Source: Paracoccus sp. S3-43 (GTDB taxonomy: Bacteria > Pseudomonadota > Alphaproteobacteria > Rhodobacterales > Rhodobacteraceae). Taken from it: a stretch of DNA of 64,000 nt. A model generated the notes under the pieces. The model ran no database searches. It was not told the DNA's origin and was given only the letters and a program-made list of their open reading frames with translations. The stretch lies in NCBI RefSeq assembly GCF_029027965.1, contig NZ_CP119082.1, positions 3,085,001-3,149,000 on the forward strand, in the 5' to 3' direction. The translations under genes and the position numbers were made by a program. Within the stretch, counting starts at the first letter, position 1. Each line of letters begins with the position of its first letter. Shown piece by piece: positions 1-64,000 of this stretch.

Positions 1-593
1 CAGGTCAGCATCGTGAAGGTATCGGGCAGCAGGATCGTGCCATGCGGTTCGCCTCCGGTGCTGTTCAGCGAATAGGTGCCATCTCCATTGTCGACGCGGA
101 CGACATTACCCGAACCCCAATACCCGGCGCTGTCGGCGCCCGCGCCGTCGATATTCGCGCCGGTATTGCTGAGAATCTTGAAGTCCTGGTCAAAACGCCA
201 GCCATTGCCGTTCAGACTGACATAGGACAGGTAAAGGTTGGCCACTGCCTTCGAGAAGCTGAGCGTTTGCGGACCCGCATATTGCAGTGCAATCAGTTCC
301 GCCGCCGGCGGGCGGTTGTCGACGCCATCAGGCCCGATGCTGGTATAGGGCGAATTGGTTGCACCGCCGGTGAAATAATCGACGCCGGTCCCGGTCTGGA
401 TGAAACCCACACCGGTCTTGTTGCGGTAGGTCACGTCGATGACCTCGGTCCCGGAGGTGATCTGGCCATAGGCGGTGAAGCCTTCGGCGGTGGCCTGGTG
501 GCTTTGCCAGTCGATCCAGTTCACCGACTTGGCAGCGGCCGGGGTCACGTAAGCTGTAGAGATCAGCAAGGCCGGAATCAGAAAGCGAGTCAT
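1..593 (-). CDS. Secreted protein, 3' end beyond the window
   Basis: The minus-strand reading frame is open from an ATG at 593 to the window edge, giving about 197 residues with no stop. The first 21 residues (MTRFLIPALLISTAYVTPAAA) form a typical Sec signal peptide with an A-x-A cleavage site. A GAGGA ribosome-binding site lies 8-10 bases upstream. The mature part is rich in Gly, Thr, Asn and Asp and low in Cys, as in exported beta-rich proteins that end in VPLPA/PEP-CTERM sorting signals in this family. That sorting signal would lie outside the window, so it is only a guess. No enzymatic motif is visible. Confidence 0.75.
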   Translation of the reverse strand, partial: MTRFLIPALLISTAYVTPAAAKSVNWIDWQSHQATAEGFTAYGQITSGTEVIDVTYRNKTGVGFIQTGTGVDYFTGGATNSPYTSIGPDGVDNRPPAAELIALQYAGPQTLSFSKAVANLYLSYVSLNGNGWRFDQDFKILSNTGANIDGAGADSAGYWGSGNVVRVDNGDGTYSLNSTGGEPHGTILLPDTFTMLT

Positions 594-892
594 GAGCGAT
601 CCTCGTTACTCATTAAAATGCTATTCACCCTACCGTGACCGACTGATTCTCAGGAGCGTTTTTTTGATCGCGTCCACGCAGGAATTCTTTCCGTCACATC
701 TGGCCTCGCGGTCGATCGGGCGCCTGCGGCTGGAATGCAACGCCGCCTTTTCTCTTTTACAAATTCCATGGCTATCCGCAGCAAGGATGATCGCGCACCC
801 TTCGGAAGGCCGGACCCGCATGAACCGGACCGACGCGGCGACCGTGGCCGGCGCGGGTAAAGCCAGCCAGAAAACATAGTGACAGGAAGCCC
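594..892. other. Intergenic region, no gene seen
   Basis: This gap separates two divergent genes and must carry both promoters. The short open frames here have no ribosome-binding site and no recognisable similarity. The part nearest the secreted-protein gene is less GC-rich, as expected of a promoter. No clear operator was found. Confidence 0.5.
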
Positions 893-1882
893 ATGTATTC
901 CGGCCCCCGCAACCTCATCACCGACATCCCCGGCCTGCTTGTCGGCAATGCCACCGACGCGCGCCTGAAATCCGGCGTCACGGTGCTGACCGCCGACAAG
1001 CCCTTCGCGGGGGCCGTGCATGTGATGGGTGGGGCGCCGGGGACGCGGGAAACCGACCTGCTGGCCCCCGACAAGCTGGTAAGTCAGGTCGATGCGCTTG
1101 TCCTGTCGGGCGGGTCGGCCTTCGGGCTGGCCGCTTGCGACGGGGCGATGGCGGGGCTGCGCGCGGCGGGGCGCGGCTTTGCCGTGGGCGCGGCGCGGGT
1201 GCCGATCGTGCCGGGCGCCATCGTCTTCGACCTGCTGAACGGCGGCGACAAGGGGTGGGCGGAGAATCCTTATCCCGCGCTTGGGCGGGCGGCGCTTGAC
1301 GCGGCCGGCGCGGATTTCGCCATCGGCACTGCGGGCGCGGGGACCGGGGCCACGACCGGGAACCTCAAGGGCGGGCTGGGATCGGCCTCGGCCGTGCTGG
1401 CCGGCGGGGCGACGGTGGCCGCCCTGGTCGTGGTCAATGCCCTGGGCCGGGCCACGGTCGGCGAGACCCGGCATTTCTGGGCCGCGCCTTGGGAACTGGA
1501 TGCGGAATTCGGCGGGCTTGGCCTGCCAGGCGCCTTTCCCGCCAACCACGAGCCGCACCCCGCCAAGCGGATGGGAGAGGCGACCACCATCGCCATCGTC
1601 GCCACCGACGCGGCCCTGGACAAGCCCGCGCTGCAACGGCTGGCGACCGCCGCGCATGACGGCATGGCACGCGCCCTTGCGCCCAGCCACACGCCCTTCG
1701 ACGGCGATCTGGTCTTTGCGGTCTCGACCGGCGCAAGGCCGCTGGCCGATCCGGCCGCCGATCCGTTCCTGCTGGGCCATGCCGCCGCGTCCTGCCTGGC
1801 GCGGGCGATTGCGCGAGGCGTCCATGCCGCCATTCCGCAGCCGGGCGACCGGCAACCCTGCTGGCGCGACCTGCGCGCATGA
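893..1882 (+). CDS. P1 family peptidase (DmpA/NylC-like, S58)
   Basis: The 329-residue product is a member of the P1/S58 N-terminal-nucleophile hydrolases, which cleave themselves to expose a catalytic Ser or Thr and act as aminopeptidases or cyclic amide hydrolases. Typical features are the N-terminal 'NLITDIPGLLVGNATD' region, the 'LSGGSAFGL' loop near residue 77 and the Gly/Thr-rich segment 'GTAGAGTGATTGNLKGG' near 145-165. The conserved 'GEATTIAIVATDA' stretch near 228 is also typical. An AGGAAG ribosome-binding site precedes the ATG. The gene is monocistronic and is followed by a perfect GC hairpin. The substrate cannot be predicted. Confidence 0.85.
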   Translation: MYSGPRNLITDIPGLLVGNATDARLKSGVTVLTADKPFAGAVHVMGGAPGTRETDLLAPDKLVSQVDALVLSGGSAFGLAACDGAMAGLRAAGRGFAVGAARVPIVPGAIVFDLLNGGDKGWAENPYPALGRAALDAAGADFAIGTAGAGTGATTGNLKGGLGSASAVLAGGATVAALVVVNALGRATVGETRHFWAAPWELDAEFGGLGLPGAFPANHEPHPAKRMGEATTIAIVATDAALDKPALQRLATAAHDGMARALAPSHTPFDGDLVFAVSTGARPLADPAADPFLLGHAAASCLARAIARGVHAAIPQPGDRQPCWRDLRA

Positions 1883-1900
1883 CAAGGGCGCATATGACAA

Positions 1901-1927
1901 GGGCGGCGTGCAGACCGCACGCCGCCC
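1901..1927 (+). terminator. GC hairpin after the P1 peptidase gene
   Basis: A perfect 11-bp stem (1901-1911 with 1917-1927) and a 5-nt loop lie 18 bases after the stop codon. There is no U-tract, so termination would depend on the stem or on Rho. Just before it, ATGACAAGGGCG is directly repeated. Confidence 0.5.
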
Positions 1928-2109
1928 CATCAGAGAGAGAGGGTCGCCAAGAGGGAAACTTGACGATGCCTGTCCAACGCAGCCGATTGCTCTTGGTTCA
2001 CTCCTTTCGCCTTATGCGCGACTTTTTTCCGATACGCGCGACCCGGCGGCGATCTTTTGACATCGCCGCGACCGCGTGCTGATCATGGGCCAATCCGAGG
2101 AGAAGCCCC

Positions 2110-3582
2110 ATGACCAAGCATTCCACCGATCTCAAAACCCTGCTGCGCGACCCCTCGCTGCTGGAAACCCGCGCCTTTGTCGCGGGCGAATGGGTCGATG
2201 CGGCGGACGGCGCCACCTTCGACGTGCTGAACCCCGCGCGCGGCGACGTGATCGCCAAGGTCGCCGATCTGACCCGCGCCGAGGTGGCCCGCGCCATCGA
2301 GGCTGCCCATGGGGCGATGAAGGGCTGGGCCGTCCGCACCGCCAAGGAGCGCGCGCAGGTCATGCGCAAGTGGTTCGACCTGATGATGGAAAACCAGGAC
2401 GATCTGGCGCGCATCCTGACCGCCGAGATGGGCAAGCCCTTCCCCGAGGCCAAGGGCGAGATCGCCTATGGCGCCAGCTTCATCGAATGGTTCGGCGAGG
2501 AAGCCAAGCGCGTCTATGGCGAGACGATCCCCGGCCACCTGCCCGACAAGCGCCTGACGGTGATCCGCCAGCCGATCGGCGTGGTGGGGTCGATCACGCC
2601 CTGGAACTTTCCCAACGCCATGATCGCCCGCAAGGCCGGTCCCGCCCTGGCCGTGGGCTGCGGCTTCGTCGCCCGTCCCGCCGCCGAGACCCCGCTGTCG
2701 GCGCTGGCCATGGCGGTGCTGGGCGAACGCGCGGGCCTGCCCAAGGGAATCCTGTCGGTCGTCACCTCGTCGCGGTCCAGCGAGATCGGCAAGGAGTTCT
2801 GCGAGAACCCGCTGGTCAGGAAACTCACCTTCACCGGCAGCACGGAAGTCGGACGGATCCTGCTGCGCCAGGCCGCCGACCAGGTGCTGAAATGTTCCAT
2901 GGAACTGGGCGGCAACGCGCCCTTCATCGTCTTCGACGATGCCGATCTGGATGCGGCGGTGGACGGGGCGATGGCGTCCAAGTTCCGCAACAACGGCCAG
3001 ACCTGCGTCTGCGCCAATCGCATCTATGTGCAGGCGGGGGTCTATGACGCCTTCGCGCAGAAGCTGGCGGCGGCGGTCGACAAGCTGCGCGTGGGCGACG
3101 GGCTGGAGGAGGGCGTGACCACCGGCCCGCTGATCAACGAAAGCGCCGTCGAGAAGGTCGAGGAGCATATCCGCGACGTGCTGGACGGCGGCGGCCAGGT
3201 CGTCACCGGCGGCGAACGGATCGAGGGGCTGTTCTTCAAGCCCACCGTCGTCACCGGCGTCACCGACCGCATGAAGGTCGCGACCGAGGAAACCTTCGGT
3301 CCCCTCGCGCCGCTGTTCCGATTCGACACCGAGGAAGAGGTGATCGCCAAGGCCAATGACACGATCTTCGGCCTGGCGTCTTATTTCTACGCCCGCGACA
3401 TCGGCCGCATCACCCGCGTGCAGGAAGGGTTGGAATACGGCATCGTCGGGGTGAACACCGGCATCATCTCGACCGAGGTGGCGCCCTTCGGCGGCGTCAA
3501 GCAGTCGGGCCTGGGCCGCGAGGGCAGCCGCCACGGCATCGAGGACTATCTGGAACTGAAATATATCTGCCTGTCGATCTGA
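2110..3582 (+). CDS. gabD: NAD(P)-dependent succinate-semialdehyde dehydrogenase
   Basis: This 490-residue aldehyde dehydrogenase oxidises succinate semialdehyde to succinate at the end of the GABA shunt. The whole ALDH fold is present: 'TPWNFPNAMIARK' (cofactor site, near 158-170), 'FTGSTEVG' near 240, the catalytic Glu in 'MELGGNAPFIV' near 262 and the catalytic Cys in 'NNGQTCVCANR' near 297. The doublet Cys spacing and length match GabD rather than other ALDH classes. GAGGAG precedes the start. One feature to note is 'FVARPAAETPLSA', where most homologues have V-x-K-P-A: the Lys of the cofactor-phosphate region is Arg here. No gabT lies nearby. Confidence 0.9.
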   Translation: MTKHSTDLKTLLRDPSLLETRAFVAGEWVDAADGATFDVLNPARGDVIAKVADLTRAEVARAIEAAHGAMKGWAVRTAKERAQVMRKWFDLMMENQDDLARILTAEMGKPFPEAKGEIAYGASFIEWFGEEAKRVYGETIPGHLPDKRLTVIRQPIGVVGSITPWNFPNAMIARKAGPALAVGCGFVARPAAETPLSALAMAVLGERAGLPKGILSVVTSSRSSEIGKEFCENPLVRKLTFTGSTEVGRILLRQAADQVLKCSMELGGNAPFIVFDDADLDAAVDGAMASKFRNNGQTCVCANRIYVQAGVYDAFAQKLAAAVDKLRVGDGLEEGVTTGPLINESAVEKVEEHIRDVLDGGGQVVTGGERIEGLFFKPTVVTGVTDRMKVATEETFGPLAPLFRFDTEEEVIAKANDTIFGLASYFYARDIGRITRVQEGLEYGIVGVNTGIISTEVAPFGGVKQSGLGREGSRHGIEDYLELKYICLSI

Positions 3583-3694
3583 CAGATCGCAACGATTTCT
3601 GCCGGTTGAGGGAACACAAGGCGGGCCGGGCGCATTGACAGGCGAAGCCCCGCCCTTCCGGTTCCAGCGGGGTCATCTGGAAAAGGGGAAGTGC

Positions 3695-3949
3695 ATGGAA
3701 GGTTATGGCTGGATTCTGTCGATCATCCTGGGCGCCATCGCGGGCTGGATCGCCGAAAAGATCATGAAAAGCGACCACGGCCTGCTGCTGAACATCATCC
3801 TGGGCATCGTCGGCGCGCTGCTGGGCAACTGGCTGGCCCGCGCGGTCTTCGGCACCACGGCGGGCGGCGCCATCGGGCAGCTGGTCATCGCCGTCATCGG
3901 CGCCTGCATCCTGATCGCCCTGGGCAGGCTGATTCGCCGCAACACCTGA
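3695..3949 (+). CDS. GlsB/YeaQ/YmgE family membrane protein
   Basis: This 84-residue, very hydrophobic, glycine-rich protein has three predicted membrane helices (about 3-20, 28-48 and 55-78). It shows the family pattern 'GWIAEKIM' and 'NIILGIVGALLGNWL'. Members are general-stress inner-membrane proteins of unclear function. The ATG at 3695 is chosen because AAAAGGGG lies 7-14 bases upstream; an in-frame upstream ATG would add 20 polar residues unlike the family. A strong bidirectional terminator follows. Confidence 0.85.
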   Translation: MEGYGWILSIILGAIAGWIAEKIMKSDHGLLLNIILGIVGALLGNWLARAVFGTTAGGAIGQLVIAVIGACILIALGRLIRRNT

Positions 3950-3964
3950 AGCCACAAGATAAAG

Positions 3965-3997
3965 AAGGCCGGTGCGGAACGCCGCACCGGCCTTTTT
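3965..3997. terminator. Bidirectional intrinsic terminator
   Basis: A perfect 13-bp stem (3965-3977 with 3982-3994) with a 4-nt loop is followed by a T-run. It lies between the convergent GlsB and TrcR genes and has A residues on its left flank, so it could act in both directions. Confidence 0.85.
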
Positions 3998-4019
3998 CAT
4001 GCGCGGACGGGAGGCGCGA

Positions 4020-4772
4020 TCAGCGGTCCCGGCCGTCCTGGTCCTCTTCATCCTCGTCCCGGTCGGGCAGGTTGAAGAAGCTGTCGGCGTTCAGATCGGG
4101 TTCCGGGGTCTTGTCCTCGTCCCGCGTCAGCGAGAAATTCTCAAGCCCCGCGATGGACGAGGGCAGGCGCGGCTCATCGCTCATCGCCAGCGAGGTTTCG
4201 GTGCTGACCAGCTTGCGCCGTTCGTCATCGCTCATCACCTCGCCCGAACCGCTTTTCTTGGCGGCCTTCTGCACGGCGGCGTCCAGTTCGGTCTGGCGGC
4301 ACAGGCCAAGCGCCACCGGGTCGATGGGCTGCATGTTCTGGATGTTCCAGTGGGTCCGCTCGCGAATCGACGCGATGGTCGGCTTGGTGGTGCCGACCAG
4401 CTTGGCGATCGCTGCATCGGGCAGTTCGGGGTGGAACTTGACCAGCCACAGGATCGCGTTCGGGCGGTCCTGGCGCTTGGACAGCGGCGTATAGCGCGGC
4501 CCGCGGCGCTTTTCCTCGCCCTCGGCGGCGGGGTTGTGCTTCAGCCGCAGGACATGGGCGGGGCTGGCCTCGCCCTTGCGGATTTCCTCGGCGTCAAGCT
4601 GGTTCGAGGCGACCGGGTCATAGCCCTTGACGCCCGCCGCCACGTCGCCATCGGCGATGCCTTGCACCTCCAGCTCGTGCAGGCCGCAGAAATCGCCGAT
4701 CTGCTTGAAGCTCAGCGTGGTATTGTCCACCAGCCAGACGGCGGTCGCCTTGGCCATCAGCGGCTTGCTCAT
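4020..4772 (-). CDS. trcR: Cell-cycle transcriptional regulator TrcR (DUF1013)
   Basis: The 250-residue protein matches the DUF1013 family, confined to alphaproteobacteria and named TrcR after work in Caulobacter. The conserved N-terminus 'AVWLVDNTTLSFKQIGDFC' reads like a helix-turn-helix. A second segment near 100-145 ('RPNAILWLVKFHPELPDAA', then 'LVGTTKPTIASIRERTHWN') resembles another DNA-binding helix pair. The C-terminal 50 residues are acidic and low-complexity. AAGGAG precedes the ATG. Function is taken from the family. Confidence 0.85.
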   Translation of the reverse strand: MSKPLMAKATAVWLVDNTTLSFKQIGDFCGLHELEVQGIADGDVAAGVKGYDPVASNQLDAEEIRKGEASPAHVLRLKHNPAAEGEEKRRGPRYTPLSKRQDRPNAILWLVKFHPELPDAAIAKLVGTTKPTIASIRERTHWNIQNMQPIDPVALGLCRQTELDAAVQKAAKKSGSGEVMSDDERRKLVSTETSLAMSDEPRLPSSIAGLENFSLTRDEDKTPEPDLNADSFFNLPDRDEDEEDQDGRDR

Positions 4773-4957
4773 GTCGATCTCCTTCGCATTTCTGCCCCGA
4801 ACAATAGGCGGCTTCGCCGGAAAAACGGCTTTTGGCGGCTGCCATTCCTCGTTTTCGGGGGGAATTGACAGGGGATATAGCGATTCCGCCGCGCGGGGAA
4901 AAGAGGATTCGCATCCTCGCGATGGACGGCGCCCCCGCGGCCATGCAAGGTGGCGCC

Positions 4958-5584
4958 ATGAAACACGCGCTGCTGTTCCTGTTGCTGCTGGCCGATCCCG
5001 CCCGATCCGAAGGCGTGGCGGGGGATTTCGACTATTATGTGCTGTCGCTCAGCTGGCAGCCCGGCTGGTGCCGGATCACGGGCGACGGGCGGGACGCGCG
5101 CGAATGCCGCCGGGGCAGCGGGCGGGATTTCACCGTCCACGGGCTTTGGCCGCAATACGAACAGGGCTGGCCGGATTACTGCCGCACCGGCGAACGCGAC
5201 CCGTCGCGGCGCGAGACGCAGGCGATGGCCGACATCATGGATCCGGGCCTGGCCTGGCATCAGTGGCAAAAGCACGGCCGCTGCTCGGGCCTGTCGGCGG
5301 GGGACTACTATGCGACGCTGCGCGCGGCCGCCGAACGGATCGCCATCCCCGCGCCCTTCGACGACCTGCCGCGCGACATCACCCTGCCCCCCGCCCTGGT
5401 CGAGGACGCCTTCATCGAGGCGAACCCGGATCTGTCGCCCGACGGCATCACCGTCACCTGCAAGGCCGAGGCCCTGGCCGAGATCCGCATCTGCCTGACC
5501 CGCGACCTGCTCCCGCGCGATTGCGCGCCGGATGCGCGGCGGGATTGTTCGCGGGCGCGTGTGCTGATGGAAAAGGTGCGCTGA
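4958..5584 (+). CDS. Ribonuclease T2 family protein, exported
   Basis: This T2-type ribonuclease cleaves single-stranded RNA through a 2',3'-cyclic intermediate, probably in the periplasm. The start at 4958 gives a 208-residue product with a signal peptide (MKHALLFLLLLADPARSEG). Both catalytic blocks are visible: CAS I 'FTVHGLWPQY' and CAS II 'WHQWQKHGRCSG', each with its catalytic His. Paired cysteines are consistent with disulfides. CAAGG lies 8-13 bases upstream of this ATG; upstream in-frame ATGs would bury the signal peptide. A hairpin follows the stop. Confidence 0.9.
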   Translation: MKHALLFLLLLADPARSEGVAGDFDYYVLSLSWQPGWCRITGDGRDARECRRGSGRDFTVHGLWPQYEQGWPDYCRTGERDPSRRETQAMADIMDPGLAWHQWQKHGRCSGLSAGDYYATLRAAAERIAIPAPFDDLPRDITLPPALVEDAFIEANPDLSPDGITVTCKAEALAEIRICLTRDLLPRDCAPDARRDCSRARVLMEKVR

Positions 5585-5591
5585 GACTTGC

Positions 5592-5623
5592 GTGAAGAAG
5601 AACACCGCTGGCTTCTTCTTCAC
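5592..5623. terminator. Convergent hairpin terminator
   Basis: An 11-bp perfect stem GTGAAGAAGAA/TTCTTCTTCAC (5592-5602 with 5613-5623) has a 10-nt loop. It separates RNase T2 from the convergent quinone oxidoreductase gene and overlaps a copy of the GGATATTT intergenic motif. Confidence 0.65.
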
Positions 5624-5637
5624 TGAAATATCCCCGC
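5613..5637 (-). repeat. GGATATTT intergenic motif, copy A
   Basis: Read on the minus strand this is GGGGATATTTCAGTGAAGAAG followed by AAG. The same box followed by a purine-rich GAAGAAG or AAAGTGAAAG tail recurs at 26893-26920 and 63382-63405, with a weaker copy near 60841. Confidence 0.5.
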
Positions 5638-5657
5638 CGGAGGCTCCTGCCCGTGCC

Positions 5658-6653
5658 TCAGTCCGCGTCGCCCGCCACCTTCAGGACGATCTTGCCGATA
5701 TGCCGGCTGCTTTCCATCCGGCGATGCGCCTCGGCCGCGTCCTTCAGATCGAACTCGCTGTCGATCGTCACCCTGACCGACCCGGCCGAGATCAGCGGCC
5801 ACAGATTCTTGCGCAGCGCCTCGGCGATCTCGGCCTTGGCGGCGTCCGATTGGGGGCGCAGGGTCGATCCGGTGACGGTCAGGCGCTTGGCCATGATCTG
5901 CGCGAAGTTCAGTTCGACCTTCGGGCCTTCCAGGAAGGCGATCATCACCAGCCGCCCGTCCGGGGCCAGGGCGCGGATGTTCCTGGGGATATAGCTGCCG
6001 CCGACCATGTCCAGGATCAGGTCGGCGCCGTCCTCGGCGGCGATGACCTTGGTGAAATCCTGCGTGCGATAGTTGATCGGGGTGGCGCCCAGGGCCGCGA
6101 TGGCCGCGCATTTCTCGTCGCTGCCCGCGGTGGCGAAGACGCGGGCGCCCAGGGCGCGGGCGACCTGGATCGCCATCATGCCGATGCCCGAAGTGCCGCC
6201 ATGGACCAGGAATCGCTCGCCCCCGGTCAGGCGGCCGCGCGTGACCACGTTCGACCAGACGGTGAAGGCGGTTTCCGGCAAACACGCCCCGTCCCGCAGG
6301 GACAGGCCATGGGGGATGCGCAGCGCGTGGTCGGCATGGCAAACCGCATATTCCGCGTAACCGCCGCCGGGCAGCAGCGCGCAGACCCGTTCGCCCTTCT
6401 TCCAGCGGGTCACGCCCGCGCCCATGCCGACGATCTCGCCCGAGGCTTCCAGCCCCGGCAGGTCCGATGCGTCGGCGGGCGGGGCATAGCTGCCCTGGCG
6501 TTGCAACACGTCGGGGCGGTTCACCCCGGCCCAGGCCACGCGGATCAGGATCTGGTCGTGGCGCGGCACCGGAACCGGACGGCTGGTCAGGTGCAACACG
6601 TCGGCATCGCCGGGGGCGGCGATCTCGACGGCGGTCATGGCGTCGGGGAACAT
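5658..6653 (-). CDS. NAD(P)H:quinone oxidoreductase, zinc-independent MDR family
   Basis: This 331-residue medium-chain dehydrogenase/reductase is of the quinone oxidoreductase (QOR/PIG3) type. The GroES-like N-domain contains 'WAGVNRPDVLQRQGSY' near 42 and lacks the zinc cysteines of alcohol dehydrogenases. The Rossmann segment 'LVHGGTSGIGMMAIQVARALGA' near 147-168 carries the nucleotide motif. It probably reduces quinones or enones with NADPH. An AAGGAGAG ribosome-binding site overlaps the stop of the upstream COQ9 gene, 9 bp away, so the two form an operon. Confidence 0.88.
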   Translation of the reverse strand: MFPDAMTAVEIAAPGDADVLHLTSRPVPVPRHDQILIRVAWAGVNRPDVLQRQGSYAPPADASDLPGLEASGEIVGMGAGVTRWKKGERVCALLPGGGYAEYAVCHADHALRIPHGLSLRDGACLPETAFTVWSNVVTRGRLTGGERFLVHGGTSGIGMMAIQVARALGARVFATAGSDEKCAAIAALGATPINYRTQDFTKVIAAEDGADLILDMVGGSYIPRNIRALAPDGRLVMIAFLEGPKVELNFAQIMAKRLTVTGSTLRPQSDAAKAEIAEALRKNLWPLISAGSVRVTIDSEFDLKDAAEAHRRMESSRHIGKIVLKVAGDAD

Positions 6654-6662
6654 CGTCTCTCC

Positions 6663-7319
6663 TTATGGGCGGGTGCGGCCGGGCAGGTCGCGCGGCTGCG
6701 GCGCACGGATCCAGCCGAAGACCATCTGCGACAGCGTCGCCGCGCCGGGCAGCTTGCGCAAGGTCGATTTGACCTGTTCGAGCCGCATCACCCCGTCGAT
6801 GCGGCGGTCGATGAAGGCGCGGGTCTCGGCATGGTCGGACGAATCGTCGCCCAGCCAGAACAGCACCGTGGCGCTGATCACCGCCGACAGGGTGGCGCGC
6901 TTGGAATACCAGTTCACGTCGCGCGAGGTGTCGCCCAGCCCGGTCCAGATCACATCGGCCGTCTCCCAGACCAGCCGCGCGGCAAGGCCTGCGTTCTGCG
7001 GCAGCGACAGCGTGGCCGCCCCGGCGCGGACCAGTTCCGCATCGACCAGCATCAACCGCCGCCAGATCGCCTCGGCCACGCGGTCGCGGAACCGGCCGCC
7101 CGGCGGGGTCTGGGACAGGCTGTCGCGCAGCATCGCGTCCGCGCGGCGGTGATAGGCGGCGGCCAGCCCCGCGCCGCCTTGCGGGAAATGCACCCGCGCC
7201 AGATCGGGCGACATGGCCAGATCGCGCGCGCCCGCCATCAGGGCGCGGTCGTTCATGCCTTCGAACGGGACATGGGTCAGGGCGGCGTCAAGAAGCGCCT
7301 CGCGGTCGGTTCGGGTCAT
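6663..7319 (-). CDS. COQ9 family protein (ubiquinone biosynthesis)
   Basis: The 218-residue protein has the COQ9 C-terminal signature around 'DVNWYSKRATLSAVISATVLFWLGDDS' (residues about 137-163). COQ9 proteins are lipid-binding TetR-fold relatives that present polyprenylated intermediates to the COQ7 hydroxylase during ubiquinone synthesis. It sits directly upstream of, and in operon with, a quinone oxidoreductase gene and is divergent from rpsU with about 95 bp between them. It is expected to be peripheral to the inner membrane. Confidence 0.88.
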   Translation of the reverse strand: MTRTDREALLDAALTHVPFEGMNDRALMAGARDLAMSPDLARVHFPQGGAGLAAAYHRRADAMLRDSLSQTPPGGRFRDRVAEAIWRRLMLVDAELVRAGAATLSLPQNAGLAARLVWETADVIWTGLGDTSRDVNWYSKRATLSAVISATVLFWLGDDSSDHAETRAFIDRRIDGVMRLEQVKSTLRKLPGAATLSQMVFGWIRAPQPRDLPGRTRP

Positions 7320-7415
7320 GGCAACCTCTCTGGTCTGGACACGGGCGCCCGGCTTTGATAGGGGGGCGCATCCTGCAATCTTGCAACTCTAACCTAGGAA
7401 GGTGGTGACAACCAC

Positions 7416-7622
7416 ATGCAGGTCAATGTTCGCGACAACAACGTCGAACAGGCGCTTCGTGCCCTGAAGAAGAAACTTCAGCGCGAGGGCGTGTTCCGCG
7501 AAATGAAGCTCAAGCAGCATTTCGAGAAACCGTCCGTGAAGAAAGCCCGTGAGCAGGCCGAGGCCGTGCGCCGCGCCCGCAAGCTGGCGCGGAAGAAGGC
7601 GCAACGCGAAGGCGCTCTCTGA
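7416..7622 (+). CDS. rpsU: 30S ribosomal protein S21
   Basis: The 68-residue, strongly basic product is S21, which binds the 3' end of 16S rRNA on the small-subunit platform and helps translation initiation. The N-terminus '[31 protein letters not shown]' region and the Arg/Lys/Ala-rich helical tail are diagnostic. AAGGTGG precedes the start by about 10 bases. The TGA stop is followed in frame by codons for S-Q-R-E-G-A-L and then TAA, repeating the last six encoded residues (QREGAL). Confidence 0.97.
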
Positions 7623-7672
7623 TCGCAGCGCGAAGGCGCACTGTAAGACGACGCGATCCGCGTTTCAGTCAG

Positions 7673-7698
7673 ACCCCCGCGGCGCAGGTCGCGGGGGT
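7673..7698. terminator. GC hairpin between rpsU and esterase gene
   Basis: A perfect 9-bp stem (7673-7681 with 7690-7698) with an 8-nt loop lies in the convergent gap. It has no U-tract on either side. Confidence 0.5.
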
Positions 7699-7713
7699 AT
7701 GCGTCTATACGCC

Positions 7714-8565
7714 CTACCGAAACAGATGCAGGGCCAGGGCATCCGCCGTGGACGGCCCCATCAGAGAGCCGTGGTTTTCCTGCGGATAGGGACGGTAGAT
7801 CACCTCCAGCCCCTTCACCTGGGACAGGATGCGCACCAGCGATGTCGGGTCGTGGGGATGGTTCTGCCGCGCCCGGCCCGCCTGGGCGATCATCACCTGG
7901 ACCCCAGGATCGACCCGGCCGCCCGCCGCCGCGACGCCCCCGGCGAAGGCCGCCGCCTCGCGCTGCGATTCGCCCGCGTTCCACCAGACCGAGGGGTCGG
8001 CGGCGACATGGCGGGCGAACAGATGCGGGCGGTTGAACAGCGCGTGCAGCACGAACAGCCCGCCCAGGGAATGGCCGTAAAGGGTCATGTCGCCCTGATC
8101 CATGGGATAGCGGCGGGCCAGTTCCGGCAGAAGCCGGTCGGCGATCATCGCCAGGAACGCCTCTCGCCCGCCGGTCAGGCGGTCCGGGGGCGCGGCGCGA
8201 TAGCCCAGGATCGGCGCGATCGGCTTCATCGACCGCGAGGTCAGATCCACCCAGCGGCGGTTGGCCCCTTCATAGCTGATGCCGAACAGGATCACCGGCG
8301 CCCCCGGCGCGCGGGTTTCCCGATGCGTCCAAAGCTGCGGAAAGGTGGTGGCCCCATCCAGCGACAGGATCGCGGAATAGCCCTGCGGCGGTGGCGGCGC
8401 ATCGGGCAGGCCCACGAAGATGCGCCATTGCCGGCCTTCGGGGCCAAAGGCGAAATGGCTGGCGCGGGGATGGTCGATTTCCGGGGGCGGGTCGCGGCGC
8501 GGCTGGGCCAGGGCGGGCATTGCCGCCGTGGAGGCCAGCAGGAACAACAGATGACGACGGTTCAT
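7714..8565 (-). CDS. Alpha/beta-hydrolase esterase, exported (Fes/IroE-like)
   Basis: This 283-residue protein begins with a signal sequence carrying an R-R pair (MNRRHLLFLLASTAAMPALA), so Sec or possibly Tat export is likely. The nucleophile elbow 'YGHSLGGLFVLHALF' is near residue 163, followed by 'AADPSVWWN', a pattern of the esterase-D/IroE family that hydrolyses trilactone siderophores or other esters. A C-terminal His is in 'ENHGS'. It lies 3 bp downstream of the Lrp-type regulator gene on the same strand and has no strong ribosome-binding site, suggesting translational coupling. No siderophore genes lie nearby, so the substrate is open. Confidence 0.8.
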   Translation of the reverse strand: MNRRHLLFLLASTAAMPALAQPRRDPPPEIDHPRASHFAFGPEGRQWRIFVGLPDAPPPPQGYSAILSLDGATTFPQLWTHRETRAPGAPVILFGISYEGANRRWVDLTSRSMKPIAPILGYRAAPPDRLTGGREAFLAMIADRLLPELARRYPMDQGDMTLYGHSLGGLFVLHALFNRPHLFARHVAADPSVWWNAGESQREAAAFAGGVAAAGGRVDPGVQVMIAQAGRARQNHPHDPTSLVRILSQVKGLEVIYRPYPQENHGSLMGPSTADALALHLFR

Positions 8566-8568
8566 GAA

Positions 8569-9030
8569 TTACACCGGGATCGCCGTGGTGCGGAACACCG
8601 TGCGCAGCGCGAAGGACGAATGCATCTGCGCGACGCCCGGCAGGCGGGCCAGATGCTGGCGGTGGATGCGGGCGAAATCGTCGGTATCCTCGACCACGAT
8701 CTTCAGCAGGTAATCGGCGGACCCGGCCATCAGGTGGCATTCCAGCACGTCGGGGATCGCGCGCACGCCTTTTTCGAAAGCCTCCAGAACCTCGTCCGCC
8801 TGGCCGGACAGGGTGATTTCCACGAACACCGTCGTCTGGCGGTGCAGCTTGCGGGCGTCCAGCAGCGCCGCATAGCCGTGGATCACGCCCGCTTCCTCCA
8901 GCCGCTGGACGCGGCGGTGGCAGGCGGACGGCGACAGATGCACCCGCAGCGCCAGTTCGGCGTTGCTGATTCGGCCTTCCTTCTGAAGCAGGGCCAGAAT
9001 GCGGCGGTCTATTGCATCAAGATCGGACAT
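8569..9030 (-). CDS. Lrp/AsnC family transcriptional regulator
   Basis: The 153-residue protein has the full Lrp architecture. The N-terminal winged helix-turn-helix runs from 'MSDLDAIDRRILALLQKEGRISNAEL' to 'LSPSACHRRVQRLEEAGVI'. The C-terminal RAM ligand-binding domain includes 'CHLMAGSADYLLKIVVED' near 102. It is divergent from ald with a 133-bp gap, the arrangement of AldR-type regulators that sense alanine or other amino acids and activate alanine dehydrogenase. The ATG at 9030 gives normal family length; the frame extends upstream without support. Confidence 0.93.
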   Translation of the reverse strand: MSDLDAIDRRILALLQKEGRISNAELALRVHLSPSACHRRVQRLEEAGVIHGYAALLDARKLHRQTTVFVEITLSGQADEVLEAFEKGVRAIPDVLECHLMAGSADYLLKIVVEDTDDFARIHRQHLARLPGVAQMHSSFALRTVFRTTAIPV

Positions 9031-9163
9031 GGCGGGATATTCTTCGACAAGGGGGGAAGGTGCCAGCGTTTTTTCGTCATCGCCGCCCTGGGCCGCGCAT
9101 CGTCTTTGCAAGACCTTGCGGACGGTAGGTGCCACACTGGTCCCAGAACAAGGGAGGATGAAC

Positions 9164-10282
9164 ATGAAGATCGGTTGCCCCAAGGAAATCAAGCCGCAGG
9201 AATTCCGCGTCGGCATGACGCCCGCCGCCGTGACCGAGGCCGTCGCCAGGGGCCACGATGTCGTCGTGGAAACCGGCGCGGGCCTGGGCGCGGGCTTCAC
9301 CGATGAGGATTATACCGCAGCCGGGGCCGGGATCGCGCCGGACGCGGCCTCGGTCTTTGCCGGGGCCGAGATGATCGTCAAGGTCAAGGAGCCGCAGGCC
9401 GCCGAACGGGCGATGCTGCGCGGCGGGCAGGTGCTGTTCACCTATCTGCACCTGGCCCCCGATCCCGACCAGACCCGCGAGTTGCTGGCATCCGGCGTCA
9501 CGGCCATTGCCTATGAGACGGTGACGGATGCGCGCGGCGGGCTCCCCTTGCTGGCGCCGATGTCCGAGGTCGCCGGGCGGCTGGCCCCGCAGGTCGGATC
9601 CTGGGCGCTGCAAAAGGCCAATGGCGGGCGCGGCGTGCTGCTGGGCGGGGTGCCGGGCGTGCGGCCCGCGAATGTGATCATCATCGGCGGCGGCGTGGTC
9701 GGCACGGCGGCGGCGCGGGTGGCCGTGGGCATGGGCGCGAATGTCACCGTCACCGACAGGTCGGTTGCGCGGCTGTCATACCTGGACGACATCTTCATGG
9801 GACGGCTGACCACGCAATATTCCAGCGCGGCGGCGACTGCCGAGTTGATCCGCACCGCCGACATGGTGATCGGCGCGGTGCTGATCCCCGGCGCGGCGGC
9901 GCCCAGGCTGGTGACGCGCGCGCAGCTGTCGACCATGCAGCCCGGCGCGGTTCTGGTGGACGTGGCCATCGACCAGGGCGGCTGTTTCGAGACCTCGCGC
10001 CCCACAACCCACCAGGATCCGATCTATGAGGTGGAGGGCGTGGTGCATTACTGCGTGGCCAACATGCCGGGCGCGGTGGCGCGCACCTCGACCCAGGCCC
10101 TGGGGAACGCGACGCTGCCCTTCCTGCTGGCCCTGGCGGACAAGGGCTGGCGGCAGGCGGTTCAGGACGATCCGCATCTGCGGGCGGGGCTGTCCACGCA
10201 GGGCGGCCGCCTGACCTCGCCCCCGGTGGGCGAGGCCCTGGGGCTGGAGGCGATCACCCCCGACCAGCTTCTGGCAGAATAA
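9164..10282 (+). CDS. ald: Alanine dehydrogenase
   Basis: This 372-residue NAD-dependent enzyme interconverts L-alanine with pyruvate and ammonia. Family motifs are 'MKIGCPKEIKPQEFRVGMTP' at the N-terminus, the pyruvate-binding Lys in 'VKVKEPQ', the His in 'TYLHLAPD', the Rossmann loop 'IIGGGVVGTAAARVA' near 170 and 'DQGGCFETSRPTTH' near 272. AGGGAGG lies 6 bases before the ATG at 9164; the ATG at 9158 abuts that site and is less likely. The divergent Lrp-type gene is its probable regulator. Confidence 0.95.
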   Translation: MKIGCPKEIKPQEFRVGMTPAAVTEAVARGHDVVVETGAGLGAGFTDEDYTAAGAGIAPDAASVFAGAEMIVKVKEPQAAERAMLRGGQVLFTYLHLAPDPDQTRELLASGVTAIAYETVTDARGGLPLLAPMSEVAGRLAPQVGSWALQKANGGRGVLLGGVPGVRPANVIIIGGGVVGTAAARVAVGMGANVTVTDRSVARLSYLDDIFMGRLTTQYSSAAATAELIRTADMVIGAVLIPGAAAPRLVTRAQLSTMQPGAVLVDVAIDQGGCFETSRPTTHQDPIYEVEGVVHYCVANMPGAVARTSTQALGNATLPFLLALADKGWRQAVQDDPHLRAGLSTQGGRLTSPPVGEALGLEAITPDQLLAE

Positions 10283-10285
10283 GGC

Positions 10286-10312
10286 GACCGGCGCGGGCGG
10301 ACCGCGCCGGTC
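10286..10312. terminator. GC hairpin between ald and mscL
   Basis: A perfect 11-bp stem (10286-10296 with 10302-10312) with a 5-nt loop sits between convergent genes. No U-tract follows. Confidence 0.5.
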
Positions 10313-10318
10313 CATGGG

Positions 10319-10780
10319 TCAGGCGCGGGGCGCCGGACGGTCCTGCCAGACGGTGCGGTCGGCCAGCAGGTCGCGGATCTGGGCCAGCAGTTCCTCTTGC
10401 GTAGGCGTCGCCGCGACGACCTCGTCCTCGGCCGGTTTCACGGCCAGACGCTGAAGGCGGTTCACGGCCTTGACCAGCAGGAACACCGCCCAGGCGATGA
10501 TCAGGAAGTTCAGCACCGCCATCGCGAAAGAGCCATAGGCAAAGACCGCCGCGCCCGAATCGCGGGCCGCCGCCAGGCTGGCGCCCTCGGGGACATTGCC
10601 CGACAGGACGAAATACTTGTTGGTGAAATCGACCCCGCCGGTCAGCAGGCCCAGGATCGGGTTGATAAGATCGGCCACCACGGAATTCACGATCGCCGTG
10701 AAGGCCGCGCCGATGATGATGCCGACGGCAAGGTCGATGACATTGCCGCGGGCGATGAAGTCACGGAATTCCTTGATCAT
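10319..10780 (-). CDS. mscL: Large-conductance mechanosensitive channel MscL
   Basis: The 153-residue inner-membrane channel opens under membrane tension to release solutes on hypo-osmotic shock. TM1 contains the signature '[29 protein letters not shown]' region (about 13-41). The periplasmic loop and TM2 ('[21 protein letters not shown]', about 89-109) follow. The C-terminal helix '[17 protein letters not shown]' forms the cytoplasmic bundle. AGGGAC precedes the start. Confidence 0.97.
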
Positions 10781-10885
10781 GACGCTGTCCCTTGTTAACG
10801 CGCGTTCGCCATGCGCAAAAGCATGGAGCGCGCGGCATCAAAAGGCAATTCCGCACGGTCCGCATCGGAAAAACGCGCGGGTTTC

Positions 10886-10909
10886 GGCCCGCCTTGTGTC
10901 AGGCGGGCC
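10886..10909 (-). terminator. Hairpin downstream of the DsbA-like gene
   Basis: A perfect 8-bp stem GGCCCGCC/GGCGGGCC (10886-10893 with 10902-10909) with an 8-nt loop lies 21 bases past the dsbA-like stop on the minus strand. The U-tract is weak. Confidence 0.45.
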
Positions 10910-10930
10910 ACATGGCGTCGGTCGGGGCGG

Positions 10931-11560
10931 TCAGTTCGCCGGGGCGGGCGCGGCCTCGGCCAGCTTGGCGTCGATGATGCCCTTCATGTCGTCCCAGGGC
11001 TGGTTCTGGACCTTTTCGCCGCCGATGATGAAGGTCGGCGTCGCCTCGATCTTGTCGGCGGTGGCGTTCTGCTGGAAGGTGGCGATCAACTGCTGGGCTT
11101 TGGCGGTGTCTTCCCAGCAGGCGGTCATCTGGTCTTCGGTCATGCCCGCCTTCAGTCCGATCTTGCGCAGGTTGGCCGCGATCTCCTCTCCGGTGCCGCC
11201 GGCCAGCCAGTTCTTCTGTTCGTCGAACAGCATGTCGGAGACGGGATAGAACTTCTCGTCCCCGCCGCAGCGCGCCAGCACGCCCGCCCACAGGCCCGGC
11301 TGGTCGAAATACACGTCGCGCTGGATGAATTTCACCTTGCCGGTATCGACATAGTCGGCCTTCAGCTTCGGCCAGCTCTCGGCATGGAAATTCGCGCAAT
11401 GGCCGCAGGTGAAGCTGGCATATTCGACGATGGTCAGCGGCGCGTCCTCGGCCCCCAGGGCGATGTCGGGCAGGATCGCGGGCGCGGCGGCGTCCTGGGC
11501 CATCGCGGCGGGTGCGGCCAGGGCAAGCGCCAGGGCTGCGACGGCGAAACGGGTCAGCAT
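10931..11560 (-). CDS. DsbA family thiol:disulfide oxidoreductase, periplasmic
   Basis: The 209-residue protein has a signal peptide (MLTRFAVAALALALAAPAAMA) and a thioredoxin-fold DsbA domain with the active site C-G-H-C in 'YASFTCGHCANFH' near residue 52. The cis-Pro region is 'IEATPTFIIGG' near 172. It probably oxidises or isomerises disulfides in exported proteins. Its ATG overlaps the end of the upstream DUF721 gene by 7 bp, so translation is coupled. No dsbB lies nearby. Confidence 0.9.
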   Translation of the reverse strand: MLTRFAVAALALALAAPAAMAQDAAAPAILPDIALGAEDAPLTIVEYASFTCGHCANFHAESWPKLKADYVDTGKVKFIQRDVYFDQPGLWAGVLARCGGDEKFYPVSDMLFDEQKNWLAGGTGEEIAANLRKIGLKAGMTEDQMTACWEDTAKAQQLIATFQQNATADKIEATPTFIIGGEKVQNQPWDDMKGIIDAKLAEAAPAPAN

Positions 11561-12120
11561 GGAAAATCCTTTCGGTGGTTCCGGTGTCGTGCGGTTTCGA
11601 TGTTCAGGGCCAGCAGCGCCATCGCCCGCGCCAGCGCCGGATCCTGGAACTGGCGGCCGATCCGGTCGGCCTTTTCGACGATCTGCGGATCGGGCGGCGC
11701 GGCCTGGGCGGGGGCCGGGGCAAAGACCGCCTGCCCTTCGGCAAATCCGCCGGCCGCCGTCTGGGTCAGCACGATCCGCTGCACCGCGTTATAGCCATAG
11801 CAGGCGTTCACCCGGTCGCGCAGCTGCGGCAGCTGCATTTCCACCAGCGGCGCGACGGGGCCGGTGGTCAGCAGCGTCAGCGTGGCGCCGAACCCGCCGC
11901 GCGCATGGCTGATGCGGACCGGCCGGGTCATCGCGGCAAGCCGGGGACCGGCGATCTCGGGCCAATGGGTCAGCAGGCGGGCCATGGCGAATCCCCGCCC
12001 CTCGGCGGCCTTCTGCACCCGGTCGGCCAGCAGCGCCGACGCCTGCTGGAAGCCGCGCCTGCGGCTTGCCTGGGGGTTGCGGGGACGGTCGGACGCTTTT
12101 GCCATCTTTGCCTGGTGCAT
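11554..12120 (-). CDS. DUF721 (DciA-type) protein
   Basis: This protein of about 188 residues contains a DUF721 domain around 'LLTHWPEIAGPRLAAMTRPVRIS' (roughly residues 45-67), with the W-x-x-I-x-G signature. DUF721/DciA proteins help load the replicative helicase in bacteria lacking DnaC. The basic N-terminal tail (KASDRPRNPQASRRRG) is typical. The ATG at 12120 is favoured because GGGGGTGAC lies just upstream; an ATG at 12105 is also possible. It is divergent from mutY and overlaps the dsbA-like gene by 7 bp. Confidence 0.8.
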   Translation of the reverse strand: MHQAKMAKASDRPRNPQASRRRGFQQASALLADRVQKAAEGRGFAMARLLTHWPEIAGPRLAAMTRPVRISHARGGFGATLTLLTTGPVAPLVEMQLPQLRDRVNACYGYNAVQRIVLTQTAAGGFAEGQAVFAPAPAQAAPPDPQIVEKADRIGRQFQDPALARAMALLALNIETARHRNHRKDFPC

Positions 12121-12190
12121 TGTCACCCCCATATCCTTAATCAGCCCCGGCGCGGGATGAAAGCGCGTCTGGAAAGCAAGGGACTGAATA

Positions 12191-13219
12191 TTGCGTGACA
12201 CCAGGGTGATCGCCCCGCATCTGCTGGACTGGTATGACCGCCACGCGCGCGTGCTGCCCTGGCGCGTCCCGCCGGGCGGCGGTGCAGCCGATCCCTATCG
12301 CGTCTGGCTGTCCGAGGTGATGCTGCAACAGACCACCGTCGCGGCGGTCAAGGCCTATTTCGAACGCTTCACGACGCTGTGGCCGACCGTGCAGGATCTG
12401 GCCGCCGCGCCCGATGCGCAGGTGATGGCCGAATGGGCGGGGCTTGGATACTATGCCCGCGCCCGCAACCTGCTGGCCTGCGCGCGGGCGGTGACGGCGG
12501 CGGGCGGGTTTCCGGCCACGCGCGACGGGTTGCGGCAACTGCCGGGGATCGGGGCCTATACCTCGGCCGCGATCGCGGCGATCGCCTATGACGCGCCCGA
12601 AACGGTGGTGGACGGCAATGTCGAACGCGTGGTGGCGCGGCTGTTCGCGGTGGAGACGCCCCTGCCCGCCGCCAAGCCGGATCTGGTGGCGCTTGCGGAA
12701 ACCCTGACCCCGCGGGACCGGCCCGGCGATTACGCGCAGGCGATGATGGATCTGGGCGCGACGATCTGCACGCCGCGCAGCCCGGCCTGCGGCATCTGCC
12801 CGCTGATCCATGACTGCGACGCCCGCGCGGAAGGGATCGCCGCCAGCCTGCCGCGCAAGGCGCCGAAATCCGCCAGGCCCGACCGCAGCGGCATCGCCTG
12901 GGTCGCCCGCCAGGGCGACGCCGTGCTGTTCGAGGAACGCCCGGCCAAGGGCCTGCTGGGCGGCACGCTGGCCTTCCCCTCGGCCCATTGGGACGGGCGC
13001 GACCTGCCGCCGCCGGGGCCGGCCGCCTGGCGCGCGATCGGCCAGGTCCGCCATGTCTTCACCCATTTCACCCTGTCCTTGCAGGTGATGGCGGGCGACC
13101 TGGACGGCCCGCCCGCGCGCGGCCATCTGGTGCCCCTGCGGCATATCGACCGCGAGGCCCTGCCCGGTCTGATGCGCAAGGTCTGGGATTTGGCGCGGGC
13201 CGAGATCGCCGCGCTGTAG
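12191..13219 (+). CDS. mutY: Adenine DNA glycosylase MutY
   Basis: This 342-residue base-excision repair enzyme removes adenine mispaired with 8-oxoguanine. It shows the catalytic Glu in 'SEVMLQQTTV' near 41, the helix-hairpin-helix 'LPGIGAYTSAAIAAIAY' near 118 with catalytic Asp in 'VDGNVERVV', and the Fe-S loop C-x6-C-x2-C-x5-C in 'CTPRSPACGICPLIHDC' near 196-212. A C-terminal Nudix-like domain reads the 8-oxoG. The start is an unusual TTG at 12191, supported by AAGGGA seven bases upstream; an in-frame GTG at 12206 is the alternative. Confidence 0.93.
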   Translation: MRDTRVIAPHLLDWYDRHARVLPWRVPPGGGAADPYRVWLSEVMLQQTTVAAVKAYFERFTTLWPTVQDLAAAPDAQVMAEWAGLGYYARARNLLACARAVTAAGGFPATRDGLRQLPGIGAYTSAAIAAIAYDAPETVVDGNVERVVARLFAVETPLPAAKPDLVALAETLTPRDRPGDYAQAMMDLGATICTPRSPACGICPLIHDCDARAEGIAASLPRKAPKSARPDRSGIAWVARQGDAVLFEERPAKGLLGGTLAFPSAHWDGRDLPPPGPAAWRAIGQVRHVFTHFTLSLQVMAGDLDGPPARGHLVPLRHIDREALPGLMRKVWDLARAEIAAL

Positions 13220-13272
13220 GGGCCGATGACTGGTGAATCGCAGGGCGTTTCCCGAGCCCGCCCGGATCATGA

Positions 13273-13767
13273 TCAGGGCACGATCACCCGCGTCCCCGGC
13301 ACCGCCCGCGCGGCGATCCAGATCCGGTCGCGCCGCGCGAAGGCGATGCAGCCCTCGGTCCCGAAACCGGGCCTGCGCCACTGGTGCAGAAAGATCGCCG
13401 ACCCCAGCCCCGGCACCGCGTCGGGCCAGTTCCAGTCGGTCGTCAGGATCAGGTCATAGAGCGGATCGGCGCGGCGCAGCCGTTCGTGGCTGGCGGCCAG
13501 CGGCGCGCGGGCATGATGGTTATACCCCGGATGATCCGGCGCATCGCACCACAGATCGCCCGGCCCGATGGGTCGCGCCCAAGGCACGGGCGGGGGCAGA
13601 CGGTCGGGGCGGTACCACAGCCCGGTGATCCGCCAGATCCCGGCGGGGGTGGCCCCGTCGCCCTCGCGCTTGTCGCGGGTCACGCCGCGCTTGCCGATGC
13701 TGCATGGAAACAGCCGCCCCCGGAACCGCACCCCCTGCGGCGTCAGGACCAGATCGCCCGGCGTCAC
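13273..13767 (-). CDS. L,D-transpeptidase family (YkuD-type) protein
   Basis: The 164-residue protein carries the YkuD catalytic motif in 'GSAIFLHQWRRPGFGTEGCIAF' (residues about 122-143, split H...T-x-G-C), with the nucleophilic Cys near 140. Such enzymes crosslink peptidoglycan or attach proteins to it. No signal peptide is visible, unlike many family members, so it may be the short YkuD type of uncertain location. Its ATG overlaps the ribA stop by 4 bp. Confidence 0.85.
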   Translation of the reverse strand: MTPGDLVLTPQGVRFRGRLFPCSIGKRGVTRDKREGDGATPAGIWRITGLWYRPDRLPPPVPWARPIGPGDLWCDAPDHPGYNHHARAPLAASHERLRRADPLYDLILTTDWNWPDAVPGLGSAIFLHQWRRPGFGTEGCIAFARRDRIWIAARAVPGTRVIVP

Positions 13768-14822
13768 AGCAGATGCCCCGATTTCGCCGCCTTGGTGTCC
13801 AGATAGGCCTCGTTGAAGCGGTTGCGGCCGACCACCAGCGGCACCCGTTCCGCCACCGCGATGCCATGGCTTTCCAGCATCGCCACCTTGCGCGGGTTGT
13901 TCGTCATCAGCCGCGCCGAGGAAAACCCCATCCGCCGCAGCAGCGCCGCGCCGATGCGGAAATCGCGTTCGTCATCCTCGAACCCCAGGCGGTGATTGGC
14001 CTGCACCGTGTCGAAACCCTGGTTCTGCAACGCATAGGCGCGCATCTTGTTGGCCAGCCCGATCCCCCGGCCCTCCTGGTTCAGATACAGCAGCACCCCC
14101 TGCCCCGCCTGGCCCATGGCCGTCAGCGCGGCGTGAAGCTGCGGGCCGCAATCGCATTTCAGGCTGCCCAGCACGTCGCCGGTGAAACAGGCCGAATGCA
14201 GCCGCGTAAGAACCGGGGCGTCGCGGGGGGGATCGCCGATCTCGACGGCGTAATGTTCCGCGCCGCCGTCGTCGGGACGGAAGATGTGCAGCCGCGACCG
14301 TTCCGCCGCGATCAGCGGCAGGTTGGCGGCGGCGACCGGGGACAGGGCCGCCTCATGCGCAAGCTGCGCCAGCAGCTGGCCGGGCGCGACCTGGGTCAGG
14401 CCGGGCAAGGGGTCGGTCGCCACGACCAGAACGGCGGGCAGAAGCTGCGCCGATTTCGCCAGCGCCAGCCCGGCCAGATGCGGCGTCGCGTCGCCGTCGC
14501 GTTCGGTGAACAGCGGTCCCTTCATCGGCGTCATCAGATCGCCCGAGGGATCGGCCAGCGACCGCAGCCAGGCATGGTCGGCATCAGGCGGCACGATCAC
14601 GCGGGCCAGCCCGTCGTCATAGGCCCGCGCCTTCAGCGTCTCGGCCCGGCGTTCGGTCAGGGCCAGCACGGGCCGGCCAAGCGCGCGGATCGCGTCCAGC
14701 CGGGCGGGGGCCAGCGTCTCCACCGCCGCGACCAGGTGCCCGCCGATCATCACCGGCAGGCCCATGCTCAGATCGGTCCGCGCGCGGGACACGACCTCGG
14801 TCAGGGTGGGGATCAGGCTCAT
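13764..14822 (-). CDS. ribA: GTP cyclohydrolase II (riboflavin synthesis)
   Basis: The C-terminal two-thirds is GTP cyclohydrolase II, which opens the GTP imidazole ring as the first step to riboflavin. Visible motifs are the zinc site C-x10-C-x-C in 'CFTGDVLGSLKCDCG' and the catalytic 'NQEGRGIGLANKMRAYALQ' region with 'TNNPRKV'. At 352 residues it is longer than the roughly 200-residue E. coli enzyme. The N-terminal 150 residues ('MSLIPTLTEVVSRARTDL') do not look like a functional RibB domain. It heads an operon with the L,D-transpeptidase gene and is divergent from the response-regulator gene. Confidence 0.9.
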   Translation of the reverse strand: MSLIPTLTEVVSRARTDLSMGLPVMIGGHLVAAVETLAPARLDAIRALGRPVLALTERRAETLKARAYDDGLARVIVPPDADHAWLRSLADPSGDLMTPMKGPLFTERDGDATPHLAGLALAKSAQLLPAVLVVATDPLPGLTQVAPGQLLAQLAHEAALSPVAAANLPLIAAERSRLHIFRPDDGGAEHYAVEIGDPPRDAPVLTRLHSACFTGDVLGSLKCDCGPQLHAALTAMGQAGQGVLLYLNQEGRGIGLANKMRAYALQNQGFDTVQANHRLGFEDDERDFRIGAALLRRMGFSSARLMTNNPRKVAMLESHGIAVAERVPLVVGRNRFNEAYLDTKAAKSGHLL

Positions 14823-14836
14823 GGACGGTCCCGGAG

Positions 14837-14856
14837 GTTTGAAACAGTTTGAAACA
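14837..14856. promoter_or_regulatory. Tandem GTTTGAAACA decamers
   Basis: GTTTGAAACA occurs twice in direct tandem, 14837-14846 and 14847-14856, one helical turn apart. It lies 15 bases before the ribA start in the divergent ribA/response-regulator gap. Tandem direct repeats of this spacing are what OmpR/PhoB-type regulators bind, so an autoregulatory site is possible but unproven. Confidence 0.4.
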
Positions 14857-14958
14857 TAAGCATCCCTGCCGACAACTCCATGTGAGATTTCCGACATGAT
14901 GCTGGACGCGGCGCGCCGACTTGCCCACCTACTCGCGCAACACGCCAAGGGAGGCAAC

Positions 14959-15645
14959 ATGCCCGGTCTGAAAAAAATCCTGCTGGTCGACGACGAGGAA
15001 GATCTGCGCGAGGTCCTGGCCGAACAACTGGCGGCCACCGACGATTTCGACGTGACCGAGGCTGGCAGCGGCGCTGCCGCCGTCGAGGCCGCCAAGGGGG
15101 CGATCTTCGATCTGGTGATCCTGGACGTGGGCCTGCCCGACACCGACGGGCGAGAGCTGTGCAAGAAGCTGCGCAAGCTGAACGTCAAATGCCCCATCGT
15201 CATGCTGACGGGCCACGACACCGACGCCGACACCATCCTGGGCCTGGACGCGGGCGCCAACGATTACATCACCAAGCCCTTCAAGTTCCCGGTCCTGCTG
15301 GCCCGGCTGCGCGCGCAGCTTCGCACCCATGAACAGTCCGAGGACGCGATCTTCCAGCTTGGGCCATACACCTTCAAGCCGGCGATGAAGATGCTGATCG
15401 ACCAGAAGGACCGCAAGATCCGCCTGACCGAGAAGGAAACCAACATCCTGAAATTCCTGTATCGCGCGCAGGACGGGGTGGTGGCCCGCGACGTGCTGCT
15501 GCACGAGGTCTGGGGCTACAATGCGGGGGTGACCACGCATACGCTGGAAACCCATATCTATCGCCTGCGCCAGAAGATCGAACCCGATCCCAGCAATGCG
15601 CGCCTGCTGGTGACGGAATCGGGCGGCTATCGGCTGGTGGCGTGA
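14959..15645 (+). CDS. OmpR/PhoB-type response regulator
   Basis: The 228-residue protein has an N-terminal receiver domain: acidic pocket 'LLVDDEEDLRE', phospho-acceptor Asp in 'DLVILDVGLPDTDGRE' near 56 and Lys in 'YITKPFKF' near 107. A C-terminal winged-helix DNA-binding domain follows ('LTEKETNILKFLY' and 'HTLETHIYRLRQKIE'). AAGGGAGG precedes the ATG. No histidine kinase is adjacent, so it is an orphan here. Orphan regulators of this type in Rhodobacteraceae include the essential CenR; assignment to CenR is only a suggestion. Confidence 0.9.
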   Translation: MPGLKKILLVDDEEDLREVLAEQLAATDDFDVTEAGSGAAAVEAAKGAIFDLVILDVGLPDTDGRELCKKLRKLNVKCPIVMLTGHDTDADTILGLDAGANDYITKPFKFPVLLARLRAQLRTHEQSEDAIFQLGPYTFKPAMKMLIDQKDRKIRLTEKETNILKFLYRAQDGVVARDVLLHEVWGYNAGVTTHTLETHIYRLRQKIEPDPSNARLLVTESGGYRLVA

Positions 15646-15766
15646 CCTAGGCTCAGGTCATATCGGCGCAATTCGTCCCGCAACGCCGCCGCCGTCGGTG
15701 TCGTCGCTGGCTGCGGCGGCTCGGCGTTCGATCAGGCCGCCTGACGACATCCCACGTCCATTCGCG

Positions 15767-16612
15767 TCAGAAATCCAGGCCCAGATCCAGGACGGGCACC
15801 GAATGGGTCAGCGCGCCGACCGAGAGATAGTCCACCCCCGTCGCCGCCACCTCGGCGATGCGCGGCAGGCGCATGTTGCCCGAGGCTTCCAGCACCACGC
15901 GCCCCGCCGCCATGGCGACTGCCTGGCGCAGCGTGTCGGCATCCATGTTGTCCAGCAGGACCACGTCGGCGCCGCCCTCGTCCAGGACGTCGGACAGTTG
16001 CTCCAGGTCGTCCACCTCGATCTCGACGCGCATCATGTGCGAGGCGCGGGCCTTCACCGCCCCCAGCACGGCGCGGATGCCGCCGCCGGCCGCGATGTGG
16101 TTGTCCTTGATCAGGATCGCGTCGGACAGCGAGACGCGATGATTGAAACCGCCGCCATGCAGCACCGCCTGTTTTTCCACCAGCCGCAGGCCGGGAGTGG
16201 TCTTGCGGGTGCAGGTGATGCGGGCGGCGGTGCCGCGCGTCTCGGCCACGAAGGCCGCCGTCATGGTGGCGATGCCCGACAGGCGGCCCGCGAAGTTCAG
16301 GGCCACCCGCTCGGCCGACAGGATCGCGGCGGCGTCACCCTCGATCCGGGCCAGGGTGTCGCCGGGGGCGAAGGCGGCGCCGTCGGGGATCAGCACCTCG
16401 AACCGCAGGGCCGGGTCGATCAGGCGGAAGGCCAGCGCGGCCAGCGCCATCCCCGAGGCGGTGCCCGCCTCGCGCGCGCGGATGGCGCCGCAGGTCCGGG
16501 TGCCCTGCGGGATCACCGTGCGGGTGGTGATGCCGCCATGCGCGCCCAGATCCTCGATCAGGGCGGCGCGGACCAGGGGTTCCAGGATCAGGTCGGGCAA
16601 GGGCGGGGTCAT
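15767..16612 (-). CDS. nadC: Nicotinate-nucleotide pyrophosphorylase (carboxylating)
   Basis: The 281-residue enzyme converts quinolinate and PRPP to nicotinate mononucleotide. Substrate-binding motifs are intact: '[22 protein letters not shown]' region near 144-165 (Arg, His, Lys), '[11 protein letters not shown]' near 175 and '[10 protein letters not shown]' near 208, with '[11 protein letters not shown]' and 'LEASGNM' after. It follows nadB with an ATGA overlap. It is the only undamaged gene of this nad operon, so its quinolinate must come from elsewhere or the gene is a survivor of decay. Confidence 0.93.
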
Positions 16613-17523
16613 GACGGCTCCGGTTCGGGGATGGGGCGCAGCGCCAGGGCCTGGGCCAGGCTCATGCGGCTGCGGCGGGCCGCGGGCAGCGGATCGGGGA
16701 AATCGGTGCGGCAATGCGCGCCCCGGCTTTCGCGCCGCGCCAGGGCGGCGGCGCAGATCAGCGTGGCGGTCGCGGTCATGTTGCCAAGGCGCGGGCAGCC
16801 GGGCCGGGCGGCCTCGATCCGGGCGATGCCGCGCAGCGTTTCCGTCAGGCCCCTGGGCATCGCGCAGCACGCCCGCGCCTGCGGTCATGGCCCGGCGCAG
16901 GCCCGCCACCAGGGCGGGATCGGGCAGCGCGGCGGGGGCCGGGTCGGGCAAGGCGACCGGCGCGGCGGCTGGGCCGTCGCGGCCGATCGACAGGGCCGCG
17001 CGGCGGGCGAAGACCAGGGCCTCCAGCAGGCCGTTCGAGGCCAGGCAGTTTGCCCCATGAAGCCGGGTCGAGGCCGCCTCGCCGCAGGCCCAGAGACCGG
17101 GCAGGCTGCTGCGCCCGTCCAGGTCGGATGGCGATGCCGCCCATGTGGTAATGCGCCGCCGCCGCCGCCGGGATCGGCTGGCGCGCGGGGTTGATGCCCG
17201 CCTGCGCGCAGGCCGCCGCCACGGCCGGGAACTCCGCCGCGATGCGCGGGCCGAGGGCGCGGCAATCCAGCGCGGGACGGCGGCCCGCCCGGGCCTCGGC
17301 ATAGACGCCGCGCGCCACGATGTCGCGCGGGGCCAGTTCGGCATCGGGATGCAGCGCGGCCATGAAGCGGACGCCATGGGCATTGACCAGATGCGCGCCT
17401 TCGCCGCGCAGCGCCTCGGTCGCAAGGGGGGCGGGATCGGCGCCGCTGGCGATGGCGGTGGGATGGAACTGCACGAATTCCGCATCCGCGATCACTGCGC
17501 CCGCGCGGGCGGCCATGCCTAGG
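16609..17523 (-). pseudogene. nadB: nadB 3' part (L-aspartate oxidase), frameshifted
   Basis: This is the C-terminal two-thirds of L-aspartate oxidase, beginning at the insertion-sequence junction ('[19 protein letters not shown]'). It keeps '[13 protein letters not shown]' and '[14 protein letters not shown]'. A 1-nt insertion near 17134 breaks the frame after 'HYHMGGIA'. A second, in a G-run near 16850, breaks it before '[14 protein letters not shown]'. In the middle frame the normally invariant STGLHGANRLASNSL reads [15 protein letters not shown], three substitutions at conserved sites. Together these show real decay rather than only sequencing error. Confidence 0.9.
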
Positions 17524-18478
17524 TGTTCAGTCCCGGCATCTGGTGGATCGGGTTTAGGATGAATCTGTCTGGCTCTGATGTCCAGATCTTGCAGATGTAT
17601 TCGTAGGGCGTGAGGCCGCCGAGGGTCTTGAGCCTACGCGCGAAGTTGTAGGCTGCCATGAAGTCGGCGAGATGCGTGCGGAGCTCGTCGTGGCTGGTGT
17701 AGTGAAAGCGTTTGACGGTGGCGTCCTTGATCGTGCGGTTCATCCGCTCGACCTGACCGTTGGTCCACGGGTGGTTGGGCTTCGTCAGGCGGTGCTCAAT
17801 GCCGTTGGCCTCGCAGATCATGTCAAAGCGCATAGGTCTGGAATAGATGGTGTTCCGGTTCCGAGGCTGCTCGGCGAACTGAATACCGTTGTCGGTGAGG
17901 ATGGTATGGACCTGATAGGGCACGGCTTCGAGCATGTGCTGCAGGAACTCCCAAGCTGTCTTCCTGTCCGCCTTGTCGACGAGCTGGGTCACGGCAAACT
18001 TGCTCGTGCGGTCAATGCCGACGAACAGGTAAAGCTTGCCTTCAGCAGTCTGCACCTCGGCGATGTCGATATGAAAGAAGCCGATAGGGTAGCGCTTGAA
18101 CTTCGACCGTTTCGGCTTGTCGCCTTCCACGTCGGGCAGTCGAGAGATGCCGTGGCGCTGAAGGCACCGATGCAGCGCTGAGCGTGTCAGGTGTGGAATT
18201 GATGGCTGCAGGGCATAGAGGCAGTCGTCCAGCGGCAAAAGCGTGTGCAGCCTGAACGCGACGATGGCCGCCTCCTCGGCTTCTGTCAAAACCGTGGAGC
18301 GTGGCTCCTTCGGCCCTGTCTTGAGATCATCGACCGTCACTCGCTTGCGCCACTTCGCCACTGTCTTGGGGTTAATGCCGAGCTCCCGGCTCAGCGTCGC
18401 GAGCGAAGCTTGCGATCGTTGTATTGCAGCTCTGACGGCGTGCGTGGTCGTGGCGCTCCCGTGACGAACCTGGCCCAT
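17519..18478 (-). CDS. IS481 family transposase
   Basis: A full-length DDE transposase of about 319 residues. It has an N-terminal helix-turn-helix ('[21 protein letters not shown]'), then the catalytic core with Asp in 'FHIDIAEV', Asp in 'ILTDNGIQF' and Glu in '[13 protein letters not shown]'. The start at 18478 follows GGAGGGA; an in-frame ATG at 18493 is possible. The stop codon TAG is not in the element: it is formed by the CCTAGG target duplication at 17518-17523, read on the minus strand. Confidence 0.93.
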
Positions 18479-18534
18479 AATGCTTCCCTCCATTCCTGAG
18501 AAAGGATCGCACCATCAAACCGTGGGATCAAACA
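17524..18534 (-). mobile_element. IS481 family insertion sequence (1,011 bp)
   Basis: The ends are TGTTCAGTCCC at 17524 and, on the other strand, TGTTTGATCCC at 18534, forming imperfect inverted repeats with TG...CA termini. CCTAGG flanks both sides (17518-17523 and 18535-18540) as a 6-bp target duplication. The element lies inside nadB. A diverged, broken relative lies at 38095-39636. Confidence 0.9.
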
Positions 18535-18599
18535 CCTAGGCCGTGTTGACAAAAGGGATTCACAGGACGTGCTGAACGTGATTCAAGCTGGTATCTGCG

Positions 18600-19031
18600 A
18601 TGGAGACCAGCTTGGCACGAGACCTGATGTCTGACGAGGAATGGGCGTTTCACGAACGCTTCATTCTGGCCGTCCGCGCACCGAACGGGCGCAAACCCAT
18701 GAACCATCGTCTTGTTCTGGATGGGATTTTCTGGATAGCCCGCACAGGTTCGCCGTGGCGTGACCTGCCGGAAGAGTTCGGCAAGTGGTCGTCGGTCTAC
18801 CGCCAGTTCCGGCGCTGGACCCTGGCCGGGCTGTGGGAAGGGATACTGGAGGCCCTGAACGAGAGCGGGGTGGTTCCAGCGGCCTTGCAGATGATCGACA
18901 GCACCGTGGTCCGCGCCCATCATCAGGCAGCGGGCGCTAAAGGGGGACTCCGCGACAGGGTTTTGGCCGTTCGCGAGGTGGCTTCACGACAAAGATCCAC
19001 CTCCGCGTCAATGGCGCAGGCCTGCCCATGA
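18600..19031 (+). CDS. IS5/IS427 transposase, first frame
   Basis: The 143-residue first frame carries the N-terminal domain of an IS5-family transposase ('LMSDEEWAFHERFI', 'WRDLPEEFGKWSSVYRQFRRW') and the first catalytic Asp in 'MIDSTVVRAHHQAAGAKGG'. After about residue 118 the sequence stops resembling transposase. The expected continuation 'GFGRSRGGFTTKIHLRVNG' is in the -1 frame, so a -1 ribosomal shift near the GGGTTTTGG stretch at 18957 is needed for the full enzyme. Confidence 0.85.
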   Translation: METSLARDLMSDEEWAFHERFILAVRAPNGRKPMNHRLVLDGIFWIARTGSPWRDLPEEFGKWSSVYRQFRRWTLAGLWEGILEALNESGVVPAALQMIDSTVVRAHHQAAGAKGGLRDRVLAVREVASRQRSTSASMAQACP

Positions 19032-19387
19032 GGTCGGACATCACGCCGGGCCAGACATCGGACTATCTGGGCTTTGACCTCATCATGGACGACAACCTGC
19101 CAGAGCCCTCCGTCCTGCTGGCGGATCGCGGCTATGACTCTGACAGGGTTCGAGAAACCATGGAGGCGCGCAACGTCGTGCCGGTGATCCCGATGCGAAA
19201 GTCCCGCAAGCTGCGCGTGGCCGTGGACCGAACCCTTTACCGGCTGCGCAACCTCGTCGAGCGCTGCTTCAACAAGCTCAAGAATGCCCGCCGCGTCGCC
19301 ACCCGCTACGACAAAACCGCAGAGAGCTTCCTGGGCTTCATCGACATCACCTCGATCCGCATCTGGCTCCGCCATTTGTCAACATGA
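19028..19387 (+). CDS. IS5/IS427 transposase, second frame
   Basis: The 119-residue second frame supplies the rest of the DDE core, including Asp in 'LLADRGYDSDRVRE' and Glu in 'LVERCFNKLKNARRVATRYDK'. It overlaps the first frame by ATGA at its ATG, but the homologous reading extends upstream of that ATG. It is therefore probably expressed as a frameshift fusion. Confidence 0.85.
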   Translation: MRSDITPGQTSDYLGFDLIMDDNLPEPSVLLADRGYDSDRVRETMEARNVVPVIPMRKSRKLRVAVDRTLYRLRNLVERCFNKLKNARRVATRYDKTAESFLGFIDITSIRIWLRHLST

Positions 19388-19801
19388 CCTAGGGCCTCGC
19401 CCCGGATGCGCGGGGGATTGGTCGTGACCGCGTAAAGCCCGCCCGATCCGCCCCCGGCGACCAGCACCGCCGGGGCCGCGACCGTCACCGAGGCCGATCC
19501 CGACGCCCGCGCCAGGTCGATCCCCGCCACGCGGCCGCCGTCGATCCGCAGGCTGGTCGCCACCCAGCCTTCGGCCACCTGGACCGAGGGCGCGGCGCGG
19601 ATGGCGGCGATCAGGACGCGCATGATCTGCGCCCCCGCCTGGTCGCCCTGGACGCGGACCATCGCGGTCGAAGGGCGTGCCCAGCGTCGTCAGGCGCAGG
19701 ATATGGTCGCGCGCCTCGGCCGTGACCAGCCGGGCAACGGCGGCATCGACAAGGCCCGCCAGCCCCGCGCCGACGATCACCACGCGGTCGGTCGCGATCA
19801 T
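19388..19801 (-). pseudogene. nadB: nadB 5' part with internal deletions
   Basis: The N-terminus starts as L-aspartate oxidase ('MIATDRVVIVGAGLAG', the FAD-binding loop) but then jumps directly to 'LVDAAVARLVTAEARDHILRL', which in intact NadB lies about 55 residues further on. The lost part holds the conserved S-S-x-W-A-Q-G-G flavin region. A second gap removes about 20 residues after 'TLGTPFDRD' and shifts the frame to 'MVRVQGDQAGAQIM'. The fragment ends at the IS junction after G-E-A-L. It starts 4 bp after the nadA stop. Confidence 0.9.
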
Positions 19802-19805
19802 CCCC

Positions 19806-20679
19806 TCAGGCCGCCAGTTGCCGCGACAGGTCGATCATCCGCTGCACCGCCCGCCGCGCGGGGGCGGCGATGGCCGGGTCGACCTCGACCTGCCCGGTCA
19901 TGGAATGCAGCGACCACAGCACCTTTTCCCGGGTGATCCTCTTCATATGGGGGCACATGTTGCACGGCCCGAGGAACTCGACCTCGGGATGCGCGTCCGC
20001 GATGTTCGCGGCCATCGAGCATTCCGTGACCAGCATCGCTTGGCGGGGCCGTTCGCGGCCCACCCAGTCGATGATATGCGCGGTCGAACCCGCGAAATCG
20101 GCCTCGGCCACCACGTCGGGGGGGCATTCGGGATGGGCGATGATCTTCAGCCCCGGATGCCAGTCGCGGAAATCGCGCAGATCCTGGGGCGTGAAGCGTT
20201 CTTGGACGATGCAGGCCCCGTCCCACCAGACGATCCGCTTCTGCGGCACCTGCTTGGCGACGTTCTGCGCCAGCCATTTGTCGGGCGTCATGATCACCGT
20301 GTCGCCCGGCATCGCCGCGACGATCTGCGCGGCATTGGACGAGGTGCAGCAGATGTCGGACGCGGCCTTCACCGCCGCCGTGATGTCCGCATCGACCCGC
20401 GTGACCTCGATGGCCAGTTGCAGGCTGTCGCCCACCACGTCGGCGATGCCGTGATAGATGTCGGGCGTCATGTAGTTATGCGCCAGCACCACCGCGCCGC
20501 GCTCCGCCTTCAGCCGGTTGATCGCCGCCACATAGGGCGCGGCCATGGCCCAGTCGGGGAAGGGCATCACCCGGTCGATGCGGGCATGGATATGGGCCAT
20601 GTCGCGGGCCAGATCGACCGATGGCGCCAGATCGTAATGGGGCCGCCAGTTCGGCGCGGATGGTCGTCACGTCCAGCAA
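19806..20679 (-). pseudogene. nadA: nadA (quinolinate synthase), frameshifted and deleted
   Basis: The gene starts at a TTG (20679) after a GGAGGAG site with 'LDVTTIRAELAA', but a GGGG run at 20639-20642 carries an extra G that shifts the frame. The correct frame resumes at 'DMAHIHARIDRVMPFPDWAM'. Later, 'EVTRVDAD' is joined directly to 'ITAAVKAASDICCTSSN' (junction about 20376-20390). This lacks about 60 residues that in NadA hold the H-F-M-A-E-T motif and the first of three [4Fe-4S] cysteines. The other two remain ('WDGACIV' and 'CNMCPHMK'). The product cannot be active. Confidence 0.9.
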
Positions 20680-20812
20680 GATCGGCTCCTCCCGGCGGCG
20701 CCGATGACGGCGCGGCCCCGATTGATGGTGGCTGGCGGCTGTCCTAGCGGGTCATTGACGCTGCGGCAACTATGATCCGCGTTTTCAGGGACGGGCCTGG
20801 CCTGCGGGCAGG

Positions 20813-21430
20813 TCATGGGGCTTTCACGAGCCTCAACAGCGTCATCATGCCTAGGGGCGGCAGGGTGCATTCCTCGGCAAGCGACAACCGCGCCTCGGCC
20901 AGCACCCGGCTGCGGTCGAAATCCGAATGCCAGCCCAGCAGGTCGGCCAGCGGCGCGGCAATCCGTTCGGCCAGGGCCAGCGCACCCGCCTTGCGCGCGA
21001 AATGATTGACGATGACCACGCTTCCGCCGGGGCGCACCACGCGGGCGATCTCGGACATGACCTTTTCGGGTTCGGGCACCACCGAGATGACATGCATGGC
21101 CGCGACGTGATCGAAGCTGTCATTCGGAAAGTCCATGTCGCGGGCATCCATCCGATGTAGCGCGGCCACGTTGCGCAGCCCTTCGGCGGCGACCTTGGCG
21201 CGGGCCTTGTCCAGCATCTCGGCGCTGTAGTCGACGCCGGTGACCGTGACACGCCCGTCATAGTGGCGCAGCGCCAGCCCGGTGCCCACGCCCACCTCCA
21301 GGACGGAACCGCCCAGGTCGCTCAGCAGCGCCGTGGCCCTGCGGCGCCCGACCTGCGTGATCGCCCCGAAGGTTCGGTCATAGACCGGCGCCCAGCGGGC
21401 ATAGGATCGTTCGACTGCCTGAAGTTCCAT
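20813..21430 (-). CDS. pmtA: SAM-dependent methyltransferase, PE N-methyltransferase (PmtA-like)
   Basis: The 205-residue class I methyltransferase has motif I 'VLEVGVGTGLALRHY' near 44 and 'VTGVDYSAEMLDKARAK' near 64, with 'HVISVVPEPEKVMSEIARVVRPGG' after. It resembles the small Rhodobacter-type PmtA that methylates phosphatidylethanolamine to phosphatidylcholine. Genomic context supports this strongly: it is the third gene after psd and pssA, starting directly after the pssA stop codon. A ubiquinone methyltransferase-like role is the alternative from sequence alone. Confidence 0.8.
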   Translation of the reverse strand: MELQAVERSYARWAPVYDRTFGAITQVGRRRATALLSDLGGSVLEVGVGTGLALRHYDGRVTVTGVDYSAEMLDKARAKVAAEGLRNVAALHRMDARDMDFPNDSFDHVAAMHVISVVPEPEKVMSEIARVVRPGGSVVIVNHFARKAGALALAERIAAPLADLLGWHSDFDRSRVLAEARLSLAEECTLPPLGMMTLLRLVKAP

Positions 21431-22183
21431 TCATTCCACCTTTCGTGCGGGCCGCCGCCGAAGCCTGGTCCATTCCCGCGCCAGCAGCAGCAGATAGCCA
21501 AGATCCAGAAACACCAGCGTCAGCCAGGGATAGGTCAGCAGCGCCGCCCCCAGCGCCACCGCGCCCAGCAGCAGCAGCCGCGCCTGTTCGGGACGGATGC
21601 TGACCGGGCCCAGGGCGGGCGTCGGCAGGCGGCTGATCATCAGCGCCGCGACCGCCATCATCCACAGCGCGCAGGCCGGTTCCGGAAGGACCGCGGCGGG
21701 GATGAGCTTGGCCAGGAAGATCGGCAGCAGGGCCAGCATCGCCCCGGCGGGCGAGGGCACGCCTGCGAATGTTGTCTTGGGCAGGGCCGACGCCAGCGGA
21801 TCGCGGCTGCCGATGTTGAACCGCGCCAGCCGCAGCACGCAGGCCACGGCATAGAGCAGCGCGGCGATCCAGCCCGCGCCCCCGGTCCCGTCGAAGGCCC
21901 AGAGATAGAGGACCAAGGCAGGCGCCACCCCGAAATTGACGAAATCGCAAAGCGAATCGAGTTCCGCGCCCATCGCGCTCTCGCTGCGCAGCCTGCGGGC
22001 CAGCCGTCCGTCGAGCCCGTCGAGCATGGCCGCCAGAAGGATCAAGGCCGCCGCCTTGTCGAATTCTCCGGTGATGGCCAGGCGGATCGCCGTCAGGCCC
22101 GCGCAGAGCGCCCCCAGGGTCAGGGCATTCGGCAGCAACTGCACCACGGACAATCGGGACCGAGGGTCCGGGCGGGCGTTCAT
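21431..22183 (-). CDS. pssA: CDP-diacylglycerol--serine O-phosphatidyltransferase
   Basis: The 250-residue polytopic membrane enzyme makes phosphatidylserine. The CDP-alcohol phosphotransferase signature D-G-x2-A-R...G...D-x3-D appears as 'DGLDGRLARRLRSESAMGAE' followed by 'LDSLCD' (residues about 55-80). Several hydrophobic helices follow. It lies 2 bp after psd and directly before pmtA, giving a compact psd-pssA-pmtA operon for PS, PE and PC. Confidence 0.93.
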   Translation of the reverse strand: MNARPDPRSRLSVVQLLPNALTLGALCAGLTAIRLAITGEFDKAAALILLAAMLDGLDGRLARRLRSESAMGAELDSLCDFVNFGVAPALVLYLWAFDGTGGAGWIAALLYAVACVLRLARFNIGSRDPLASALPKTTFAGVPSPAGAMLALLPIFLAKLIPAAVLPEPACALWMMAVAALMISRLPTPALGPVSIRPEQARLLLLGAVALGAALLTYPWLTLVFLDLGYLLLLAREWTRLRRRPARKVE

Positions 22184-22185
22184 CC

Positions 22186-22878
22186 TCAGTCCACCAGGGC
22201 CGGACGCGCGGCCTCCATGCGCCCCAGCTCGGCGATCACCGTCTCGCCCGCGATCATCGTCTGTCCCACGGCAACCAGTGGGGACACCCCCGGCGGCAGA
22301 TAGACATCCAGGCGCGACCCGAACCGGATCAGCCCAAAGCGCTCGCCCGTCCGCAGGCTCTGACCTTCCCTGGTCCAGCACAGGATGCGCCGCGCCACCA
22401 GGCCGGCGATCTGCACCACCGCAAGGCGCCGCCCGTCGGCCAGTTCCAGGCACAGCCCGTTGCGCTCGTTATGCGCGCTGGCCTTGTCCAGCGAGGCATT
22501 GAAGAACTTGCCGGGCCGATAGGCGACCGACAGCACACGCCCTGCCGCCGGGGCACGGTTCACATGGCAATTGAACACCGACATGAAGACGCTGACGCGC
22601 ATCAGCGCCACCGGCTCCATCCCCAGCTCGGCAGGCGGCACGGCCGGCTCGATAAGCGAGACGACGCCGTCGGCGGGGCTGACGATCAGCCCCTCGCCCT
22701 GCGGAACGGCGCGGCGCGGATCGCGGAAGAAATAGTAGCACCAGACGGTCAGCCCCAGCCCCAGCCAGCCGAGCGGCTGCCACACAAGGAAAAGGCCAAG
22801 CGTGACAAGGGCAAAGACGGTCAGGAAACGATAGCCTTCCCGGTGCATCGGCCTGAGAAAGGTGCCCCACATCGTCAT
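22186..22878 (-). CDS. psd: Phosphatidylserine decarboxylase proenzyme
   Basis: The 230-residue protein is the short Psd form. Self-cleavage at a Gly-Ser bond gives a pyruvoyl enzyme; the site is '[15 protein letters not shown]' near residue 190. Other conserved parts are '[12 protein letters not shown]', 'IVSPADGVV' and '[17 protein letters not shown]'. Two N-terminal hydrophobic stretches anchor it in the membrane. ATG at 22878 or 22872 are equally plausible. It heads the phospholipid operon. Confidence 0.92.
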
Positions 22879-23029
22879 GCGTCCGTATTCCCCTTCCCAC
22901 CCCCCGGTCCGGCGCGCATAGCACCGTCGGGAAATGGGGTCAAACAAAGACGACGCTTTATCTTTGTTTTGCGACATGCCTTGCGGGCGGAGACGGCCGG
23001 CTGGAACGGACCGGCCACGGGGTTTTCCT

Positions 23030-23265
23030 TCACTGCCCCTTAGGGTCCGACGGGCAACGCGCGGACAACTCGCGCAGCAGGGTCCGGGCCTGAGCCTCCA
23101 TCTGAACCTCGTCCGGGACCAGGGGGACAGTTCCTGGCGCCGGAACAGGTTCGCCACCATGTCCAGGTTCTCGCACCGGGCCGGATCCTGGAACACCTTG
23201 GCGATGCTCAGTCTTTGCCGCCAGACCGGCTTGAAACAGTCGTTGCGAGTTTTTCCACGATCCAT
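23030..23265 (-). pseudogene. Possible small gene with a frameshift, unknown function
   Basis: From an ATG at 23265 the minus strand reads '[17 protein letters not shown]', continuing with '[26 protein letters not shown]'. A plausible continuation, '[20 protein letters not shown]' and a few more residues to a stop, is in another frame. The joined product of about 75 residues would be amphipathic and protein-like. A single shift near 23125 would explain it. I do not recognise the family; it may also be chance. Confidence 0.3.
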
Positions 23266-23559
23266 TCCAAAACATTCGCGGATGGGGGCAGAAAATGACG
23301 CGCAAAAAGGATCGTCGATAAGGGGAGATGCGCCTGAGGGGTGATGGCGTCGGCAGGCTGTTGTTCTGCGCACTGTCAGGGTCAAAGAGGACGCAATCTC
23401 TGGAGACCCTGGGGAACGGCGGCTAAGGGGACCACGGCGTCAAGGAAAAAAGTGGCATCGCCGTTCCCAAGCGGAACCTCGGGGGTCGCACCCGCGTTCA
23501 TACCGCGAAGCCCAGTGGCCGGTGGATGCGGCCACACCCTCCTCCCTCTTCTCTCTGAT

Positions 23560-23585
23560 GCCCCGGCGTTTTCCCGCGCCGGGGC
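23560..23585 (-). terminator. Hairpin after the hydroquinone-reductase gene
   Basis: A perfect 9-bp stem GCCCCGGCG/CGCCGGGGC (23560-23568 with 23577-23585) with an 8-nt loop lies about 20 bases past the stop codon of the minus-strand gene. There is no U-tract. Confidence 0.45.
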
Positions 23586-23606
23586 TTCGTTCATCCGCGC
23601 CCCTGT

Positions 23607-24581
23607 TCATCCGCGGCCATGCGGGGCGGTCCAGTCCAGATCCGGGCCGATGGGAATGATCCGGTGGGGGTTCACCGTGTCGTGGCTGAAGTAATAGTGG
23701 CGCATGAAATGGTCGGGGCGCACCGTCTCGGCCACGCCGGACCATTGATACAGTTCGCGCGCCCAGGCCCACAGGTTCGGGTAATCGACGATCCGGCGGC
23801 GGTTGCATTTGAAATGCGTGTGATAGACCGCGTCGAAGCGCGCGATGGTGGTGAACAGGCGCCAGTCGGCCTCGGTGATCCGGTCGCCCAGCAGATAGCG
23901 TTTCTCGGCCAGGATGCCCTCGATCCAGTCCAGGCTGTCGAACAGGGGGTGGACGGCCTTGTCGTAAGCCTCCTGGCTGGTGGCGAAGCCCGCCTTGTAG
24001 ACGCCGTTGTTCACTGTCTCGTAAACGCGCGTGTTCACCGCCTCGATCCGGTCGCGCAGGGCTTCGGGCCAATAGTCGTCGCGGTTGCCCGTCACCCCGT
24101 CGAAGGCCGAATTGACCATGCGGATGATGTCGGCGCTTTCGTTCGACACGATCCGGTCTCCGTCGCGGTCCCACAGCACCGGCACCGTCACCCGCCCCGA
24201 GGCCCTGGGATCGGCGCGCAGATAGATGTCGCGCAGATAGGGCAGGCCGAACAGCCGGTCGCCGGTCGCGCCGTCGAAATCGGTGCGGAATTCCCAGCCG
24301 TTCCACAGCATGTCAGGATGGACGACCGACACGCCGATATGATCCGCCAGCCCCTTCAGCGCCCGGAAGATCAGCGCCCGATGCGCCCAGGGGCAGGCAT
24401 AGGAGACATAGAGGTGATAGCGCCCGCTTTCCGCCTTGAAGCCGCCCTCGCCCGTGGGGCCGGGGCTGCCGTCCGCCGTGACACAGTTGCGGTGGCGCGC
24501 GGTGTCGCGGAGGAATTCGCCGCCGCTGGCCTCGGTATCGTACCACTCGTCCTTCCAGACGCCCTCGACCAGCTGGCCCAT
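23607..24581 (-). CDS. Glutathionyl-hydroquinone reductase (Xi-class GST)
   Basis: The 324-residue protein belongs to the YqjG/PcpF-type glutathione transferases that reduce glutathionyl-hydroquinones. The catalytic Cys is in 'YACPWAHRALIFRALKGL' near residue 62. The Xi-class pattern 'GRVTVPVLWDRDGDRIVSNES' follows, and the C-terminal all-alpha domain contains 'GDRITEADWRLFTTIARFDAVY' (about 226-247). GGAGAGG precedes the ATG. It is likely cytosolic and may recycle quinone adducts. Confidence 0.9.
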   Translation of the reverse strand: MGQLVEGVWKDEWYDTEASGGEFLRDTARHRNCVTADGSPGPTGEGGFKAESGRYHLYVSYACPWAHRALIFRALKGLADHIGVSVVHPDMLWNGWEFRTDFDGATGDRLFGLPYLRDIYLRADPRASGRVTVPVLWDRDGDRIVSNESADIIRMVNSAFDGVTGNRDDYWPEALRDRIEAVNTRVYETVNNGVYKAGFATSQEAYDKAVHPLFDSLDWIEGILAEKRYLLGDRITEADWRLFTTIARFDAVYHTHFKCNRRRIVDYPNLWAWARELYQWSGVAETVRPDHFMRHYYFSHDTVNPHRIIPIGPDLDWTAPHGRG

Positions 24582-24635
24582 CGTCCTCTCCTCCGTCTTG
24601 GCTGCCAGGGCAACGGGCCGGGGCGGCCTGGGGTT

Positions 24636-25952
24636 TCAGGCGATGGCCTGCTCGCGGGTCTCGGACCTGATCAGCAGCAGCGCCAGCGCGCCCAGCAGCA
24701 GCAGGCCCGCGAAGGCGCCGATGGCGACGCCGAAGCCCTTGGCAAAGACCACCCCCAGCAGGCTGGGCGCCAGGATCCCGCCAAGCCGCGCCACGGCGCT
24801 GGCCGTGCCCATGCCGGTGCCGCGCAGATGCGTCGGGTAAAGCTCGGGCGTAAAGGCATAGAGCGCGCCCCAGGTGCCCAGCAGCGCGAAGCTCATCAGG
24901 ATCAGCGCGGTCGCGACCATCGCGGTGCCCGTCGCCACCGCGAACAGCGCGCACCCCGCGGCGCTGAGCAGCAGGAAGGCCAGCAGCGTCGCGCGACGGC
25001 CCACCGCCTCGACCCCCCAGGCGGCCAGGGCGTATCCCGGCACCTGCGCCAGCGCCAGGATCACCAGGAAGCCATAGCCGCGCACGAAGCCGAACCCCTC
25101 GGTCGCAAGCTGGCCAGGCACCCAGACGAAGACGCCGTAATAGGACAGCGACACCAGGAACCACACCGCCAGCACGCCGATGGTCCGCGCCCGCAGCAGG
25201 TCCGAAAAGATCGAGGTCTCGGATCCCGTCGGCACCGGCGCCGGGATCAGTTCCGCGTCGGACGGCAGCGCCTGGACGCCGTTGACGACCAGCACCCGGT
25301 CCACGACCGCCCGCGCGCCCGCCTGATCGCCCCTGCGGATCAGGAACATCGGCGATTCGGGCAGCCACAGCCGCAGGAAGATGCCGATCACGGCGGGAAT
25401 CGCCGCCACCGCGAAAATCCACCGCCAGGGCGCCACAACCCCCTGGGCTGCGGCGATCCAGGCGGTCAGGGCCACGATGATCGTGCCGATGGCCCAGAAC
25501 CCCTCCAGCCAGACCAGCCAGCGGCCCCGGTTCCGGGGCGGCAGGAATTCGGCCATCATCGCGTAATCGACAGGCAGCGTGCCGCCCACCGCCACGCCGG
25601 TCAGGAAGCGCAGCACCAGAAGCAGCGTGAAATCCTGCGCAAACACGGATGCCAGGCCGAAGATCGCGTCCATCCCCACCGTCAGCACCAGGATGTTGCG
25701 CCGCCCGATCCGGTCGGCCACCCGGCCGAAGACGAAAGCGCCCAGGAACATGCCCAGGAAGAACACCGTGCCCACCTGGAAGGCGGTCACACGCTCGATC
25801 CCGAAGGTGGCGGCGATCGAGGGCGCGGCGAAGCCCACCGCGATCACCTGCATCGCATCGGCGGCCCAGACCAGGCCGAAGATCCCCAGAAGCCGCCACT
25901 GGAACCGCCCGGCCCCGCCGCGCGCCAAAGCCTCGTCCACCGTCAACCGCAT
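24636..25952 (-). CDS. MFS transporter, metabolite:H+ symporter type
   Basis: The 438-residue protein has 12 predicted membrane helices with MFS signatures: 'GRVADRIGRRNILVL' after helix 2, 'RFLTGVAVGGTLPVDYAMMAEFLPPRNRGRW' region near 108, and 'ALYAFTPELYPTHLRGTGMG' near 364. The last two are typical of the sugar/aromatic-acid and SV2-like subfamily. The substrate cannot be told. The start at 25952 follows AGGGGGG; the open frame continues upstream without homology. Confidence 0.88.
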   Translation of the reverse strand: MRLTVDEALARGGAGRFQWRLLGIFGLVWAADAMQVIAVGFAAPSIAATFGIERVTAFQVGTVFFLGMFLGAFVFGRVADRIGRRNILVLTVGMDAIFGLASVFAQDFTLLLVLRFLTGVAVGGTLPVDYAMMAEFLPPRNRGRWLVWLEGFWAIGTIIVALTAWIAAAQGVVAPWRWIFAVAAIPAVIGIFLRLWLPESPMFLIRRGDQAGARAVVDRVLVVNGVQALPSDAELIPAPVPTGSETSIFSDLLRARTIGVLAVWFLVSLSYYGVFVWVPGQLATEGFGFVRGYGFLVILALAQVPGYALAAWGVEAVGRRATLLAFLLLSAAGCALFAVATGTAMVATALILMSFALLGTWGALYAFTPELYPTHLRGTGMGTASAVARLGGILAPSLLGVVFAKGFGVAIGAFAGLLLLGALALLLIRSETREQAIA

Positions 25953-26105
25953 CGCTGCCCCCCTGGCCGTGCCCGATGGCGCTGCATAGCCGCAGTTTTC
26001 CCGATCACCAAGCGCGTATTGATCTTTCACGACAATTTCCTGCCGCTGCGGCAACTCGACAGCGACCGGCCGCGCCGCTAGGGTCCGCGGCAAAGGAGCC
26101 TGCCC

Positions 26106-26891
26106 ATGTTCACCATCGCCACCTGGAACATCAACTCGGTCCGCCTGCGCGAGGGGCTGGTCGCGCGGCTGCTGCGCGAAGAGGCGCCGGACATCCTGTG
26201 CCTCCAGGAATGCAAGTCGCCGGTGGACAGGATCCCGCTCGACCAGTTCCGGGCGCTTGGATACCGCTGGATCGTGGCGCGGGGCCAAAAGGGCTATAAC
26301 GGCGTGGCGATCCTGTCGCGGCTGCCGCTGACGGATGCGGGCGACCGCGACTATGCCCGTCTTGGCCATGCCCGCCATGTCGCGGCGCGGCTGGAAAACG
26401 GCGTGACGATCCACAACATGTACGTGCCCGCGGGCGGCGACATCCCCGACCGCGCGGTGAACGAGAAATTCGGCCAGAAGCTGGATTTCGTGGCCGAGAT
26501 GCGCGACGTGTTCCATGCCGACAACCCGCAACGCTCGATCCTGGTGGGCGACCTGAACATCGCCCCGCGCGAGGATGACGTGTGGTCCCACAAGCAGCTG
26601 CTGAAGATCGTCAGCCACACCCCGATCGAGGTCGATCACCTTCTGTCCGCCCAGGACGCGGGCCGATGGGTGGACGTGACGCGCCAGGACATCCCCTCCG
26701 GGCTGCTCTATTCCTGGTGGAGCTATCGCGCCAGGGATTGGGACGCCGCCGACAAGGGCCGCCGCCTGGATCACATCTGGGCCAGCCCCGACATCGCCAA
26801 TGCCGCGCATGGCAGCCGCGTCCTGCGCCCGGTGCGCGGCTGGGACCAGCCCAGCGATCATGTCCCGGTGCTGGCCAGCTTCGATCTTTAA
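26106..26891 (+). CDS. xth: Exodeoxyribonuclease III
   Basis: This 261-residue AP endonuclease/3' exonuclease acts in base-excision repair. Motifs are 'ATWNINSVRLR' at the start, 'LCLQECKS' with the metal Glu near 35, 'NMYVPAGGD' with the active Tyr, 'VGDLNIAPRE' near 148, and the C-terminal 'LDHIWASPD' and 'SDHVPVLA' with catalytic Asp and His. AAAGGAGCC precedes the ATG. Confidence 0.95.
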   Translation: MFTIATWNINSVRLREGLVARLLREEAPDILCLQECKSPVDRIPLDQFRALGYRWIVARGQKGYNGVAILSRLPLTDAGDRDYARLGHARHVAARLENGVTIHNMYVPAGGDIPDRAVNEKFGQKLDFVAEMRDVFHADNPQRSILVGDLNIAPREDDVWSHKQLLKIVSHTPIEVDHLLSAQDAGRWVDVTRQDIPSGLLYSWWSYRARDWDAADKGRRLDHIWASPDIANAAHGSRVLRPVRGWDQPSDHVPVLASFDL

Positions 26892-26892
26892 C

Positions 26893-26920
26893 GCTTCTTC
26901 TTCATTCGAAATATCCTCTG
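26893..26920 (-). repeat. GGATATTT intergenic motif, copy B
   Basis: On the minus strand this reads GAGGATATTTCGAATGAAGA followed by AGAAG. It begins directly after the xth stop codon and points back towards xth. It shares box and purine tail with copy A near 5613. Confidence 0.5.
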
Positions 26921-26935
26921 GGGTGAGACGCGCCC

Positions 26936-26962
26936 GGAAAAAGGTCCATTGGACCTTTTTCC
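26936..26962 (+). terminator. Strong hairpin terminator after xth
   Basis: A perfect 12-bp stem GGAAAAAGGTCC/GGACCTTTTTCC (26936-26947 with 26951-26962) with a 3-nt loop has its own T-run in the right arm. Two more hairpins follow: a perfect 9-bp stem at 26972-26993 and a GC stem near 26995-27012. Confidence 0.75.
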
Positions 26963-27096
26963 GCGGTGAACGCCTGCCGCCCCTGCGGCAGGCAGGGGGG
27001 CGAAGCGCCCCCGGCCTTGCCACCCGAAACAACCCTTCCCCTTGCGCGCCCCAGCCCCCATATTGCCGCCAACCGCTCGGACCATCTGGGGAACCC

Positions 27097-28008
27097 ATGA
27101 CCATGCTTTTCGATACCGCCGACGCCCCCAAGCCCGCCGATTTCATCAAGGACGTGACCGAGGCCGACTTCATGGCCGAGGTCGTGCAGGCCTCGATGCA
27201 GGTGCCGGTGATCGTCGATTTCTGGGCGCCGTGGTGCGGCCCCTGCAAGACCCTCGGCCCGCAGCTCGAATCCGAGGTCGCCCGCCACAAGGGCCGGGTC
27301 CGCATGGCCAAGGTCAATGTGGACGAGAACCAGATGATCGCCGCGCAGCTTCGCGTCCAGTCGATTCCGACCGTCTATGCCTTCTTCCAGGGCCAGCCGG
27401 TCGACGCCTTTCAGGGGGCGATCCCGCAAAGCCAGATCAAGCAGTTCGTGGACAAGCTGGCGGGGCTGTCGGGCGAGGACGGCGGGCTGGCCGACGCGCT
27501 TGCCGCCGCCGAACAGATGCTGGAGGAAGGCGCCTTCACGGACGCCGCCGAGACCTTCGCCGCCATCGCCGGCGAAGACCCCTCCAGCAACGAGGCCTGG
27601 GCGGGGGTGGTGCGCGCGTATCTGGCGGCGGGCGACGCGGATGCCGCGCAGACGGCCCTGGACGCCATCCCCGCCCCCGCCGCGTCAAGCGCCCCGGTCG
27701 AGGCCGCGCGTGCCCGGCTGCACCTTGCCCGCCAAGCCGCCAAGGCCGGGCCGCTGGACGCCCTGCAAGCCCGCGTCGATGCCGACCCCGACGACCAGCA
27801 GGCGCGGCTGGAATACGCCCAGGCGCTGCACGCCGCGGGCCGGGTCGAGGACGCCATCGACATCCTGCTGGACAGCTTCCGCCGCGACCGCGACTGGAAC
27901 GACGGCGCGGCCAAGGCGCAGTTGCTGACCATTTTCGACAGCCTCAAGCCGAACGACCCGCTGGCCCAGAAGGGACGTCGCCGCCTGTCGTCCCTGATCT
28001 TCGCCTGA
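27097..28008 (+). CDS. Thioredoxin-TPR co-chaperone (CnoX/YbbN-like)
   Basis: The 303-residue cytosolic protein has an N-terminal thioredoxin domain with W-C-G-P-C in 'DFWAPWCGPCKTLGP' near 47 and cis-Pro 'VQSIPTVYAF' near 90. A C-terminal tetratricopeptide region (about 130-290) follows. This is the CnoX/YbbN architecture, holdases that protect proteins from oxidation and pass them to GroEL. It begins a run of same-strand genes (LON-domain, Trm112 and rhomboid) with 1-9 bp spacing or overlaps. Confidence 0.88.
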   Translation: MTMLFDTADAPKPADFIKDVTEADFMAEVVQASMQVPVIVDFWAPWCGPCKTLGPQLESEVARHKGRVRMAKVNVDENQMIAAQLRVQSIPTVYAFFQGQPVDAFQGAIPQSQIKQFVDKLAGLSGEDGGLADALAAAEQMLEEGAFTDAAETFAAIAGEDPSSNEAWAGVVRAYLAAGDADAAQTALDAIPAPAASSAPVEAARARLHLARQAAKAGPLDALQARVDADPDDQQARLEYAQALHAAGRVEDAIDILLDSFRRDRDWNDGAAKAQLLTIFDSLKPNDPLAQKGRRRLSSLIFA

Positions 28009-28016
28009 TCCCGGCC

Positions 28017-28655
28017 ATGCGGTTCCGCTTCGACCTGCCCGCGCGCATCCCGCTGTTTCCCCTGACCGGGGCGGTGCTGATGCCGCGCGGGCGGATCCCC
28101 CTGCATGTGTTCGAACCGCGCTATCTGCAAATGCTGGACGATGCGCTGAAGACCGACCACCGCCTGATCGGCCTGATCCAGCCCGAGGGTTCCGACGCAA
28201 ACGGGGGGCTGGCCTCGATCGGCTGCGCGGGCCGGGTGGTGGCCTTTTCCGAAACCGACGACGGGCGGCAGATGATTTCCCTGCTGGCCGTGTCGCGCTT
28301 TCGCCTGGCCGAGGTGCAGGAGGGGTTCACCCCCTATCTGATGGCCCAGGTCGACTGGTCGTCCTTCGCCCGCGACCTGAAGGGCCCCGAGAACGATCCC
28401 GGACTGGATCGCGACACGCTGTTTCCGCTGTTGCGGCGCTATATGGACGCGCATGAACTCTCGACCGACTGGGACGCCGCCGCCGAGGCCCAGGACGAGG
28501 CGCTGATCAATTCGCTGTCGATGGTGCTGCCCTTTTCGCCCGGCGACAGGCAGGCGCTGCTGGAAAGCCCCAGCCTGGCGGACCGGCGCGAACTGTTGCA
28601 GGGCCTGATCGAATTCGCCCTGCGTGGCGGCGATACCGAGGACCGACTGCAATGA
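28017..28655 (+). CDS. LON substrate-binding-domain protein
   Basis: The 212-residue product is a stand-alone LON N-terminal domain. It starts '[20 protein letters not shown]' and contains '[15 protein letters not shown]' in the form '[19 protein letters not shown]'. It lacks the AAA+ and protease domains of Lon, so it is not a protease itself; its role is unknown but probably substrate or partner binding. It begins 8 bp after the thioredoxin-TPR gene and overlaps Trm112 by 4 bp. Confidence 0.9.
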
Positions 28656-28846
28656 CCCAAAGCCCCCCGCCCGCCTTCGACCGCCACATGATCGAGGCGC
28701 TTGTCTGCCCCGTCACCCATACCACCCTGTCCTATGACGCGGCGCGCCAGGAACTGGTGTCGCGGGCGGCGGGGCTGGCCTTCCCGATCCGCGCGGGCAT
28801 CCCGATCATGCTGGTGGCCGAGGCCCGCCAGATCAAGGCGGACTGA
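28652..28846 (+). CDS. Trm112 family protein
   Basis: The 64-residue protein has the Trm112/UPF0434 pattern '[17 protein letters not shown]' and '[17 protein letters not shown]'. Eukaryotic Trm112 activates methyltransferases; the bacterial role is not settled. Only one of the usual zinc cysteines is present (C-P-V-T), as in many alphaproteobacterial members. It overlaps both neighbours, by 4 bp upstream and 1 bp downstream. Confidence 0.85.
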
Positions 28847-29568
28847 TGGCGGCCCAGTCCGGTCCCATCGCCGTCACCCGGCCCCTGCTGCCCCTGTGGG
28901 TCAAGGTCGTGATCGGGCTGTGCTGCGGGATCGAGGCGCTGTTGCTGGTCAGCGACCTGCTGAACTGGCGCCTGACCTTCGTCGTCCCCCGGCAGTCCGG
29001 CATCCTGTCCTATTTCACCCAGCAGCGCATCGGCATCCCGATCCGGCAGATGGTCGACTATCTGTTCGGCTTCTGGTCGGCGCAGGTCCGTGCGGGCCAT
29101 GGCCTCTATCCCGGCCAGCCTGCGGCGATGTTCGCGACCTATGGATTTCTGCACGCCGGGCCGATCCACCTGGGCATGAACATGCTGTCGCTGGTGGCCA
29201 TCGCGCGGGAATTGAACCGCCTGATCGGCGCCGCGCGCATGGCCTTGGTCTATGCCGTCACGCAGGTCGCGGCCGCGCTGCTGTTCGCGCTGATGACGCC
29301 GCAGGGCGGGCCGATGATCGGCGCCTCGGGGGCGATCTTCGGGCTGGCGGGCGCGCTGATCGGCTTCGCCGCCGTGACCGGCTGGCGCCGCCGCCGCCCG
29401 CTGGGCCAGTTGTGGCGCGGCGTCGCGATGATGGTGGTGCTGAACGTCGCGCTGACCGTGCTGATGCCCTCGATCGCGTGGGAGGCGCATCTGGGCGGCA
29501 CGCTGGCGGGCCTGGTCATGGGCGCCTGGATGGCGATGACCCGCCGCCCCCGCGCATCAGCCTTCTGA
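28846..29568 (+). CDS. Rhomboid family intramembrane serine protease
   Basis: The 240-residue membrane protein has about six helices. The catalytic Ser is in 'MIGASGAIFGLAGAL' near residue 162 and the catalytic His in 'WEAHLGGTLAGLVMG' near 218. The helix-2 'HxGxxHLxxNM' signature appears as 'FLHAGPIHLGMNMLSL' near 100. It probably cleaves membrane-anchored substrates within the bilayer. Its 3' end overlaps the convergent DUF2268 gene by 12 bp. Confidence 0.92.
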   Translation: MAAQSGPIAVTRPLLPLWVKVVIGLCCGIEALLLVSDLLNWRLTFVVPRQSGILSYFTQQRIGIPIRQMVDYLFGFWSAQVRAGHGLYPGQPAAMFATYGFLHAGPIHLGMNMLSLVAIARELNRLIGAARMALVYAVTQVAAALLFALMTPQGGPMIGASGAIFGLAGALIGFAAVTGWRRRRPLGQLWRGVAMMVVLNVALTVLMPSIAWEAHLGGTLAGLVMGAWMAMTRRPRASAF

Positions 29569-30237
29569 AGGGGTTTCCGCCTCGGCCTGACCTTCAGCCT
29601 GCCCCTCGGCCGCCGCGATCCGGCGCAGGGTCTGGCGGAACGGCTCGGGCGCCGCCGTGGCAAGCCCGGCGGGGCTGTCGCCGGGATGCCGCGCCAGGTG
29701 ATCGGCGATGATCCGGTGGCCCAGGCTGGTGCCGGTGCCCTTGCGCAGGTCGCCCTTGCCGCCGAACCAGCGGCCATGGTCGTAATCGCGCCGCGCCCAT
29801 TCGTTCATCGCCTGTCGCATGGCCCCAGCCGCGGGCCGCACGGCATCGACCGCATCCGGCTGGCCGCCCAGCACCTGCAAGACGAAATGCCCGGCCAGCC
29901 CCTCGCTGACCAGAACCTCGCCCAGCGACCGGCCATAGCCCGGCCCGTCCCAGCGGACCAGATGCGCCATCTGCCGGACAAGGGCGCGGGTGAAATGCAG
30001 GGGATCGAATCGGTCGGGCGTCAGCGCGATCTCGATCACGCCGGGCGCGCGGCAGCGGCCCTGGATCGCGCCATCCGCCGAGCGGTCAGACTGCGCGCCG
30101 ACCACCAGATCGAAATCCGGCAGATCGGCATGGTCCGAGGCCCGCGCCACCGCCTCGCGGCCGGCCTGCCGGACTTCGGACAGGACCGGCGTCAGCGCGT
30201 GGCGCGCATTCAGAAGATGGAGGGTCCAGAGCGTCAT
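29557..30237 (-). CDS. DUF2268-like protein with degenerate protease motif
   Basis: The 226-residue protein resembles DUF2268 putative zinc proteases through 'GYGRSLGEVLVSEGLAGHFV' (residues about 103-122). However, the expected H-E-x-x-H is replaced by 'RQMAHLVRW' near 88-96, so the metal-binding His and catalytic Glu are missing. It may be a non-catalytic binder or a decaying gene. No good ribosome-binding site precedes the ATG at 30237. Codon use looks normal for the genome. Confidence 0.6.
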   Translation of the reverse strand: MTLWTLHLLNARHALTPVLSEVRQAGREAVARASDHADLPDFDLVVGAQSDRSADGAIQGRCRAPGVIEIALTPDRFDPLHFTRALVRQMAHLVRWDGPGYGRSLGEVLVSEGLAGHFVLQVLGGQPDAVDAVRPAAGAMRQAMNEWARRDYDHGRWFGGKGDLRKGTGTSLGHRIIADHLARHPGDSPAGLATAAPEPFRQTLRRIAAAEGQAEGQAEAETPSEG

Positions 30238-30366
30238 GGGGTCTGGATATAGCGCCTTGCGAAGACGCGCGCCAGCGGCGGGAACGGGCAATGCAGGATC
30301 GGCGGATGGAAGCCGCGCAAACGCGGATGCTGCGGGCAGGCCTTGGCAGGGGTGTCGGTCAGAGGC

Positions 30367-30437
30367 GGCCGGTCCCCAGGAACGCGCGAACATACGGGGG
30401 ACCGGCCTCTTTCGCGCGGGCTTTGCCCTCACGAAAG
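30367..30437. repeat. Two-hairpin element, copy 1
   Basis: Hairpin I pairs GGCCGGTCCCC (30367-30377) with GGGGACCGGCC (30397-30407) around a 19-nt loop starting AGGAACGCGCGAACA. Hairpin II pairs CTTTCG (30409-30414) with CGAAAG (30432-30437). The strand that is transcribed is not known. Confidence 0.65.
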
Positions 30438-30488
30438 TCCGATGCGCCGGGGCATCGCCAAGGGCGATGGCCTGCGCTATGGTTTGAA

Positions 30489-30562
30489 GACCGGCCCCCA
30501 GGAACGCGCGAACAGGACGGGGGCCGGTCTCTTTCGCGGGCGCGCGGGCGCCGCTGCGAAAG
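30489..30562. repeat. Two-hairpin element, copy 2
   Basis: Hairpin I pairs GACCGGCCCCC (30489-30499) with GGGGGCCGGTC (30519-30529) around a 19-nt loop again starting AGGAACGCGCGAACA. Hairpin II pairs CTTTCGC (30531-30537) with GCGAAAG (30556-30562). It ends 20 bases beyond the ccoP stop codon. The stem differs from copy 1 by compensated changes. Confidence 0.65.
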
Positions 30563-30582
30563 CTCGGGTGATCCGGGCGGGG

Positions 30583-31623
30583 TTATTCCCCGCCGCCCAG
30601 ACCATGGACATAGGTGGCGACGGCGCGGATCTCGGCCTCGGACAGGCGCGCGGACCAGGACGGCATCACGCCATAGGGGCCTTCGCCGACGATCCGGGTC
30701 AGGGTCGCGTGGTCGTTGCCGTAAAGCCAGACCGCATCGGCCAGGTTCGGGGCGCCCTGGCCGCGGTCGCCGGTGCCGTCCTCCATATGGCAGGCCGAGC
30801 AGTTGTCGGCAAAAACCTGCGCGCCCTCGGCCGCGCTGGCCGGGTCATGCGGCAGGTCGGACAGCGACAGGACGTGATTCACCACCTGGTCGATCTGCGT
30901 GCGGTCCAGGATGCCGTCGCTGCCGAAATGCGGCATTTCCGAATAGCGGGTGTCGCCGTCCTGGGGATCGCGGACGCCGTGCTGCACGGTCAGGTGGATA
31001 TCCTCCAGCGTGCCGCCCCACAGCCAGTCGTTGTCCAGCAGGTTGGGATAGCCCCGTGCCCCGCCCGCGCCCGAACCGTGGCATTGCGCGCACCAAGTGC
31101 GGAACACCGCGCCCCCGGCATTGGTCGCATAGCTGAGCAGTTCCGGGTCGGCCGGGATGGCGGCCAGCTCGACCTCGGCCAGGCGGGTCTGGATGGCGGC
31201 GTTGGCCTGGTCGAAACGGTCGATCTCGGCCGCGACCTCCTGGCGATAGTCGGTGCCCAGCAGCCCCTGGGTCGCGCGGTTGACCAGCGGGATGGCCGGA
31301 TAGGCCACGACATAGCCCACCGCCCAGATGATCGTGGCATAGAAGGTCCACAGCCACCAGCGGGGCATCGGGTTGTCGTATTCGGTGATCCCGTCCCATT
31401 GGTGGCCGGTCGAGCCGACCTCCTGCACCAGACCCTTGCGGCGGACCTGCCTGCGCATCTTCGGCGCGACCGGCTGGTCGGGCCGGGGGCGTTCGGGGAT
31501 CTCGCCCACGATCTTGGCCGCGTGTTCGCTGTCGGCCGCGTGCCGCTGGACCGACACCCGGTTGTCGGGATTGGCAGGGTCGATATGCGGATCGACCGGC
31601 TTGTCCTTGTCGTTGTCGGCCAT
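30583..31623 (-). CDS. ccoP: cbb3-type cytochrome c oxidase, diheme subunit CcoP
   Basis: The 346-residue membrane-anchored diheme cytochrome c passes electrons to CcoO/CcoN. Heme sites are C-A-Q-C-H (178-182) and C-S-A-C-H (275-279), with Met ligand candidates in 'SEMPHFG' and 'GVMPSW'. The single helix is near 90-112. About 70 hydrophilic residues precede the conserved '[19 protein letters not shown]', an N-terminal extension longer than in many CcoP proteins. It overlaps ccoQ by 1 bp (TGATG) and is last in ccoNOQP. Confidence 0.96.
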
Positions 31624-31811
31624 CACCGGCCCTCCTTCTCATCCGTCTTCGCGGGACGGTTCTCGTGCCGGAAAATGCTTTCGGCGGCGTCTTTCTGGGC
31701 CTTTCTGGCGCCGGGGCGGAACACGAACAGGATCACGCCCACGAAGAACAGGGTCAGCACCAGCAGCGCCCAGCTGTCGGCCAGCCCGCGCAGGAAGCTG
31801 TAGGTTTCCAT
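31623..31811 (-). CDS. ccoQ: cbb3 oxidase subunit CcoQ
   Basis: This 62-residue protein has one membrane helix (about 13-32, '[19 protein letters not shown]') and a charged C-terminal tail with '[17 protein letters not shown]', the common CcoQ pattern. CcoQ stabilises the CcoP-containing complex. It lies between ccoO and ccoP. Confidence 0.92.
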
Positions 31812-31821
31812 GCCCGCCCCC

Positions 31822-32547
31822 TTACCGCGTCGGATCCGGCTGGAAGGTCGAGAAGTCGACCATCGTGCCCAGCACTTGCAGATAGGCGACCAGGGCGTCC
31901 ATCTCCGTCAGCTGCGGCTGGCGGTCGAAGTTGCGCTGCTGCGCGCCCGGATAGCGTTCCTGAAGGCCCGAGGCATCGGCGTTGGGATCGGCCTGCGCCC
32001 GGAAATCCTCGGCCGCGGCGGCGATCATCTCCTCGGAATAGGGCACGCCGACCAGGGCATCGGTTTCCACGCGGTCCCGGATGTATTCGGGGCCGATGAT
32101 CCGGTTCATCAGGTGGCCATAGCTGGGCATGATGGATTCCGGCACCACCGATTGCGGGTCGCGCAGGTGGTCCAGATGCCATTCGTCCGAATAGCGCCCG
32201 CCCACGCGCGCCAGATCCGGTCCGGTGCGCTTGGACCCCCACTGGAACGGGTGGTCATACATCGATTCCGCCGCCAGCGAGTAATGGCCATAGCGTTCGA
32301 CCTCGTCGCGCATCGGGCGGATCATCTGGCTGTGGCAGACATAGCAGCCCTCGCGGACGTAGACGTCGCGGCCGGTCAGTTCCAGCGGGGTGTAGGGGCG
32401 GACTCCTTCCACCTTCTCGATGGTGTTTTCCAGATAGAACAGGGGCGTGATCTGGACCAGGCCGCCGATGGTCACGACGATGAAGGAAAAGATCAGCAGC
32501 AGCGTCGCGTTCTTTTCAAGGATCTTGTGCTTTTCAAGGATCTGCAT
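31822..32547 (-). CDS. ccoO: cbb3 oxidase monoheme subunit CcoO
   Basis: The 241-residue membrane-anchored cytochrome c has one N-terminal helix (about 16-35) and one heme site, C-Y-V-C-H (68-72), in '[19 protein letters not shown]'. The conserved '[16 protein letters not shown]' and 'PSYGHL' follow. It takes electrons from CcoP or other donors to CcoN. It starts 13 bp after ccoN. Confidence 0.97.
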
Positions 32548-32560
32548 GGCTGGCTTCCCC

Positions 32561-34165
32561 CTATTCGGCCGGCACGGCGATGGCCGTCGAATGGGCTTTG
32601 GGCTGACGGGCCACGGTGGCCCAGAGGTTATAGGCCATGATGATCCCGCCGGTCAGGTACAGAACCCCGCCCAGGGCGCGCACCACGTTCATCGCGAACT
32701 TGGCCTGCACGGCATCGGCGAAGGCGTTGACCAGGAAGCCCTGGCTGTCGACCTCGCGCCACATCAGGCCCTCCATGATGCCCGACACCCACATGGACGC
32801 CGCGTAGAGAACCAGGCCGATGGTCGCCAGCCAGAAGTGCCAGCTGACAAGCGACAGGCTGTAGAGGCGCTCGCGGCCCCACAGGCGCGGCGTCAGGTAA
32901 TACAGCGCGCCGAAGGTGATCATGCCGTTCCAGCCAAGCGCGCCGGAATGGACATGGCCGATGGTCCAGTCGGTATAATGCGACAGGCTGTTCACGGCCT
33001 TGATCGACATCATCGGTCCTTCGAAGGTCGCCATGCCGTAGAAGCCGACGGCCACCACCATCATCCGCAGGATCGGGTCGGTGCGCAGCTTGTCCCAGGC
33101 CCCCGACAGCGTCATCAGCCCGTTGATCATCCCGCCCCAGGACGGCATCCACAGCATGATCGAGAAGACCATCCCCAGCGTCGAGGCCCAGTCGGGCAGC
33201 GCGGTATAGTGCAGGTGGTGCGGACCGGCCCAGATATACAGGAAGATCAGCGCCCAGAAATGGATGATCGACAGCTTGTAGGAATAGACCGGACGCTCGG
33301 CCTGTTTCGGGATGAAGTAATACATCATCCCCAGAAATCCCGCGGTCAGGAAGAAGCCCACGGCGTTGTGGCCGTACCACCACTGCACCATCGCGTCCTG
33401 CACGCCGGAAAACACCTGGACCGACTTCGATCCGAAGATGCTGACCGGCATCGACAGGTTGTTGACGATATGCAGCATCGCGATGGTCACGATGAAGGCC
33501 AGATAGAACCAGTTGGCGACGTAGATATGGGGTTCCTTGCGCTTGATCACGGTGCCCAGGAACACGGCCAGATAGGCCACCCAGACCACCGTCAGCCACC
33601 AGTCCACATACCATTCGGGTTCGGCATATTCCTTGGACTGGGTGGCGCCCGCGATATAGCCGGTCGCGGCCAGCACGATGAACAGGTTGTATCCCCAGAA
33701 CACGAACCACGCGAGGTTCCCGCCCCACAGCCGCGCCGCACTGGTGCGCTGCACGACATAGAAGGACGTGGCGATCAGCGCGTTGCCGCCAAAGGCGAAG
33801 ATCACCGCGCTGGTGTGCAGCGGGCGCAGCTTGCCGAAGTTGGTATAGCCCTGGGTCAGGTCTGACAGGTTCAGCGCCGGGAAGGCCAGCTGAAAGGCGA
33901 TGACCACCCCCACCAGGAAGCCCACCACGCCCCAGAACGCCGTGGCGATCACCCCGAACCGGACCACGTCGTCCATGTATTGCGAGGTATCGACCGCCCG
34001 CACCGGCTCGTCCGCCTGGCGCAGCGCCCAGACGAACATTCCCGCCGCCACCAGCATGACGACGATCGCGTTGACCATATAGGCCGGATCGCGCGCCATG
34101 TTGGCGCCGATGGCGGCCAACAGCGCGATCAAGCCCAGCAAGATCAGCTTTACATAATTCCACAT
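32561..34165 (-). CDS. ccoN: cbb3 oxidase catalytic subunit CcoN
   Basis: The 534-residue heme-copper oxidase subunit reduces O2 at high affinity and pumps protons. About 12-14 helices are visible. Conserved His ligands are in '[15 protein letters not shown]' (low-spin heme), '[14 protein letters not shown]' (CuB), '[15 protein letters not shown]' (CuB pair) and '[14 protein letters not shown]' (heme ligands). The ATG at 34165 follows AGGTGG. The divergent upstream gap has a perfect FNR-type box, fitting oxygen-limited induction. Confidence 0.97.
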
Positions 34166-34271
34166 GGCTTCCACCTGCGTCCCTTGGCCGGAATGACCGG
34201 ACGGCACGAATCGCCGCCGGACAGATCCCTTCGTTGCTGCCCCGAATAAGGCGGCGGCGACACACGAAACC

Positions 34272-34285
34272 TTGATCTGCATCAA
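34272..34285. promoter_or_regulatory. FNR/FnrP box, perfect
   Basis: TTGATCTGCATCAA matches the FNR/Anr consensus TTGAT-N4-ATCAA exactly. It lies 107 bp from the ccoN start and 81 bp from the usp start in the divergent gap. Confidence 0.88.
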
Positions 34286-34295
34286 GTTCGGCTGT

Positions 34296-34309
34296 TTGAT
34301 TCCGGTCAA
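34296..34309. promoter_or_regulatory. FNR/FnrP box, one mismatch
   Basis: TTGATTCCGGTCAA matches the FNR consensus except for one base in the right half. It is 24 bp centre-to-centre from the perfect box and nearer to usp, so each divergent gene may have its own site. Confidence 0.7.
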
Positions 34310-34365
34310 GGCTGCGGCGTGGCAAATCCGCCATCCTCTGCCCCGACATGATCAAGGAGACCGAG

Positions 34366-35202
34366 ATGGGTTACAAAAGCATCCTGACCGTCCTGTCCGA
34401 CGCCCGCCAGCTGCCCCAGCTTGACGCGGCGGCGGCCCTGGCCGCGCGCGAGGACGGGCATCTGTCGGTCCTCAGCCTGGGACTGGATCACACGCAGGTG
34501 GGCTATTACTTCCCGAACGGGATGCCCTATGCGTTCCAGGACGCCATCGACTTGGCGATGGACCAGGCCGAGACGCTGGACCAGACGGTCCGGCAGCACC
34601 TGGCCCGCTTCGGCGACCTTCGCTGGTCGTCCGAGGCCGCGGTGGCCCAGATCGGCGGCATCGCCAACCTGGTGGGAATGCGCGCGCGGTTTTCCGACCT
34701 GACCGTCCTGTCCCGCCCCTATGGCGAGGACGCCCCCGGAGAGGCCGAGGCCGTGGTCGAGGCCGCGCTGTTCGAGGGCTGCTGCCCGGTCCTGGTCCTG
34801 CCCGGCACCGACCTGCCTGCCGATCCGCCGGGCAAGGTGCTGATCGCCTGGAACCAGTCGACCGAGGCCCTGGCCGCCGTCCGCCGCGCGCTGCCCTTGC
34901 TCAAAGCCGCCGGTTCGGTCGAGATCACGGTGATCGACCCGCGCGCCGGCACCGACGGATCCGAACCCGGCGCGCCCCTGGCGCAGATGCTGAACCGCCA
35001 CGGCGTTCATGCCGACATCGCCGTGCTGGCCCGCACCTCGGGCACCGTCAGCGAGGAACTGAACCGCCGCGCGACCGAAATCGCCGCCGACCTGGTGGTG
35101 ATGGGCGCCTATGGCCATTCGCGCTTCCGCCAGGCGATCCTGGGCGGGGCCACGCGCAACATGCTGGAAAAGGCCAAGGTGCCGGTGTTCATGGCGCGGT
35201 GA
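34366..35202 (+). CDS. Universal stress protein, tandem-domain
   Basis: This 278-residue protein has two UspA-type domains, the second ending with 'DLVVMGAYGHSRFRQAILGGATRNML' (about 243-268), an intact ATP-binding G-x2-G-x9-G region. The first domain is divergent and lacks a clear nucleotide loop. The ATG at 34366 follows AAGGAGA; an ATG 18 bases upstream overlaps that site. It is divergent from ccoN with FNR boxes between, as seen in Paracoccus, suggesting induction at low oxygen. Confidence 0.9.
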   Translation: MGYKSILTVLSDARQLPQLDAAAALAAREDGHLSVLSLGLDHTQVGYYFPNGMPYAFQDAIDLAMDQAETLDQTVRQHLARFGDLRWSSEAAVAQIGGIANLVGMRARFSDLTVLSRPYGEDAPGEAEAVVEAALFEGCCPVLVLPGTDLPADPPGKVLIAWNQSTEALAAVRRALPLLKAAGSVEITVIDPRAGTDGSEPGAPLAQMLNRHGVHADIAVLARTSGTVSEELNRRATEIAADLVVMGAYGHSRFRQAILGGATRNMLEKAKVPVFMAR

Positions 35203-35340
35203 CTGGAAACCGCTGTCTGGCGGAGGCTTTGCCTTCGCCACGCGGTGCCCCATCCTTCCCGCACCGCCCCCCTGCGGGCGCCGGCCTTCCGTGGTCGTGG
35301 GGTGGCGCCGTTTTTGAGCGGCACGTCGCTTCGCGGGCGG

Positions 35341-35359
35341 GGAAACACATTGTGTTTCC
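35341..35359. terminator. Convergent hairpin between usp and mtaB
   Basis: GGAAACAC (35341-35348) pairs with GTGTTTCC (35352-35359) around a 3-nt loop, with A/T-containing arms. It is about 30 bp from the mtaB stop. Confidence 0.5.
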
Positions 35360-35386
35360 TGATCCCGCCAGGCCACGCAGCTTATA

Positions 35387-36640
35387 TCAGGCCATCAGCC
35401 GCGCCCCGTCATGGCCCGCGATGCGCAGGTCCATCAGCGCGCCTTCGGGCTGGTCGGTGTCGAAGGCCACCTCGGTGAACTGTTCCGTGCGGCCCAGGCG
35501 CGGGCCTTCGGTCAGGACGCGATGGGTCCGGCCCACCTGCCCCTCCAGGTGGCGGCGCAGCGCGGCCTCGCCCGCCTCGCGCAGCCGGGCGGCGCGGTCG
35601 CGGATCACCGGGCCTTTCACGGCAGGCATCCGCGCGGCGGGCGTGCCCTTGCGGGCCGAGAACGGAAAGACATGCAGGAAGGTCAGCCCGCACTCGCCGA
35701 CCAGTCTGACGCTGTTTTCGAACATCGCATCGGTTTCGGTCGGGAAACCCGCGATGATGTCGGCGCCGAAGACGATATCCGGCCGCAGCCGCCGCGCGTC
35801 CTCGCAGAAACGGATCGCGTCGTCGCGCAGGTGGCGGCGCTTCATCCGCTTGAGGATCATGTCGTCGCCGGCCTGCAAGGACAGGTGCAGATGCGGCATC
35901 AGCCGGGGTTCCGAGGCGATGGCCAGCATCAGGTTCTCGTCCGCCTCGATGCTGTCGATGCTGCTGATCCGCAGGCGTGGCAGGTCGGGCACCAGCCGCA
36001 GGATCCGCATCACCAGATCGCCAAGCCGAGGCGTGCCCGGCAGGTCGGCGCCCCAGCTGGTCAGATCCACGCCGGTCAGCACCACCTCGTTGAAGCCGCG
36101 CCCGACCAGCCGCTTGATCTGTTCGACCACCACGCCCGCCGGAACCGACCGCGAATTGCCGCGCCCATAGGGGATGATGCAGAAGGTGCAGCGGTGATCG
36201 CAGCCGTTCTGGACCTGCACATAGGCGCGGTGCCGCCCGAAGCCGTCGATCAGGTGGCCCGCGGTTTCCCGCACCGACATGATGTCGTCGACGCGGATCT
36301 TTTCCGTCTCGCCGATCAGGTCGGGCGCGCGCAGGCCCTGCCACGTCTCGGGCTGCATCTTCTCGTGATTGCCGATCACCCGCGTGACCTCGGGCATGGC
36401 CGCGAAGGTCTCGGGTTCGGTCTGCGCCGCGCAGCCGGTCACGATCACCGGCGCGCCGGGGTTTTCGCGGGCCAGGCGGCGGATTTCCTGGCGGGCCTTG
36501 CGCACCGCCTCGGCGGTGACGGCGCAGGTGTTGACGACGACCGCGTGGGGCAGGCCCGCCGCCTCGGCCATCTCGCGCATCGCCTCGGTTTCATAGGCGT
36601 TCAGGCGACAGCCCAGCGTGGAAAAGACCGGCGCGCTCAT
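35387..36640 (-). CDS. mtaB: tRNA t6A37 methylthiotransferase MtaB
   Basis: The 417-residue radical-SAM enzyme adds a methylthio group to t6A at position 37 of tRNAs. It has the N-terminal UPF0004 cysteines ('STLGCRLNAYETE', 'VVNTCAVTAEA', 'VTGCAAQTEPE'), the radical-SAM C-x3-C-x2-C in 'NGCDHRCTFCIIPYGRG' near 146, and a C-terminal TRAM region. 'CRLN' and 'NTCAVT' are typical of MtaB rather than MiaB. Its ATG overlaps the dapF stop by 4 bp. Confidence 0.93.
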   Translation of the reverse strand: MSAPVFSTLGCRLNAYETEAMREMAEAAGLPHAVVVNTCAVTAEAVRKARQEIRRLARENPGAPVIVTGCAAQTEPETFAAMPEVTRVIGNHEKMQPETWQGLRAPDLIGETEKIRVDDIMSVRETAGHLIDGFGRHRAYVQVQNGCDHRCTFCIIPYGRGNSRSVPAGVVVEQIKRLVGRGFNEVVLTGVDLTSWGADLPGTPRLGDLVMRILRLVPDLPRLRISSIDSIEADENLMLAIASEPRLMPHLHLSLQAGDDMILKRMKRRHLRDDAIRFCEDARRLRPDIVFGADIIAGFPTETDAMFENSVRLVGECGLTFLHVFPFSARKGTPAARMPAVKGPVIRDRAARLREAGEAALRRHLEGQVGRTHRVLTEGPRLGRTEQFTEVAFDTDQPEGALMDLRIAGHDGARLMA

Positions 36641-37467
36641 GACGCCAGCCAGTCCGGGGTCAGCACGCCGGAAAACACATGCGCGGTCGGCCCCTCCATC
36701 CAGACGCCATCCTCGCGCCAGTCGATCAGCAGCAGCCCGCCCGGCACGTTCACCCGGACCCGCCGCCCGGTCAGCCCGCGCCGCGCGGCCGCCACCGCTG
36801 CCGCGCAGGAACACGACCCCGAGGCCAGCGTTGGCCCGGTCCCGCGTTCCCAGATGCGCAGGATGATCTCGTCGCGGGACAGGATCTGCACGATTTCCAC
36901 ATTGGTGCGCTGCGGATACAGCGGGTGATGCTCCATCGCCGGGCCGAAGGTGGCCAGATCGACCGAGCCCGCCTCCTCGACGAAGAAGGTCGCATGGGGA
37001 TTGCCCATCCCGGTCGCCACGGGATCGCCGTCGATCGGCAGGTGGTCGACATCCACCTGATGCGCGAGGGGAATCGCCCGCCAGTCCAGCACCGGCGGCC
37101 CCATGTTCACCCGCGTCAGACCGTTGTCCGCATCCTCGGCCAGCAGGATGGCGTGATCGGTGCGCAGGCTCAGCCGGTCGCGGCCGGTCTGGTCCATCAC
37201 ATATCGGGCGATGCAGCGCGTGGCATTCCCGCAGGCCGAACTGACCGAGCCGTCGGCATTCCAGAACCGCAGCCGCAGATCCGCCCGGTCGTCCGACTGG
37301 ATCGTCGCAAGCTGGTCGAAGCCCACGCCCCGGTTGCGATCCGCGATGCGCGCGACCAGCCCTGCCGCAGGGGGATCGCCACCGGCACGCAGATCAAGGA
37401 CGACGAAATCGTTGCCGAGCCCATGCATCTTCATGAAGGGCAGGCCGGGGACGGGGTTGCTGTTCAT
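36637..37467 (-). CDS. dapF: Diaminopimelate epimerase
   Basis: The 276-residue enzyme epimerises LL- to meso-diaminopimelate for lysine and peptidoglycan. 'MKMHGLGNDFVVLD', 'FWNADGSVSSACGNATRC' (first catalytic Cys) and 'TGMGNPHATFFV' are clear. In the second active-site motif, usually A-C-G-[ST]-G-A-C, the sequence is 'TLASGSCSCAAAVAA', so the usual Cys position holds Ser and Cys residues are shifted downstream. I believe similar variants occur in other Rhodobacteraceae. It is co-transcribed with mtaB. Confidence 0.92.
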   Translation of the reverse strand: MNSNPVPGLPFMKMHGLGNDFVVLDLRAGGDPPAAGLVARIADRNRGVGFDQLATIQSDDRADLRLRFWNADGSVSSACGNATRCIARYVMDQTGRDRLSLRTDHAILLAEDADNGLTRVNMGPPVLDWRAIPLAHQVDVDHLPIDGDPVATGMGNPHATFFVEEAGSVDLATFGPAMEHHPLYPQRTNVEIVQILSRDEIILRIWERGTGPTLASGSCSCAAAVAAARRGLTGRRVRVNVPGGLLLIDWREDGVWMEGPTAHVFSGVLTPDWLAS

Positions 37468-37561
37468 GGACGTCCTATAATCCCTGCCGGAAATTTCCGC
37501 CAGTGGGCGCGACTTTTCCGCTTGACGCCCCCGGCAGCCCCCCCTAGTAAGCGCCGATGTT

Positions 37562-37637
37562 GGGCCCGTAGCTCAGTTGGTAGAGCAACTGACTTTTAAT
37601 CAGTGGGTCACAGGTTCGAATCCTGTCGGGCTCACCA
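37562..37637 (+). tRNA. tRNA-Lys (anticodon UUU)
   Basis: A 76-nt cloverleaf has acceptor arms GGGCCCG/CGGGCTC (one G-U pair), D-arm GCTC..GAGC, anticodon stem CTGAC-TTTTAAT-CAG with TTT, T-arm with GTTCGAATC, and an encoded CCA. It marks the left border of the accessory island. Confidence 0.95.
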
Positions 37638-37647
37638 ACAAATTCAA

Positions 37648-37678
37648 GGGCTTAGGCAGTTTGCGCCTAGGCCCTTTT
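37648..37678 (+). terminator. tRNA-Lys terminator
   Basis: GGGCTTAGGC (37648-37657) pairs with GCCTAGGCCC (37665-37674), with one G-U pair, followed by TTTT. It lies 10 bases after the tRNA. Confidence 0.8.
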
Positions 37679-38094
37679 CCGTTCGGGCTACCACCGGGCT
37701 ACCACGGAACGAAATTTCGCGCCCGCCCGGCACCGACAAGCGCGCCGGGCAGCCAGGCCTTGATCCGAACGGGCGGGTCGGGCTGGCGCATGACAGCCCA
37801 GCCGTTCGCTGGCCGGGATAGAAAGCCCAAGGCCTGCATTTTGCTCGGTAACCGTGTAACCTTGTAACCATCATTGTAATTTACTGTTTTTGCTGTCTTA
37901 TTTCCATCCCGCCAGTTACAGGCAGGGTTACAGGCTTTCCTCATGCTGTAACCGGATGGTATTGCCAGACGACTGGCGCGGCACTAGAAAAACAACAAAC
38001 ACAACCGGAACATACAATGGTTTCAAGAGGATAGATTTTTCACGCATCGGGGCGCGAATTACCCCCGTTTGGGATAGGCTGGAAAGAACCTAGT
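37679..38094. other. Gene-poor island edge
   Basis: About 416 bp between tRNA-Lys and the IS481 relic contain no convincing gene. The middle part is AT-rich and has three closely spaced GTAACC words (about 37849-37869) and further GTTACAG/GTAACC words up to 37950. An 81-codon open frame on the minus strand (37699-37944) has no recognisable family. This may be leftover DNA from an integrated element; no integrase remains. Confidence 0.45.
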
Positions 38095-38256
38095 TGTTTG
38101 ATCCCACGGTTTGATGGTGCGATCCTTTCTTGGGAATGGAAGGAGGCATTATGGGCCAAGTTCGTCACGGGAGCGCCACGACCACGCACGCCATCCGAGC
38201 GGCAATACAGCGATCGCAAGCTTCGACCGCGTCACTGAGCCGGGAGTTGGGCATCA
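38095..38256 (+). mobile_element. IS481 relic, left part
   Basis: TGTTTGATCCCACGG begins directly after a CCTAGT site and matches the end of the intact IS481 at 18534. The relic includes the start of its transposase ('[14 protein letters not shown]'). The copy differs from the intact one at many positions. It is interrupted at 38256 by an IS3-family element. Confidence 0.88.
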
Positions 38257-38336
38257 TGAGCTACCCCCCGAAAATCGGACAGTGACGGAAGCTACGATCT
38301 GAAGTCTGCTGGTCTCCAAGAACGAGGAGAACAGAG

Positions 38337-38636
38337 ATGTCGAGACGCAGGAACCACGATGCGGCGTTCAAGGCGCGTGTGGCGCTGGAAGCCGTGAAGG
38401 GGGAGCGCACAGTGTCAGAGCTGGCCGCCGAATATGGCGTGCATCCGACGATGATCCATCAATGGAAACGGTCGCTTCTGGAGGGTGCCGCAGGGATCTT
38501 CGAGCGGGGCGGCAAGGCTGCGGCAGCGGCCGAGGTTGCCGAAGAAACTGTCCGTGACCTGCACGCCAAGATCGGAGAGCTGGCCGTCGCCAACGATTTT
38601 TTGTCACGAAAGCTCAAGCCCTGGATCGGCAAGTGA
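38337..38636 (+). CDS. IS3 family transposase OrfA
   Basis: The 99-residue OrfA has the N-terminal helix-turn-helix of IS3 elements ('AAFKARVALEAVKGERTVSE', then 'LAAEYGVHPTMIHQWKRSLL') and a leucine-zipper-like tail. OrfB starts 4 bp before its stop in another frame, so a -1 frameshift probably makes the active OrfAB fusion. Confidence 0.9.
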   Translation: MSRRRNHDAAFKARVALEAVKGERTVSELAAEYGVHPTMIHQWKRSLLEGAAGIFERGGKAAAAAEVAEETVRDLHAKIGELAVANDFLSRKLKPWIGK

Positions 38637-39487
38637 GGCGCGGAATGGTTGAGAAGAACCACCCAAGCCTGTCGGTCGGGGCGCAGTGCCGCCTGCTATC
38701 GATCTCGCGGTCGTCGTTCTATTACGCGCCGCAGGGCGAGACGGCGATGAACCTCGACCTCATGCTGTTGATCGACAAGCAGTTCCTGGATACACCCTTC
38801 TACGGCGTGCGGCAGATGACGTGGCACCTGCAGAACGAGGGGCATGGTGTGAACCAGAAACGCATCCGGCGGCTGATGCGGCTCATGCGCCTGATGCCGA
38901 TCTACCAGAGGCCCAACACCAGCAAGCCGAGAAAAGGCCACAAGACCTATCCCTATCTGTTGGGCGGGCTGCGGGTGGATCGGCCCGGTCAGGTCTGGTG
39001 CGCAGATATCACCTATTTGCCGATGCGGCGGGGCTTTCTGTATCTGGTGGCGATCATGGACTGGTTCACCCGCAAGGTGCTGGCCTGGCGGATATCGAAC
39101 ACGCTGGAGGCCGACTTCTGCGTCGAGGCGCTGAACGAGGCCATCCATCGCTTCGGCGCGCCCGGGATCATGAACACGGATCAGGGCTCACAGTTCACGT
39201 CCTTCGCCTGGACTGATCGGCTGAAGCGCATTGGCACTCGGATCTCGATGGACGGCAAGGGGCGCTGCATCGACAACGTCTTCATCGAGCGTCTGTGGCG
39301 ATCCCTGAAGTATGAATGCGTCTACCTGCACGCCTGGGAAACGGGATCGCAGGCCAAGGTTGGTATTGGGCACTGGATCAACTTCTACAACCATCGACGA
39401 CCCCACACTGCCCATGGCGGGCAGCCGCCCGCCGTGGTCTACTTCAACAGCAGCGAAACCGATCAGCAGGCACAGGCAGTAGCTTAA
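38633..39487 (+). CDS. IS3 family transposase OrfB
   Basis: The 284-residue catalytic frame has an HTH_21-type segment ('YGVRQMTWHLQNEGHGVNQKR') and an rve core with Asp in 'VWCADITYLPMRRG', Asp in 'IMNTDQGSQFTS' and Glu in 'VFIERLWRSLKYE'. It begins at a GTG overlapping the OrfA stop. Confidence 0.92.
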   Translation: MRRGMVEKNHPSLSVGAQCRLLSISRSSFYYAPQGETAMNLDLMLLIDKQFLDTPFYGVRQMTWHLQNEGHGVNQKRIRRLMRLMRLMPIYQRPNTSKPRKGHKTYPYLLGGLRVDRPGQVWCADITYLPMRRGFLYLVAIMDWFTRKVLAWRISNTLEADFCVEALNEAIHRFGAPGIMNTDQGSQFTSFAWTDRLKRIGTRISMDGKGRCIDNVFIERLWRSLKYECVYLHAWETGSQAKVGIGHWINFYNHRRPHTAHGGQPPAVVYFNSSETDQQAQAVA

Positions 39488-39526
39488 ATCAGCCGGAAAG
39501 CTGTCCAAGGATCGGGGAGTAGCTCA

Positions 39527-39636
39527 TCAACCCCAAGACCGTGTCAAAATGGCGTAAGCGGGCCACAGTGGAGGATCTGAAGACCGGGCCCAAGGAGCCT
39601 CGTTCAACGGTGCTGAATGAGGAGGAAGAAGCAATA
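39527..39636 (+). mobile_element. IS481 relic, right part
   Basis: After the IS3 element the relic resumes with the codons for N-P-K-T-V and continues to about 39635, where it is cut by the next IS3-type end. The remaining two-thirds of the IS481 transposase is lost. Confidence 0.85.
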
Positions 39637-40005
39637 TGAATAGCCCCGAGTTTCTTAGACGCCTTCCCGTCTCATCATCTGCCGTCGCTCGAACTCTGCG
39701 GGCGACAGCATTCCGTTTCTCGCATGTTTGCGCTTCGGGTTATAGAACATCTCGATATAATCGAACACGTCCTGCCTTGCGTCTTCGCGGGTCCGGTAGG
39801 TCCTGCGCCTGATCCGTTCGCGCTTGAGCAGGTTGAAGAAGCTCTCGGCAACAGCGTTGTCGTGACAGTTGCCACGGCGGCTCATGGAATGCTCAAGATT
39901 GTGGGCGCGCAGGAATGCTGCCCAGTCCATGCTGGTGAACTGGCTGCCCTGATCTGAATGAACCAGCACCTTGGTCTTCGGCTTGCGCCGCCAGACGGCT
40001 ATCCT
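39637..40005 (-). mobile_element. Truncated IS3 family element
   Basis: One terminus starts TGAATAGCCCCGAGTTTC at 39637. The minus strand encodes the last third of an OrfB (about 39655-40005): 'RRKPKTKVLVHSDQGSQFTS', then 'AESFFNLLKRERI' and 'EMFYNPKRKHARNGMLSPAEFE'. The rest of the element is missing; the boundary at about 40005 is to unrelated DNA. Confidence 0.85.
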
Positions 40006-40007
40006 TC

Positions 40008-40493
40008 GTGCGTGCGGTTGATGAGGCCGAGCGATTCCAGATGACGGAACGCATCGCAAAAGGCCCTGCGCCAGATCACCAGGCGCCGAACCACCTCACG
40101 CAACTCGTTGATGACATCGACGGGTTCGTGGATAACGTGTCGCCCGAGGTGCATGCCTACGAGGTGTCCGGGAAGAATATCTTGGATCAATGGTTCAGCT
40201 ACCGCCGCCTAGATCGCACCCGCCCAATGATCGGCGACCGTCGACCGCCATCGCCACTCGACAAGGTCCAACCGGATAGCTGGCCGTCGTCGTATACAGA
40301 GGACTTGCTGAACCTACTCCATGTCCTGACGCTGCTGACCCAATTGGAGCCGGATCAGGCCGAGCTCCTGGATCGGGTATGCTCGGGCCCGCTGATTAGC
40401 GCAAAAACACTGCGCACCCAGGGCGTGTTTGACGATGCCAGCACCGCGACAAGCCGGCCCGGCGATGACCGGCAGAATGAGATGGTTTTCTGA
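40008..40493 (+). pseudogene. C-terminal fragment of a type ISP restriction-modification enzyme
   Basis: From about 40095 the frame reads 'EVHAYEVSGKNILDQWFSYR', then 'RPMIGDRRPPSPLDKVQPDSW' and 'LLDRVCSGPLISAKTL'. From family knowledge this resembles the very C-terminus of type ISP (LlaBIII-like) helicase-methyltransferase proteins of about 1,500 residues. Only this tail remains; the 5' part is replaced by the truncated IS3 element. The first 30 codons do not match and may be unrelated sequence. Confidence 0.7.
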
Positions 40494-40595
40494 GCCCTGC
40501 TTAGAAATAGACGCCGTGCTGCCTGAGCAATCGGTGATGCCACGCCGAAAGCTCCCGTTCGTCCCCGTGAGCTTCAAGCCGGCGATGCGACCGCA

Positions 40596-41312
40596 CTACA
40601 TTTCGATCCAGAGGTGAACGAGCCGAATACCCCCGAGCCCCGAACTGCGAGCGTGAGCAGAAGAGAGGCCCGCCACGCGCGATGGCGGATCATACTCTAG
40701 GAGCGACAGCTTGTCGGCGGCAGACCAGCCCTCGACGGCGTCGCTTTCGAGACCGTCGATCCAGTCGTCGAGCTGGACCGCCCACGATGGGATGTCTCTC
40801 TCCTGCACGTAGGCGATCATCGCCGCCCGATCGTGTGACGAACCGTGATGTCCCGCCTTGAAGCGTTGCACGCCGCCGGTCGTACTGAAGCGGCTGTATA
40901 GATATTCGCGCTCGTCCCGCTTGTGGCCCGTGGGAGTTGGGAGCCTCTTGCATTCGATCGGCAGGAGCGTTTGGTACTCGGTATATTCGCGGCCTTCGAT
41001 CCAGATGACCGAGCCGCTCGGCGCGACGGCGAGGTCGATCGCGCGCCGACCATCGGCGGCGTCTGGCTCTTCGCGCCTGAACTGCAGAAAATCCCAGCCT
41101 GGCGTGTGACGGCTGGCGCTGGCGAGCTTCGCGCAGAGCTGCGCGGTCAAGGCGTCCTCGCTGGTCTGCGCGGGCCGGCGGGGATCATCGCGCCAACCGG
41201 GCAGGACGCTTCCAATGAAGCCGATAAGAGCATTCATCCACTCGCCGGGAAGATGAACCTCGCTGTCCAGCGTTCCGACCTGCGCCCGGCGCTCCCCCTC
41301 GTCGGCCAGCAT
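40596..41312 (-). CDS. Predicted PD-(D/E)XK-type nuclease, unknown family
   Basis: The 238-residue protein is not one I recognise. It has a likely nuclease core: Glu52 in 'TSEDALTAQL', Asp93 in 'RRAIDLAVAPSG', and Glu120-x-Lys122 in 'TLLPIECKRLPTP', the spacing of a PD-(D/E)XK fold. 'REYLYSRFSTTGGVQRFKAG' follows. It starts 1 bp after the upstream gene's stop, so the two were an operon. The upstream gene is truncated by an IS, so the pair may be a broken defence module. Codon use looks less GC-biased than in the core genome. Confidence 0.6.
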   Translation of the reverse strand: MLADEGERRAQVGTLDSEVHLPGEWMNALIGFIGSVLPGWRDDPRRPAQTSEDALTAQLCAKLASASRHTPGWDFLQFRREEPDAADGRRAIDLAVAPSGSVIWIEGREYTEYQTLLPIECKRLPTPTGHKRDEREYLYSRFSTTGGVQRFKAGHHGSSHDRAAMIAYVQERDIPSWAVQLDDWIDGLESDAVEGWSAADKLSLLEYDPPSRVAGLSSAHARSSGLGGIRLVHLWIEM

Positions 41313-41313
41313 C

Positions 41314-41699
41314 CTAGAAGCCCTGCTCGCGCAAGTCGGCGAACACGTCATCGGCATCGCGCAGCGCGATCGATCGAGTCCAGAACCGGTGCCGGTCGGG
41401 CTTCAGCAGGAAGACGAAGCCCTTGTCGTAAAGGCGGGTGATCCGGGTGACCGTCAGACCCGAGCCGCGGCGCCCGTGGAGGAGCGCATCGAACCTGCCG
41501 CGTAGCTCATCTGCTCCCGACCAGTCCACCGCGCCATCGCCGAACGCATAAGCCCTGCAGATCGCGCCCGACCACCGTTGCGATTCGAGCGGGCGTATCG
41601 GATTGCGCGTGTAGACGGCGTTGAGCTGACGGACGAACACGGCATCGAAGTCAGCAAGAGCATCGTCTGGCGCTGCTCGCATGACCGGCGCGGTTGGAC
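41314..41699 (-). pseudogene. 3' part of an unknown gene, cut by IS407-like element
   Basis: An open frame of about 128 codons runs from the IS end at 41700 to a TAG at 41314. It has 'FVRQLNAVYTRNPIRPLESQ' and 'RLYDKGFVFLLKPDRHRFW'. An in-frame ATG at 41682 exists but has no ribosome-binding site, so this is probably the C-terminus of a larger protein. No family is recognised. It lies one base before the predicted nuclease gene. Confidence 0.5.
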
Positions 41700-41728
41700 T
41701 GCCCCCACGGAGTGGTCCGGGTTGATTG

Positions 41729-42544
41729 TTAGTGCATCGTCGGCCGCTGGTCTATTGGGATGAGGGCTTCCGGTGCGGGCGGGCGGTATCCCAGGGAGCT
41801 GTGCGGCCTGACAGTGTTGTAGTGGCGGCGCCATCGCTCGATGAGGATCTGGGCCTCCCTAAGCGAATAGAAGACTTCTGCGTCCAGGAGTTCGTCGCGG
41901 AATCGAGCGTTGAAGCTCTCGCAATACCCGTTCTCCCAGGGTGAACCCGGCTCGATGAACGCGGTCTTGGCACCAACTGCGCCGATCCAGCCCTGCACCT
42001 TCTTGGCAATGAATTCCGCGCCATTGTCGGACCTTATGAACGCAGGCGGGCCACGCAAGATGAACAGCTCCGTCAGGGCGTCGATTACGTCGGTGGAATT
42101 GAGCTTGCGGTTTGCACGGATCACCAGCGCCTCCTTCGTGAATTCGTCGATGATATTGAGCGTCCGAAACAGCCGTCCGTCATGTGTCCGGTCCTGAACG
42201 AAATCATAGGACCAGACGTGGTTCGGGTGCTCCGGTCGGAGACGGACGCAGGACCCGTCGTTCAACCAGAGCCGACCCTTCTTTGCCTGCTTTTGTGGGA
42301 TCTTCAGCCCTTCACGCCGCCATATCCGTTCCACGCGTTTATGATTTACATGCCAACCGGCGTTGTTCAGCAGTCCGGTGATCATCCGATAGCCATATCG
42401 CCCGTAGGTGCGAGCGAGCGCGATGATGTCCTCCGTCAGCCGTTCTTCGTCCGGGGCGCCGCAAGGAACCTTGCGTTGCGTTGAGCGGTGCTGCCCGAGG
42501 GTGCGGCAGGCGCGGCGCTCGGATATGCCAAGCGCCTGCCGCAC
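41729..42544 (-). CDS. IS407-group transposase OrfB
   Basis: The 271-residue rve-type catalytic frame has Asp in 'VWSYDFVQDRTHDGRLFR', Asp in 'FIRSDNGAEFIAKKVQ' and Glu in 'ENGYCESFNARFRDELLDAE'. 'VWSYDFVQDRTHDG' is characteristic of IS407 relatives in Rhizobiales and Rhodobacterales. The frame extends upstream of the ATG, and a -1 shift from OrfA is likely. Confidence 0.92.
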   Translation of the reverse strand: MRQALGISERRACRTLGQHRSTQRKVPCGAPDEERLTEDIIALARTYGRYGYRMITGLLNNAGWHVNHKRVERIWRREGLKIPQKQAKKGRLWLNDGSCVRLRPEHPNHVWSYDFVQDRTHDGRLFRTLNIIDEFTKEALVIRANRKLNSTDVIDALTELFILRGPPAFIRSDNGAEFIAKKVQGWIGAVGAKTAFIEPGSPWENGYCESFNARFRDELLDAEVFYSLREAQILIERWRRHYNTVRPHSSLGYRPPAPEALIPIDQRPTMH

Positions 42545-42576
42545 ATGATCGATGCACTTGCGACGGCGCGAAGGGC

Positions 42577-42855
42577 TTAGAAGTTTCCCCGTGCAGCCTC
42601 GCTCAGGATCATCTTGTCCAAGGTCAGATCTGACACCGCGCGCCGCAACCGCTGGTTCTCCGCCTCAAGCTCCTTGAGACGCTTCAGCTGATCCCGGTTC
42701 ATGCCGCCATACTGCTTGCGCCAGCGATAATACGTCGGCTCGGTCACGCCGATCTGCCGCACCGCGTCGGAAATCGCCATTCCCTGTCCATGAAGCACTT
42801 CGATCTGTCGAAGCTTCAGAACGATGTCTTCCGGTTTGTCTCGCTTGCCTGCCAT
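42577..42855 (-). CDS. IS407-group transposase OrfA
   Basis: This 92-residue frame starts at an ATG preceded by AGGAGG ('MAGKRDKPEDIVLKLRQIEV'). It has the helix-turn-helix 'AISDAVRQIGVTEPTYYRWRK' and a coiled-coil tail 'RLKELEAENQRLRRAVSDL'. Confidence 0.92.
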   Translation of the reverse strand: MAGKRDKPEDIVLKLRQIEVLHGQGMAISDAVRQIGVTEPTYYRWRKQYGGMNRDQLKRLKELEAENQRLRRAVSDLTLDKMILSEAARGNF

Positions 42856-42916
42856 CTGATGGTCCTCCTGAACAGGATATTTGTATCCCAGTTGGCGGAC
42901 CACTTCAGTGGGGGCA

Positions 42917-44013
42917 CTCCAGCCGAGGATGGCGGCTTCTTTGACAACCCAGCACGCGGCGTAGCGTATGAGGCAAAAGGTCAGTTCTGGGTGAACAACC
43001 ACGCCCATATTCTTTCTGGGCGTGGGGATATTGAAACAAGTTTTCTGAGATCGTGGCTAAACAGCGTCGATTGGATGCAGTACGTTTCCGGATCGACCCG
43101 CCTGAAGCTTACGCAAGCCGGAATGAGTGGTGTCGAAATCCCCCTTCCGCCACTCCCCGAGCAGCGGCGGATTGTGCGCAAGCTCGACACCCTCAGCGCC
43201 CGCAGCACCACCGCCCGCACCCACCTCCATGCCATCGAAAAGCTGGTGGAGCGGTATCGGACGGCGGTTCTGGAGGCTGCTTTTCGGGCGGAATGGGATG
43301 CGGGGTGCGATACAACCATCGCGAGCTGTTTGGAGCATGCCGAAACCGGCCTCGTCAGAAGCAAGGCAGAACAAACCGCAGGCGAGGGCCACCCCTACAT
43401 CCGAATGAACCACTACGATCTGGCTGGCAGGTGGAACGACCGTGACCTCACCTATGTCGCGGCCACATCAGCCGAGTTTGATCGGTATCAACTGAGGGCG
43501 GACGACCTGCTGTTCAACACGCGGAACAGCGCCGAACTGGTTGGCAAAGTGGCGATCTGGCCAGAGGGCAAGGACGGCTACCTGTTCAACAACAACCTGC
43601 TGCGCATGCGCTTCTCGGAAGATGTCGTGCCCGCCTTTGCCTTTTGGCAGATGTCCTCACCGCCCTTCCGGCGCTACATTGAAGGCTTCATAAGCGCCAC
43701 CACAAGCGTTGCCGCGATTTATCAGCGTTCGCTCATGGCCGCCCCATTCTGGGTGCCTGATCCCGACGAACAACGCAAAGTCCTCCGCCGCATCGAAACC
43801 GCCTTCGCCAAGATCGACCGCCTCGCCGCCGAGGCCGCAAAGGCCCTGAAACTGCTAGGCCGCCTTGATCAACGCATTCTGGCCAAAGCCTTTGCAGGCG
43901 AGCTTGTTCCGCAAGATCCGAGCGACGAACCCGCCGAAACCCTCCTCGCCCGGATCCGCGAAGCCCACGCTGCTGCACCCAAGGCCAGGCGCGGCAGAAA
44001 AGCCCGCGCATGA
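42917..44013 (+). pseudogene. hsdS: hsdS, type I restriction specificity subunit, 5' truncated
   Basis: About 365 codons remain. The end of the first target-recognition domain is followed by the conserved central region 'EIPLPPLPEQRRIVRKLDTL' and a coiled-coil spacer. The second recognition domain ends in 'WVPDPDEQRKVLRRIETAFAK' and 'LDQRILAKAFAGELVPQDP'. The start codon and roughly the first 50-100 residues are lost at the IS407-like element. No hsdM or hsdR is present, so it cannot work alone. It overlaps the NucS-like gene by 4 bp (ATGA). Confidence 0.9.
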
Positions 44014-45065
44014 CTTCGTTGTATCAGATCCGGGACGGCCACCTGCGCCCCGCCACCCGCCGCGCCCTGTCAAAGGAAGAGATGATCGAAGGTTGGGTCG
44101 CCTCGAATCCCGGTCTGGTCGGCATCGACGCCCTGATCATCGGACGACAGGTGCCGACAGACCACGGCAAGTTCATCGACCTTCTGGCCATGGACGCCAT
44201 CGGCGGGCTGGTCATCATCGAATTGAAGAAAGACCGCACCCCTCGCGAAATCGTCGCTCAGGTGCTGGATTATGCCTCCTGGGTAAGAACCCTGACGACC
44301 CCGGAAATCTATGACCGTGCCGAGAAATATCTGGGAACACGGCTTGTCACCGCGTTCCGTGACCGCTTTGGCGAAGGGGTCCCGGAACGGCTCAACGCCA
44401 GCCATTCCATGCTGATCGTTGCCAGCGAACTCGACCCTGCCTCGCGCCGGATCGTGGAATACCTGTCGGAAGAACATGGCGTCGCCATCAATACCGTTTT
44501 CTTCAACGTCTTCGAGGTCGATGGCCAGGAATGGCTGACGACCGACTTCCTGCTGGACCAGGAGGCAGTGGAGGAGCGTTCGGAACGCAAGGTCCGCGCT
44601 CCATGGTCGGGCTATTACTTCGTCAATGCCGGCTTGGGCGAACATCGTTCCTGGGCGGACATGAAGCGATATGGGTTCATCTCAGCTGGGGGCGGCGAGT
44701 TCTACTCGAAACGGCTATATCAGCTCAGCATCGGTGACGAGGTTTTTGTCTATGACAAAGGCAACGGCTACATCGGCTACGGTGTTGTGACAGCCGAGGC
44801 CCGGCCTGCGGCCGAGTTCACGACGCCTGATGGTACACTCTTCGACCAACCGCTGTCCGAACCCCGAATGAAGCGCCTTGGCGAGCCGCAAGAAAACGCA
44901 GAGCACGCCGTCGGCATCGAATGGCGCAAAACGGTTGATCCTGCCCAAGCCAAGCGCTTCAAAGGGGCGTTTGCAAACCAGAACATAGTCTGCAAGTTAC
45001 GGGATGAAGCGACAGTAGATTTCCTGACCGAACAGTTTGGGGTCACTCGACCGAGCATAACCTGA
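44010..45065 (+). CDS. NucS-like (DUF91) nuclease with C-terminal PUA/EVE-like domain
   Basis: The 351-residue protein has a NucS/DUF91-type nuclease core: Asp57 in 'GKFIDLLAMD', Glu71-x-Lys73 in 'LVIIELKKDRTPREIVAQVL' and a helix with Gln84 and Tyr88. The C-terminal half, from about 198 ('YYFVNAGLGEHRSWADMKRY', 'LSIGDEVFVYDKGNGYIGYG'), looks like a PUA/EVE-type domain, a fold that often reads modified bases. The domain call is by eye. The overlap with hsdS places it in a type I restriction locus, perhaps as an accessory nuclease. Confidence 0.75.
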   Translation: MTSLYQIRDGHLRPATRRALSKEEMIEGWVASNPGLVGIDALIIGRQVPTDHGKFIDLLAMDAIGGLVIIELKKDRTPREIVAQVLDYASWVRTLTTPEIYDRAEKYLGTRLVTAFRDRFGEGVPERLNASHSMLIVASELDPASRRIVEYLSEEHGVAINTVFFNVFEVDGQEWLTTDFLLDQEAVEERSERKVRAPWSGYYFVNAGLGEHRSWADMKRYGFISAGGGEFYSKRLYQLSIGDEVFVYDKGNGYIGYGVVTAEARPAAEFTTPDGTLFDQPLSEPRMKRLGEPQENAEHAVGIEWRKTVDPAQAKRFKGAFANQNIVCKLRDEATVDFLTEQFGVTRPSIT

Positions 45066-45211
45066 TGGCTTGATGGGTGAGAACCGACTGTTAATAGTGC
45101 GGCGTTGCAGTCGCGGCGCATCCAGAAAGCGTTCACTCATCCAATGCGCGGCGAACCATTCCCTTAGCCGCTATCCCCTCTCCTACGGAAAAATCCGCAC
45201 CACGTGGCAGC

Positions 45212-46942
45212 CTAGTCGAAGCGGATGCCGAATAGACCACCGTCAGAGGTATCTGAAAGCGTCGTTTCAAGGACATAGTCTTCAAAGCTGACGCCGCTCT
45301 CACGTTCGGCCCGGTCGATTTCATCTGAGTTGAGAAGCGTCACATATTGTATGCCCGTGGTTTCCGAGAAGTCGGCGGCGATCTGAAGGGCGCGAGCGAA
45401 CTGACGACCGTCTACTGGCTCGAAAAGGTGGCTATCATGGATGATGAAGCCTGGGCCTTCGCCGCGCCCTTTTGCCAATGCAGCGAGGGTGAGGTCGAAA
45501 CAGAAGACTTCCATGCTCATCACACCGGCGCTGCCATCAGCGGGGGTCTGTGGCAGGAAGCGCAGACCCGTATCAGTGGCTGAAATAGCCAGTTGGCCGG
45601 GCTTCTCGTATAGACGCTCCGAGATTTCCGAGAAGGTTCGGCTTGCTGTATCTATAATCATGGACCGCTCGCGACGGTCCTGACGCAGCGCGCGAACAGC
45701 TTCCTCCACCTCACGCTCAAGCGACTCGACGCGGTCTTCTAGCTTTCGGGCTTCCTGCAGACGTCCCTCAAGCTGCTTAAGTTCGGATTCGCGTCCGGCA
45801 AGCTCATCGCGCAGCCGAAGCAATTCGTCTGCTGGGCCGCTTGCGCGCAATGATCGGGTGATATTACGGCGGCGTTCTTCAATCCGCTCGCGAAGCGGTT
45901 GGCGATTCGTGATACGCTCCTGCGCCGCGGCGATCTCGTTCCTGAGATGGGATTGCCGGTTTTCGAGCAGCTTCTCGTGGAAGCGACGGACCTCTTCATA
46001 GCGATCGGTCACGAGGTCGGGGAAGATTATCCTCGCTTCATCAAACAATCGGGCGATGTCCGGTGCATCAGTGAAGACCTCCGCCTCCAAAGTCCGCGCG
46101 TTGACGTCGATCGCCTCCTGATCGATCACATCGCTATCGGATAAATCGCGAAAGTCATGATTCAATTTCGCGAGCTCGCGCTCCAGTTCGCGAAATGCGG
46201 GCAGGACATTGAATGCTTCGATCCGCTCTGCGAGACGATCGCGACCGAGCTTTACAGAAGCGATCTGTGCTTCAAGCTGAGCCTCTAGGTCAGCGCGCTT
46301 GGCCCCCTCCGCCGCAGCACTATCAAGGGCAGCCAGAGCTTTCTGTGCATTCTTGGTTTGCTTTAGCGCGGCCTTTGCTTGGTGCAGGTGACGCACCAGT
46401 TCGGCGTCGAGGCCGAACAGGTGGGCGAGTGAGGTTTCAGTCACAGCGGCGGACTGGCTCCGGAAGGTTCGTGTAGGGCTATCAAGGCCGCCATCCCTCT
46501 TGCGGCGGGCGAAATAGGTCACGAGCTGTCGGTAAGAGACATCGCCGTTGCCGCGCTTCTCCCCGAGCCCGAACCATTCCTGGCCGAGCCGCTTGCACCA
46601 CTGGGCGTTTTGAATGCGATCTACGCCAGAAGTTGGCGAGCTAATAGAGACCTGCTTGGAATTGGCGACGCTGCGCGTGACCTCTATACGCTCAGGGCCC
46701 ACATCGAGCTCGAGCGTGAAATTCCATTCGGCCAACTCGGGTGCAGCTAGGGCGCCCTCGGGCTTTCCGCCGAGAAGAAAGTGAATCAAGTCGATGGCGC
46801 TCGATTTACCGGCTCCGTTGCGGCTACGCCTCTCGCCGTCGTCGCCACTATCGGTGCGCGTCGCTAAAATTATGTTGAGACCTGGTCGGAAGTTCAACGT
46901 CCTGAATCCTGACCGGTCAGATGATAAGCGGTGCAGCATCAC
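45212..46942 (-). CDS. ABC-3C system SMC-like ATPase (DUF2326)
   Basis: The 576-residue protein has an SMC/Rad50-like plan: Walker A in 'RSRNGAGKSSAIDLIHFLLG' (Gly43-Ser47), a long coiled coil (about 180-440) and a C-terminal half with Walker B-like 'GFIIHDSHLFEPVDGRQFA' (499-504). The last part is the DUF2326 pattern. DUF2326 ATPases are the core of predicted ABC-three-component conflict systems. It overlaps the small middle-component gene by 4 bp and is last in a three-gene operon. Full length and motifs suggest it is functional. Confidence 0.88.
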   Translation of the reverse strand: MMLHRLSSDRSGFRTLNFRPGLNIILATRTDSGDDGERRSRNGAGKSSAIDLIHFLLGGKPEGALAAPELAEWNFTLELDVGPERIEVTRSVANSKQVSISSPTSGVDRIQNAQWCKRLGQEWFGLGEKRGNGDVSYRQLVTYFARRKRDGGLDSPTRTFRSQSAAVTETSLAHLFGLDAELVRHLHQAKAALKQTKNAQKALAALDSAAAEGAKRADLEAQLEAQIASVKLGRDRLAERIEAFNVLPAFRELERELAKLNHDFRDLSDSDVIDQEAIDVNARTLEAEVFTDAPDIARLFDEARIIFPDLVTDRYEEVRRFHEKLLENRQSHLRNEIAAAQERITNRQPLRERIEERRRNITRSLRASGPADELLRLRDELAGRESELKQLEGRLQEARKLEDRVESLEREVEEAVRALRQDRRERSMIIDTASRTFSEISERLYEKPGQLAISATDTGLRFLPQTPADGSAGVMSMEVFCFDLTLAALAKGRGEGPGFIIHDSHLFEPVDGRQFARALQIAADFSETTGIQYVTLLNSDEIDRAERESGVSFEDYVLETTLSDTSDGGLFGIRFD

Positions 46943-47181
46943 TGGCCTCCGACGCGACGACGAATGAGTCCGTCGTCGGTGATCGAGACCAATTTCATCA
47001 TAAAGAGTAAGTCAATAGCGAGGATGAAGAAGGCATATGAAACCGGATGAGCCTCCTGCTGCATTCGAAATTCATCCCAGATGCCGGAGACCGTACGCGG
47101 GGAGCCGAGACCGTCAAAAACCTTGCCAGCCAGCGTGAGCAGTGCACGATCTGGACTGATATTCTTTGTTGGAAGGATCAC
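46939..47181 (-). CDS. ABC-3C system middle component (MC6-like)
   Basis: The 80-residue protein ('MILPTKNISPDRALLTLAGK', 'SYAFFILAIDLLFMMKLVSI') has a winged-helix-like helix pattern with a final basic 'RRRVGG' tail. It matches what I know of ABC-3C middle component 6, a small adaptor between effector and ATPase. It overlaps both neighbours by 4 bp (ATGA), so stoichiometric translation is likely. Confidence 0.75.
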   Translation of the reverse strand: MILPTKNISPDRALLTLAGKVFDGLGSPRTVSGIWDEFRMQQEAHPVSYAFFILAIDLLFMMKLVSITDDGLIRRRVGGQ

Positions 47182-48101
47182 GGCGCAAATTCCACCACTG
47201 GAATCTCAAATATCTGACAAGTTTCGAAAAAGCGTGTCACGATCGCTAGAGCTGCGGTGTCGCGCTCTGCGTCGCCCGTGCCGCCGCCTGCGAAGACTAC
47301 CATCTCCCTGAATATGTGATCGGGTTCAAGACCCGACGTGCGGCATTCTGCGTACCGGGCCTTGAACCCTTGTGCCATACGTTCCGGTTCCTCCGGATCG
47401 GGTTGGTCGTGCAAGTAGTCTTCGACCTTCATGACGCCGGTCTGGCCGATCGAAAGAAAGTGGCGCGTCGCATCGGATAATGTGTTGAAGCTCACCTTGG
47501 TCGCGAGGTCGGCGGAGAGTGGCACGGGCTCGTTCGGATCGATGGCGATGGCGCGGCGGATCAAGGTGAGGGCTCGCCCCAGATTCGCGTAGGTGATCCT
47601 TGCCATATCCGTCGCCCGGGGCGCACGGCCATAGAGCCGCGCACGCTCCTCTGCCGGCAAGCTCCGGAGCAGGCCTAGAATGTCGGACCGAGTAAGCGGT
47701 CCCGCCGGAACCTTCAGTTCGTCGGCAAGCTGACCTATCTTGCGCACCAGTTCTGAAGGTAGCTTGTCGCGATAAAGATTGACTACGAATTTCCACTCTT
47801 GAAGCTGAGCACCCCAATGCTCCTTCGCTCCACGGAAATCTTCTTCAATCTTCGCTAGAGCGTCGTCGACGTTTGCCTGTCCGTAGCGGGGACCATAGCA
47901 CTGATATACGGTGCCGGTTGAAAGCCGGAACCCATCGCACTTCAGGTCGCCACGTCGCCCCATGGGAATTGTAGGCGTGAAGTCATCTTTCCAGAGCGAC
48001 TTTGCAACCAACTGAAATCGCGTTTCGAATGCGTCACCTTCGAGATCTTTTAAATCCGATTCGGCGCGGAGGCGCTGCCATTCCCAATCAAATTCGTCCA
48101 T
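47178..48101 (-). CDS. ABC-3C system effector, restriction-endonuclease-like
   Basis: The 307-residue protein has an N-terminal nuclease-like core: Glu26 in 'EGDAFETRFQLVAKSLW', Asp52/Asp56 in 'GRRGDLKCDGFRLSTGTV' and 'YQCYGPRYG' where PD-(D/E)XK enzymes have E/Q-x-K. The usual Lys is replaced by Tyr, so catalysis is uncertain. The C-terminal two-thirds is helical and ends 'QIFEIPVVEF', probably contacting the partner proteins. The ATG at 48101 follows GAGGGG; an ATG 72 bases upstream is possible. It is the first gene of the operon. Confidence 0.78.
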   Translation of the reverse strand: MDEFDWEWQRLRAESDLKDLEGDAFETRFQLVAKSLWKDDFTPTIPMGRRGDLKCDGFRLSTGTVYQCYGPRYGQANVDDALAKIEEDFRGAKEHWGAQLQEWKFVVNLYRDKLPSELVRKIGQLADELKVPAGPLTRSDILGLLRSLPAEERARLYGRAPRATDMARITYANLGRALTLIRRAIAIDPNEPVPLSADLATKVSFNTLSDATRHFLSIGQTGVMKVEDYLHDQPDPEEPERMAQGFKARYAECRTSGLEPDHIFREMVVFAGGGTGDAERDTAALAIVTRFFETCQIFEIPVVEFAP

Positions 48102-48426
48102 TCGCCCCTCATTCTCCGCTGCCAACTGCCCATCGATCCCACAAACAAATGTCGAACCTCTCAGTTTGGCCAACGCCAGCTATAGCGATTTTGCGGCCAT
48201 AGTGGATGGGTCGCAAGAGACTTAAGGCGCCGCTCGGTGGGCGAACCAGTTCGCCTCATTATGAGGACTTAATTGTCCTGCCGCACCTCAAGGCATCCCT
48301 GTCGCCGTAAACATCGATAGCAGCACGCAATCCCGCTGCGTGCTTTATGATCTCGATAAGCGCAAACACAATATGTTTCAGTATTTTAGTGAAATTGTGG
48401 CCTCGTCACGAGGCAATTCCCTTAAT
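48102..48426. other. Upstream region of the ABC-3C operon
   Basis: About 325 AT-richer bases between the ABC-3C operon and the tRNA-Pro terminator contain no gene. A perfect 8-bp hairpin AGCACGCA/TGCGTGCT (48322-48329 with 48337-48344) could be an operator or a terminator. The operon promoter must lie here. Confidence 0.5.
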
Positions 48427-48449
48427 CAAAAAGGCAGAACTATCTGCCT
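48427..48449 (-). terminator. tRNA-Pro terminator
   Basis: On the minus strand, AGGCAGA-TAGT-TCTGCCT followed by TTTTTGATT forms a classic intrinsic terminator 16 bases after the tRNA-Pro CCA end. Confidence 0.88.
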
Positions 48450-48465
48450 CTTATCAATCGAAAAC

Positions 48466-48542
48466 TGGTCGGAGCGAGAGGATTCGAACCTCCGACCCCC
48501 TGCTCCCGAAGCAGGTGCGCTACCAGGCTGCGCTACGCTCCG
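48466..48542 (-). tRNA. tRNA-Pro (anticodon CGG)
   Basis: A 77-nt cloverleaf has acceptor CGGAGCG/CGCTCCG, anticodon arm CTGCT-TCGGGAG-CAG with CGG, T-loop GGTTCGAATCC and an encoded CCA. It is followed by its own terminator and marks the right border of the accessory island. Confidence 0.95.
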
Positions 48543-48589
48543 ACCGTGGTGGGGCAGGTAGCGCGGGCGGCGGGCGAATGCAAGCCCCG

Positions 48590-49548
48590 TCAGGGGCGCG
48601 GCGGCCATATTCTTTGCAAAAGCGTGGTGCGGGGCGCCGTCACCGTTTCCGCGCGGATGCGCGAGGCGATCACGGGGCGGTTGGTGGAATTGCCGCCCCT
48701 GCCTTCGCGCCAGACGATATAGATGCCCGACCCGATGATCACCGTGGCGCCCAGGACGGTGGGCAGGTCCAGAACCTCGTCGAAGAAGATCCAGCCATAG
48801 GCCGTGGCCCAGAGGATCTGCGAATACTGCATCGGGGCGACGATCGCGGCCTCTCCGGCGCGATAGGCGAGGATCAGCAGAAACCCGGCGATCAGGCCAA
48901 GGCAGGCGATCACCCCGGCAAGGGCCAGATGCGGCAGTTCCATTGGCCGGTATCCGATGGCCAGCGATGCGCCGGTGGCCAGGAAGTTGCCCAGCATCGG
49001 CCACATCAGCAGGACCAGCGGGCGTTCCGACCGGCCCAGTTTGCGCAGGATGACGGCGGTCATGGCCGACCCATGGCCGCCGCCAGCGCGGCCGCATGAC
49101 CCGGCCCCAGGGGCTGCGCGCCGGGGCGCAGCACGATCAGGACGCCGGCCAGGCCCGCCACGACCGCCAGCCACCGGTGCATCCCGACCCGTTCTCCCAA
49201 GATCGGGATCGACAGGACCGTCACCAGCAGCGGCGCGGCGAACAGGATCGCATAGACCTGCGCCAGCGGCAGTTGCGAGAACGCGAAGAAGCTGCCCATC
49301 CCGGCGATCACCCCCACCACCGTCCGGGCCGCGACCCAGCCGGGATGGGCCGGGCGCAGCGTGCCGGGGGTGGGGTCGCGCATGATGATGACCATCACCA
49401 GCGGAAAGGACAGAAGCGACGAAAAGAACAGCACTTGCAGCGCGGGATACTGCGTGCCCAGCGTCTTGATCACCACGTCATGCGTCGCATAGAGGCCCAT
49501 GGCCAGCAAGGCCAAGGCCGCGCCGCGAACGTTTGACGCGCCCTCCAT
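48590..49548 (-). pseudogene. EamA/DMT family transporter, frameshifted
   Basis: Two frames together make a normal ten-helix EamA carrier of about 320 residues. The first half (49060-49548, 'MGLYATHDVVIKTLGTQYPA') ends prematurely in 'AAALAAAMGRP'. The second (from about 49065, 'GSAMTAVILRKLGRSERPLV') ends at 48590. The halves differ by one missing base near 49070-49078. A sequencing error is possible, but as given the gene is broken. Its start overlaps the leuB stop by 1 bp (TGATG), so the two were coupled. Confidence 0.8.
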
Positions 49549-50672
49549 CAGCTCTGGGACAGGGCCGCGACGATGCGGTCGCCCATCTGCGAGGTCGAAA
49601 CCGGCGTGCCGCCCTCTGGTCCCATCAGGTCGGCGGTGCGCACGCCGCAGGCCAGCACCCGTTCCACCGCGCGTTCCAGATCGGACGCCGCCTGGCCTTC
49701 GTCGAAGGAATAGCGCAGCGCCATCGCGAAGGACAGGATGCAGGCGATCGGGTTGGCCAGCGCCTTCCCCGCGATGTCGGGGGCGGATCCGTGGACGGGT
49801 TCGTACATCGCCTTGGGCCGGCCGTTCGCCATCGGCGCCCCCAGGCTGGCCGAGGGCAGCATCCCCAGGCTGCCGGTCAGCATCGCGGCGGCATCCGACA
49901 GCAGATCGCCGAACAGGTTGTCGGTGACGATCACATCAAATTGGCGCGGGTTGCGGACCAGCTGCATGGCGCCGTTGTCGGCATACATATGCGACAACTC
50001 CACGTCAGGGTATTCGTTGTCATGGACCCATTGCACCTCTTCGCGCCAGAGGATGCCGGATTCCATCACATTGGCCTTTTCCATCGAACAGACCCGGTTC
50101 GACCGCCGCCGGGCCAGTTCGAAGGCCGATCGGGCGACGCGGCGGATTTCCCCGCTGGTATAACGCTGGGTGTTGATGCCGACGCGGCCGCCTTCGTTTT
50201 CGGGGTTGTTGTCGTCGGCATGGATGCCGCGCGGCTCGCCGAAATAGACGCCCGAGGTCAGCTCGCGCACGATCAGGATATCCAGGCCCGCCACGACGTC
50301 CCGCTTCAGCGACGAAAAATCGGCCAGCGCGTCGAAGCATTGCGCCGGGCGCAGGTTCGCGTAAAGGTCCATCTCCTTGCGCAGGCGCAGCAACCCGCGC
50401 TCGGGCTTGAGGCTGAAATCCAGCGTGTCGTATTTCGGCCCGCCGACCGCGCCCAGCAGCACCGCGTCGACCGATTGCGCGCGGGCCATCGTCTCGTCCG
50501 TCAGCGGCACTCCGTGCGCGTCATAGGACGACCCGCCGACCAGCCCGTGGCTGATGTCGAAGGACATGCCGCGATTGGCCTCGAACCAGCCGATGACCTT
50601 GACCACCTCGGCCATGACCTCGGGGCCGATCCCGTCGCCGGGCAGGATAAGCAGGGAATAGCTGTCGGACAT
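49548..50672 (-). CDS. leuB: 3-isopropylmalate dehydrogenase
   Basis: The 374-residue NAD-dependent enzyme catalyses the third step of leucine synthesis. Typical parts are '[18 protein letters not shown]' at the start, '[16 protein letters not shown]' near 90, '[15 protein letters not shown]' near 135, the catalytic Asp pair in '[19 protein letters not shown]' near 250, and '[18 protein letters not shown]' near 290. AAGGAGG precedes the ATG. No leuC or leuD is adjacent. Confidence 0.96.
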
Positions 50673-50872
50673 GGTTCCTCCTTACGGGCGCGATGCCCCT
50701 GCGGCACTAGCCAAGCGCCGCTGCGGGGTCAAGTTCGGGCAGGGCGCGATCCGCGCCGGGCCGGCCCCGCCCGAGGCCCCGCGCGGGCATGGTCCGACCG
50801 GCTGGCGAATTGCACGTCTTGCACCTTTGCGCGCCCTGTCGCAGCTTGCGCGGCAAGGGAAGGAAGCCGCTT

Positions 50873-52063
50873 ATGCCCAAAATCTCAGTCGGGATCGTCA
50901 GCCTGGTTCTGGCCTATGTCCTCAGCCAGTTCTATCGCGCCTTCCTGGCGGTGCTGACGCCGGTGCTGGGGACCACGCTTGGCGCCACGCCCGGCGATCT
51001 GGCGCTGTCTTCGGGGCTGTGGTTCGCGACCTTCGCGGCGATGCAGATCCCGGTGGGGCGGATGCTGGACCGGATCGGGCCGCGCCTGACCGTGGCCCTT
51101 CTGCTGGGCGGCGCCGGGGGCGCGGGGGCGGCGGTCTTTGCCCTGGCCCAGGCGCCCTGGCATCTGCATCTGGCGATGGCGCTGCTGGGGGTGGGCTGCG
51201 CGCCCGCGCTGATGGGATCCTATTACATCGTTGCCCGCGAATATCCGGTGGCCGCCTTCGGCGCCATGGCGGGGATGATCGTGGGCTTCGGGTCGCTGGG
51301 CAACATCCTGGGCGCGACGCCGCTGGTCTGGGCCATCCAGGCCTTCGGCTGGCGCGCGACCATGGGGGCCTTGGGCGCCTTGACGGTGGCGGTGGCCCTG
51401 CTGATCGCGCTGACGGTGCGCGACCCGGCCCGGCTGGGCGCGGACCATCCCCAGGGTTCGCTGGCCGAGGTGCTGCGGATCCGCGCCCTGTGGTTCATCC
51501 TGCCCTTGTTCTTCGTGAACTATGCCGCATCCGGCGCGATCCGGGGCCTGTGGGCCGCGCCCTATCTGGAACGGGTGTTCGGCGCGGACGCCGGGCTGAT
51601 CGGGCGGGCCACGCTGGCGATGGGGCTGGCGATGATCCTGGGGAATTTCCTGGTCGCCCCCGCCGTGCGGGTGGTGGGCAGCCTGCGCCGGACGGTGCTG
51701 ATCTTCACCGGCGCGACGCTGGCGGTGATGGGATTTCTGTGCCTGAACCCGCATCCCGGCCTGGGGGTGGCGGTGGTCCTGCTGGCGATGATCGGGCTGT
51801 CCGGGGCGGGCTATGTGCTGCTGATGGCGCATGGCCGGTCGTTCCTGCCCGATCACCTGGTCGGGCGGGGGGTGACGTTCCTGAACATGATCTCGATCGG
51901 AGGGGTCGGCGTGATGCAGTTCGCCTCGCGCCCGGTGTTCCAGGCAGCGTCCGGGGCCTTTGCGCCGCCGCAGGCCTTCGCCCTGCTGTTCCTGTTCTTC
52001 CTGATCCCGCTTGCCATCGGTTTCGCCCTGTATTTCCTGACGCCCGAGGCCCGGCATGGCTGA
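50873..52063 (+). CDS. MFS transporter
   Basis: The 396-residue protein has 12 predicted helices. The MFS A-motif appears as 'MQIPVGRMLDRIGPRLTVAL' (about 61-80), and 'YYIVAREYPVAAFGAMAGMI' lies in helices 4-5. No substrate can be inferred. The ATG at 50873 follows AAGGGAAGGAAG. It overlaps the next gene, a glycosyltransferase, by 8 bp, suggesting an operon, perhaps exporting or importing something for envelope synthesis. Confidence 0.85.
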   Translation: MPKISVGIVSLVLAYVLSQFYRAFLAVLTPVLGTTLGATPGDLALSSGLWFATFAAMQIPVGRMLDRIGPRLTVALLLGGAGGAGAAVFALAQAPWHLHLAMALLGVGCAPALMGSYYIVAREYPVAAFGAMAGMIVGFGSLGNILGATPLVWAIQAFGWRATMGALGALTVAVALLIALTVRDPARLGADHPQGSLAEVLRIRALWFILPLFFVNYAASGAIRGLWAAPYLERVFGADAGLIGRATLAMGLAMILGNFLVAPAVRVVGSLRRTVLIFTGATLAVMGFLCLNPHPGLGVAVVLLAMIGLSGAGYVLLMAHGRSFLPDHLVGRGVTFLNMISIGGVGVMQFASRPVFQAASGAFAPPQAFALLFLFFLIPLAIGFALYFLTPEARHG

Positions 52064-53105
52064 ACCCATGGTCGATCCGCTGGTCGTCGCCCCGAACCTG
52101 AAACGCCGCCTGTCGGGCGTCACCGCGACCGTGGTTCGCCTGATACCGGTGCAGGCGCGGATGATCGCCATCCGCGCCACCGGCCCCGGCCTGCCGCCCG
52201 AGGTGCCGCATATCCCGCTGATCCGGGCCGCGACGATGCCGCGCGACCGCTGGCGGGTCTGGCACGCCCGGCGCAACACCGAAATGGCCTTGGGCCTGAT
52301 CCTGCGGCGGATCCTGCGGCGGAAATACCGGCTGTTGTTCACATCGGCCGCGCAGCGCCGCCATACCGGCTTTACCAAATGGCTGATCCGCCGACAGGAC
52401 GCGCTTGTCGCCACCTCGGACAAGGCCGCCCGCTATCTGGACCGGCCCGCGACGGTGGTGATGCACGGGGTGGATACCCATGTCTTCCGCCCCGCGCCCG
52501 ACCGGGCGGCGCTGCGCCGCGACCTGGGGCTTGATCCCGACGCGGTGCTGATCGGCTGCTTCGGCCGGGTGCGCGCCCAAAAGGGGGTCGACCTGCTGGT
52601 CCGCGCCGGGCTGCGGCTGCTGCCCGACCGCCCGCGCGCGCAGATCATCTTCACCGGCCGCATCACCCCCGACAACCGCGCCTTCGCCGACGACCTGCTG
52701 GCCCGGATCGCGGCGGCGGGCCTGTCGGACCGGATCCGCTTCCTGGGCGAGCTGCCCTGGGACCAGGTGGTGCGCCACTACCAGGCGCTGGATCTGTTCG
52801 CCGCCCCCGCCCGGTGGGAGGGCTTCGGCCTGACGCCGCTGGAGGCGATGGCCTGCGGCGTGCCGACCGTCGCCGCCCGCGTCGGCGCCTATGAGACGCT
52901 GATCCGCGACGGCGTGACCGGCAGCCTGGTGCCGCCGGACGATCCCGACGCCCTGACCGACGCCCTGCGCCGCTGGCTGGACGACGATCCCGCGCGCCAG
53001 GCGGCGGGCCGCGCCGCGCTTGCCCATGTCACCGCGAACCACGCCATCGAGACCGAGGCCCGCGCCCTGGTCGCCATCTATCACGATCTTCTAGGCCGGC
53101 CATGA
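52056..53105 (+). CDS. GT4 family glycosyltransferase, LPS core (LpcC-like)
   Basis: The 349-residue GT-B fold enzyme has the donor-binding C-domain with 'IGCFGRVRAQKGVDLLVRA' near 168, 'FLGELPWDQVVRHYQALDLF' near 229 and the E-x7-E motif in 'EGFGLTPLEAMACGVPTVAA' near 255. The N-terminal half ('AQRRHTGFTKWLIRRQDALV') resembles rhizobial LpcC, the LPS core mannosyltransferase. It lacks a signal peptide and should work on the cytosolic membrane face. It overlaps its neighbours by 8 and 4 bp. Confidence 0.82.
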   Translation: MAEPMVDPLVVAPNLKRRLSGVTATVVRLIPVQARMIAIRATGPGLPPEVPHIPLIRAATMPRDRWRVWHARRNTEMALGLILRRILRRKYRLLFTSAAQRRHTGFTKWLIRRQDALVATSDKAARYLDRPATVVMHGVDTHVFRPAPDRAALRRDLGLDPDAVLIGCFGRVRAQKGVDLLVRAGLRLLPDRPRAQIIFTGRITPDNRAFADDLLARIAAAGLSDRIRFLGELPWDQVVRHYQALDLFAAPARWEGFGLTPLEAMACGVPTVAARVGAYETLIRDGVTGSLVPPDDPDALTDALRRWLDDDPARQAAGRAALAHVTANHAIETEARALVAIYHDLLGRP

Positions 53106-53716
53106 ACAAGCTGCGCTTCTATGCCGCCCGGACCCTGCGGGACGACGCGGCCATCGCCAGCCTTTCGGTCCCGCAGGCCGATCTGCTGGCCGAGCTGGCG
53201 GGCAAGACCGTCGCGCTGATCGGCAATGCCCGGTCGCTGGCCGAAACCCGGCACGGCGCGGCCATCGACGCCGCCGACCTGGTGATCCGCATCAACCGCG
53301 CGCCCATGCCCTCGGCCTACAGCCACGGCACCCGCACCGACTGGCTGGCCCTGGCGGTGCGGCTGGCCGATGCCGATCTGGCCCGCCTCGCGCCGCGCCG
53401 CGTCCTGTGGATGTCGCCCAAGCGCAAGCGGCTGGGCTGGCGCATCGCGCATGGCGAGGGCTTCTATCTGCATCCGCTGGCCGATTACCACGCGCTGAAG
53501 GACCGCCTGGCCGCCCCGCCGACCACGGGGGCGATGATGATCGACCTGGCGCTGCGGTCCGGCCTGGCCAGCCTGACGCTCTATGGTTTCGATTTCTTCG
53601 CCAGCCAAAGCCTGTCGGGCAGCCGCACCGCCGACCAGGTGCCCCATGACTTCGGCGCCGAGGCCGCCTGGGTCGCGGACATGCAGCGCCGGGACGGGCG
53701 GCTGATCCTGGCGTGA
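53102..53716 (+). CDS. GT29-like (sialyltransferase-fold) glycosyltransferase
   Basis: The 204-residue protein carries an L-sialyl-motif-like stretch 'KTVALIGNARSLAETRHG' with 'ADLVIRINRAPMP' (about 36-70) and a short-motif-like 'PTTGAMMIDLALRSGLASLT' with 'LYGFDFF' (about 140-166). Such GT29-like proteins occur in alphaproteobacterial LPS loci, though their sugar donor is mostly unknown. The 4-bp overlap with the GT4 gene supports a role in the same glycan. Confidence 0.68.
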   Translation: MNKLRFYAARTLRDDAAIASLSVPQADLLAELAGKTVALIGNARSLAETRHGAAIDAADLVIRINRAPMPSAYSHGTRTDWLALAVRLADADLARLAPRRVLWMSPKRKRLGWRIAHGEGFYLHPLADYHALKDRLAAPPTTGAMMIDLALRSGLASLTLYGFDFFASQSLSGSRTADQVPHDFGAEAAWVADMQRRDGRLILA

Positions 53717-53800
53717 CCGGCCCGCCGGACCCTTTCCCCTTCCCTTGCTGGCCTGCTTGCGCTAAAGCCACGCGACCGCCAGAAAAGGAGTCCCAAGGAG

Positions 53801-54823
53801 ATGGGTTACAAAGTCGTCGTCGCGGGCGCCACGGGGAATGTGGGCCGCGAAATGCTGAACATCCTGTCGGAACGCATGTTCCCCGTGGATGAGATTGCCG
53901 CGCTGGCTTCGCGCCGGTCGCAGGGCACCGAAGTCAGCTTTGGCGACAAGACCCTCAAGGTGAAGGACATCGAGCAGTTCGACTGGACCGGCTGGGACAT
54001 CGCGCTGTTCGCCATCGGCTCGGACGCCACGAAAATCCATGCGCCCAGGGCCGCCGCGGCGGGCTGCGTGGTGATCGACAACTCGTCGCTCTATCGCTAT
54101 GACCCCGAAATCCCGCTGATCGTGCCCGAGGTGAACCCGGACGCGATCCAGGATTACCGCAACAAGATGATCATCGCGAACCCCAACTGCTCGACCGCGC
54201 AGATGGTCGTGGCGCTGAAGCCGCTGCACGACCGCGCGCGGATCAGGCGGGTGGTGGTCAGCACCTATCAGTCCGTCTCCGGCGCGGGCAAGGAGGGCAT
54301 GGACGAGCTGTGGGACCAGACCAAGGGCATGTATGTGCCGGGCCAGGAGGTCGCGGCCAAGAAGTTCCAGAAGCAGATCGCCTTCAACGTGATCCCGCAG
54401 ATCGACGTCTTCCTGGACAGCGGCGATACCAAGGAAGAATGGAAGATGGTCGCCGAGACCAAGAAGATCCTCGATCCGTCGATCAAGGTCACGGCGACCT
54501 GCGTGCGCGTCCCGGTCTTCGTCGGCCATTCGGAATCCATCAATATCGAGTTCGAGGATTTCCTGGACGAGGACGAGGCCCGCGACATCCTGCGCGAGGC
54601 GCCGGGCATCCTGGTCGTGGATAAGCGCGAACCGGGCGGATATACGACTCCGGTCGAATGCGTGGGCGATTTCGCCACCTTCATCAGCCGCATCCGCCAG
54701 GACGTGACGGTGGAAAACGGGTTGAACCTGTGGTGCGTCAGCGACAACCTGCGCAAGGGCGCGGCGCTGAACGCCGTGCAGATCGCCGAGCTGCTGGGCA
54801 ACCGCGTGCTGAAAAAAGGCTGA
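53801..54823 (+). CDS. asd: Aspartate-semialdehyde dehydrogenase
   Basis: The 340-residue NADPH enzyme makes aspartate semialdehyde for lysine, diaminopimelate, threonine and methionine. 'VVAGATGNVGREMLNILSER' is the nucleotide loop, 'IANPNCSTAQMVVALKPLHD' near 126 holds the catalytic Cys, and 'VRVPVFVGHSESINIEFE' near 234 holds the substrate Arg and His. A doubled AGGAG site precedes the ATG. DedA follows 4 bp later. Confidence 0.97.
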   Translation: MGYKVVVAGATGNVGREMLNILSERMFPVDEIAALASRRSQGTEVSFGDKTLKVKDIEQFDWTGWDIALFAIGSDATKIHAPRAAAAGCVVIDNSSLYRYDPEIPLIVPEVNPDAIQDYRNKMIIANPNCSTAQMVVALKPLHDRARIRRVVVSTYQSVSGAGKEGMDELWDQTKGMYVPGQEVAAKKFQKQIAFNVIPQIDVFLDSGDTKEEWKMVAETKKILDPSIKVTATCVRVPVFVGHSESINIEFEDFLDEDEARDILREAPGILVVDKREPGGYTTPVECVGDFATFISRIRQDVTVENGLNLWCVSDNLRKGAALNAVQIAELLGNRVLKKG

Positions 54824-54827
54824 CCGG

Positions 54828-55427
54828 GTGTTCGACTGGATCACCGGATTCCTGAACGGCGGCGGGGCGTTGGCCATCGCCGCCCTGATGTTTCTGGAAA
54901 ACCTCTTTCCGCCGATTCCGTCGGAACTGATCATGCCGCTGGCGGGCTTCAACGCGGCGCGCGGCGGCACGCCCCTGTGGCTGGCGATCCTGGCCGGGGG
55001 CCTGGGATCGCTGGCGGGGGCCTGGTTCTGGTATCTGGCCGGGCGGGCCTTCGGCGCGCAGCGGATGCGGCTGCTGATCGCGCGCCATGGCCGCTGGCTG
55101 ACCCTGACCCTGTCCGAATTCGCCGCGGCCGAGGGATGGTTCCGCCGCCATGGCCGGGCCGTGGTGTTCTTCGGCCGGTTCATCCCGACCGTGCGCACCC
55201 TGATCTCGATCCCCGCCGGGATCGAGCGGATGCCGCGGGGGCAGTTCCTGCTGTTCACCGCGCTTGGCAGCTTCATCTGGTCGGGCGGGCTGGCGCTTGC
55301 CGGCTATCTGCTGGAAGACCGCTATGAACGCGTCGAATCCTGGATCGACCCGCTGTCCACGGCGGTGGTGCTGGGCATCGTCGCGCTGTATGTCTGGCGC
55401 GTGATCCGCTGGAAGCCCGACGCCTGA
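54828..55427 (+). CDS. DedA family membrane protein
   Basis: The 199-residue membrane protein has the DedA (SNARE-associated/VTT) signature 'ALMFLENLFPPIPSELIMPL' (about 19-38), 'GRAVVFFGRFIPTVRTLISI' near 104 and 'PAGIERMPRGQFLL'. DedA proteins act as lipid carriers or in membrane homeostasis, including undecaprenyl-phosphate recycling. The start is GTG at 54828, with AAAGG upstream inside the asd 3' end. Confidence 0.9.
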   Translation: MFDWITGFLNGGGALAIAALMFLENLFPPIPSELIMPLAGFNAARGGTPLWLAILAGGLGSLAGAWFWYLAGRAFGAQRMRLLIARHGRWLTLTLSEFAAAEGWFRRHGRAVVFFGRFIPTVRTLISIPAGIERMPRGQFLLFTALGSFIWSGGLALAGYLLEDRYERVESWIDPLSTAVVLGIVALYVWRVIRWKPDA

Positions 55428-55481
55428 CTGTGCATCGCCTCGTGCGGTCCACCACCCCGGACCGCGGGGCTTGCATTCCGA

Positions 55482-56129
55482 TCAGACGGCCGTCCAGCTT
55501 TTGCCGCCGTCGATCGCTTGGAACAGCGTCCCTTCGCTGATGTCGTGGACCAGGCCGTGCAGCGACATCTGCCCCCCTTCGACCGCCGCCCGGACAAAGG
55601 GGAAGGTCATCAGGTTCTCGATCGAGACCAGCACCGCTTCCCGTTCCAGGGCGGCGACCTGCTCGGCCTCGGGCAGATCCTTCACGCGGTCATAGCCGGG
55701 GCGCAGGATGTCCATCCAGCGGCCCACGAAACTGGTCTTTTCCTCAAGCTCGGGCGCCTGGCCGGAACACATCGCATGGCAGCCCGCGACGCCGCCGCAA
55801 TGGGTATGGCCGACGACGATCAGATGCGCCACCTTCAGCGCCTGCACCGCGTATTCGACGGCGGCCGAGGTGCCGTGCTGCAACCCGTCGGGCGCATAGG
55901 GCGGCACCAGGTTGGCGATGTTGCGGTGGATGAAGAATTCGCCCGAATCCGCCCCGAAGATGCTGGTGACGTGGACGCGCGAGTCGCAGCAGGAAATCAC
56001 CATCGCGCGCGGGCGCTGACCGTCGATGGCAAGGCGGCGATACCAGGCGCTGTTCTCGGCATAGGACGTGGCCTTCCAGCCGTGAAAGCGGCCCGCCAGA
56101 TATTGCGGCAGCGGACGGATATTATGCAT
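55482..56129 (-). CDS. Beta-class carbonic anhydrase
   Basis: The 215-residue zinc enzyme interconverts CO2 and bicarbonate. The zinc ligands Cys, His and Cys lie in 'VISCCDSRVHVTSIFG' (with the Asp-Arg dyad) and 'IVVGHTHCGGVAGCHAM'. Length and sequence fit the plant/prokaryotic type. AAGGTGAG precedes the ATG. A weak convergent hairpin (55444-55465) separates it from dedA. Confidence 0.95.
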   Translation of the reverse strand: MHNIRPLPQYLAGRFHGWKATSYAENSAWYRRLAIDGQRPRAMVISCCDSRVHVTSIFGADSGEFFIHRNIANLVPPYAPDGLQHGTSAAVEYAVQALKVAHLIVVGHTHCGGVAGCHAMCSGQAPELEEKTSFVGRWMDILRPGYDRVKDLPEAEQVAALEREAVLVSIENLMTFPFVRAAVEGGQMSLHGLVHDISEGTLFQAIDGGKSWTAV

Positions 56130-56269
56130 GGCTCACCTTGTCTTGTCCCGCCGCTTGATAGGTCGTGATTAAGGCAAATTCGAGAGATTTCTTCTGTCGG
56201 CGGCAAGCCTTTCTTCATGGCGTGCAGGCATGGTCGCCGGATCGACATGCAAGACAGAAGGCAAGGCAG

Positions 56270-56647
56270 ATGGCACAAATCATGGCGTTGGCCGTATCGG
56301 AACCGGTCCGGGTCGATTCCCGCCGCCTGGGCGACATCGTGACCGAACTGGGCGAAACAGCGGCGCAGAACGTCATCGGCCTGGCCCTGGAACAGCTGGC
56401 GGGCGCCCTGACCGGCGCCGACAAGGCCGTGAGGGCGGACGACCTGGCCGAGGCCGCGCGCCAATGCGATCTGCTGGCCCGGCTGGCCTGGCAGATCGGG
56501 CTGCTGTCGCTGGCGGGGGTGGCGATGGATCTGGGCTTTTGCGCCGACCGGCGCGAGGCCGTGGCCATCGGCGCGGTCCATGCCCGGCTGATGCGGGTGG
56601 GCAACCGGTCGCTGACGGCCATCTGGGATCGGGGCCACCTGGACTGA
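56270..56647 (+). CDS. Conserved hypothetical helical protein
   Basis: The 125-residue product is mostly helical and alanine/leucine-rich ('LGETAAQNVIGLALEQLAGA', 'QCDLLARLAWQIGLLSLAGV'). No motif is recognised. The segment 'LADLAWQIGLxxLAxVAxDL' style suggests a Hpt-like or helical-bundle fold, but no phospho-His motif is seen. The ATG at 56270 has AAGG upstream; earlier in-frame starts are poor. It is divergent from the carbonic anhydrase gene and 64 bp before the M17 peptidase gene. Confidence 0.65.
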   Translation: MAQIMALAVSEPVRVDSRRLGDIVTELGETAAQNVIGLALEQLAGALTGADKAVRADDLAEAARQCDLLARLAWQIGLLSLAGVAMDLGFCADRREAVAIGAVHARLMRVGNRSLTAIWDRGHLD

Positions 56648-56711
56648 GACGGGGTTGCGGGGGCGCATCCAGCCTGTAATCTCTCCCCCGACCGATCCAA
56701 GGACAGGCCCC

Positions 56712-58085
56712 ATGATCCCCGATTTCGCCCCCGATTCCGCCGATGCCCTGCCGCTTTGGGCGGTCTGGAAGGGCGACCCCCTGGCCGACCAGGCCGGACC
56801 CTGGCCTGCCGCCAGCGGCTTTTCGGGAAAGATGGCCGAGATTTGCCTGCTGCCCAACGCCTCGGGCGGGCTGGCCGGGGCCTTCCTGGGCCTGGGGGAC
56901 CGCGCGCAGGCCAGCCGCCACCGCTTCGCCCTGGCCCATGCCACGGCGCTGCCGCCGGGAACCTGGCGCGTCGCCCTGCCCCAGGGGGCCGACCCGAATG
57001 AGGCGGCCCTGGCGCTGCTGCTGGGCCAGTATCGCTTTTCCCGCTACAAGGGCGCGCCCTATGCCGGGCCGCAGTTCATCTGCCCCGAAGGCGCCGATCC
57101 CGCCCGGATCCGCGCCCAGGCGGCCGGAGAGTTCCTGACCCGCGACCTGATCAACACCCCGGCCAACGACATGGGGCCAAACGACCTGGAAGCCGCCGCC
57201 CGCGCCCTGGCGGACGAGATCGGGGCCAGCGTCGCGGTCACCACCGGCACCGGCCTTCTGGACGCCAACCTGCCGATGATCCACGCGGTCGGCCGCGCCG
57301 CCGAACAGGCCCCCCGCCTGATCGACATCCGCCTGGGCGACAGCGGCCCGCGCCTGACGGTGGTCGGCAAAGGGGTCTGCTTCGACACGGGCGGGCTGGA
57401 CATCAAGCCCTCGGCGTCGATGCTGCTGATGAAAAAGGACATGGGCGGGGCGGCCACCGCGCTGGGCCTGCTGAGGATGCTGGCGCTGACCGGCGCGGCG
57501 GACCGGATGCGGATCCGGGTGCTGCTGCCGGTGGTCGAAAACAGCGTCTCGGCCACATCCTTCCGGCCGGGAGACGTGCTGAAAAGCCGCAAGGGCCTGA
57601 CGGTCGAGGTGAACAACACCGATGCCGAAGGCCGCCTGATCCTGGCCGATGCGCTGACGCTGGGGGCCGAGGAATCGCCCGACCTGATGATCTCGCTGGC
57701 CACCTTGACCGGGGCGGCGCGGGTGGCGCTTGGTCCCGACCTACCGCCGTTTTATTGCGACGACGACGCCACAGCCGAGGCGCTGACCCGCGCCGCGATG
57801 GCAACAGCCGATCCCCTGTGGCGGATGCCCTTCTGGGACGGCTACGAATCGCAGATCGAGCCGCCGATCGCCGATCTGGACAACGCGCCCTCGGGCGGCA
57901 TGGCGGGGTCGATCACCGCCGCGCTGTTCCTGCGCCGCTTCGCCCAGGGGGCCGGGCGCTATGTCCATCTGGATATCTATGGCTGGCAGCCGGTGCTGGC
58001 GCCGGGCCGTCCCAAGGGCGGCCTCGGCCAGGGGGCGCGGGCAATCCTGGCGGCGCTGCCGCAGATCCTGCCATTCCTGCCATGA
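56712..58085 (+). CDS. Leucyl aminopeptidase family (M17) peptidase
   Basis: The 457-residue enzyme has the M17 catalytic domain: 'VGKGVCFDTGGLDIKPS' near 223 (metal Lys and Asp), 'KKDMGGAATALGLL' near 244 with catalytic Lys/Asp, and the diagnostic 'VNNTDAEGRLILADAL' near 303 with 'LATLTGAA'. It cleaves N-terminal residues from peptides in the cytosol. The canonical form has N-T-D-A-E-G-R-L, fully kept. It overlaps the NlpC/P60 gene by ATGA. Confidence 0.93.
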   Translation: MIPDFAPDSADALPLWAVWKGDPLADQAGPWPAASGFSGKMAEICLLPNASGGLAGAFLGLGDRAQASRHRFALAHATALPPGTWRVALPQGADPNEAALALLLGQYRFSRYKGAPYAGPQFICPEGADPARIRAQAAGEFLTRDLINTPANDMGPNDLEAAARALADEIGASVAVTTGTGLLDANLPMIHAVGRAAEQAPRLIDIRLGDSGPRLTVVGKGVCFDTGGLDIKPSASMLLMKKDMGGAATALGLLRMLALTGAADRMRIRVLLPVVENSVSATSFRPGDVLKSRKGLTVEVNNTDAEGRLILADALTLGAEESPDLMISLATLTGAARVALGPDLPPFYCDDDATAEALTRAAMATADPLWRMPFWDGYESQIEPPIADLDNAPSGGMAGSITAALFLRRFAQGAGRYVHLDIYGWQPVLAPGRPKGGLGQGARAILAALPQILPFLP

Positions 58086-58924
58086 CGCTGGACCGCCGCC
58101 TGACCCCCGCCACGGAACGCGTCGCCCTGGAAAGCCTGTGCGGGGTGATCGAACGGCCCGCCTATACCCCCGGCCAGGCCGCGCGGCTGATCGTGCCGCT
58201 GGCCGACCTTACGATGGCGCCCGATGGCCGCCGCGACCGGCAGGTCAATTTCGGCGCCGATGTCACGGTGATCGACACGCGGGGCGGCTGGTGCTTCGTC
58301 CAGGCCGCGCTGGACGGCTATTGCGGCTGGCTGCCCGCCGCCGCGCTGACCCGCGACCTGGCGCCCGTCACGCATCGGGTGACGGCCCCCGCGACCCATG
58401 TCTATCCCGCCCCGGACATGAAGCGGCCGGAACGGGCCAGCCTGTCACTCGGCGCGCGCCTGTCGGTGACGGGGACCGAGGGGCGCTTCGCCCGGCTGGC
58501 CGACGGCGGCTTCGTTCCGGTCCAGCATATCGGCGACCAGCCCGCGACCGACCCGGTGCCGGTCGCGGAAAGCCTGCTGGGCACGCCCTATCTGTGGGGC
58601 GGCAACAGCCGCTGGGGGATCGACTGTTCGGGGCTGGCGCAGGCGGCGCTGACGGCCTGCGACATCCCCTGCCCCGGCGACAGCGACCTGCAACGCGACG
58701 CCTTTCCGGCGGCCGAGGAGATCCGGCGGGGCGACCTGCTGTTCTGGCCCGGCCATGTCGCCCTGGCCATGTCGCCCGACCTGATGATCCACGCGACCGC
58801 CTGGGCCATGGCGGTGATCGTCGAGCCGATCGCCCAGGCCATCGCGCGGATCGACGCGCAGGGGGACGGGCCGTTCCTGGGGATCCGCCGTCCGCCTCTG
58901 GCGCAGCCCGCTGCCATGGCCTAG
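58082..58924 (+). CDS. NlpC/P60 family peptidase with SH3-like domains
   Basis: The 280-residue protein has two bacterial SH3-like modules (about 30-80 and 100-145). A C-terminal NlpC/P60 domain follows with the catalytic Cys in 'RWGIDCSGLAQAALTACDIP' near 182 and His in 'LLFWPGHVALAMSPDLMIHA' near 230. Such enzymes cut the D-Glu-to-diaminopimelate bond of muropeptides. No signal peptide is visible, and the overlap with a cytosolic M17 peptidase suggests joint recycling of cell-wall peptides. Confidence 0.9.
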   Translation: MTLDRRLTPATERVALESLCGVIERPAYTPGQAARLIVPLADLTMAPDGRRDRQVNFGADVTVIDTRGGWCFVQAALDGYCGWLPAAALTRDLAPVTHRVTAPATHVYPAPDMKRPERASLSLGARLSVTGTEGRFARLADGGFVPVQHIGDQPATDPVPVAESLLGTPYLWGGNSRWGIDCSGLAQAALTACDIPCPGDSDLQRDAFPAAEEIRRGDLLFWPGHVALAMSPDLMIHATAWAMAVIVEPIAQAIARIDAQGDGPFLGIRRPPLAQPAAMA

Positions 58925-58952
58925 ACCGCGCCGGAACAAAGGAGACGCGGCC

Positions 58953-59831
58953 ATGTTCACCGTTTCGCTGATCGCATCGCCCCTGCGCGCCAACCTGACG
59001 CATCAGACGGCGCAGGCCCTGGCCGACCGCTGGGGAGGCGGGCCGGTCCGCTGGCTGAACCCCGCGATCGCGGCGGAATTCGACCTGGCCGGCAGGCCCG
59101 CCGATTTCCAGGACGCCTGGGCCGACCTGCACGCCCAGACGCTGGATCTGGCGATCCAGCCGGCGCAGGGGCGGCGCAAGCAGATCCTGCTGGCCGACAT
59201 GGATTCCACCATGATCGGCCAGGAATGCATCGACGAACTGGCCCATGTCGCGGGCGTCGGCCCGCGCGTGGCCGAAATCACCGCCCGCGCCATGAACGGG
59301 GAACTGGATTTCAACGGCGCCCTGACCGAACGGGTGTCGCTGCTGACCGGGCTGAAGGACAGCGTGATCGCGGATGTGCTGGCCTCTCGCATCACGCTGG
59401 CCTCGGGGGGGGCGGAACTGGTGGCGACGATGCGCGCGAACGGCGGCTATGCGGCGCTGGTATCGGGCGGCTTCACGGCCTTCACGCAGGCGATTGCCGA
59501 CCGGCTGGGCTTTGACGAACACCGCGCCAACACCCTGCTGGCCGAGGGCGGGCTGCTGACCGGCCGGGTCGGGATGCCGATCCTGGGCCGCGAGGCCAAG
59601 GTCGAGGCGCTGCAATCGATCGCCGCGGCGCGCGGCCTGACACCGGCGGATGTGATCGCGGTGGGCGACGGCGCGAACGACCTGGGGATGATCCAGCTTG
59701 CCGGAACCGGGGTCGCGCTGCACGCCAAGCCATCGGTCGCGGCCCAGGCGCAGATCCGCATCGACCACGGCGACCTGACGGCGCTGCTGTATTTGCAGGG
59801 CTATTCCGCGCGCGATGTCGTCACGGGCTGA
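58953..59831 (+). CDS. serB: Phosphoserine phosphatase
   Basis: The 292-residue HAD-family enzyme makes serine from phosphoserine. The nucleophile motif 'LLADMDSTMIGQECIDELA' is near 77, motif II 'ALVSGGFTAF' near 168, and motif III/IV 'VIAVGDGANDLGMIQLAGTG' near 239. The first 70 residues are an ACT-like N-domain. AAAGGAG precedes the ATG. Its 3' end overlaps the convergent flavin oxidoreductase gene by 11 bp. Confidence 0.95.
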   Translation: MFTVSLIASPLRANLTHQTAQALADRWGGGPVRWLNPAIAAEFDLAGRPADFQDAWADLHAQTLDLAIQPAQGRRKQILLADMDSTMIGQECIDELAHVAGVGPRVAEITARAMNGELDFNGALTERVSLLTGLKDSVIADVLASRITLASGGAELVATMRANGGYAALVSGGFTAFTQAIADRLGFDEHRANTLLAEGGLLTGRVGMPILGREAKVEALQSIAAARGLTPADVIAVGDGANDLGMIQLAGTGVALHAKPSVAAQAQIRIDHGDLTALLYLQGYSARDVVTG

Positions 59832-60822
59832 TCGCCAGCACCGTCTCCGCCGCCGGACGCGCGACGCTGGCGGCGGCGCCCGTCCCCGCCCAGAACGCGC
59901 CATAGCCGTCGTTCCCCCGCGCCTTGGCGGCGGCGTTCAGCGCCTTGCCGATGTCATAGGCCATCGGATAGCCCGCCACGGCCCGGTCGTCGATGGCGGT
60001 GAAATCATTGACCAGGCAGCGCGCCGGACGGCCCGAGATCGCCCGCGTCATCGCCGTCTGCCCGCCCGACAGGGCGGCGCGATGGGCGGGCGGGGTCGCG
60101 GCCTCGGGCGCGCGCAGGAAGGCGGTGCCGCATTGCACCGCGACCGCCCCCGCCGCCATCGCCGCGCGCGCCGCCGCCCGGTCCATGATCGCCCCCGCCG
60201 CGACCACCGGCAGGCCCAGCGGAACCAAGGCCCGCACAAGCGCCGGATGATCCAGCCGGGCGTCCGGCCCGTCGGGCTGGAAGATGCCGCGATGGCCGCC
60301 CGCCTCCCAGCCCTGGGCCACCATCACGTCGAAGCCCGCATCACGGATCGCCCGCCCCTCGTCGACCGAGGTCGCGGTGGCCCACAGCCTGCACCCCGCC
60401 CCTTTCAGCGCCGCGATCTGGTCGGGCGCGGGCAGCCCGAAATGGCAGCCGACGATGGCGGGCCGTTCGGCCAGCAGCGCCGCCAGCATCGCGTCATTGC
60501 CGCGGAAACTGGGATAGATCTCGGACAGCGAGGCGGGCGGCTCTGCCCCGAAGCGGGCAAAGACCGGGCGAAGCGCGTCGATCCAGCCCGCCTCTCGGGC
60601 CGCGTCGCGGACAGTCGGGGCGTGGCAGAACAGGTTCACGCCGAAGATCCGGTCGGTCCCCTGCCGCGCCGCCCGGATCGCCTTGCCCGCCGCCGCCGCG
60701 TCCAGGGCGCCGAAGGCCAGAAACCCCAGGCCCCCGGCATTGCAGACCGCCACCGCCAGTTCCGGCGTCGAGGTTCCCGCCATGGGCGCCTGCACCACCG
60801 GGTGTATCATGTCATCGAACAT
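59821..60822 (-). CDS. Nitronate monooxygenase-like flavoprotein
   Basis: The 333-residue TIM-barrel FMN protein belongs to the NMO/2-nitropropane dioxygenase family. Class-I motifs are 'HPVVQAPMAGTSTPELAVAV' with 'NAGGLGFLAFG' at the N-terminus, 'DVMVAQGWEAGGHRG' near 180 (with the active His) and 'PVVAAGAIMDRAAARAAMAA' with 'GAVAVQCGTAFL'. It probably oxidises alkyl nitronates such as propionate-3-nitronate or reduces quinones. AGGAG precedes the ATG. Confidence 0.9.
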   Translation of the reverse strand: MFDDMIHPVVQAPMAGTSTPELAVAVCNAGGLGFLAFGALDAAAAGKAIRAARQGTDRIFGVNLFCHAPTVRDAAREAGWIDALRPVFARFGAEPPASLSEIYPSFRGNDAMLAALLAERPAIVGCHFGLPAPDQIAALKGAGCRLWATATSVDEGRAIRDAGFDVMVAQGWEAGGHRGIFQPDGPDARLDHPALVRALVPLGLPVVAAGAIMDRAAARAAMAAGAVAVQCGTAFLRAPEAATPPAHRAALSGGQTAMTRAISGRPARCLVNDFTAIDDRAVAGYPMAYDIGKALNAAAKARGNDGYGAFWAGTGAAASVARPAAETVLAISP

Positions 60823-60840
60823 CGGCCGCTCCTGTGTTTT

Positions 60841-60895
60841 GCCTTGGCGCAAGTATCCCACGGGGGTCCGGGGGTGTGAAACCCCCGGCCTTCGC
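60841..60895 (-). repeat. Hairpin plus GGATAC(T)T motif, copy C
   Basis: On the minus strand a CCGGGGG-TTTCACA-CCCCCGG hairpin is followed by ACCCCCGTGGGATACTTG and GCCAAGG. The order and spacing match the element at 63353-63405. It lies about 20 bases upstream of the nitronate monooxygenase start. Confidence 0.55.
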
Positions 60896-60922
60896 CGCTT
60901 TACAAAACCCGGCCAAAGGCGC

Positions 60923-61693
60923 ATGGCGCGCGCCATGCTGGATTTGTCGCTGGACCTTCTGCTGATCCTTGCCGCCGCCGGGTTCGCGGCGGGCTTCATC
61001 GATTCGATCGCCGGGGGCGGCGGGCTGATCACCCTGCCGGTGCTGATGCTGGCGGGGATCCCGCCCGCGCAGGCGCTGGCCACCAACAAGGTGCAGGGGG
61101 TCTTCGGCGCGGCGACGGCGGCGGTCAGCTATGCCGCGCGGGGGCTGGTCGATTTGCGCGGCCAGTGGAGATCGGCGCTGATCGCGGGGCTGGCGGGGGC
61201 GCTCGGCGCGGCGCTGGTCAGCTTTCTGCCCACCGACAAGCTGAGGCTGGTGCTTCCGGTGATCCTGATCGCCATCGCCTTGTTCTTCGCGCTGAAGCCG
61301 GGGCTGAACGACCTGGACCGGGCACAGCGGGTCGCGCCCGCGGCCTTTGCGCTGACGGCGGTGCCGCTGGTCGGGTTCTATGACGGCGTTCTGGGACCGG
61401 GGGCGGGATCGTTCTACATGATCGCCTTCGTCACCCTGGCGGGCTATGGTGTGCTGAAGGCCACCGCGCATACCAAGCTGCTGAACTTCGCGTCGAACCT
61501 GGGCGGGCTTGCGGCCTTCGCCCTGGTGGGCCAACCGCTGTGGCTGGTGGGGATCGTGATGGGCGTGGCGCAGATCGCGGGCGCGATGCTGGGGTCGCGG
61601 CTGGCCAGCCGGATCGGCGCGCGGCTGATCAAGCCGTTGCTGGTCGCCACCTCGACCGCGCTGGCGCTGCGGCTGATCTGGCAGATGATCTAG
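60923..61693 (+). CDS. TSUP (TauE/SafE) family permease
   Basis: The 256-residue membrane protein has about eight helices with the TSUP repeats 'AAGFAAGFIDSIAGGGGLIT' (N-half) and 'LVGFYDGVLGPGAGSFYMIA' (C-half), the paired G-x2-D/S...G-G-G motif of the family. Members export sulfite, sulfoacetate or other organosulfonates. The substrate is unknown here. ATG 60923 follows AAAGG; ATG 60935 is possible. It overlaps the convergent asparaginase gene by 4 bp. Confidence 0.9.
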   Translation: MARAMLDLSLDLLLILAAAGFAAGFIDSIAGGGGLITLPVLMLAGIPPAQALATNKVQGVFGAATAAVSYAARGLVDLRGQWRSALIAGLAGALGAALVSFLPTDKLRLVLPVILIAIALFFALKPGLNDLDRAQRVAPAAFALTAVPLVGFYDGVLGPGAGSFYMIAFVTLAGYGVLKATAHTKLLNFASNLGGLAAFALVGQPLWLVGIVMGVAQIAGAMLGSRLASRIGARLIKPLLVATSTALALRLIWQMI

Positions 61694-62676
61694 GCGGGAA
61701 AGCCCGGCGCCGTCCGCATCTCTCCGGTGGGGATGCCGCGCCAGTTGCGGATCGGGTCGGTCAGGAAGCGGCCGACCGCGGGATCGGCTTTGTCCAGCAC
61801 ACCCAGATGGACCAGCAGGGCGGTGATCGCGGCCTCGGCCGCGCGGGTGCCGCCATCGCTGATCTTCAAGGCCACGCCCAGGCCCTGATCGGGCAGGATC
61901 GCCACGAACACCGCCTCGGCCCCGGTCTTGGCGGCGACGCGGCCGCCCATCGCGCGCATCAGGATCGTGCAGGCGCGCCCCTCGCCCGGGACCAGTTCGG
62001 GATGGGTGCGCATCGCATCCACCAGCCGCCGCATCGCCCGGCCCCGCCGATCGTCGGCCGGATCGGCGAAAGCCGCCATCGCCCGGCCCAGCCCCGCCAG
62101 CGAACAGGACCAGTTCGGGGCCGAACAGCCGTCGATGCCATGGCCGGGGCTGACCTCTTTGGTCACCTCCTCGAAGGCGGCCTTCACGGCCTGCTGGACG
62201 GGATGGCCGGGGTCCACATAATCAGGCCCGCCGCCCAGATGCCGGTTCAGCGTCAGGAAACCCGCGTGCTTGCCCGAACAGTTGTTGTGCAGCTGGCAGG
62301 GGGATTCGCCGCCGCAGGTCAGGCGGCGGTTTTCCTCGGCGTCGCGCGGCATGTGGCAGCCGCAGCGCAGGTCGGATTCGGCCAGGCCCAGGCCATCCAG
62401 CCATTGGCCCACCGCGTCCACATGCAGCCGCGCGCCGCTGTGGCTGGCGCAGGCCAGCGCCAGGTGCCGGTCGGTCAGCCCCGCCGCATCCGCCGCGCCG
62501 CTCTCGATCAGGGGCAGCGCCTGGATCATCTTGCAGGACGACCGGGGAAAGACGATTTCGCCGGGACAGCCCCAGACCTCGACCACGCCCTTGCCGTCGC
62601 AGATGACGGCATGGCCGCAATGCAGGCTTTCGCGCTGGCCGCCGCGCCACAACTGGATCAGTTCCGCGGGTCGCAT
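61690..62676 (-). CDS. Asparaginase, Rhizobium AnsA/ReAV type
   Basis: The 328-residue protein belongs to the Asparaginase_II family (Rhizobium etli type), unrelated to E. coli AnsB. The two S-x-x-K catalytic motifs are 'PRSSCKMIQALPLIESGAAD' near 44 and 'LHNNCSGKHAGFLTLNR' near 128, with conserved Cys in 'DLRCGCHMP'. It hydrolyses asparagine to aspartate and ammonia. GGGGAGAAG precedes the ATG. It is divergent from the IalB-like gene. Confidence 0.9.
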   Translation of the reverse strand: MRPAELIQLWRGGQRESLHCGHAVICDGKGVVEVWGCPGEIVFPRSSCKMIQALPLIESGAADAAGLTDRHLALACASHSGARLHVDAVGQWLDGLGLAESDLRCGCHMPRDAEENRRLTCGGESPCQLHNNCSGKHAGFLTLNRHLGGGPDYVDPGHPVQQAVKAAFEEVTKEVSPGHGIDGCSAPNWSCSLAGLGRAMAAFADPADDRRGRAMRRLVDAMRTHPELVPGEGRACTILMRAMGGRVAAKTGAEAVFVAILPDQGLGVALKISDGGTRAAEAAITALLVHLGVLDKADPAVGRFLTDPIRNWRGIPTGEMRTAPGFPA

Positions 62677-62826
62677 GGCTTCTCCCCTGACAATTGCGCG
62701 ATTTCCTGCCTTGCGCTCTTTCTCGCGCGGTGATTTTGGCTATCGTGACCGCAGATGGTTGAAAAGACCACGGCAATCGGGAAAAACCCCCCTGATGCGG
62801 CGAAAACTATGGCAGGAGGCCAGAGC

Positions 62827-63351
62827 ATGACCAAGACCACGCTGCGCGGCATGACCGCAGCCCTTGCCCTGATCGCGGGCCTGGGGACCGCAGGGGCGCA
62901 GGAATCCACCAATGTCGTCGCGACCGAAGGCGACTGGACCGTCTTCGCGGCGGAAAATCCCAAGGAATGCTGGGCGGTCTCGCCGCCCAAGGCAACCCAG
63001 AACACCGACGCGAACGGCGCCCCGCGCGAGGTGACGCGCGGCGATATCCGGCTGTATGTGGCCTATCGCCCCGGCCAGAACGGCGAGGTCAGCTTCAGCG
63101 GCGGCTATCCCTTCGCCCCCGACAGCACGGTCGAGGTCGATGTCGGCGGCGCCAAGTTCAACCTGTTCACCGAGGGCGAAAGCGCCTGGACCGGCAGCGC
63201 GTCCGAGGATGAAAAGCTGATCGGCGCCCTGCGCGGCGGCACGAACGCGGTCATCACCGGGCGGTCTTCGCGCGGCACGGTGACCAAGGACACGTTCAGC
63301 CTGGCCGGGATCACGGCGGCGACCAATACGGCGCGGTCGCGCTGTCAGTAA
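62827..63351 (+). CDS. IalB family (invasion-associated locus B) periplasmic protein
   Basis: The 174-residue protein has a signal peptide (MTKTTLRGMTAALALIAGLG...TAGA) and the IalB-like pattern 'NVVATEGDWTVFAAENPKEC' near 28, with a final Cys probably paired with that near 47. Such proteins are common in free-living Rhodobacteraceae, so the invasion name is historical. AGGAGG lies 9 bases before the ATG at 62827. A hairpin follows directly after the stop. Confidence 0.85.
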   Translation: MTKTTLRGMTAALALIAGLGTAGAQESTNVVATEGDWTVFAAENPKECWAVSPPKATQNTDANGAPREVTRGDIRLYVAYRPGQNGEVSFSGGYPFAPDSTVEVDVGGAKFNLFTEGESAWTGSASEDEKLIGALRGGTNAVITGRSSRGTVTKDTFSLAGITAATNTARSRCQ

Positions 63352-63352
63352 G

Positions 63353-63405
63353 CCGGGGGACTTCACGTCCCCCGGACCCCCTGTGGGATATTTAAGCCAA
63401 AGTGA
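63353..63405 (+). repeat. Hairpin plus GGATATTT motif, copy D
   Basis: A perfect 9-bp stem CCGGGGGAC/GTCCCCCGG (63353-63361 with 63367-63375) begins right after the IalB-like stop and probably terminates it. It continues as ACCCCCTGTGGGATATTT, then AAGCCAAAGTGAAAG. It is the plus-strand counterpart of the element near 60841. Confidence 0.65.
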
Positions 63406-63476
63406 AAGGGCGGGGCCGGTTGATTTTCGGCCTCGATTCGCTTATCTGCGGGTCTTCGCAAGCACCGGTAGTCCCC

Positions 63477-64000
63477 ATGAACGCGCCCATCACGCAGGAT
63501 GTCCTGACCCTTCCCCGCAAGCTGCCGGACAGTGGCCGGGTGAATATCGTCGGGCTGACGCGGACCCAGTTGCGCGATGCGCTGATTGCGGCGGGCACGC
63601 CCGAGAAACAGGCCAGAATGCGCGTGGGCCAGGTCTGGCAGTGGATCTATCACTGGGGCGTGCGCGATTTCGCGCAGATGTCGAACCTGGCCAAGGATTA
63701 CCGCGCCCTACTGGCCGAAAAGTTCGAGATCGCCCTGCCCGAGATCGTCACCCGCCAGATCAGCGAGGACGGCACCCGCAAGTATCTGGTCCGCATCGCC
63801 GGGGGCCATGAGGTCGAGACCGTCTATATCCCCGAGGAAGGGCGCGGCACGCTGTGCGTGTCCAGTCAGGTCGGCTGCACGCTGACCTGTTCCTTCTGCC
63901 ATACCGGCACGCAGAAGCTGGTGCGCAACCTGACCGCCGGGGAAATCGTCGGCCAGTTGATGCTGGCGCGCGACGATCTGGGCGAATGGCCCGTTCCCGG
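63477..64000 (+). CDS. rlmN: 23S rRNA/tRNA m2A methyltransferase RlmN, 3' end beyond the window
   Basis: The first 174 residues of a radical-SAM methyltransferase that methylates A2503 of 23S rRNA and A37 of some tRNAs. '[20 protein letters not shown]' is the N-terminal domain, '[20 protein letters not shown]' and the radical-SAM cluster C-x3-C-x2-C in '[19 protein letters not shown]' follow near 140. The frame is open at the window end. The ATG at 63477 has no strong ribosome-binding site. Confidence 0.95.

What the first reader, a model, noticed from the sequence alone, without database searches (positions are those of the whole stretch)
47178..48101. Complete ABC-three-component (ABC-3C) conflict system at the end of the island
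Three genes in one direction with ATGA overlaps (47178-48101, 46939-47181, 45212-46942) encode a REase-like effector, an 80-residue middle component and a DUF2326 SMC-like ATPase with intact Walker A. From family knowledge this is the layout of the computationally predicted ABC-3C systems, to my knowledge little studied experimentally. It is the only intact multi-gene defence-like system in an island otherwise full of broken ones.
Basis: partly seen in the sequence, partly recalled or inferred. Interest (0 to 1): 0.8.

Follow-up and report, generated by a model that had tools for sequence, protein, structure and literature searches.

The report
Three-gene bacterial self-defence operon (ABC-3C)
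Next to a proline tRNA gene, this bacterium carries a complete three-gene immune system in which a DNA-sensing ATPase and a small adaptor probably hold a DNA-cutting enzyme in check until a virus or plasmid enters; it is a well-preserved member of a known family related to Lamassu.

The parts
47178..48101 (-). Effector, 307 aa: N-terminal restriction-endonuclease-like domain (about residues 1-158) plus C-terminal domain CTD10 (residues 199-299)
46939..47181 (-). Middle component, 80 aa, family MC6; predicted single winged-helix domain
45212..46942 (-). SMC/Rad50-like ABC ATPase, 576 aa: Walker A RNGAGKSS, C-terminal DUF2326 with Walker B IHDSH (no catalytic Glu)
   Evidence: Pfam DUF2326 E 1.3e-34 and AAA_23 E 5.7e-7; PADLOC PDC-M68B E 9.6e-139 over 1-581 of 581, LmuB E 7.2e-15; motif alignment
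47178..47181 (-). GTGA overlap of effector stop and MC start
   Evidence: sequence
46939..46942 (-). GTGA overlap of MC stop and ATPase start
   Evidence: sequence
48466..48542 (-). tRNA-Pro(CGG) bounding the low-GC island; its 3' end faces the operon
   Evidence: ARAGORN; DNA similarity of four of four right-flank relatives stops between 48399 and 48462

Best explanation
It is a complete ABC-3C (Lamassu-superfamily) immune operon. Most likely mechanism: the DUF2326 ATPase dimerises through its head and coiled coils and recognises an abnormal DNA structure (end, hairpin or replication intermediate) of an invading phage or plasmid; the winged-helix MC6 protein and the effector's CTD10 dock on it and keep the nuclease silent; binding of DNA and ATP without efficient turnover (catalytic Glu replaced by Ser) triggers release or oligomerisation of the effector, whose restriction-enzyme-like domain then cuts DNA, stopping the invader, probably at the cost of the cell. 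Shown here: gene content, operon structure, domain families, predicted folds of effector and MC, conservation, purifying selection, cassette-like spread, effector swapping in relatives. Inferred from Lamassu work: sensing of DNA structure, complex formation, release and oligomerisation, abortive outcome. Inferred from motifs alone: low ATP turnover and nuclease activity.
Confidence: 0.82

Rival explanations
1. A selfish addiction cassette: the ATPase and MC act mainly as the restraining partner of a toxic nuclease, and the operon persists by killing cells that lose it rather than by fighting phage.
For: Overlapping three-gene cassette whose DNA homology ends at its own edges; 59 plasmid records carry a relative, 24 of them predicted conjugative; L016 keeps MC and ATPase without a recognisable effector, as expected if these two are harmless without it.
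Against: A conserved SMC-like ATPase fits a sensor better than an antitoxin (inference). Lamassu relatives are shown defence systems (PMC10586767 and PMC8565338, passages). The co-occurrence seen in the class sample (8 genomes with both profiles, one with each alone) does not separate the two readings.
Confidence: 0.1
2. A regulatory or inactive-nuclease system: the effector is a pseudo-nuclease (no (D/E)xK lysine) that binds DNA, and the operon does something other than cutting DNA.
For: Q67-C-Y69 stands where (D/E)xK is expected; one plasmid relative, L151, has Ala at the Gln.
Against: D52, D56, G57 and K84 are the same in 82 of 82 and K54, Q67 and Y69 in 81 of 82, which fits an active site with a moved lysine better than drift (inference); other members with the same CTD carry an HNH-type domain; dN/dS is low.
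Confidence: 0.07
3. A housekeeping DNA-repair module rather than a conflict system.
For: An SMC/Rad50-like ATPase paired with a nuclease resembles repair machines; some neighbours in relatives are ordinary genes (thymidylate synthase in L013, a UvrC RNase H domain in 1 of 106).
Against: Found in 5 of 394 family, 3 of 125 genus and 9 of 385 class genomes including this one; the window's clade in the tree mixes Alpha- and Gammaproteobacteria; it sits in a low-GC island between two tRNA genes.
Confidence: 0.01

Closest known systems
ABC-3C systems with MC6, CTD10 and DUF2326 (NCBI 'ABC-three component system protein' and 'middle component 6')
   Same: Same layout, overlaps and sizes; named as such on plasmids of Enterobacter kobei, Streptomyces and Phaeobacter
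   Different: 35-36% ATPase identity to those three plasmid copies; the window belongs to a separate, strongly supported small clade (100/100, branch 2.63; 5 of 49 rows) with Sphingomonas, Pseudomonas entomophila, Lichenibacterium and an alphaproteobacterial bin
PADLOC candidate system PDC-M68 (A and B)
   Same: ATPase matches PDC-M68B end to end, E 9.6e-139; effector C-terminal half matches PDC-M68A
   Different: The 253-position PDC-M68A model fits HNH effectors end to end (1-246 on 1-251 in the two tested), while this effector has a restriction-enzyme-like N-domain instead; PADLOC gave no hit for the MC6 protein
Lamassu type II (LmuA-LmuC-LmuB, DdmABC)
   Different: MC6 instead of MC3 and DUF2326 instead of DUF3732 in the one Lamassu-type locus read here; Walker B D-S instead of D-Q; no zinc-hook CxxC in the window ATPase, which many but not all LmuB have (PMC10586767, passage)

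Membership tests
ABC-3C | SMC/Rad50-like ABC ATPase with Walker A | tested here: met
   AAA_23 and DUF2326 over cut-off; R41, N42, G45, K46 and S48 the same in 82 of 82 distinct rows
ABC-3C | small middle component between effector and ATPase | tested here: met
   MC6 62.8 bits, cut-off 27.2; found in 86 of 86 loci
ABC-3C | effector with exchangeable N-domain and an ABC-3C C-terminal domain | tested here: met
   CTD10 54.8 bits, cut-off 28.1; 29 of 29 aligned members hit CTD10 at E 0.1 or better; HNH-type N-domain in L140-L143
ABC-3C | role in biological conflict (defence) | not testable with these tools
   needs phage and plasmid challenge; mobile and patchy distribution is indirect support
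Lamassu (PADLOC LmuA/LmuB/LmuC) | LmuB as the best ATPase model | tested here: not met
   Best model is PDC-M68B, 461.6 bits; LmuB PDLC03859 scores 53.2 bits
Lamassu (PADLOC LmuA/LmuB/LmuC) | LmuC-type middle protein | tested here: inconclusive
   No PADLOC hit for the 80-aa protein; no similarity to one Lamassu-type MC3; single comparison
Lamassu (PADLOC LmuA/LmuB/LmuC) | LmuA-like effector over both domains | tested here: inconclusive
Lamassu (PADLOC LmuA/LmuB/LmuC) | Walker B Glu replaced by Gln | tested here: not met
   Ser instead of Gln; catalytic Glu absent in both; the Gln is reported as general for LmuB in PMC10586767 (passage)
PADLOC PDC-M68 | full-length PDC-M68A and PDC-M68B | tested here: inconclusive
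   B met over 1-581 of 581; A only over its C-terminal half, model positions 113-251 of 253
PD-(D/E)XK nuclease superfamily | restriction-endonuclease fold | tested here: met
PD-(D/E)XK nuclease superfamily | canonical (D/E)xK motif in the third strand | tested here: not met
   Q67-C/S-Y69 in strand 64-69; invariant K84 in the following helix 78-99 may replace it

The most novel reading that the evidence does not exclude
A distinct clade of ABC-3C systems in which a restriction-type nuclease with a relocated catalytic lysine (Lys84 on the helix after the third strand) is gated by a single winged-helix adaptor and by an SMC-like ATPase that binds but barely hydrolyses ATP (Walker B Asp-Ser), i.e. 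a one-shot switch built with different parts from the Lamassu complexes solved so far.
Probability: 0.4. Interest if true: 0.5.

Novelty: new member of a known kind. Interest (0 to 1): 0.36.

Why it matters
It is a clean, intact example of a branch (MC6/CTD10/DUF2326) for which the searches listed no experimental paper, while its better-known cousins now have structures. A 2.9-kb self-contained cassette with close relatives in Sphingomonas, Sphingobium and Tsuneonella is a practical object for asking what the middle component does and how a nuclease without the usual lysine is switched on. It also shows a gap in PADLOC: its PDC-M68 effector model matches the HNH version end to end (two tested), and it gave no hit for the middle component here.

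Tried and rejected
Homologues in phage records: none (tblastn). In IMG/VR: none for the single ATPase sequence (three pattern hits, none confirmed; this form of search finds close relatives only). Solved structures by sequence: nothing meaningful for the three proteins or their profiles; only the fold comparison linked the effector to LmuA. LmuC did not appear among the 50 rows shown for the MC6 model, which excludes nothing. LmuB (PDLC03859, E 1e-60 or better) was found in 1 of 198 family genomes, so only one Lamassu-type locus served for comparison.

Direct repeat of the tRNA-Pro end: none of 14 bases or more in window 1-48000; the best is 13 bases shared with the tRNA-Lys. An empty site could not be shown: the two flanks lie apart in the four relatives compared. 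Promoter and terminator scans were at shuffle level (2 against 1.5, and 3 against 3.4).

Ascertainment: the 80 genome loci were chosen by two ATPase peptide patterns, one of them over the Walker B segment, best 80 of 222, so Walker B invariance in that set is partly built in. Loci found otherwise: five of five family loci found with the MC6 profile read HDS; four of four HNH-type loci found by profile (L140-L143) and four of four plasmid loci found by tblastn (L149-L152) read HDS; L144 (CTD12) and L145 read HDG. The 86 loci include near-duplicates (37 of 80 remain at 90% ATPase identity; L067 and L009 look like one contig). The neighbour survey took 27 of those 37 loci (the other ten had under 2 kb on one side) and has no control set. 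No model coordinates were available to me, so the distance of Lys84 from Asp56 was not measured.

Considered and rejected: calling it Lamassu in the strict PADLOC sense (LmuB is not the best model; Walker B differs).

Full report
What is there. On the minus strand three ORFs follow each other with four-base overlaps: 48101-47178 (307 aa), 47181-46939 (80 aa) and 46942-45212 (576 aa). Pfam assigns CTD10 to the first (54.8 bits, cut-off 28.1), MC6 to the second (62.8, cut-off 27.2) and DUF2326 plus AAA_23 to the third (119.4 and 30.8, cut-offs 28.7 and 27). CTD10 and MC6 are the Pfam families named for a C-terminal domain and a middle component of ABC-three-component systems. NCBIfam gave no hit for the first two proteins. 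PADLOC calls the ATPase PDC-M68B (E 9.6e-139, end to end) and the C-terminal half of the effector PDC-M68A. The genome has one DUF2326 match and one MC6 match, both here.

Is it intact and under selection? Homologous operons in Sphingobium, Tsuneonella and Sphingomonas (L013-L015) are 86-87% identical in the ATPase, and their DNA aligns to the window only from 48105 to 45197 or 45203, that is within a few bases of the operon's own ends. Codon comparison against the three gives dN/dS of 0.055-0.084 for all three genes (9 of 9 comparisons). So the operon is a self-contained cassette that has been kept under purifying selection.

How widespread. MC6 occurs in 5 of 394 genomes of the same family (this one included), the ATPase in 3 of 125 of the genus (included; the other two are an HNH-type and a CTD12-type system) and 9 of 385 of the class (included). 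A scan of a collection of 84,980 species genomes gave 222 related stretches, of which the best 80 were fetched. 59 plasmid records carry a relative, 24 of them predicted conjugative; no phage record does. The ATPase tree puts the window with Sphingomonas, Pseudomonas entomophila, Lichenibacterium and an alphaproteobacterial bin in a clade of 5 of 49 rows with full support, apart from other ATPases of its own family. This fits horizontal transfer; the tree program itself warns that more than one change of label is no proof.

The ATPase has an intact Walker A. Its Walker B reads I-H-D-S, without the catalytic glutamate; HNH-type relatives also read D-S, L144 and L145 (other C-terminal domains) D-G and one Lamassu-type locus D-Q. 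A review reports Glu to Gln in LmuB and expects low ATP turnover (PMC10586767, passage). That Asp-Ser does the same is inferred.

Effector exchange. In four genomes (L140-L143) the same CTD10-MC6-DUF2326 set carries an HNH-type N-domain instead (HNH_2 E 5e-4, 8e-6, 2e-7 and 0.016; two of four over cut-off), with HNH effector models of PADLOC at E 2e-20 or better in the two tested. An Agrobacterium plasmid has an HNH endonuclease gene in the same place. L144 has CTD12; L145 gave no match to the effector profile and was not scanned further. A stand-alone copy of the restriction-type N-domain occurs in L146. This is the modular effector logic described for ABC-3C and Lamassu (PMC10586767, passages).

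Setting. The operon lies at the end of a low-GC stretch (0.57-0.66 per kb at 37-49 kb, ten of twelve kb at 0.61 or less, against 0.60-0.76 elsewhere, mostly above 0.64) between tRNA-Lys at 37562-37637 and tRNA-Pro at 48466-48542. DNA similarity to relatives of the genus stops between 48399 and 48462 in four of four right-flank stretches and at 37637-37657 in three of three left-flank stretches. The island holds IS3-type transposases (families; the IS3 name is mine), a type I specificity gene whose ORF begins inside a transposase gene, the PDC-S11 gene and a fragment matching the end of a type IIG enzyme.

What is known. The review PMC10586767 (passages read) puts ABC-3C inside the Lamassu superfamily and equates the middle component with LmuC; PMC12409362 (passages) says that DdmABC fits ABC-3C and was classed as Lamassu type II, and reports from three preprints that LmuA is released and forms a tetramer that activates its nuclease; PMC12904381 (passages) lists hairpin and DNA-end sensing; PMC12799240 (passages) says that oligomerisation activates Lamassu effectors; PMC8565338 (passages) reports phage protection by a Lamassu type II system. 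The structural papers themselves were not held (for one of them), and I saw only their entries in the fold listing. Full-text searches for DUF2326, ABC-three-component, ABC-3C, middle component 6 and PDC-M68 listed no paper that, by title and abstract, tests the MC6/DUF2326 branch; PMC10868621, a genome paper that holds the words DUF2326 and middle component 6, was seen only in the listing. The original classification of ABC-3C (Krishnan and colleagues, 2020) is recalled, not read.

Verdict. It is ordinary as a kind of thing, already annotated by NCBI in other genomes, and worth attention for a small clade with a lysine-shifted nuclease and no test in print that I could find.

Noticed in passing
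44010-45065 (+): Complete single-gene defence candidate PDC-S11 (PADLOC E 5.9e-122; weak NucS-like region), overlapping by four bases a type I specificity gene whose ORF begins inside a transposase gene; probably the remains of a type I restriction operon with an accessory nuclease.
   Followed up: partly
40008-40493 (+): 161-aa ORF matching the last part (934-1054 of 1086) of a type IIG restriction enzyme-methyltransferase model, E 8.1e-34: a remnant.
   Followed up: no
48590-49548 (-): EamA transporter gene split over two overlapping frames, while a relative (L113) has one open frame of 387 codons, stop to stop, over the corresponding stretch; frameshift or sequencing error.
   Followed up: partly
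37638-48465: Island bounded by the 3' ends of two different tRNA genes (Lys and Pro). Their flanking genes dapF and leuB lie apart in the four relatives compared (two on different contigs, about 89 kb and 0.8 Mb apart in the others), so the site also marks a rearrangement.
   Followed up: partly
L113 7548-7607: A 60-base imperfect repeat (83%) of the stretch just downstream of tRNA-Pro (window 48400-48459), about 1.5 kb away in a relative; possibly an old insertion boundary.
   Followed up: no
L016 6758-8743: Pseudomonas entomophila copy with MC and ATPase (78% ATPase identity) but no recognisable effector; DNA similarity starts at the MC start.
   Followed up: partly
L146 4119-4463: Stand-alone 114-aa ORF with the restriction-type N-domain motif and no CTD, about 3 kb upstream of an ORF that looks like a cytosine methyltransferase (by eye).
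   Followed up: no
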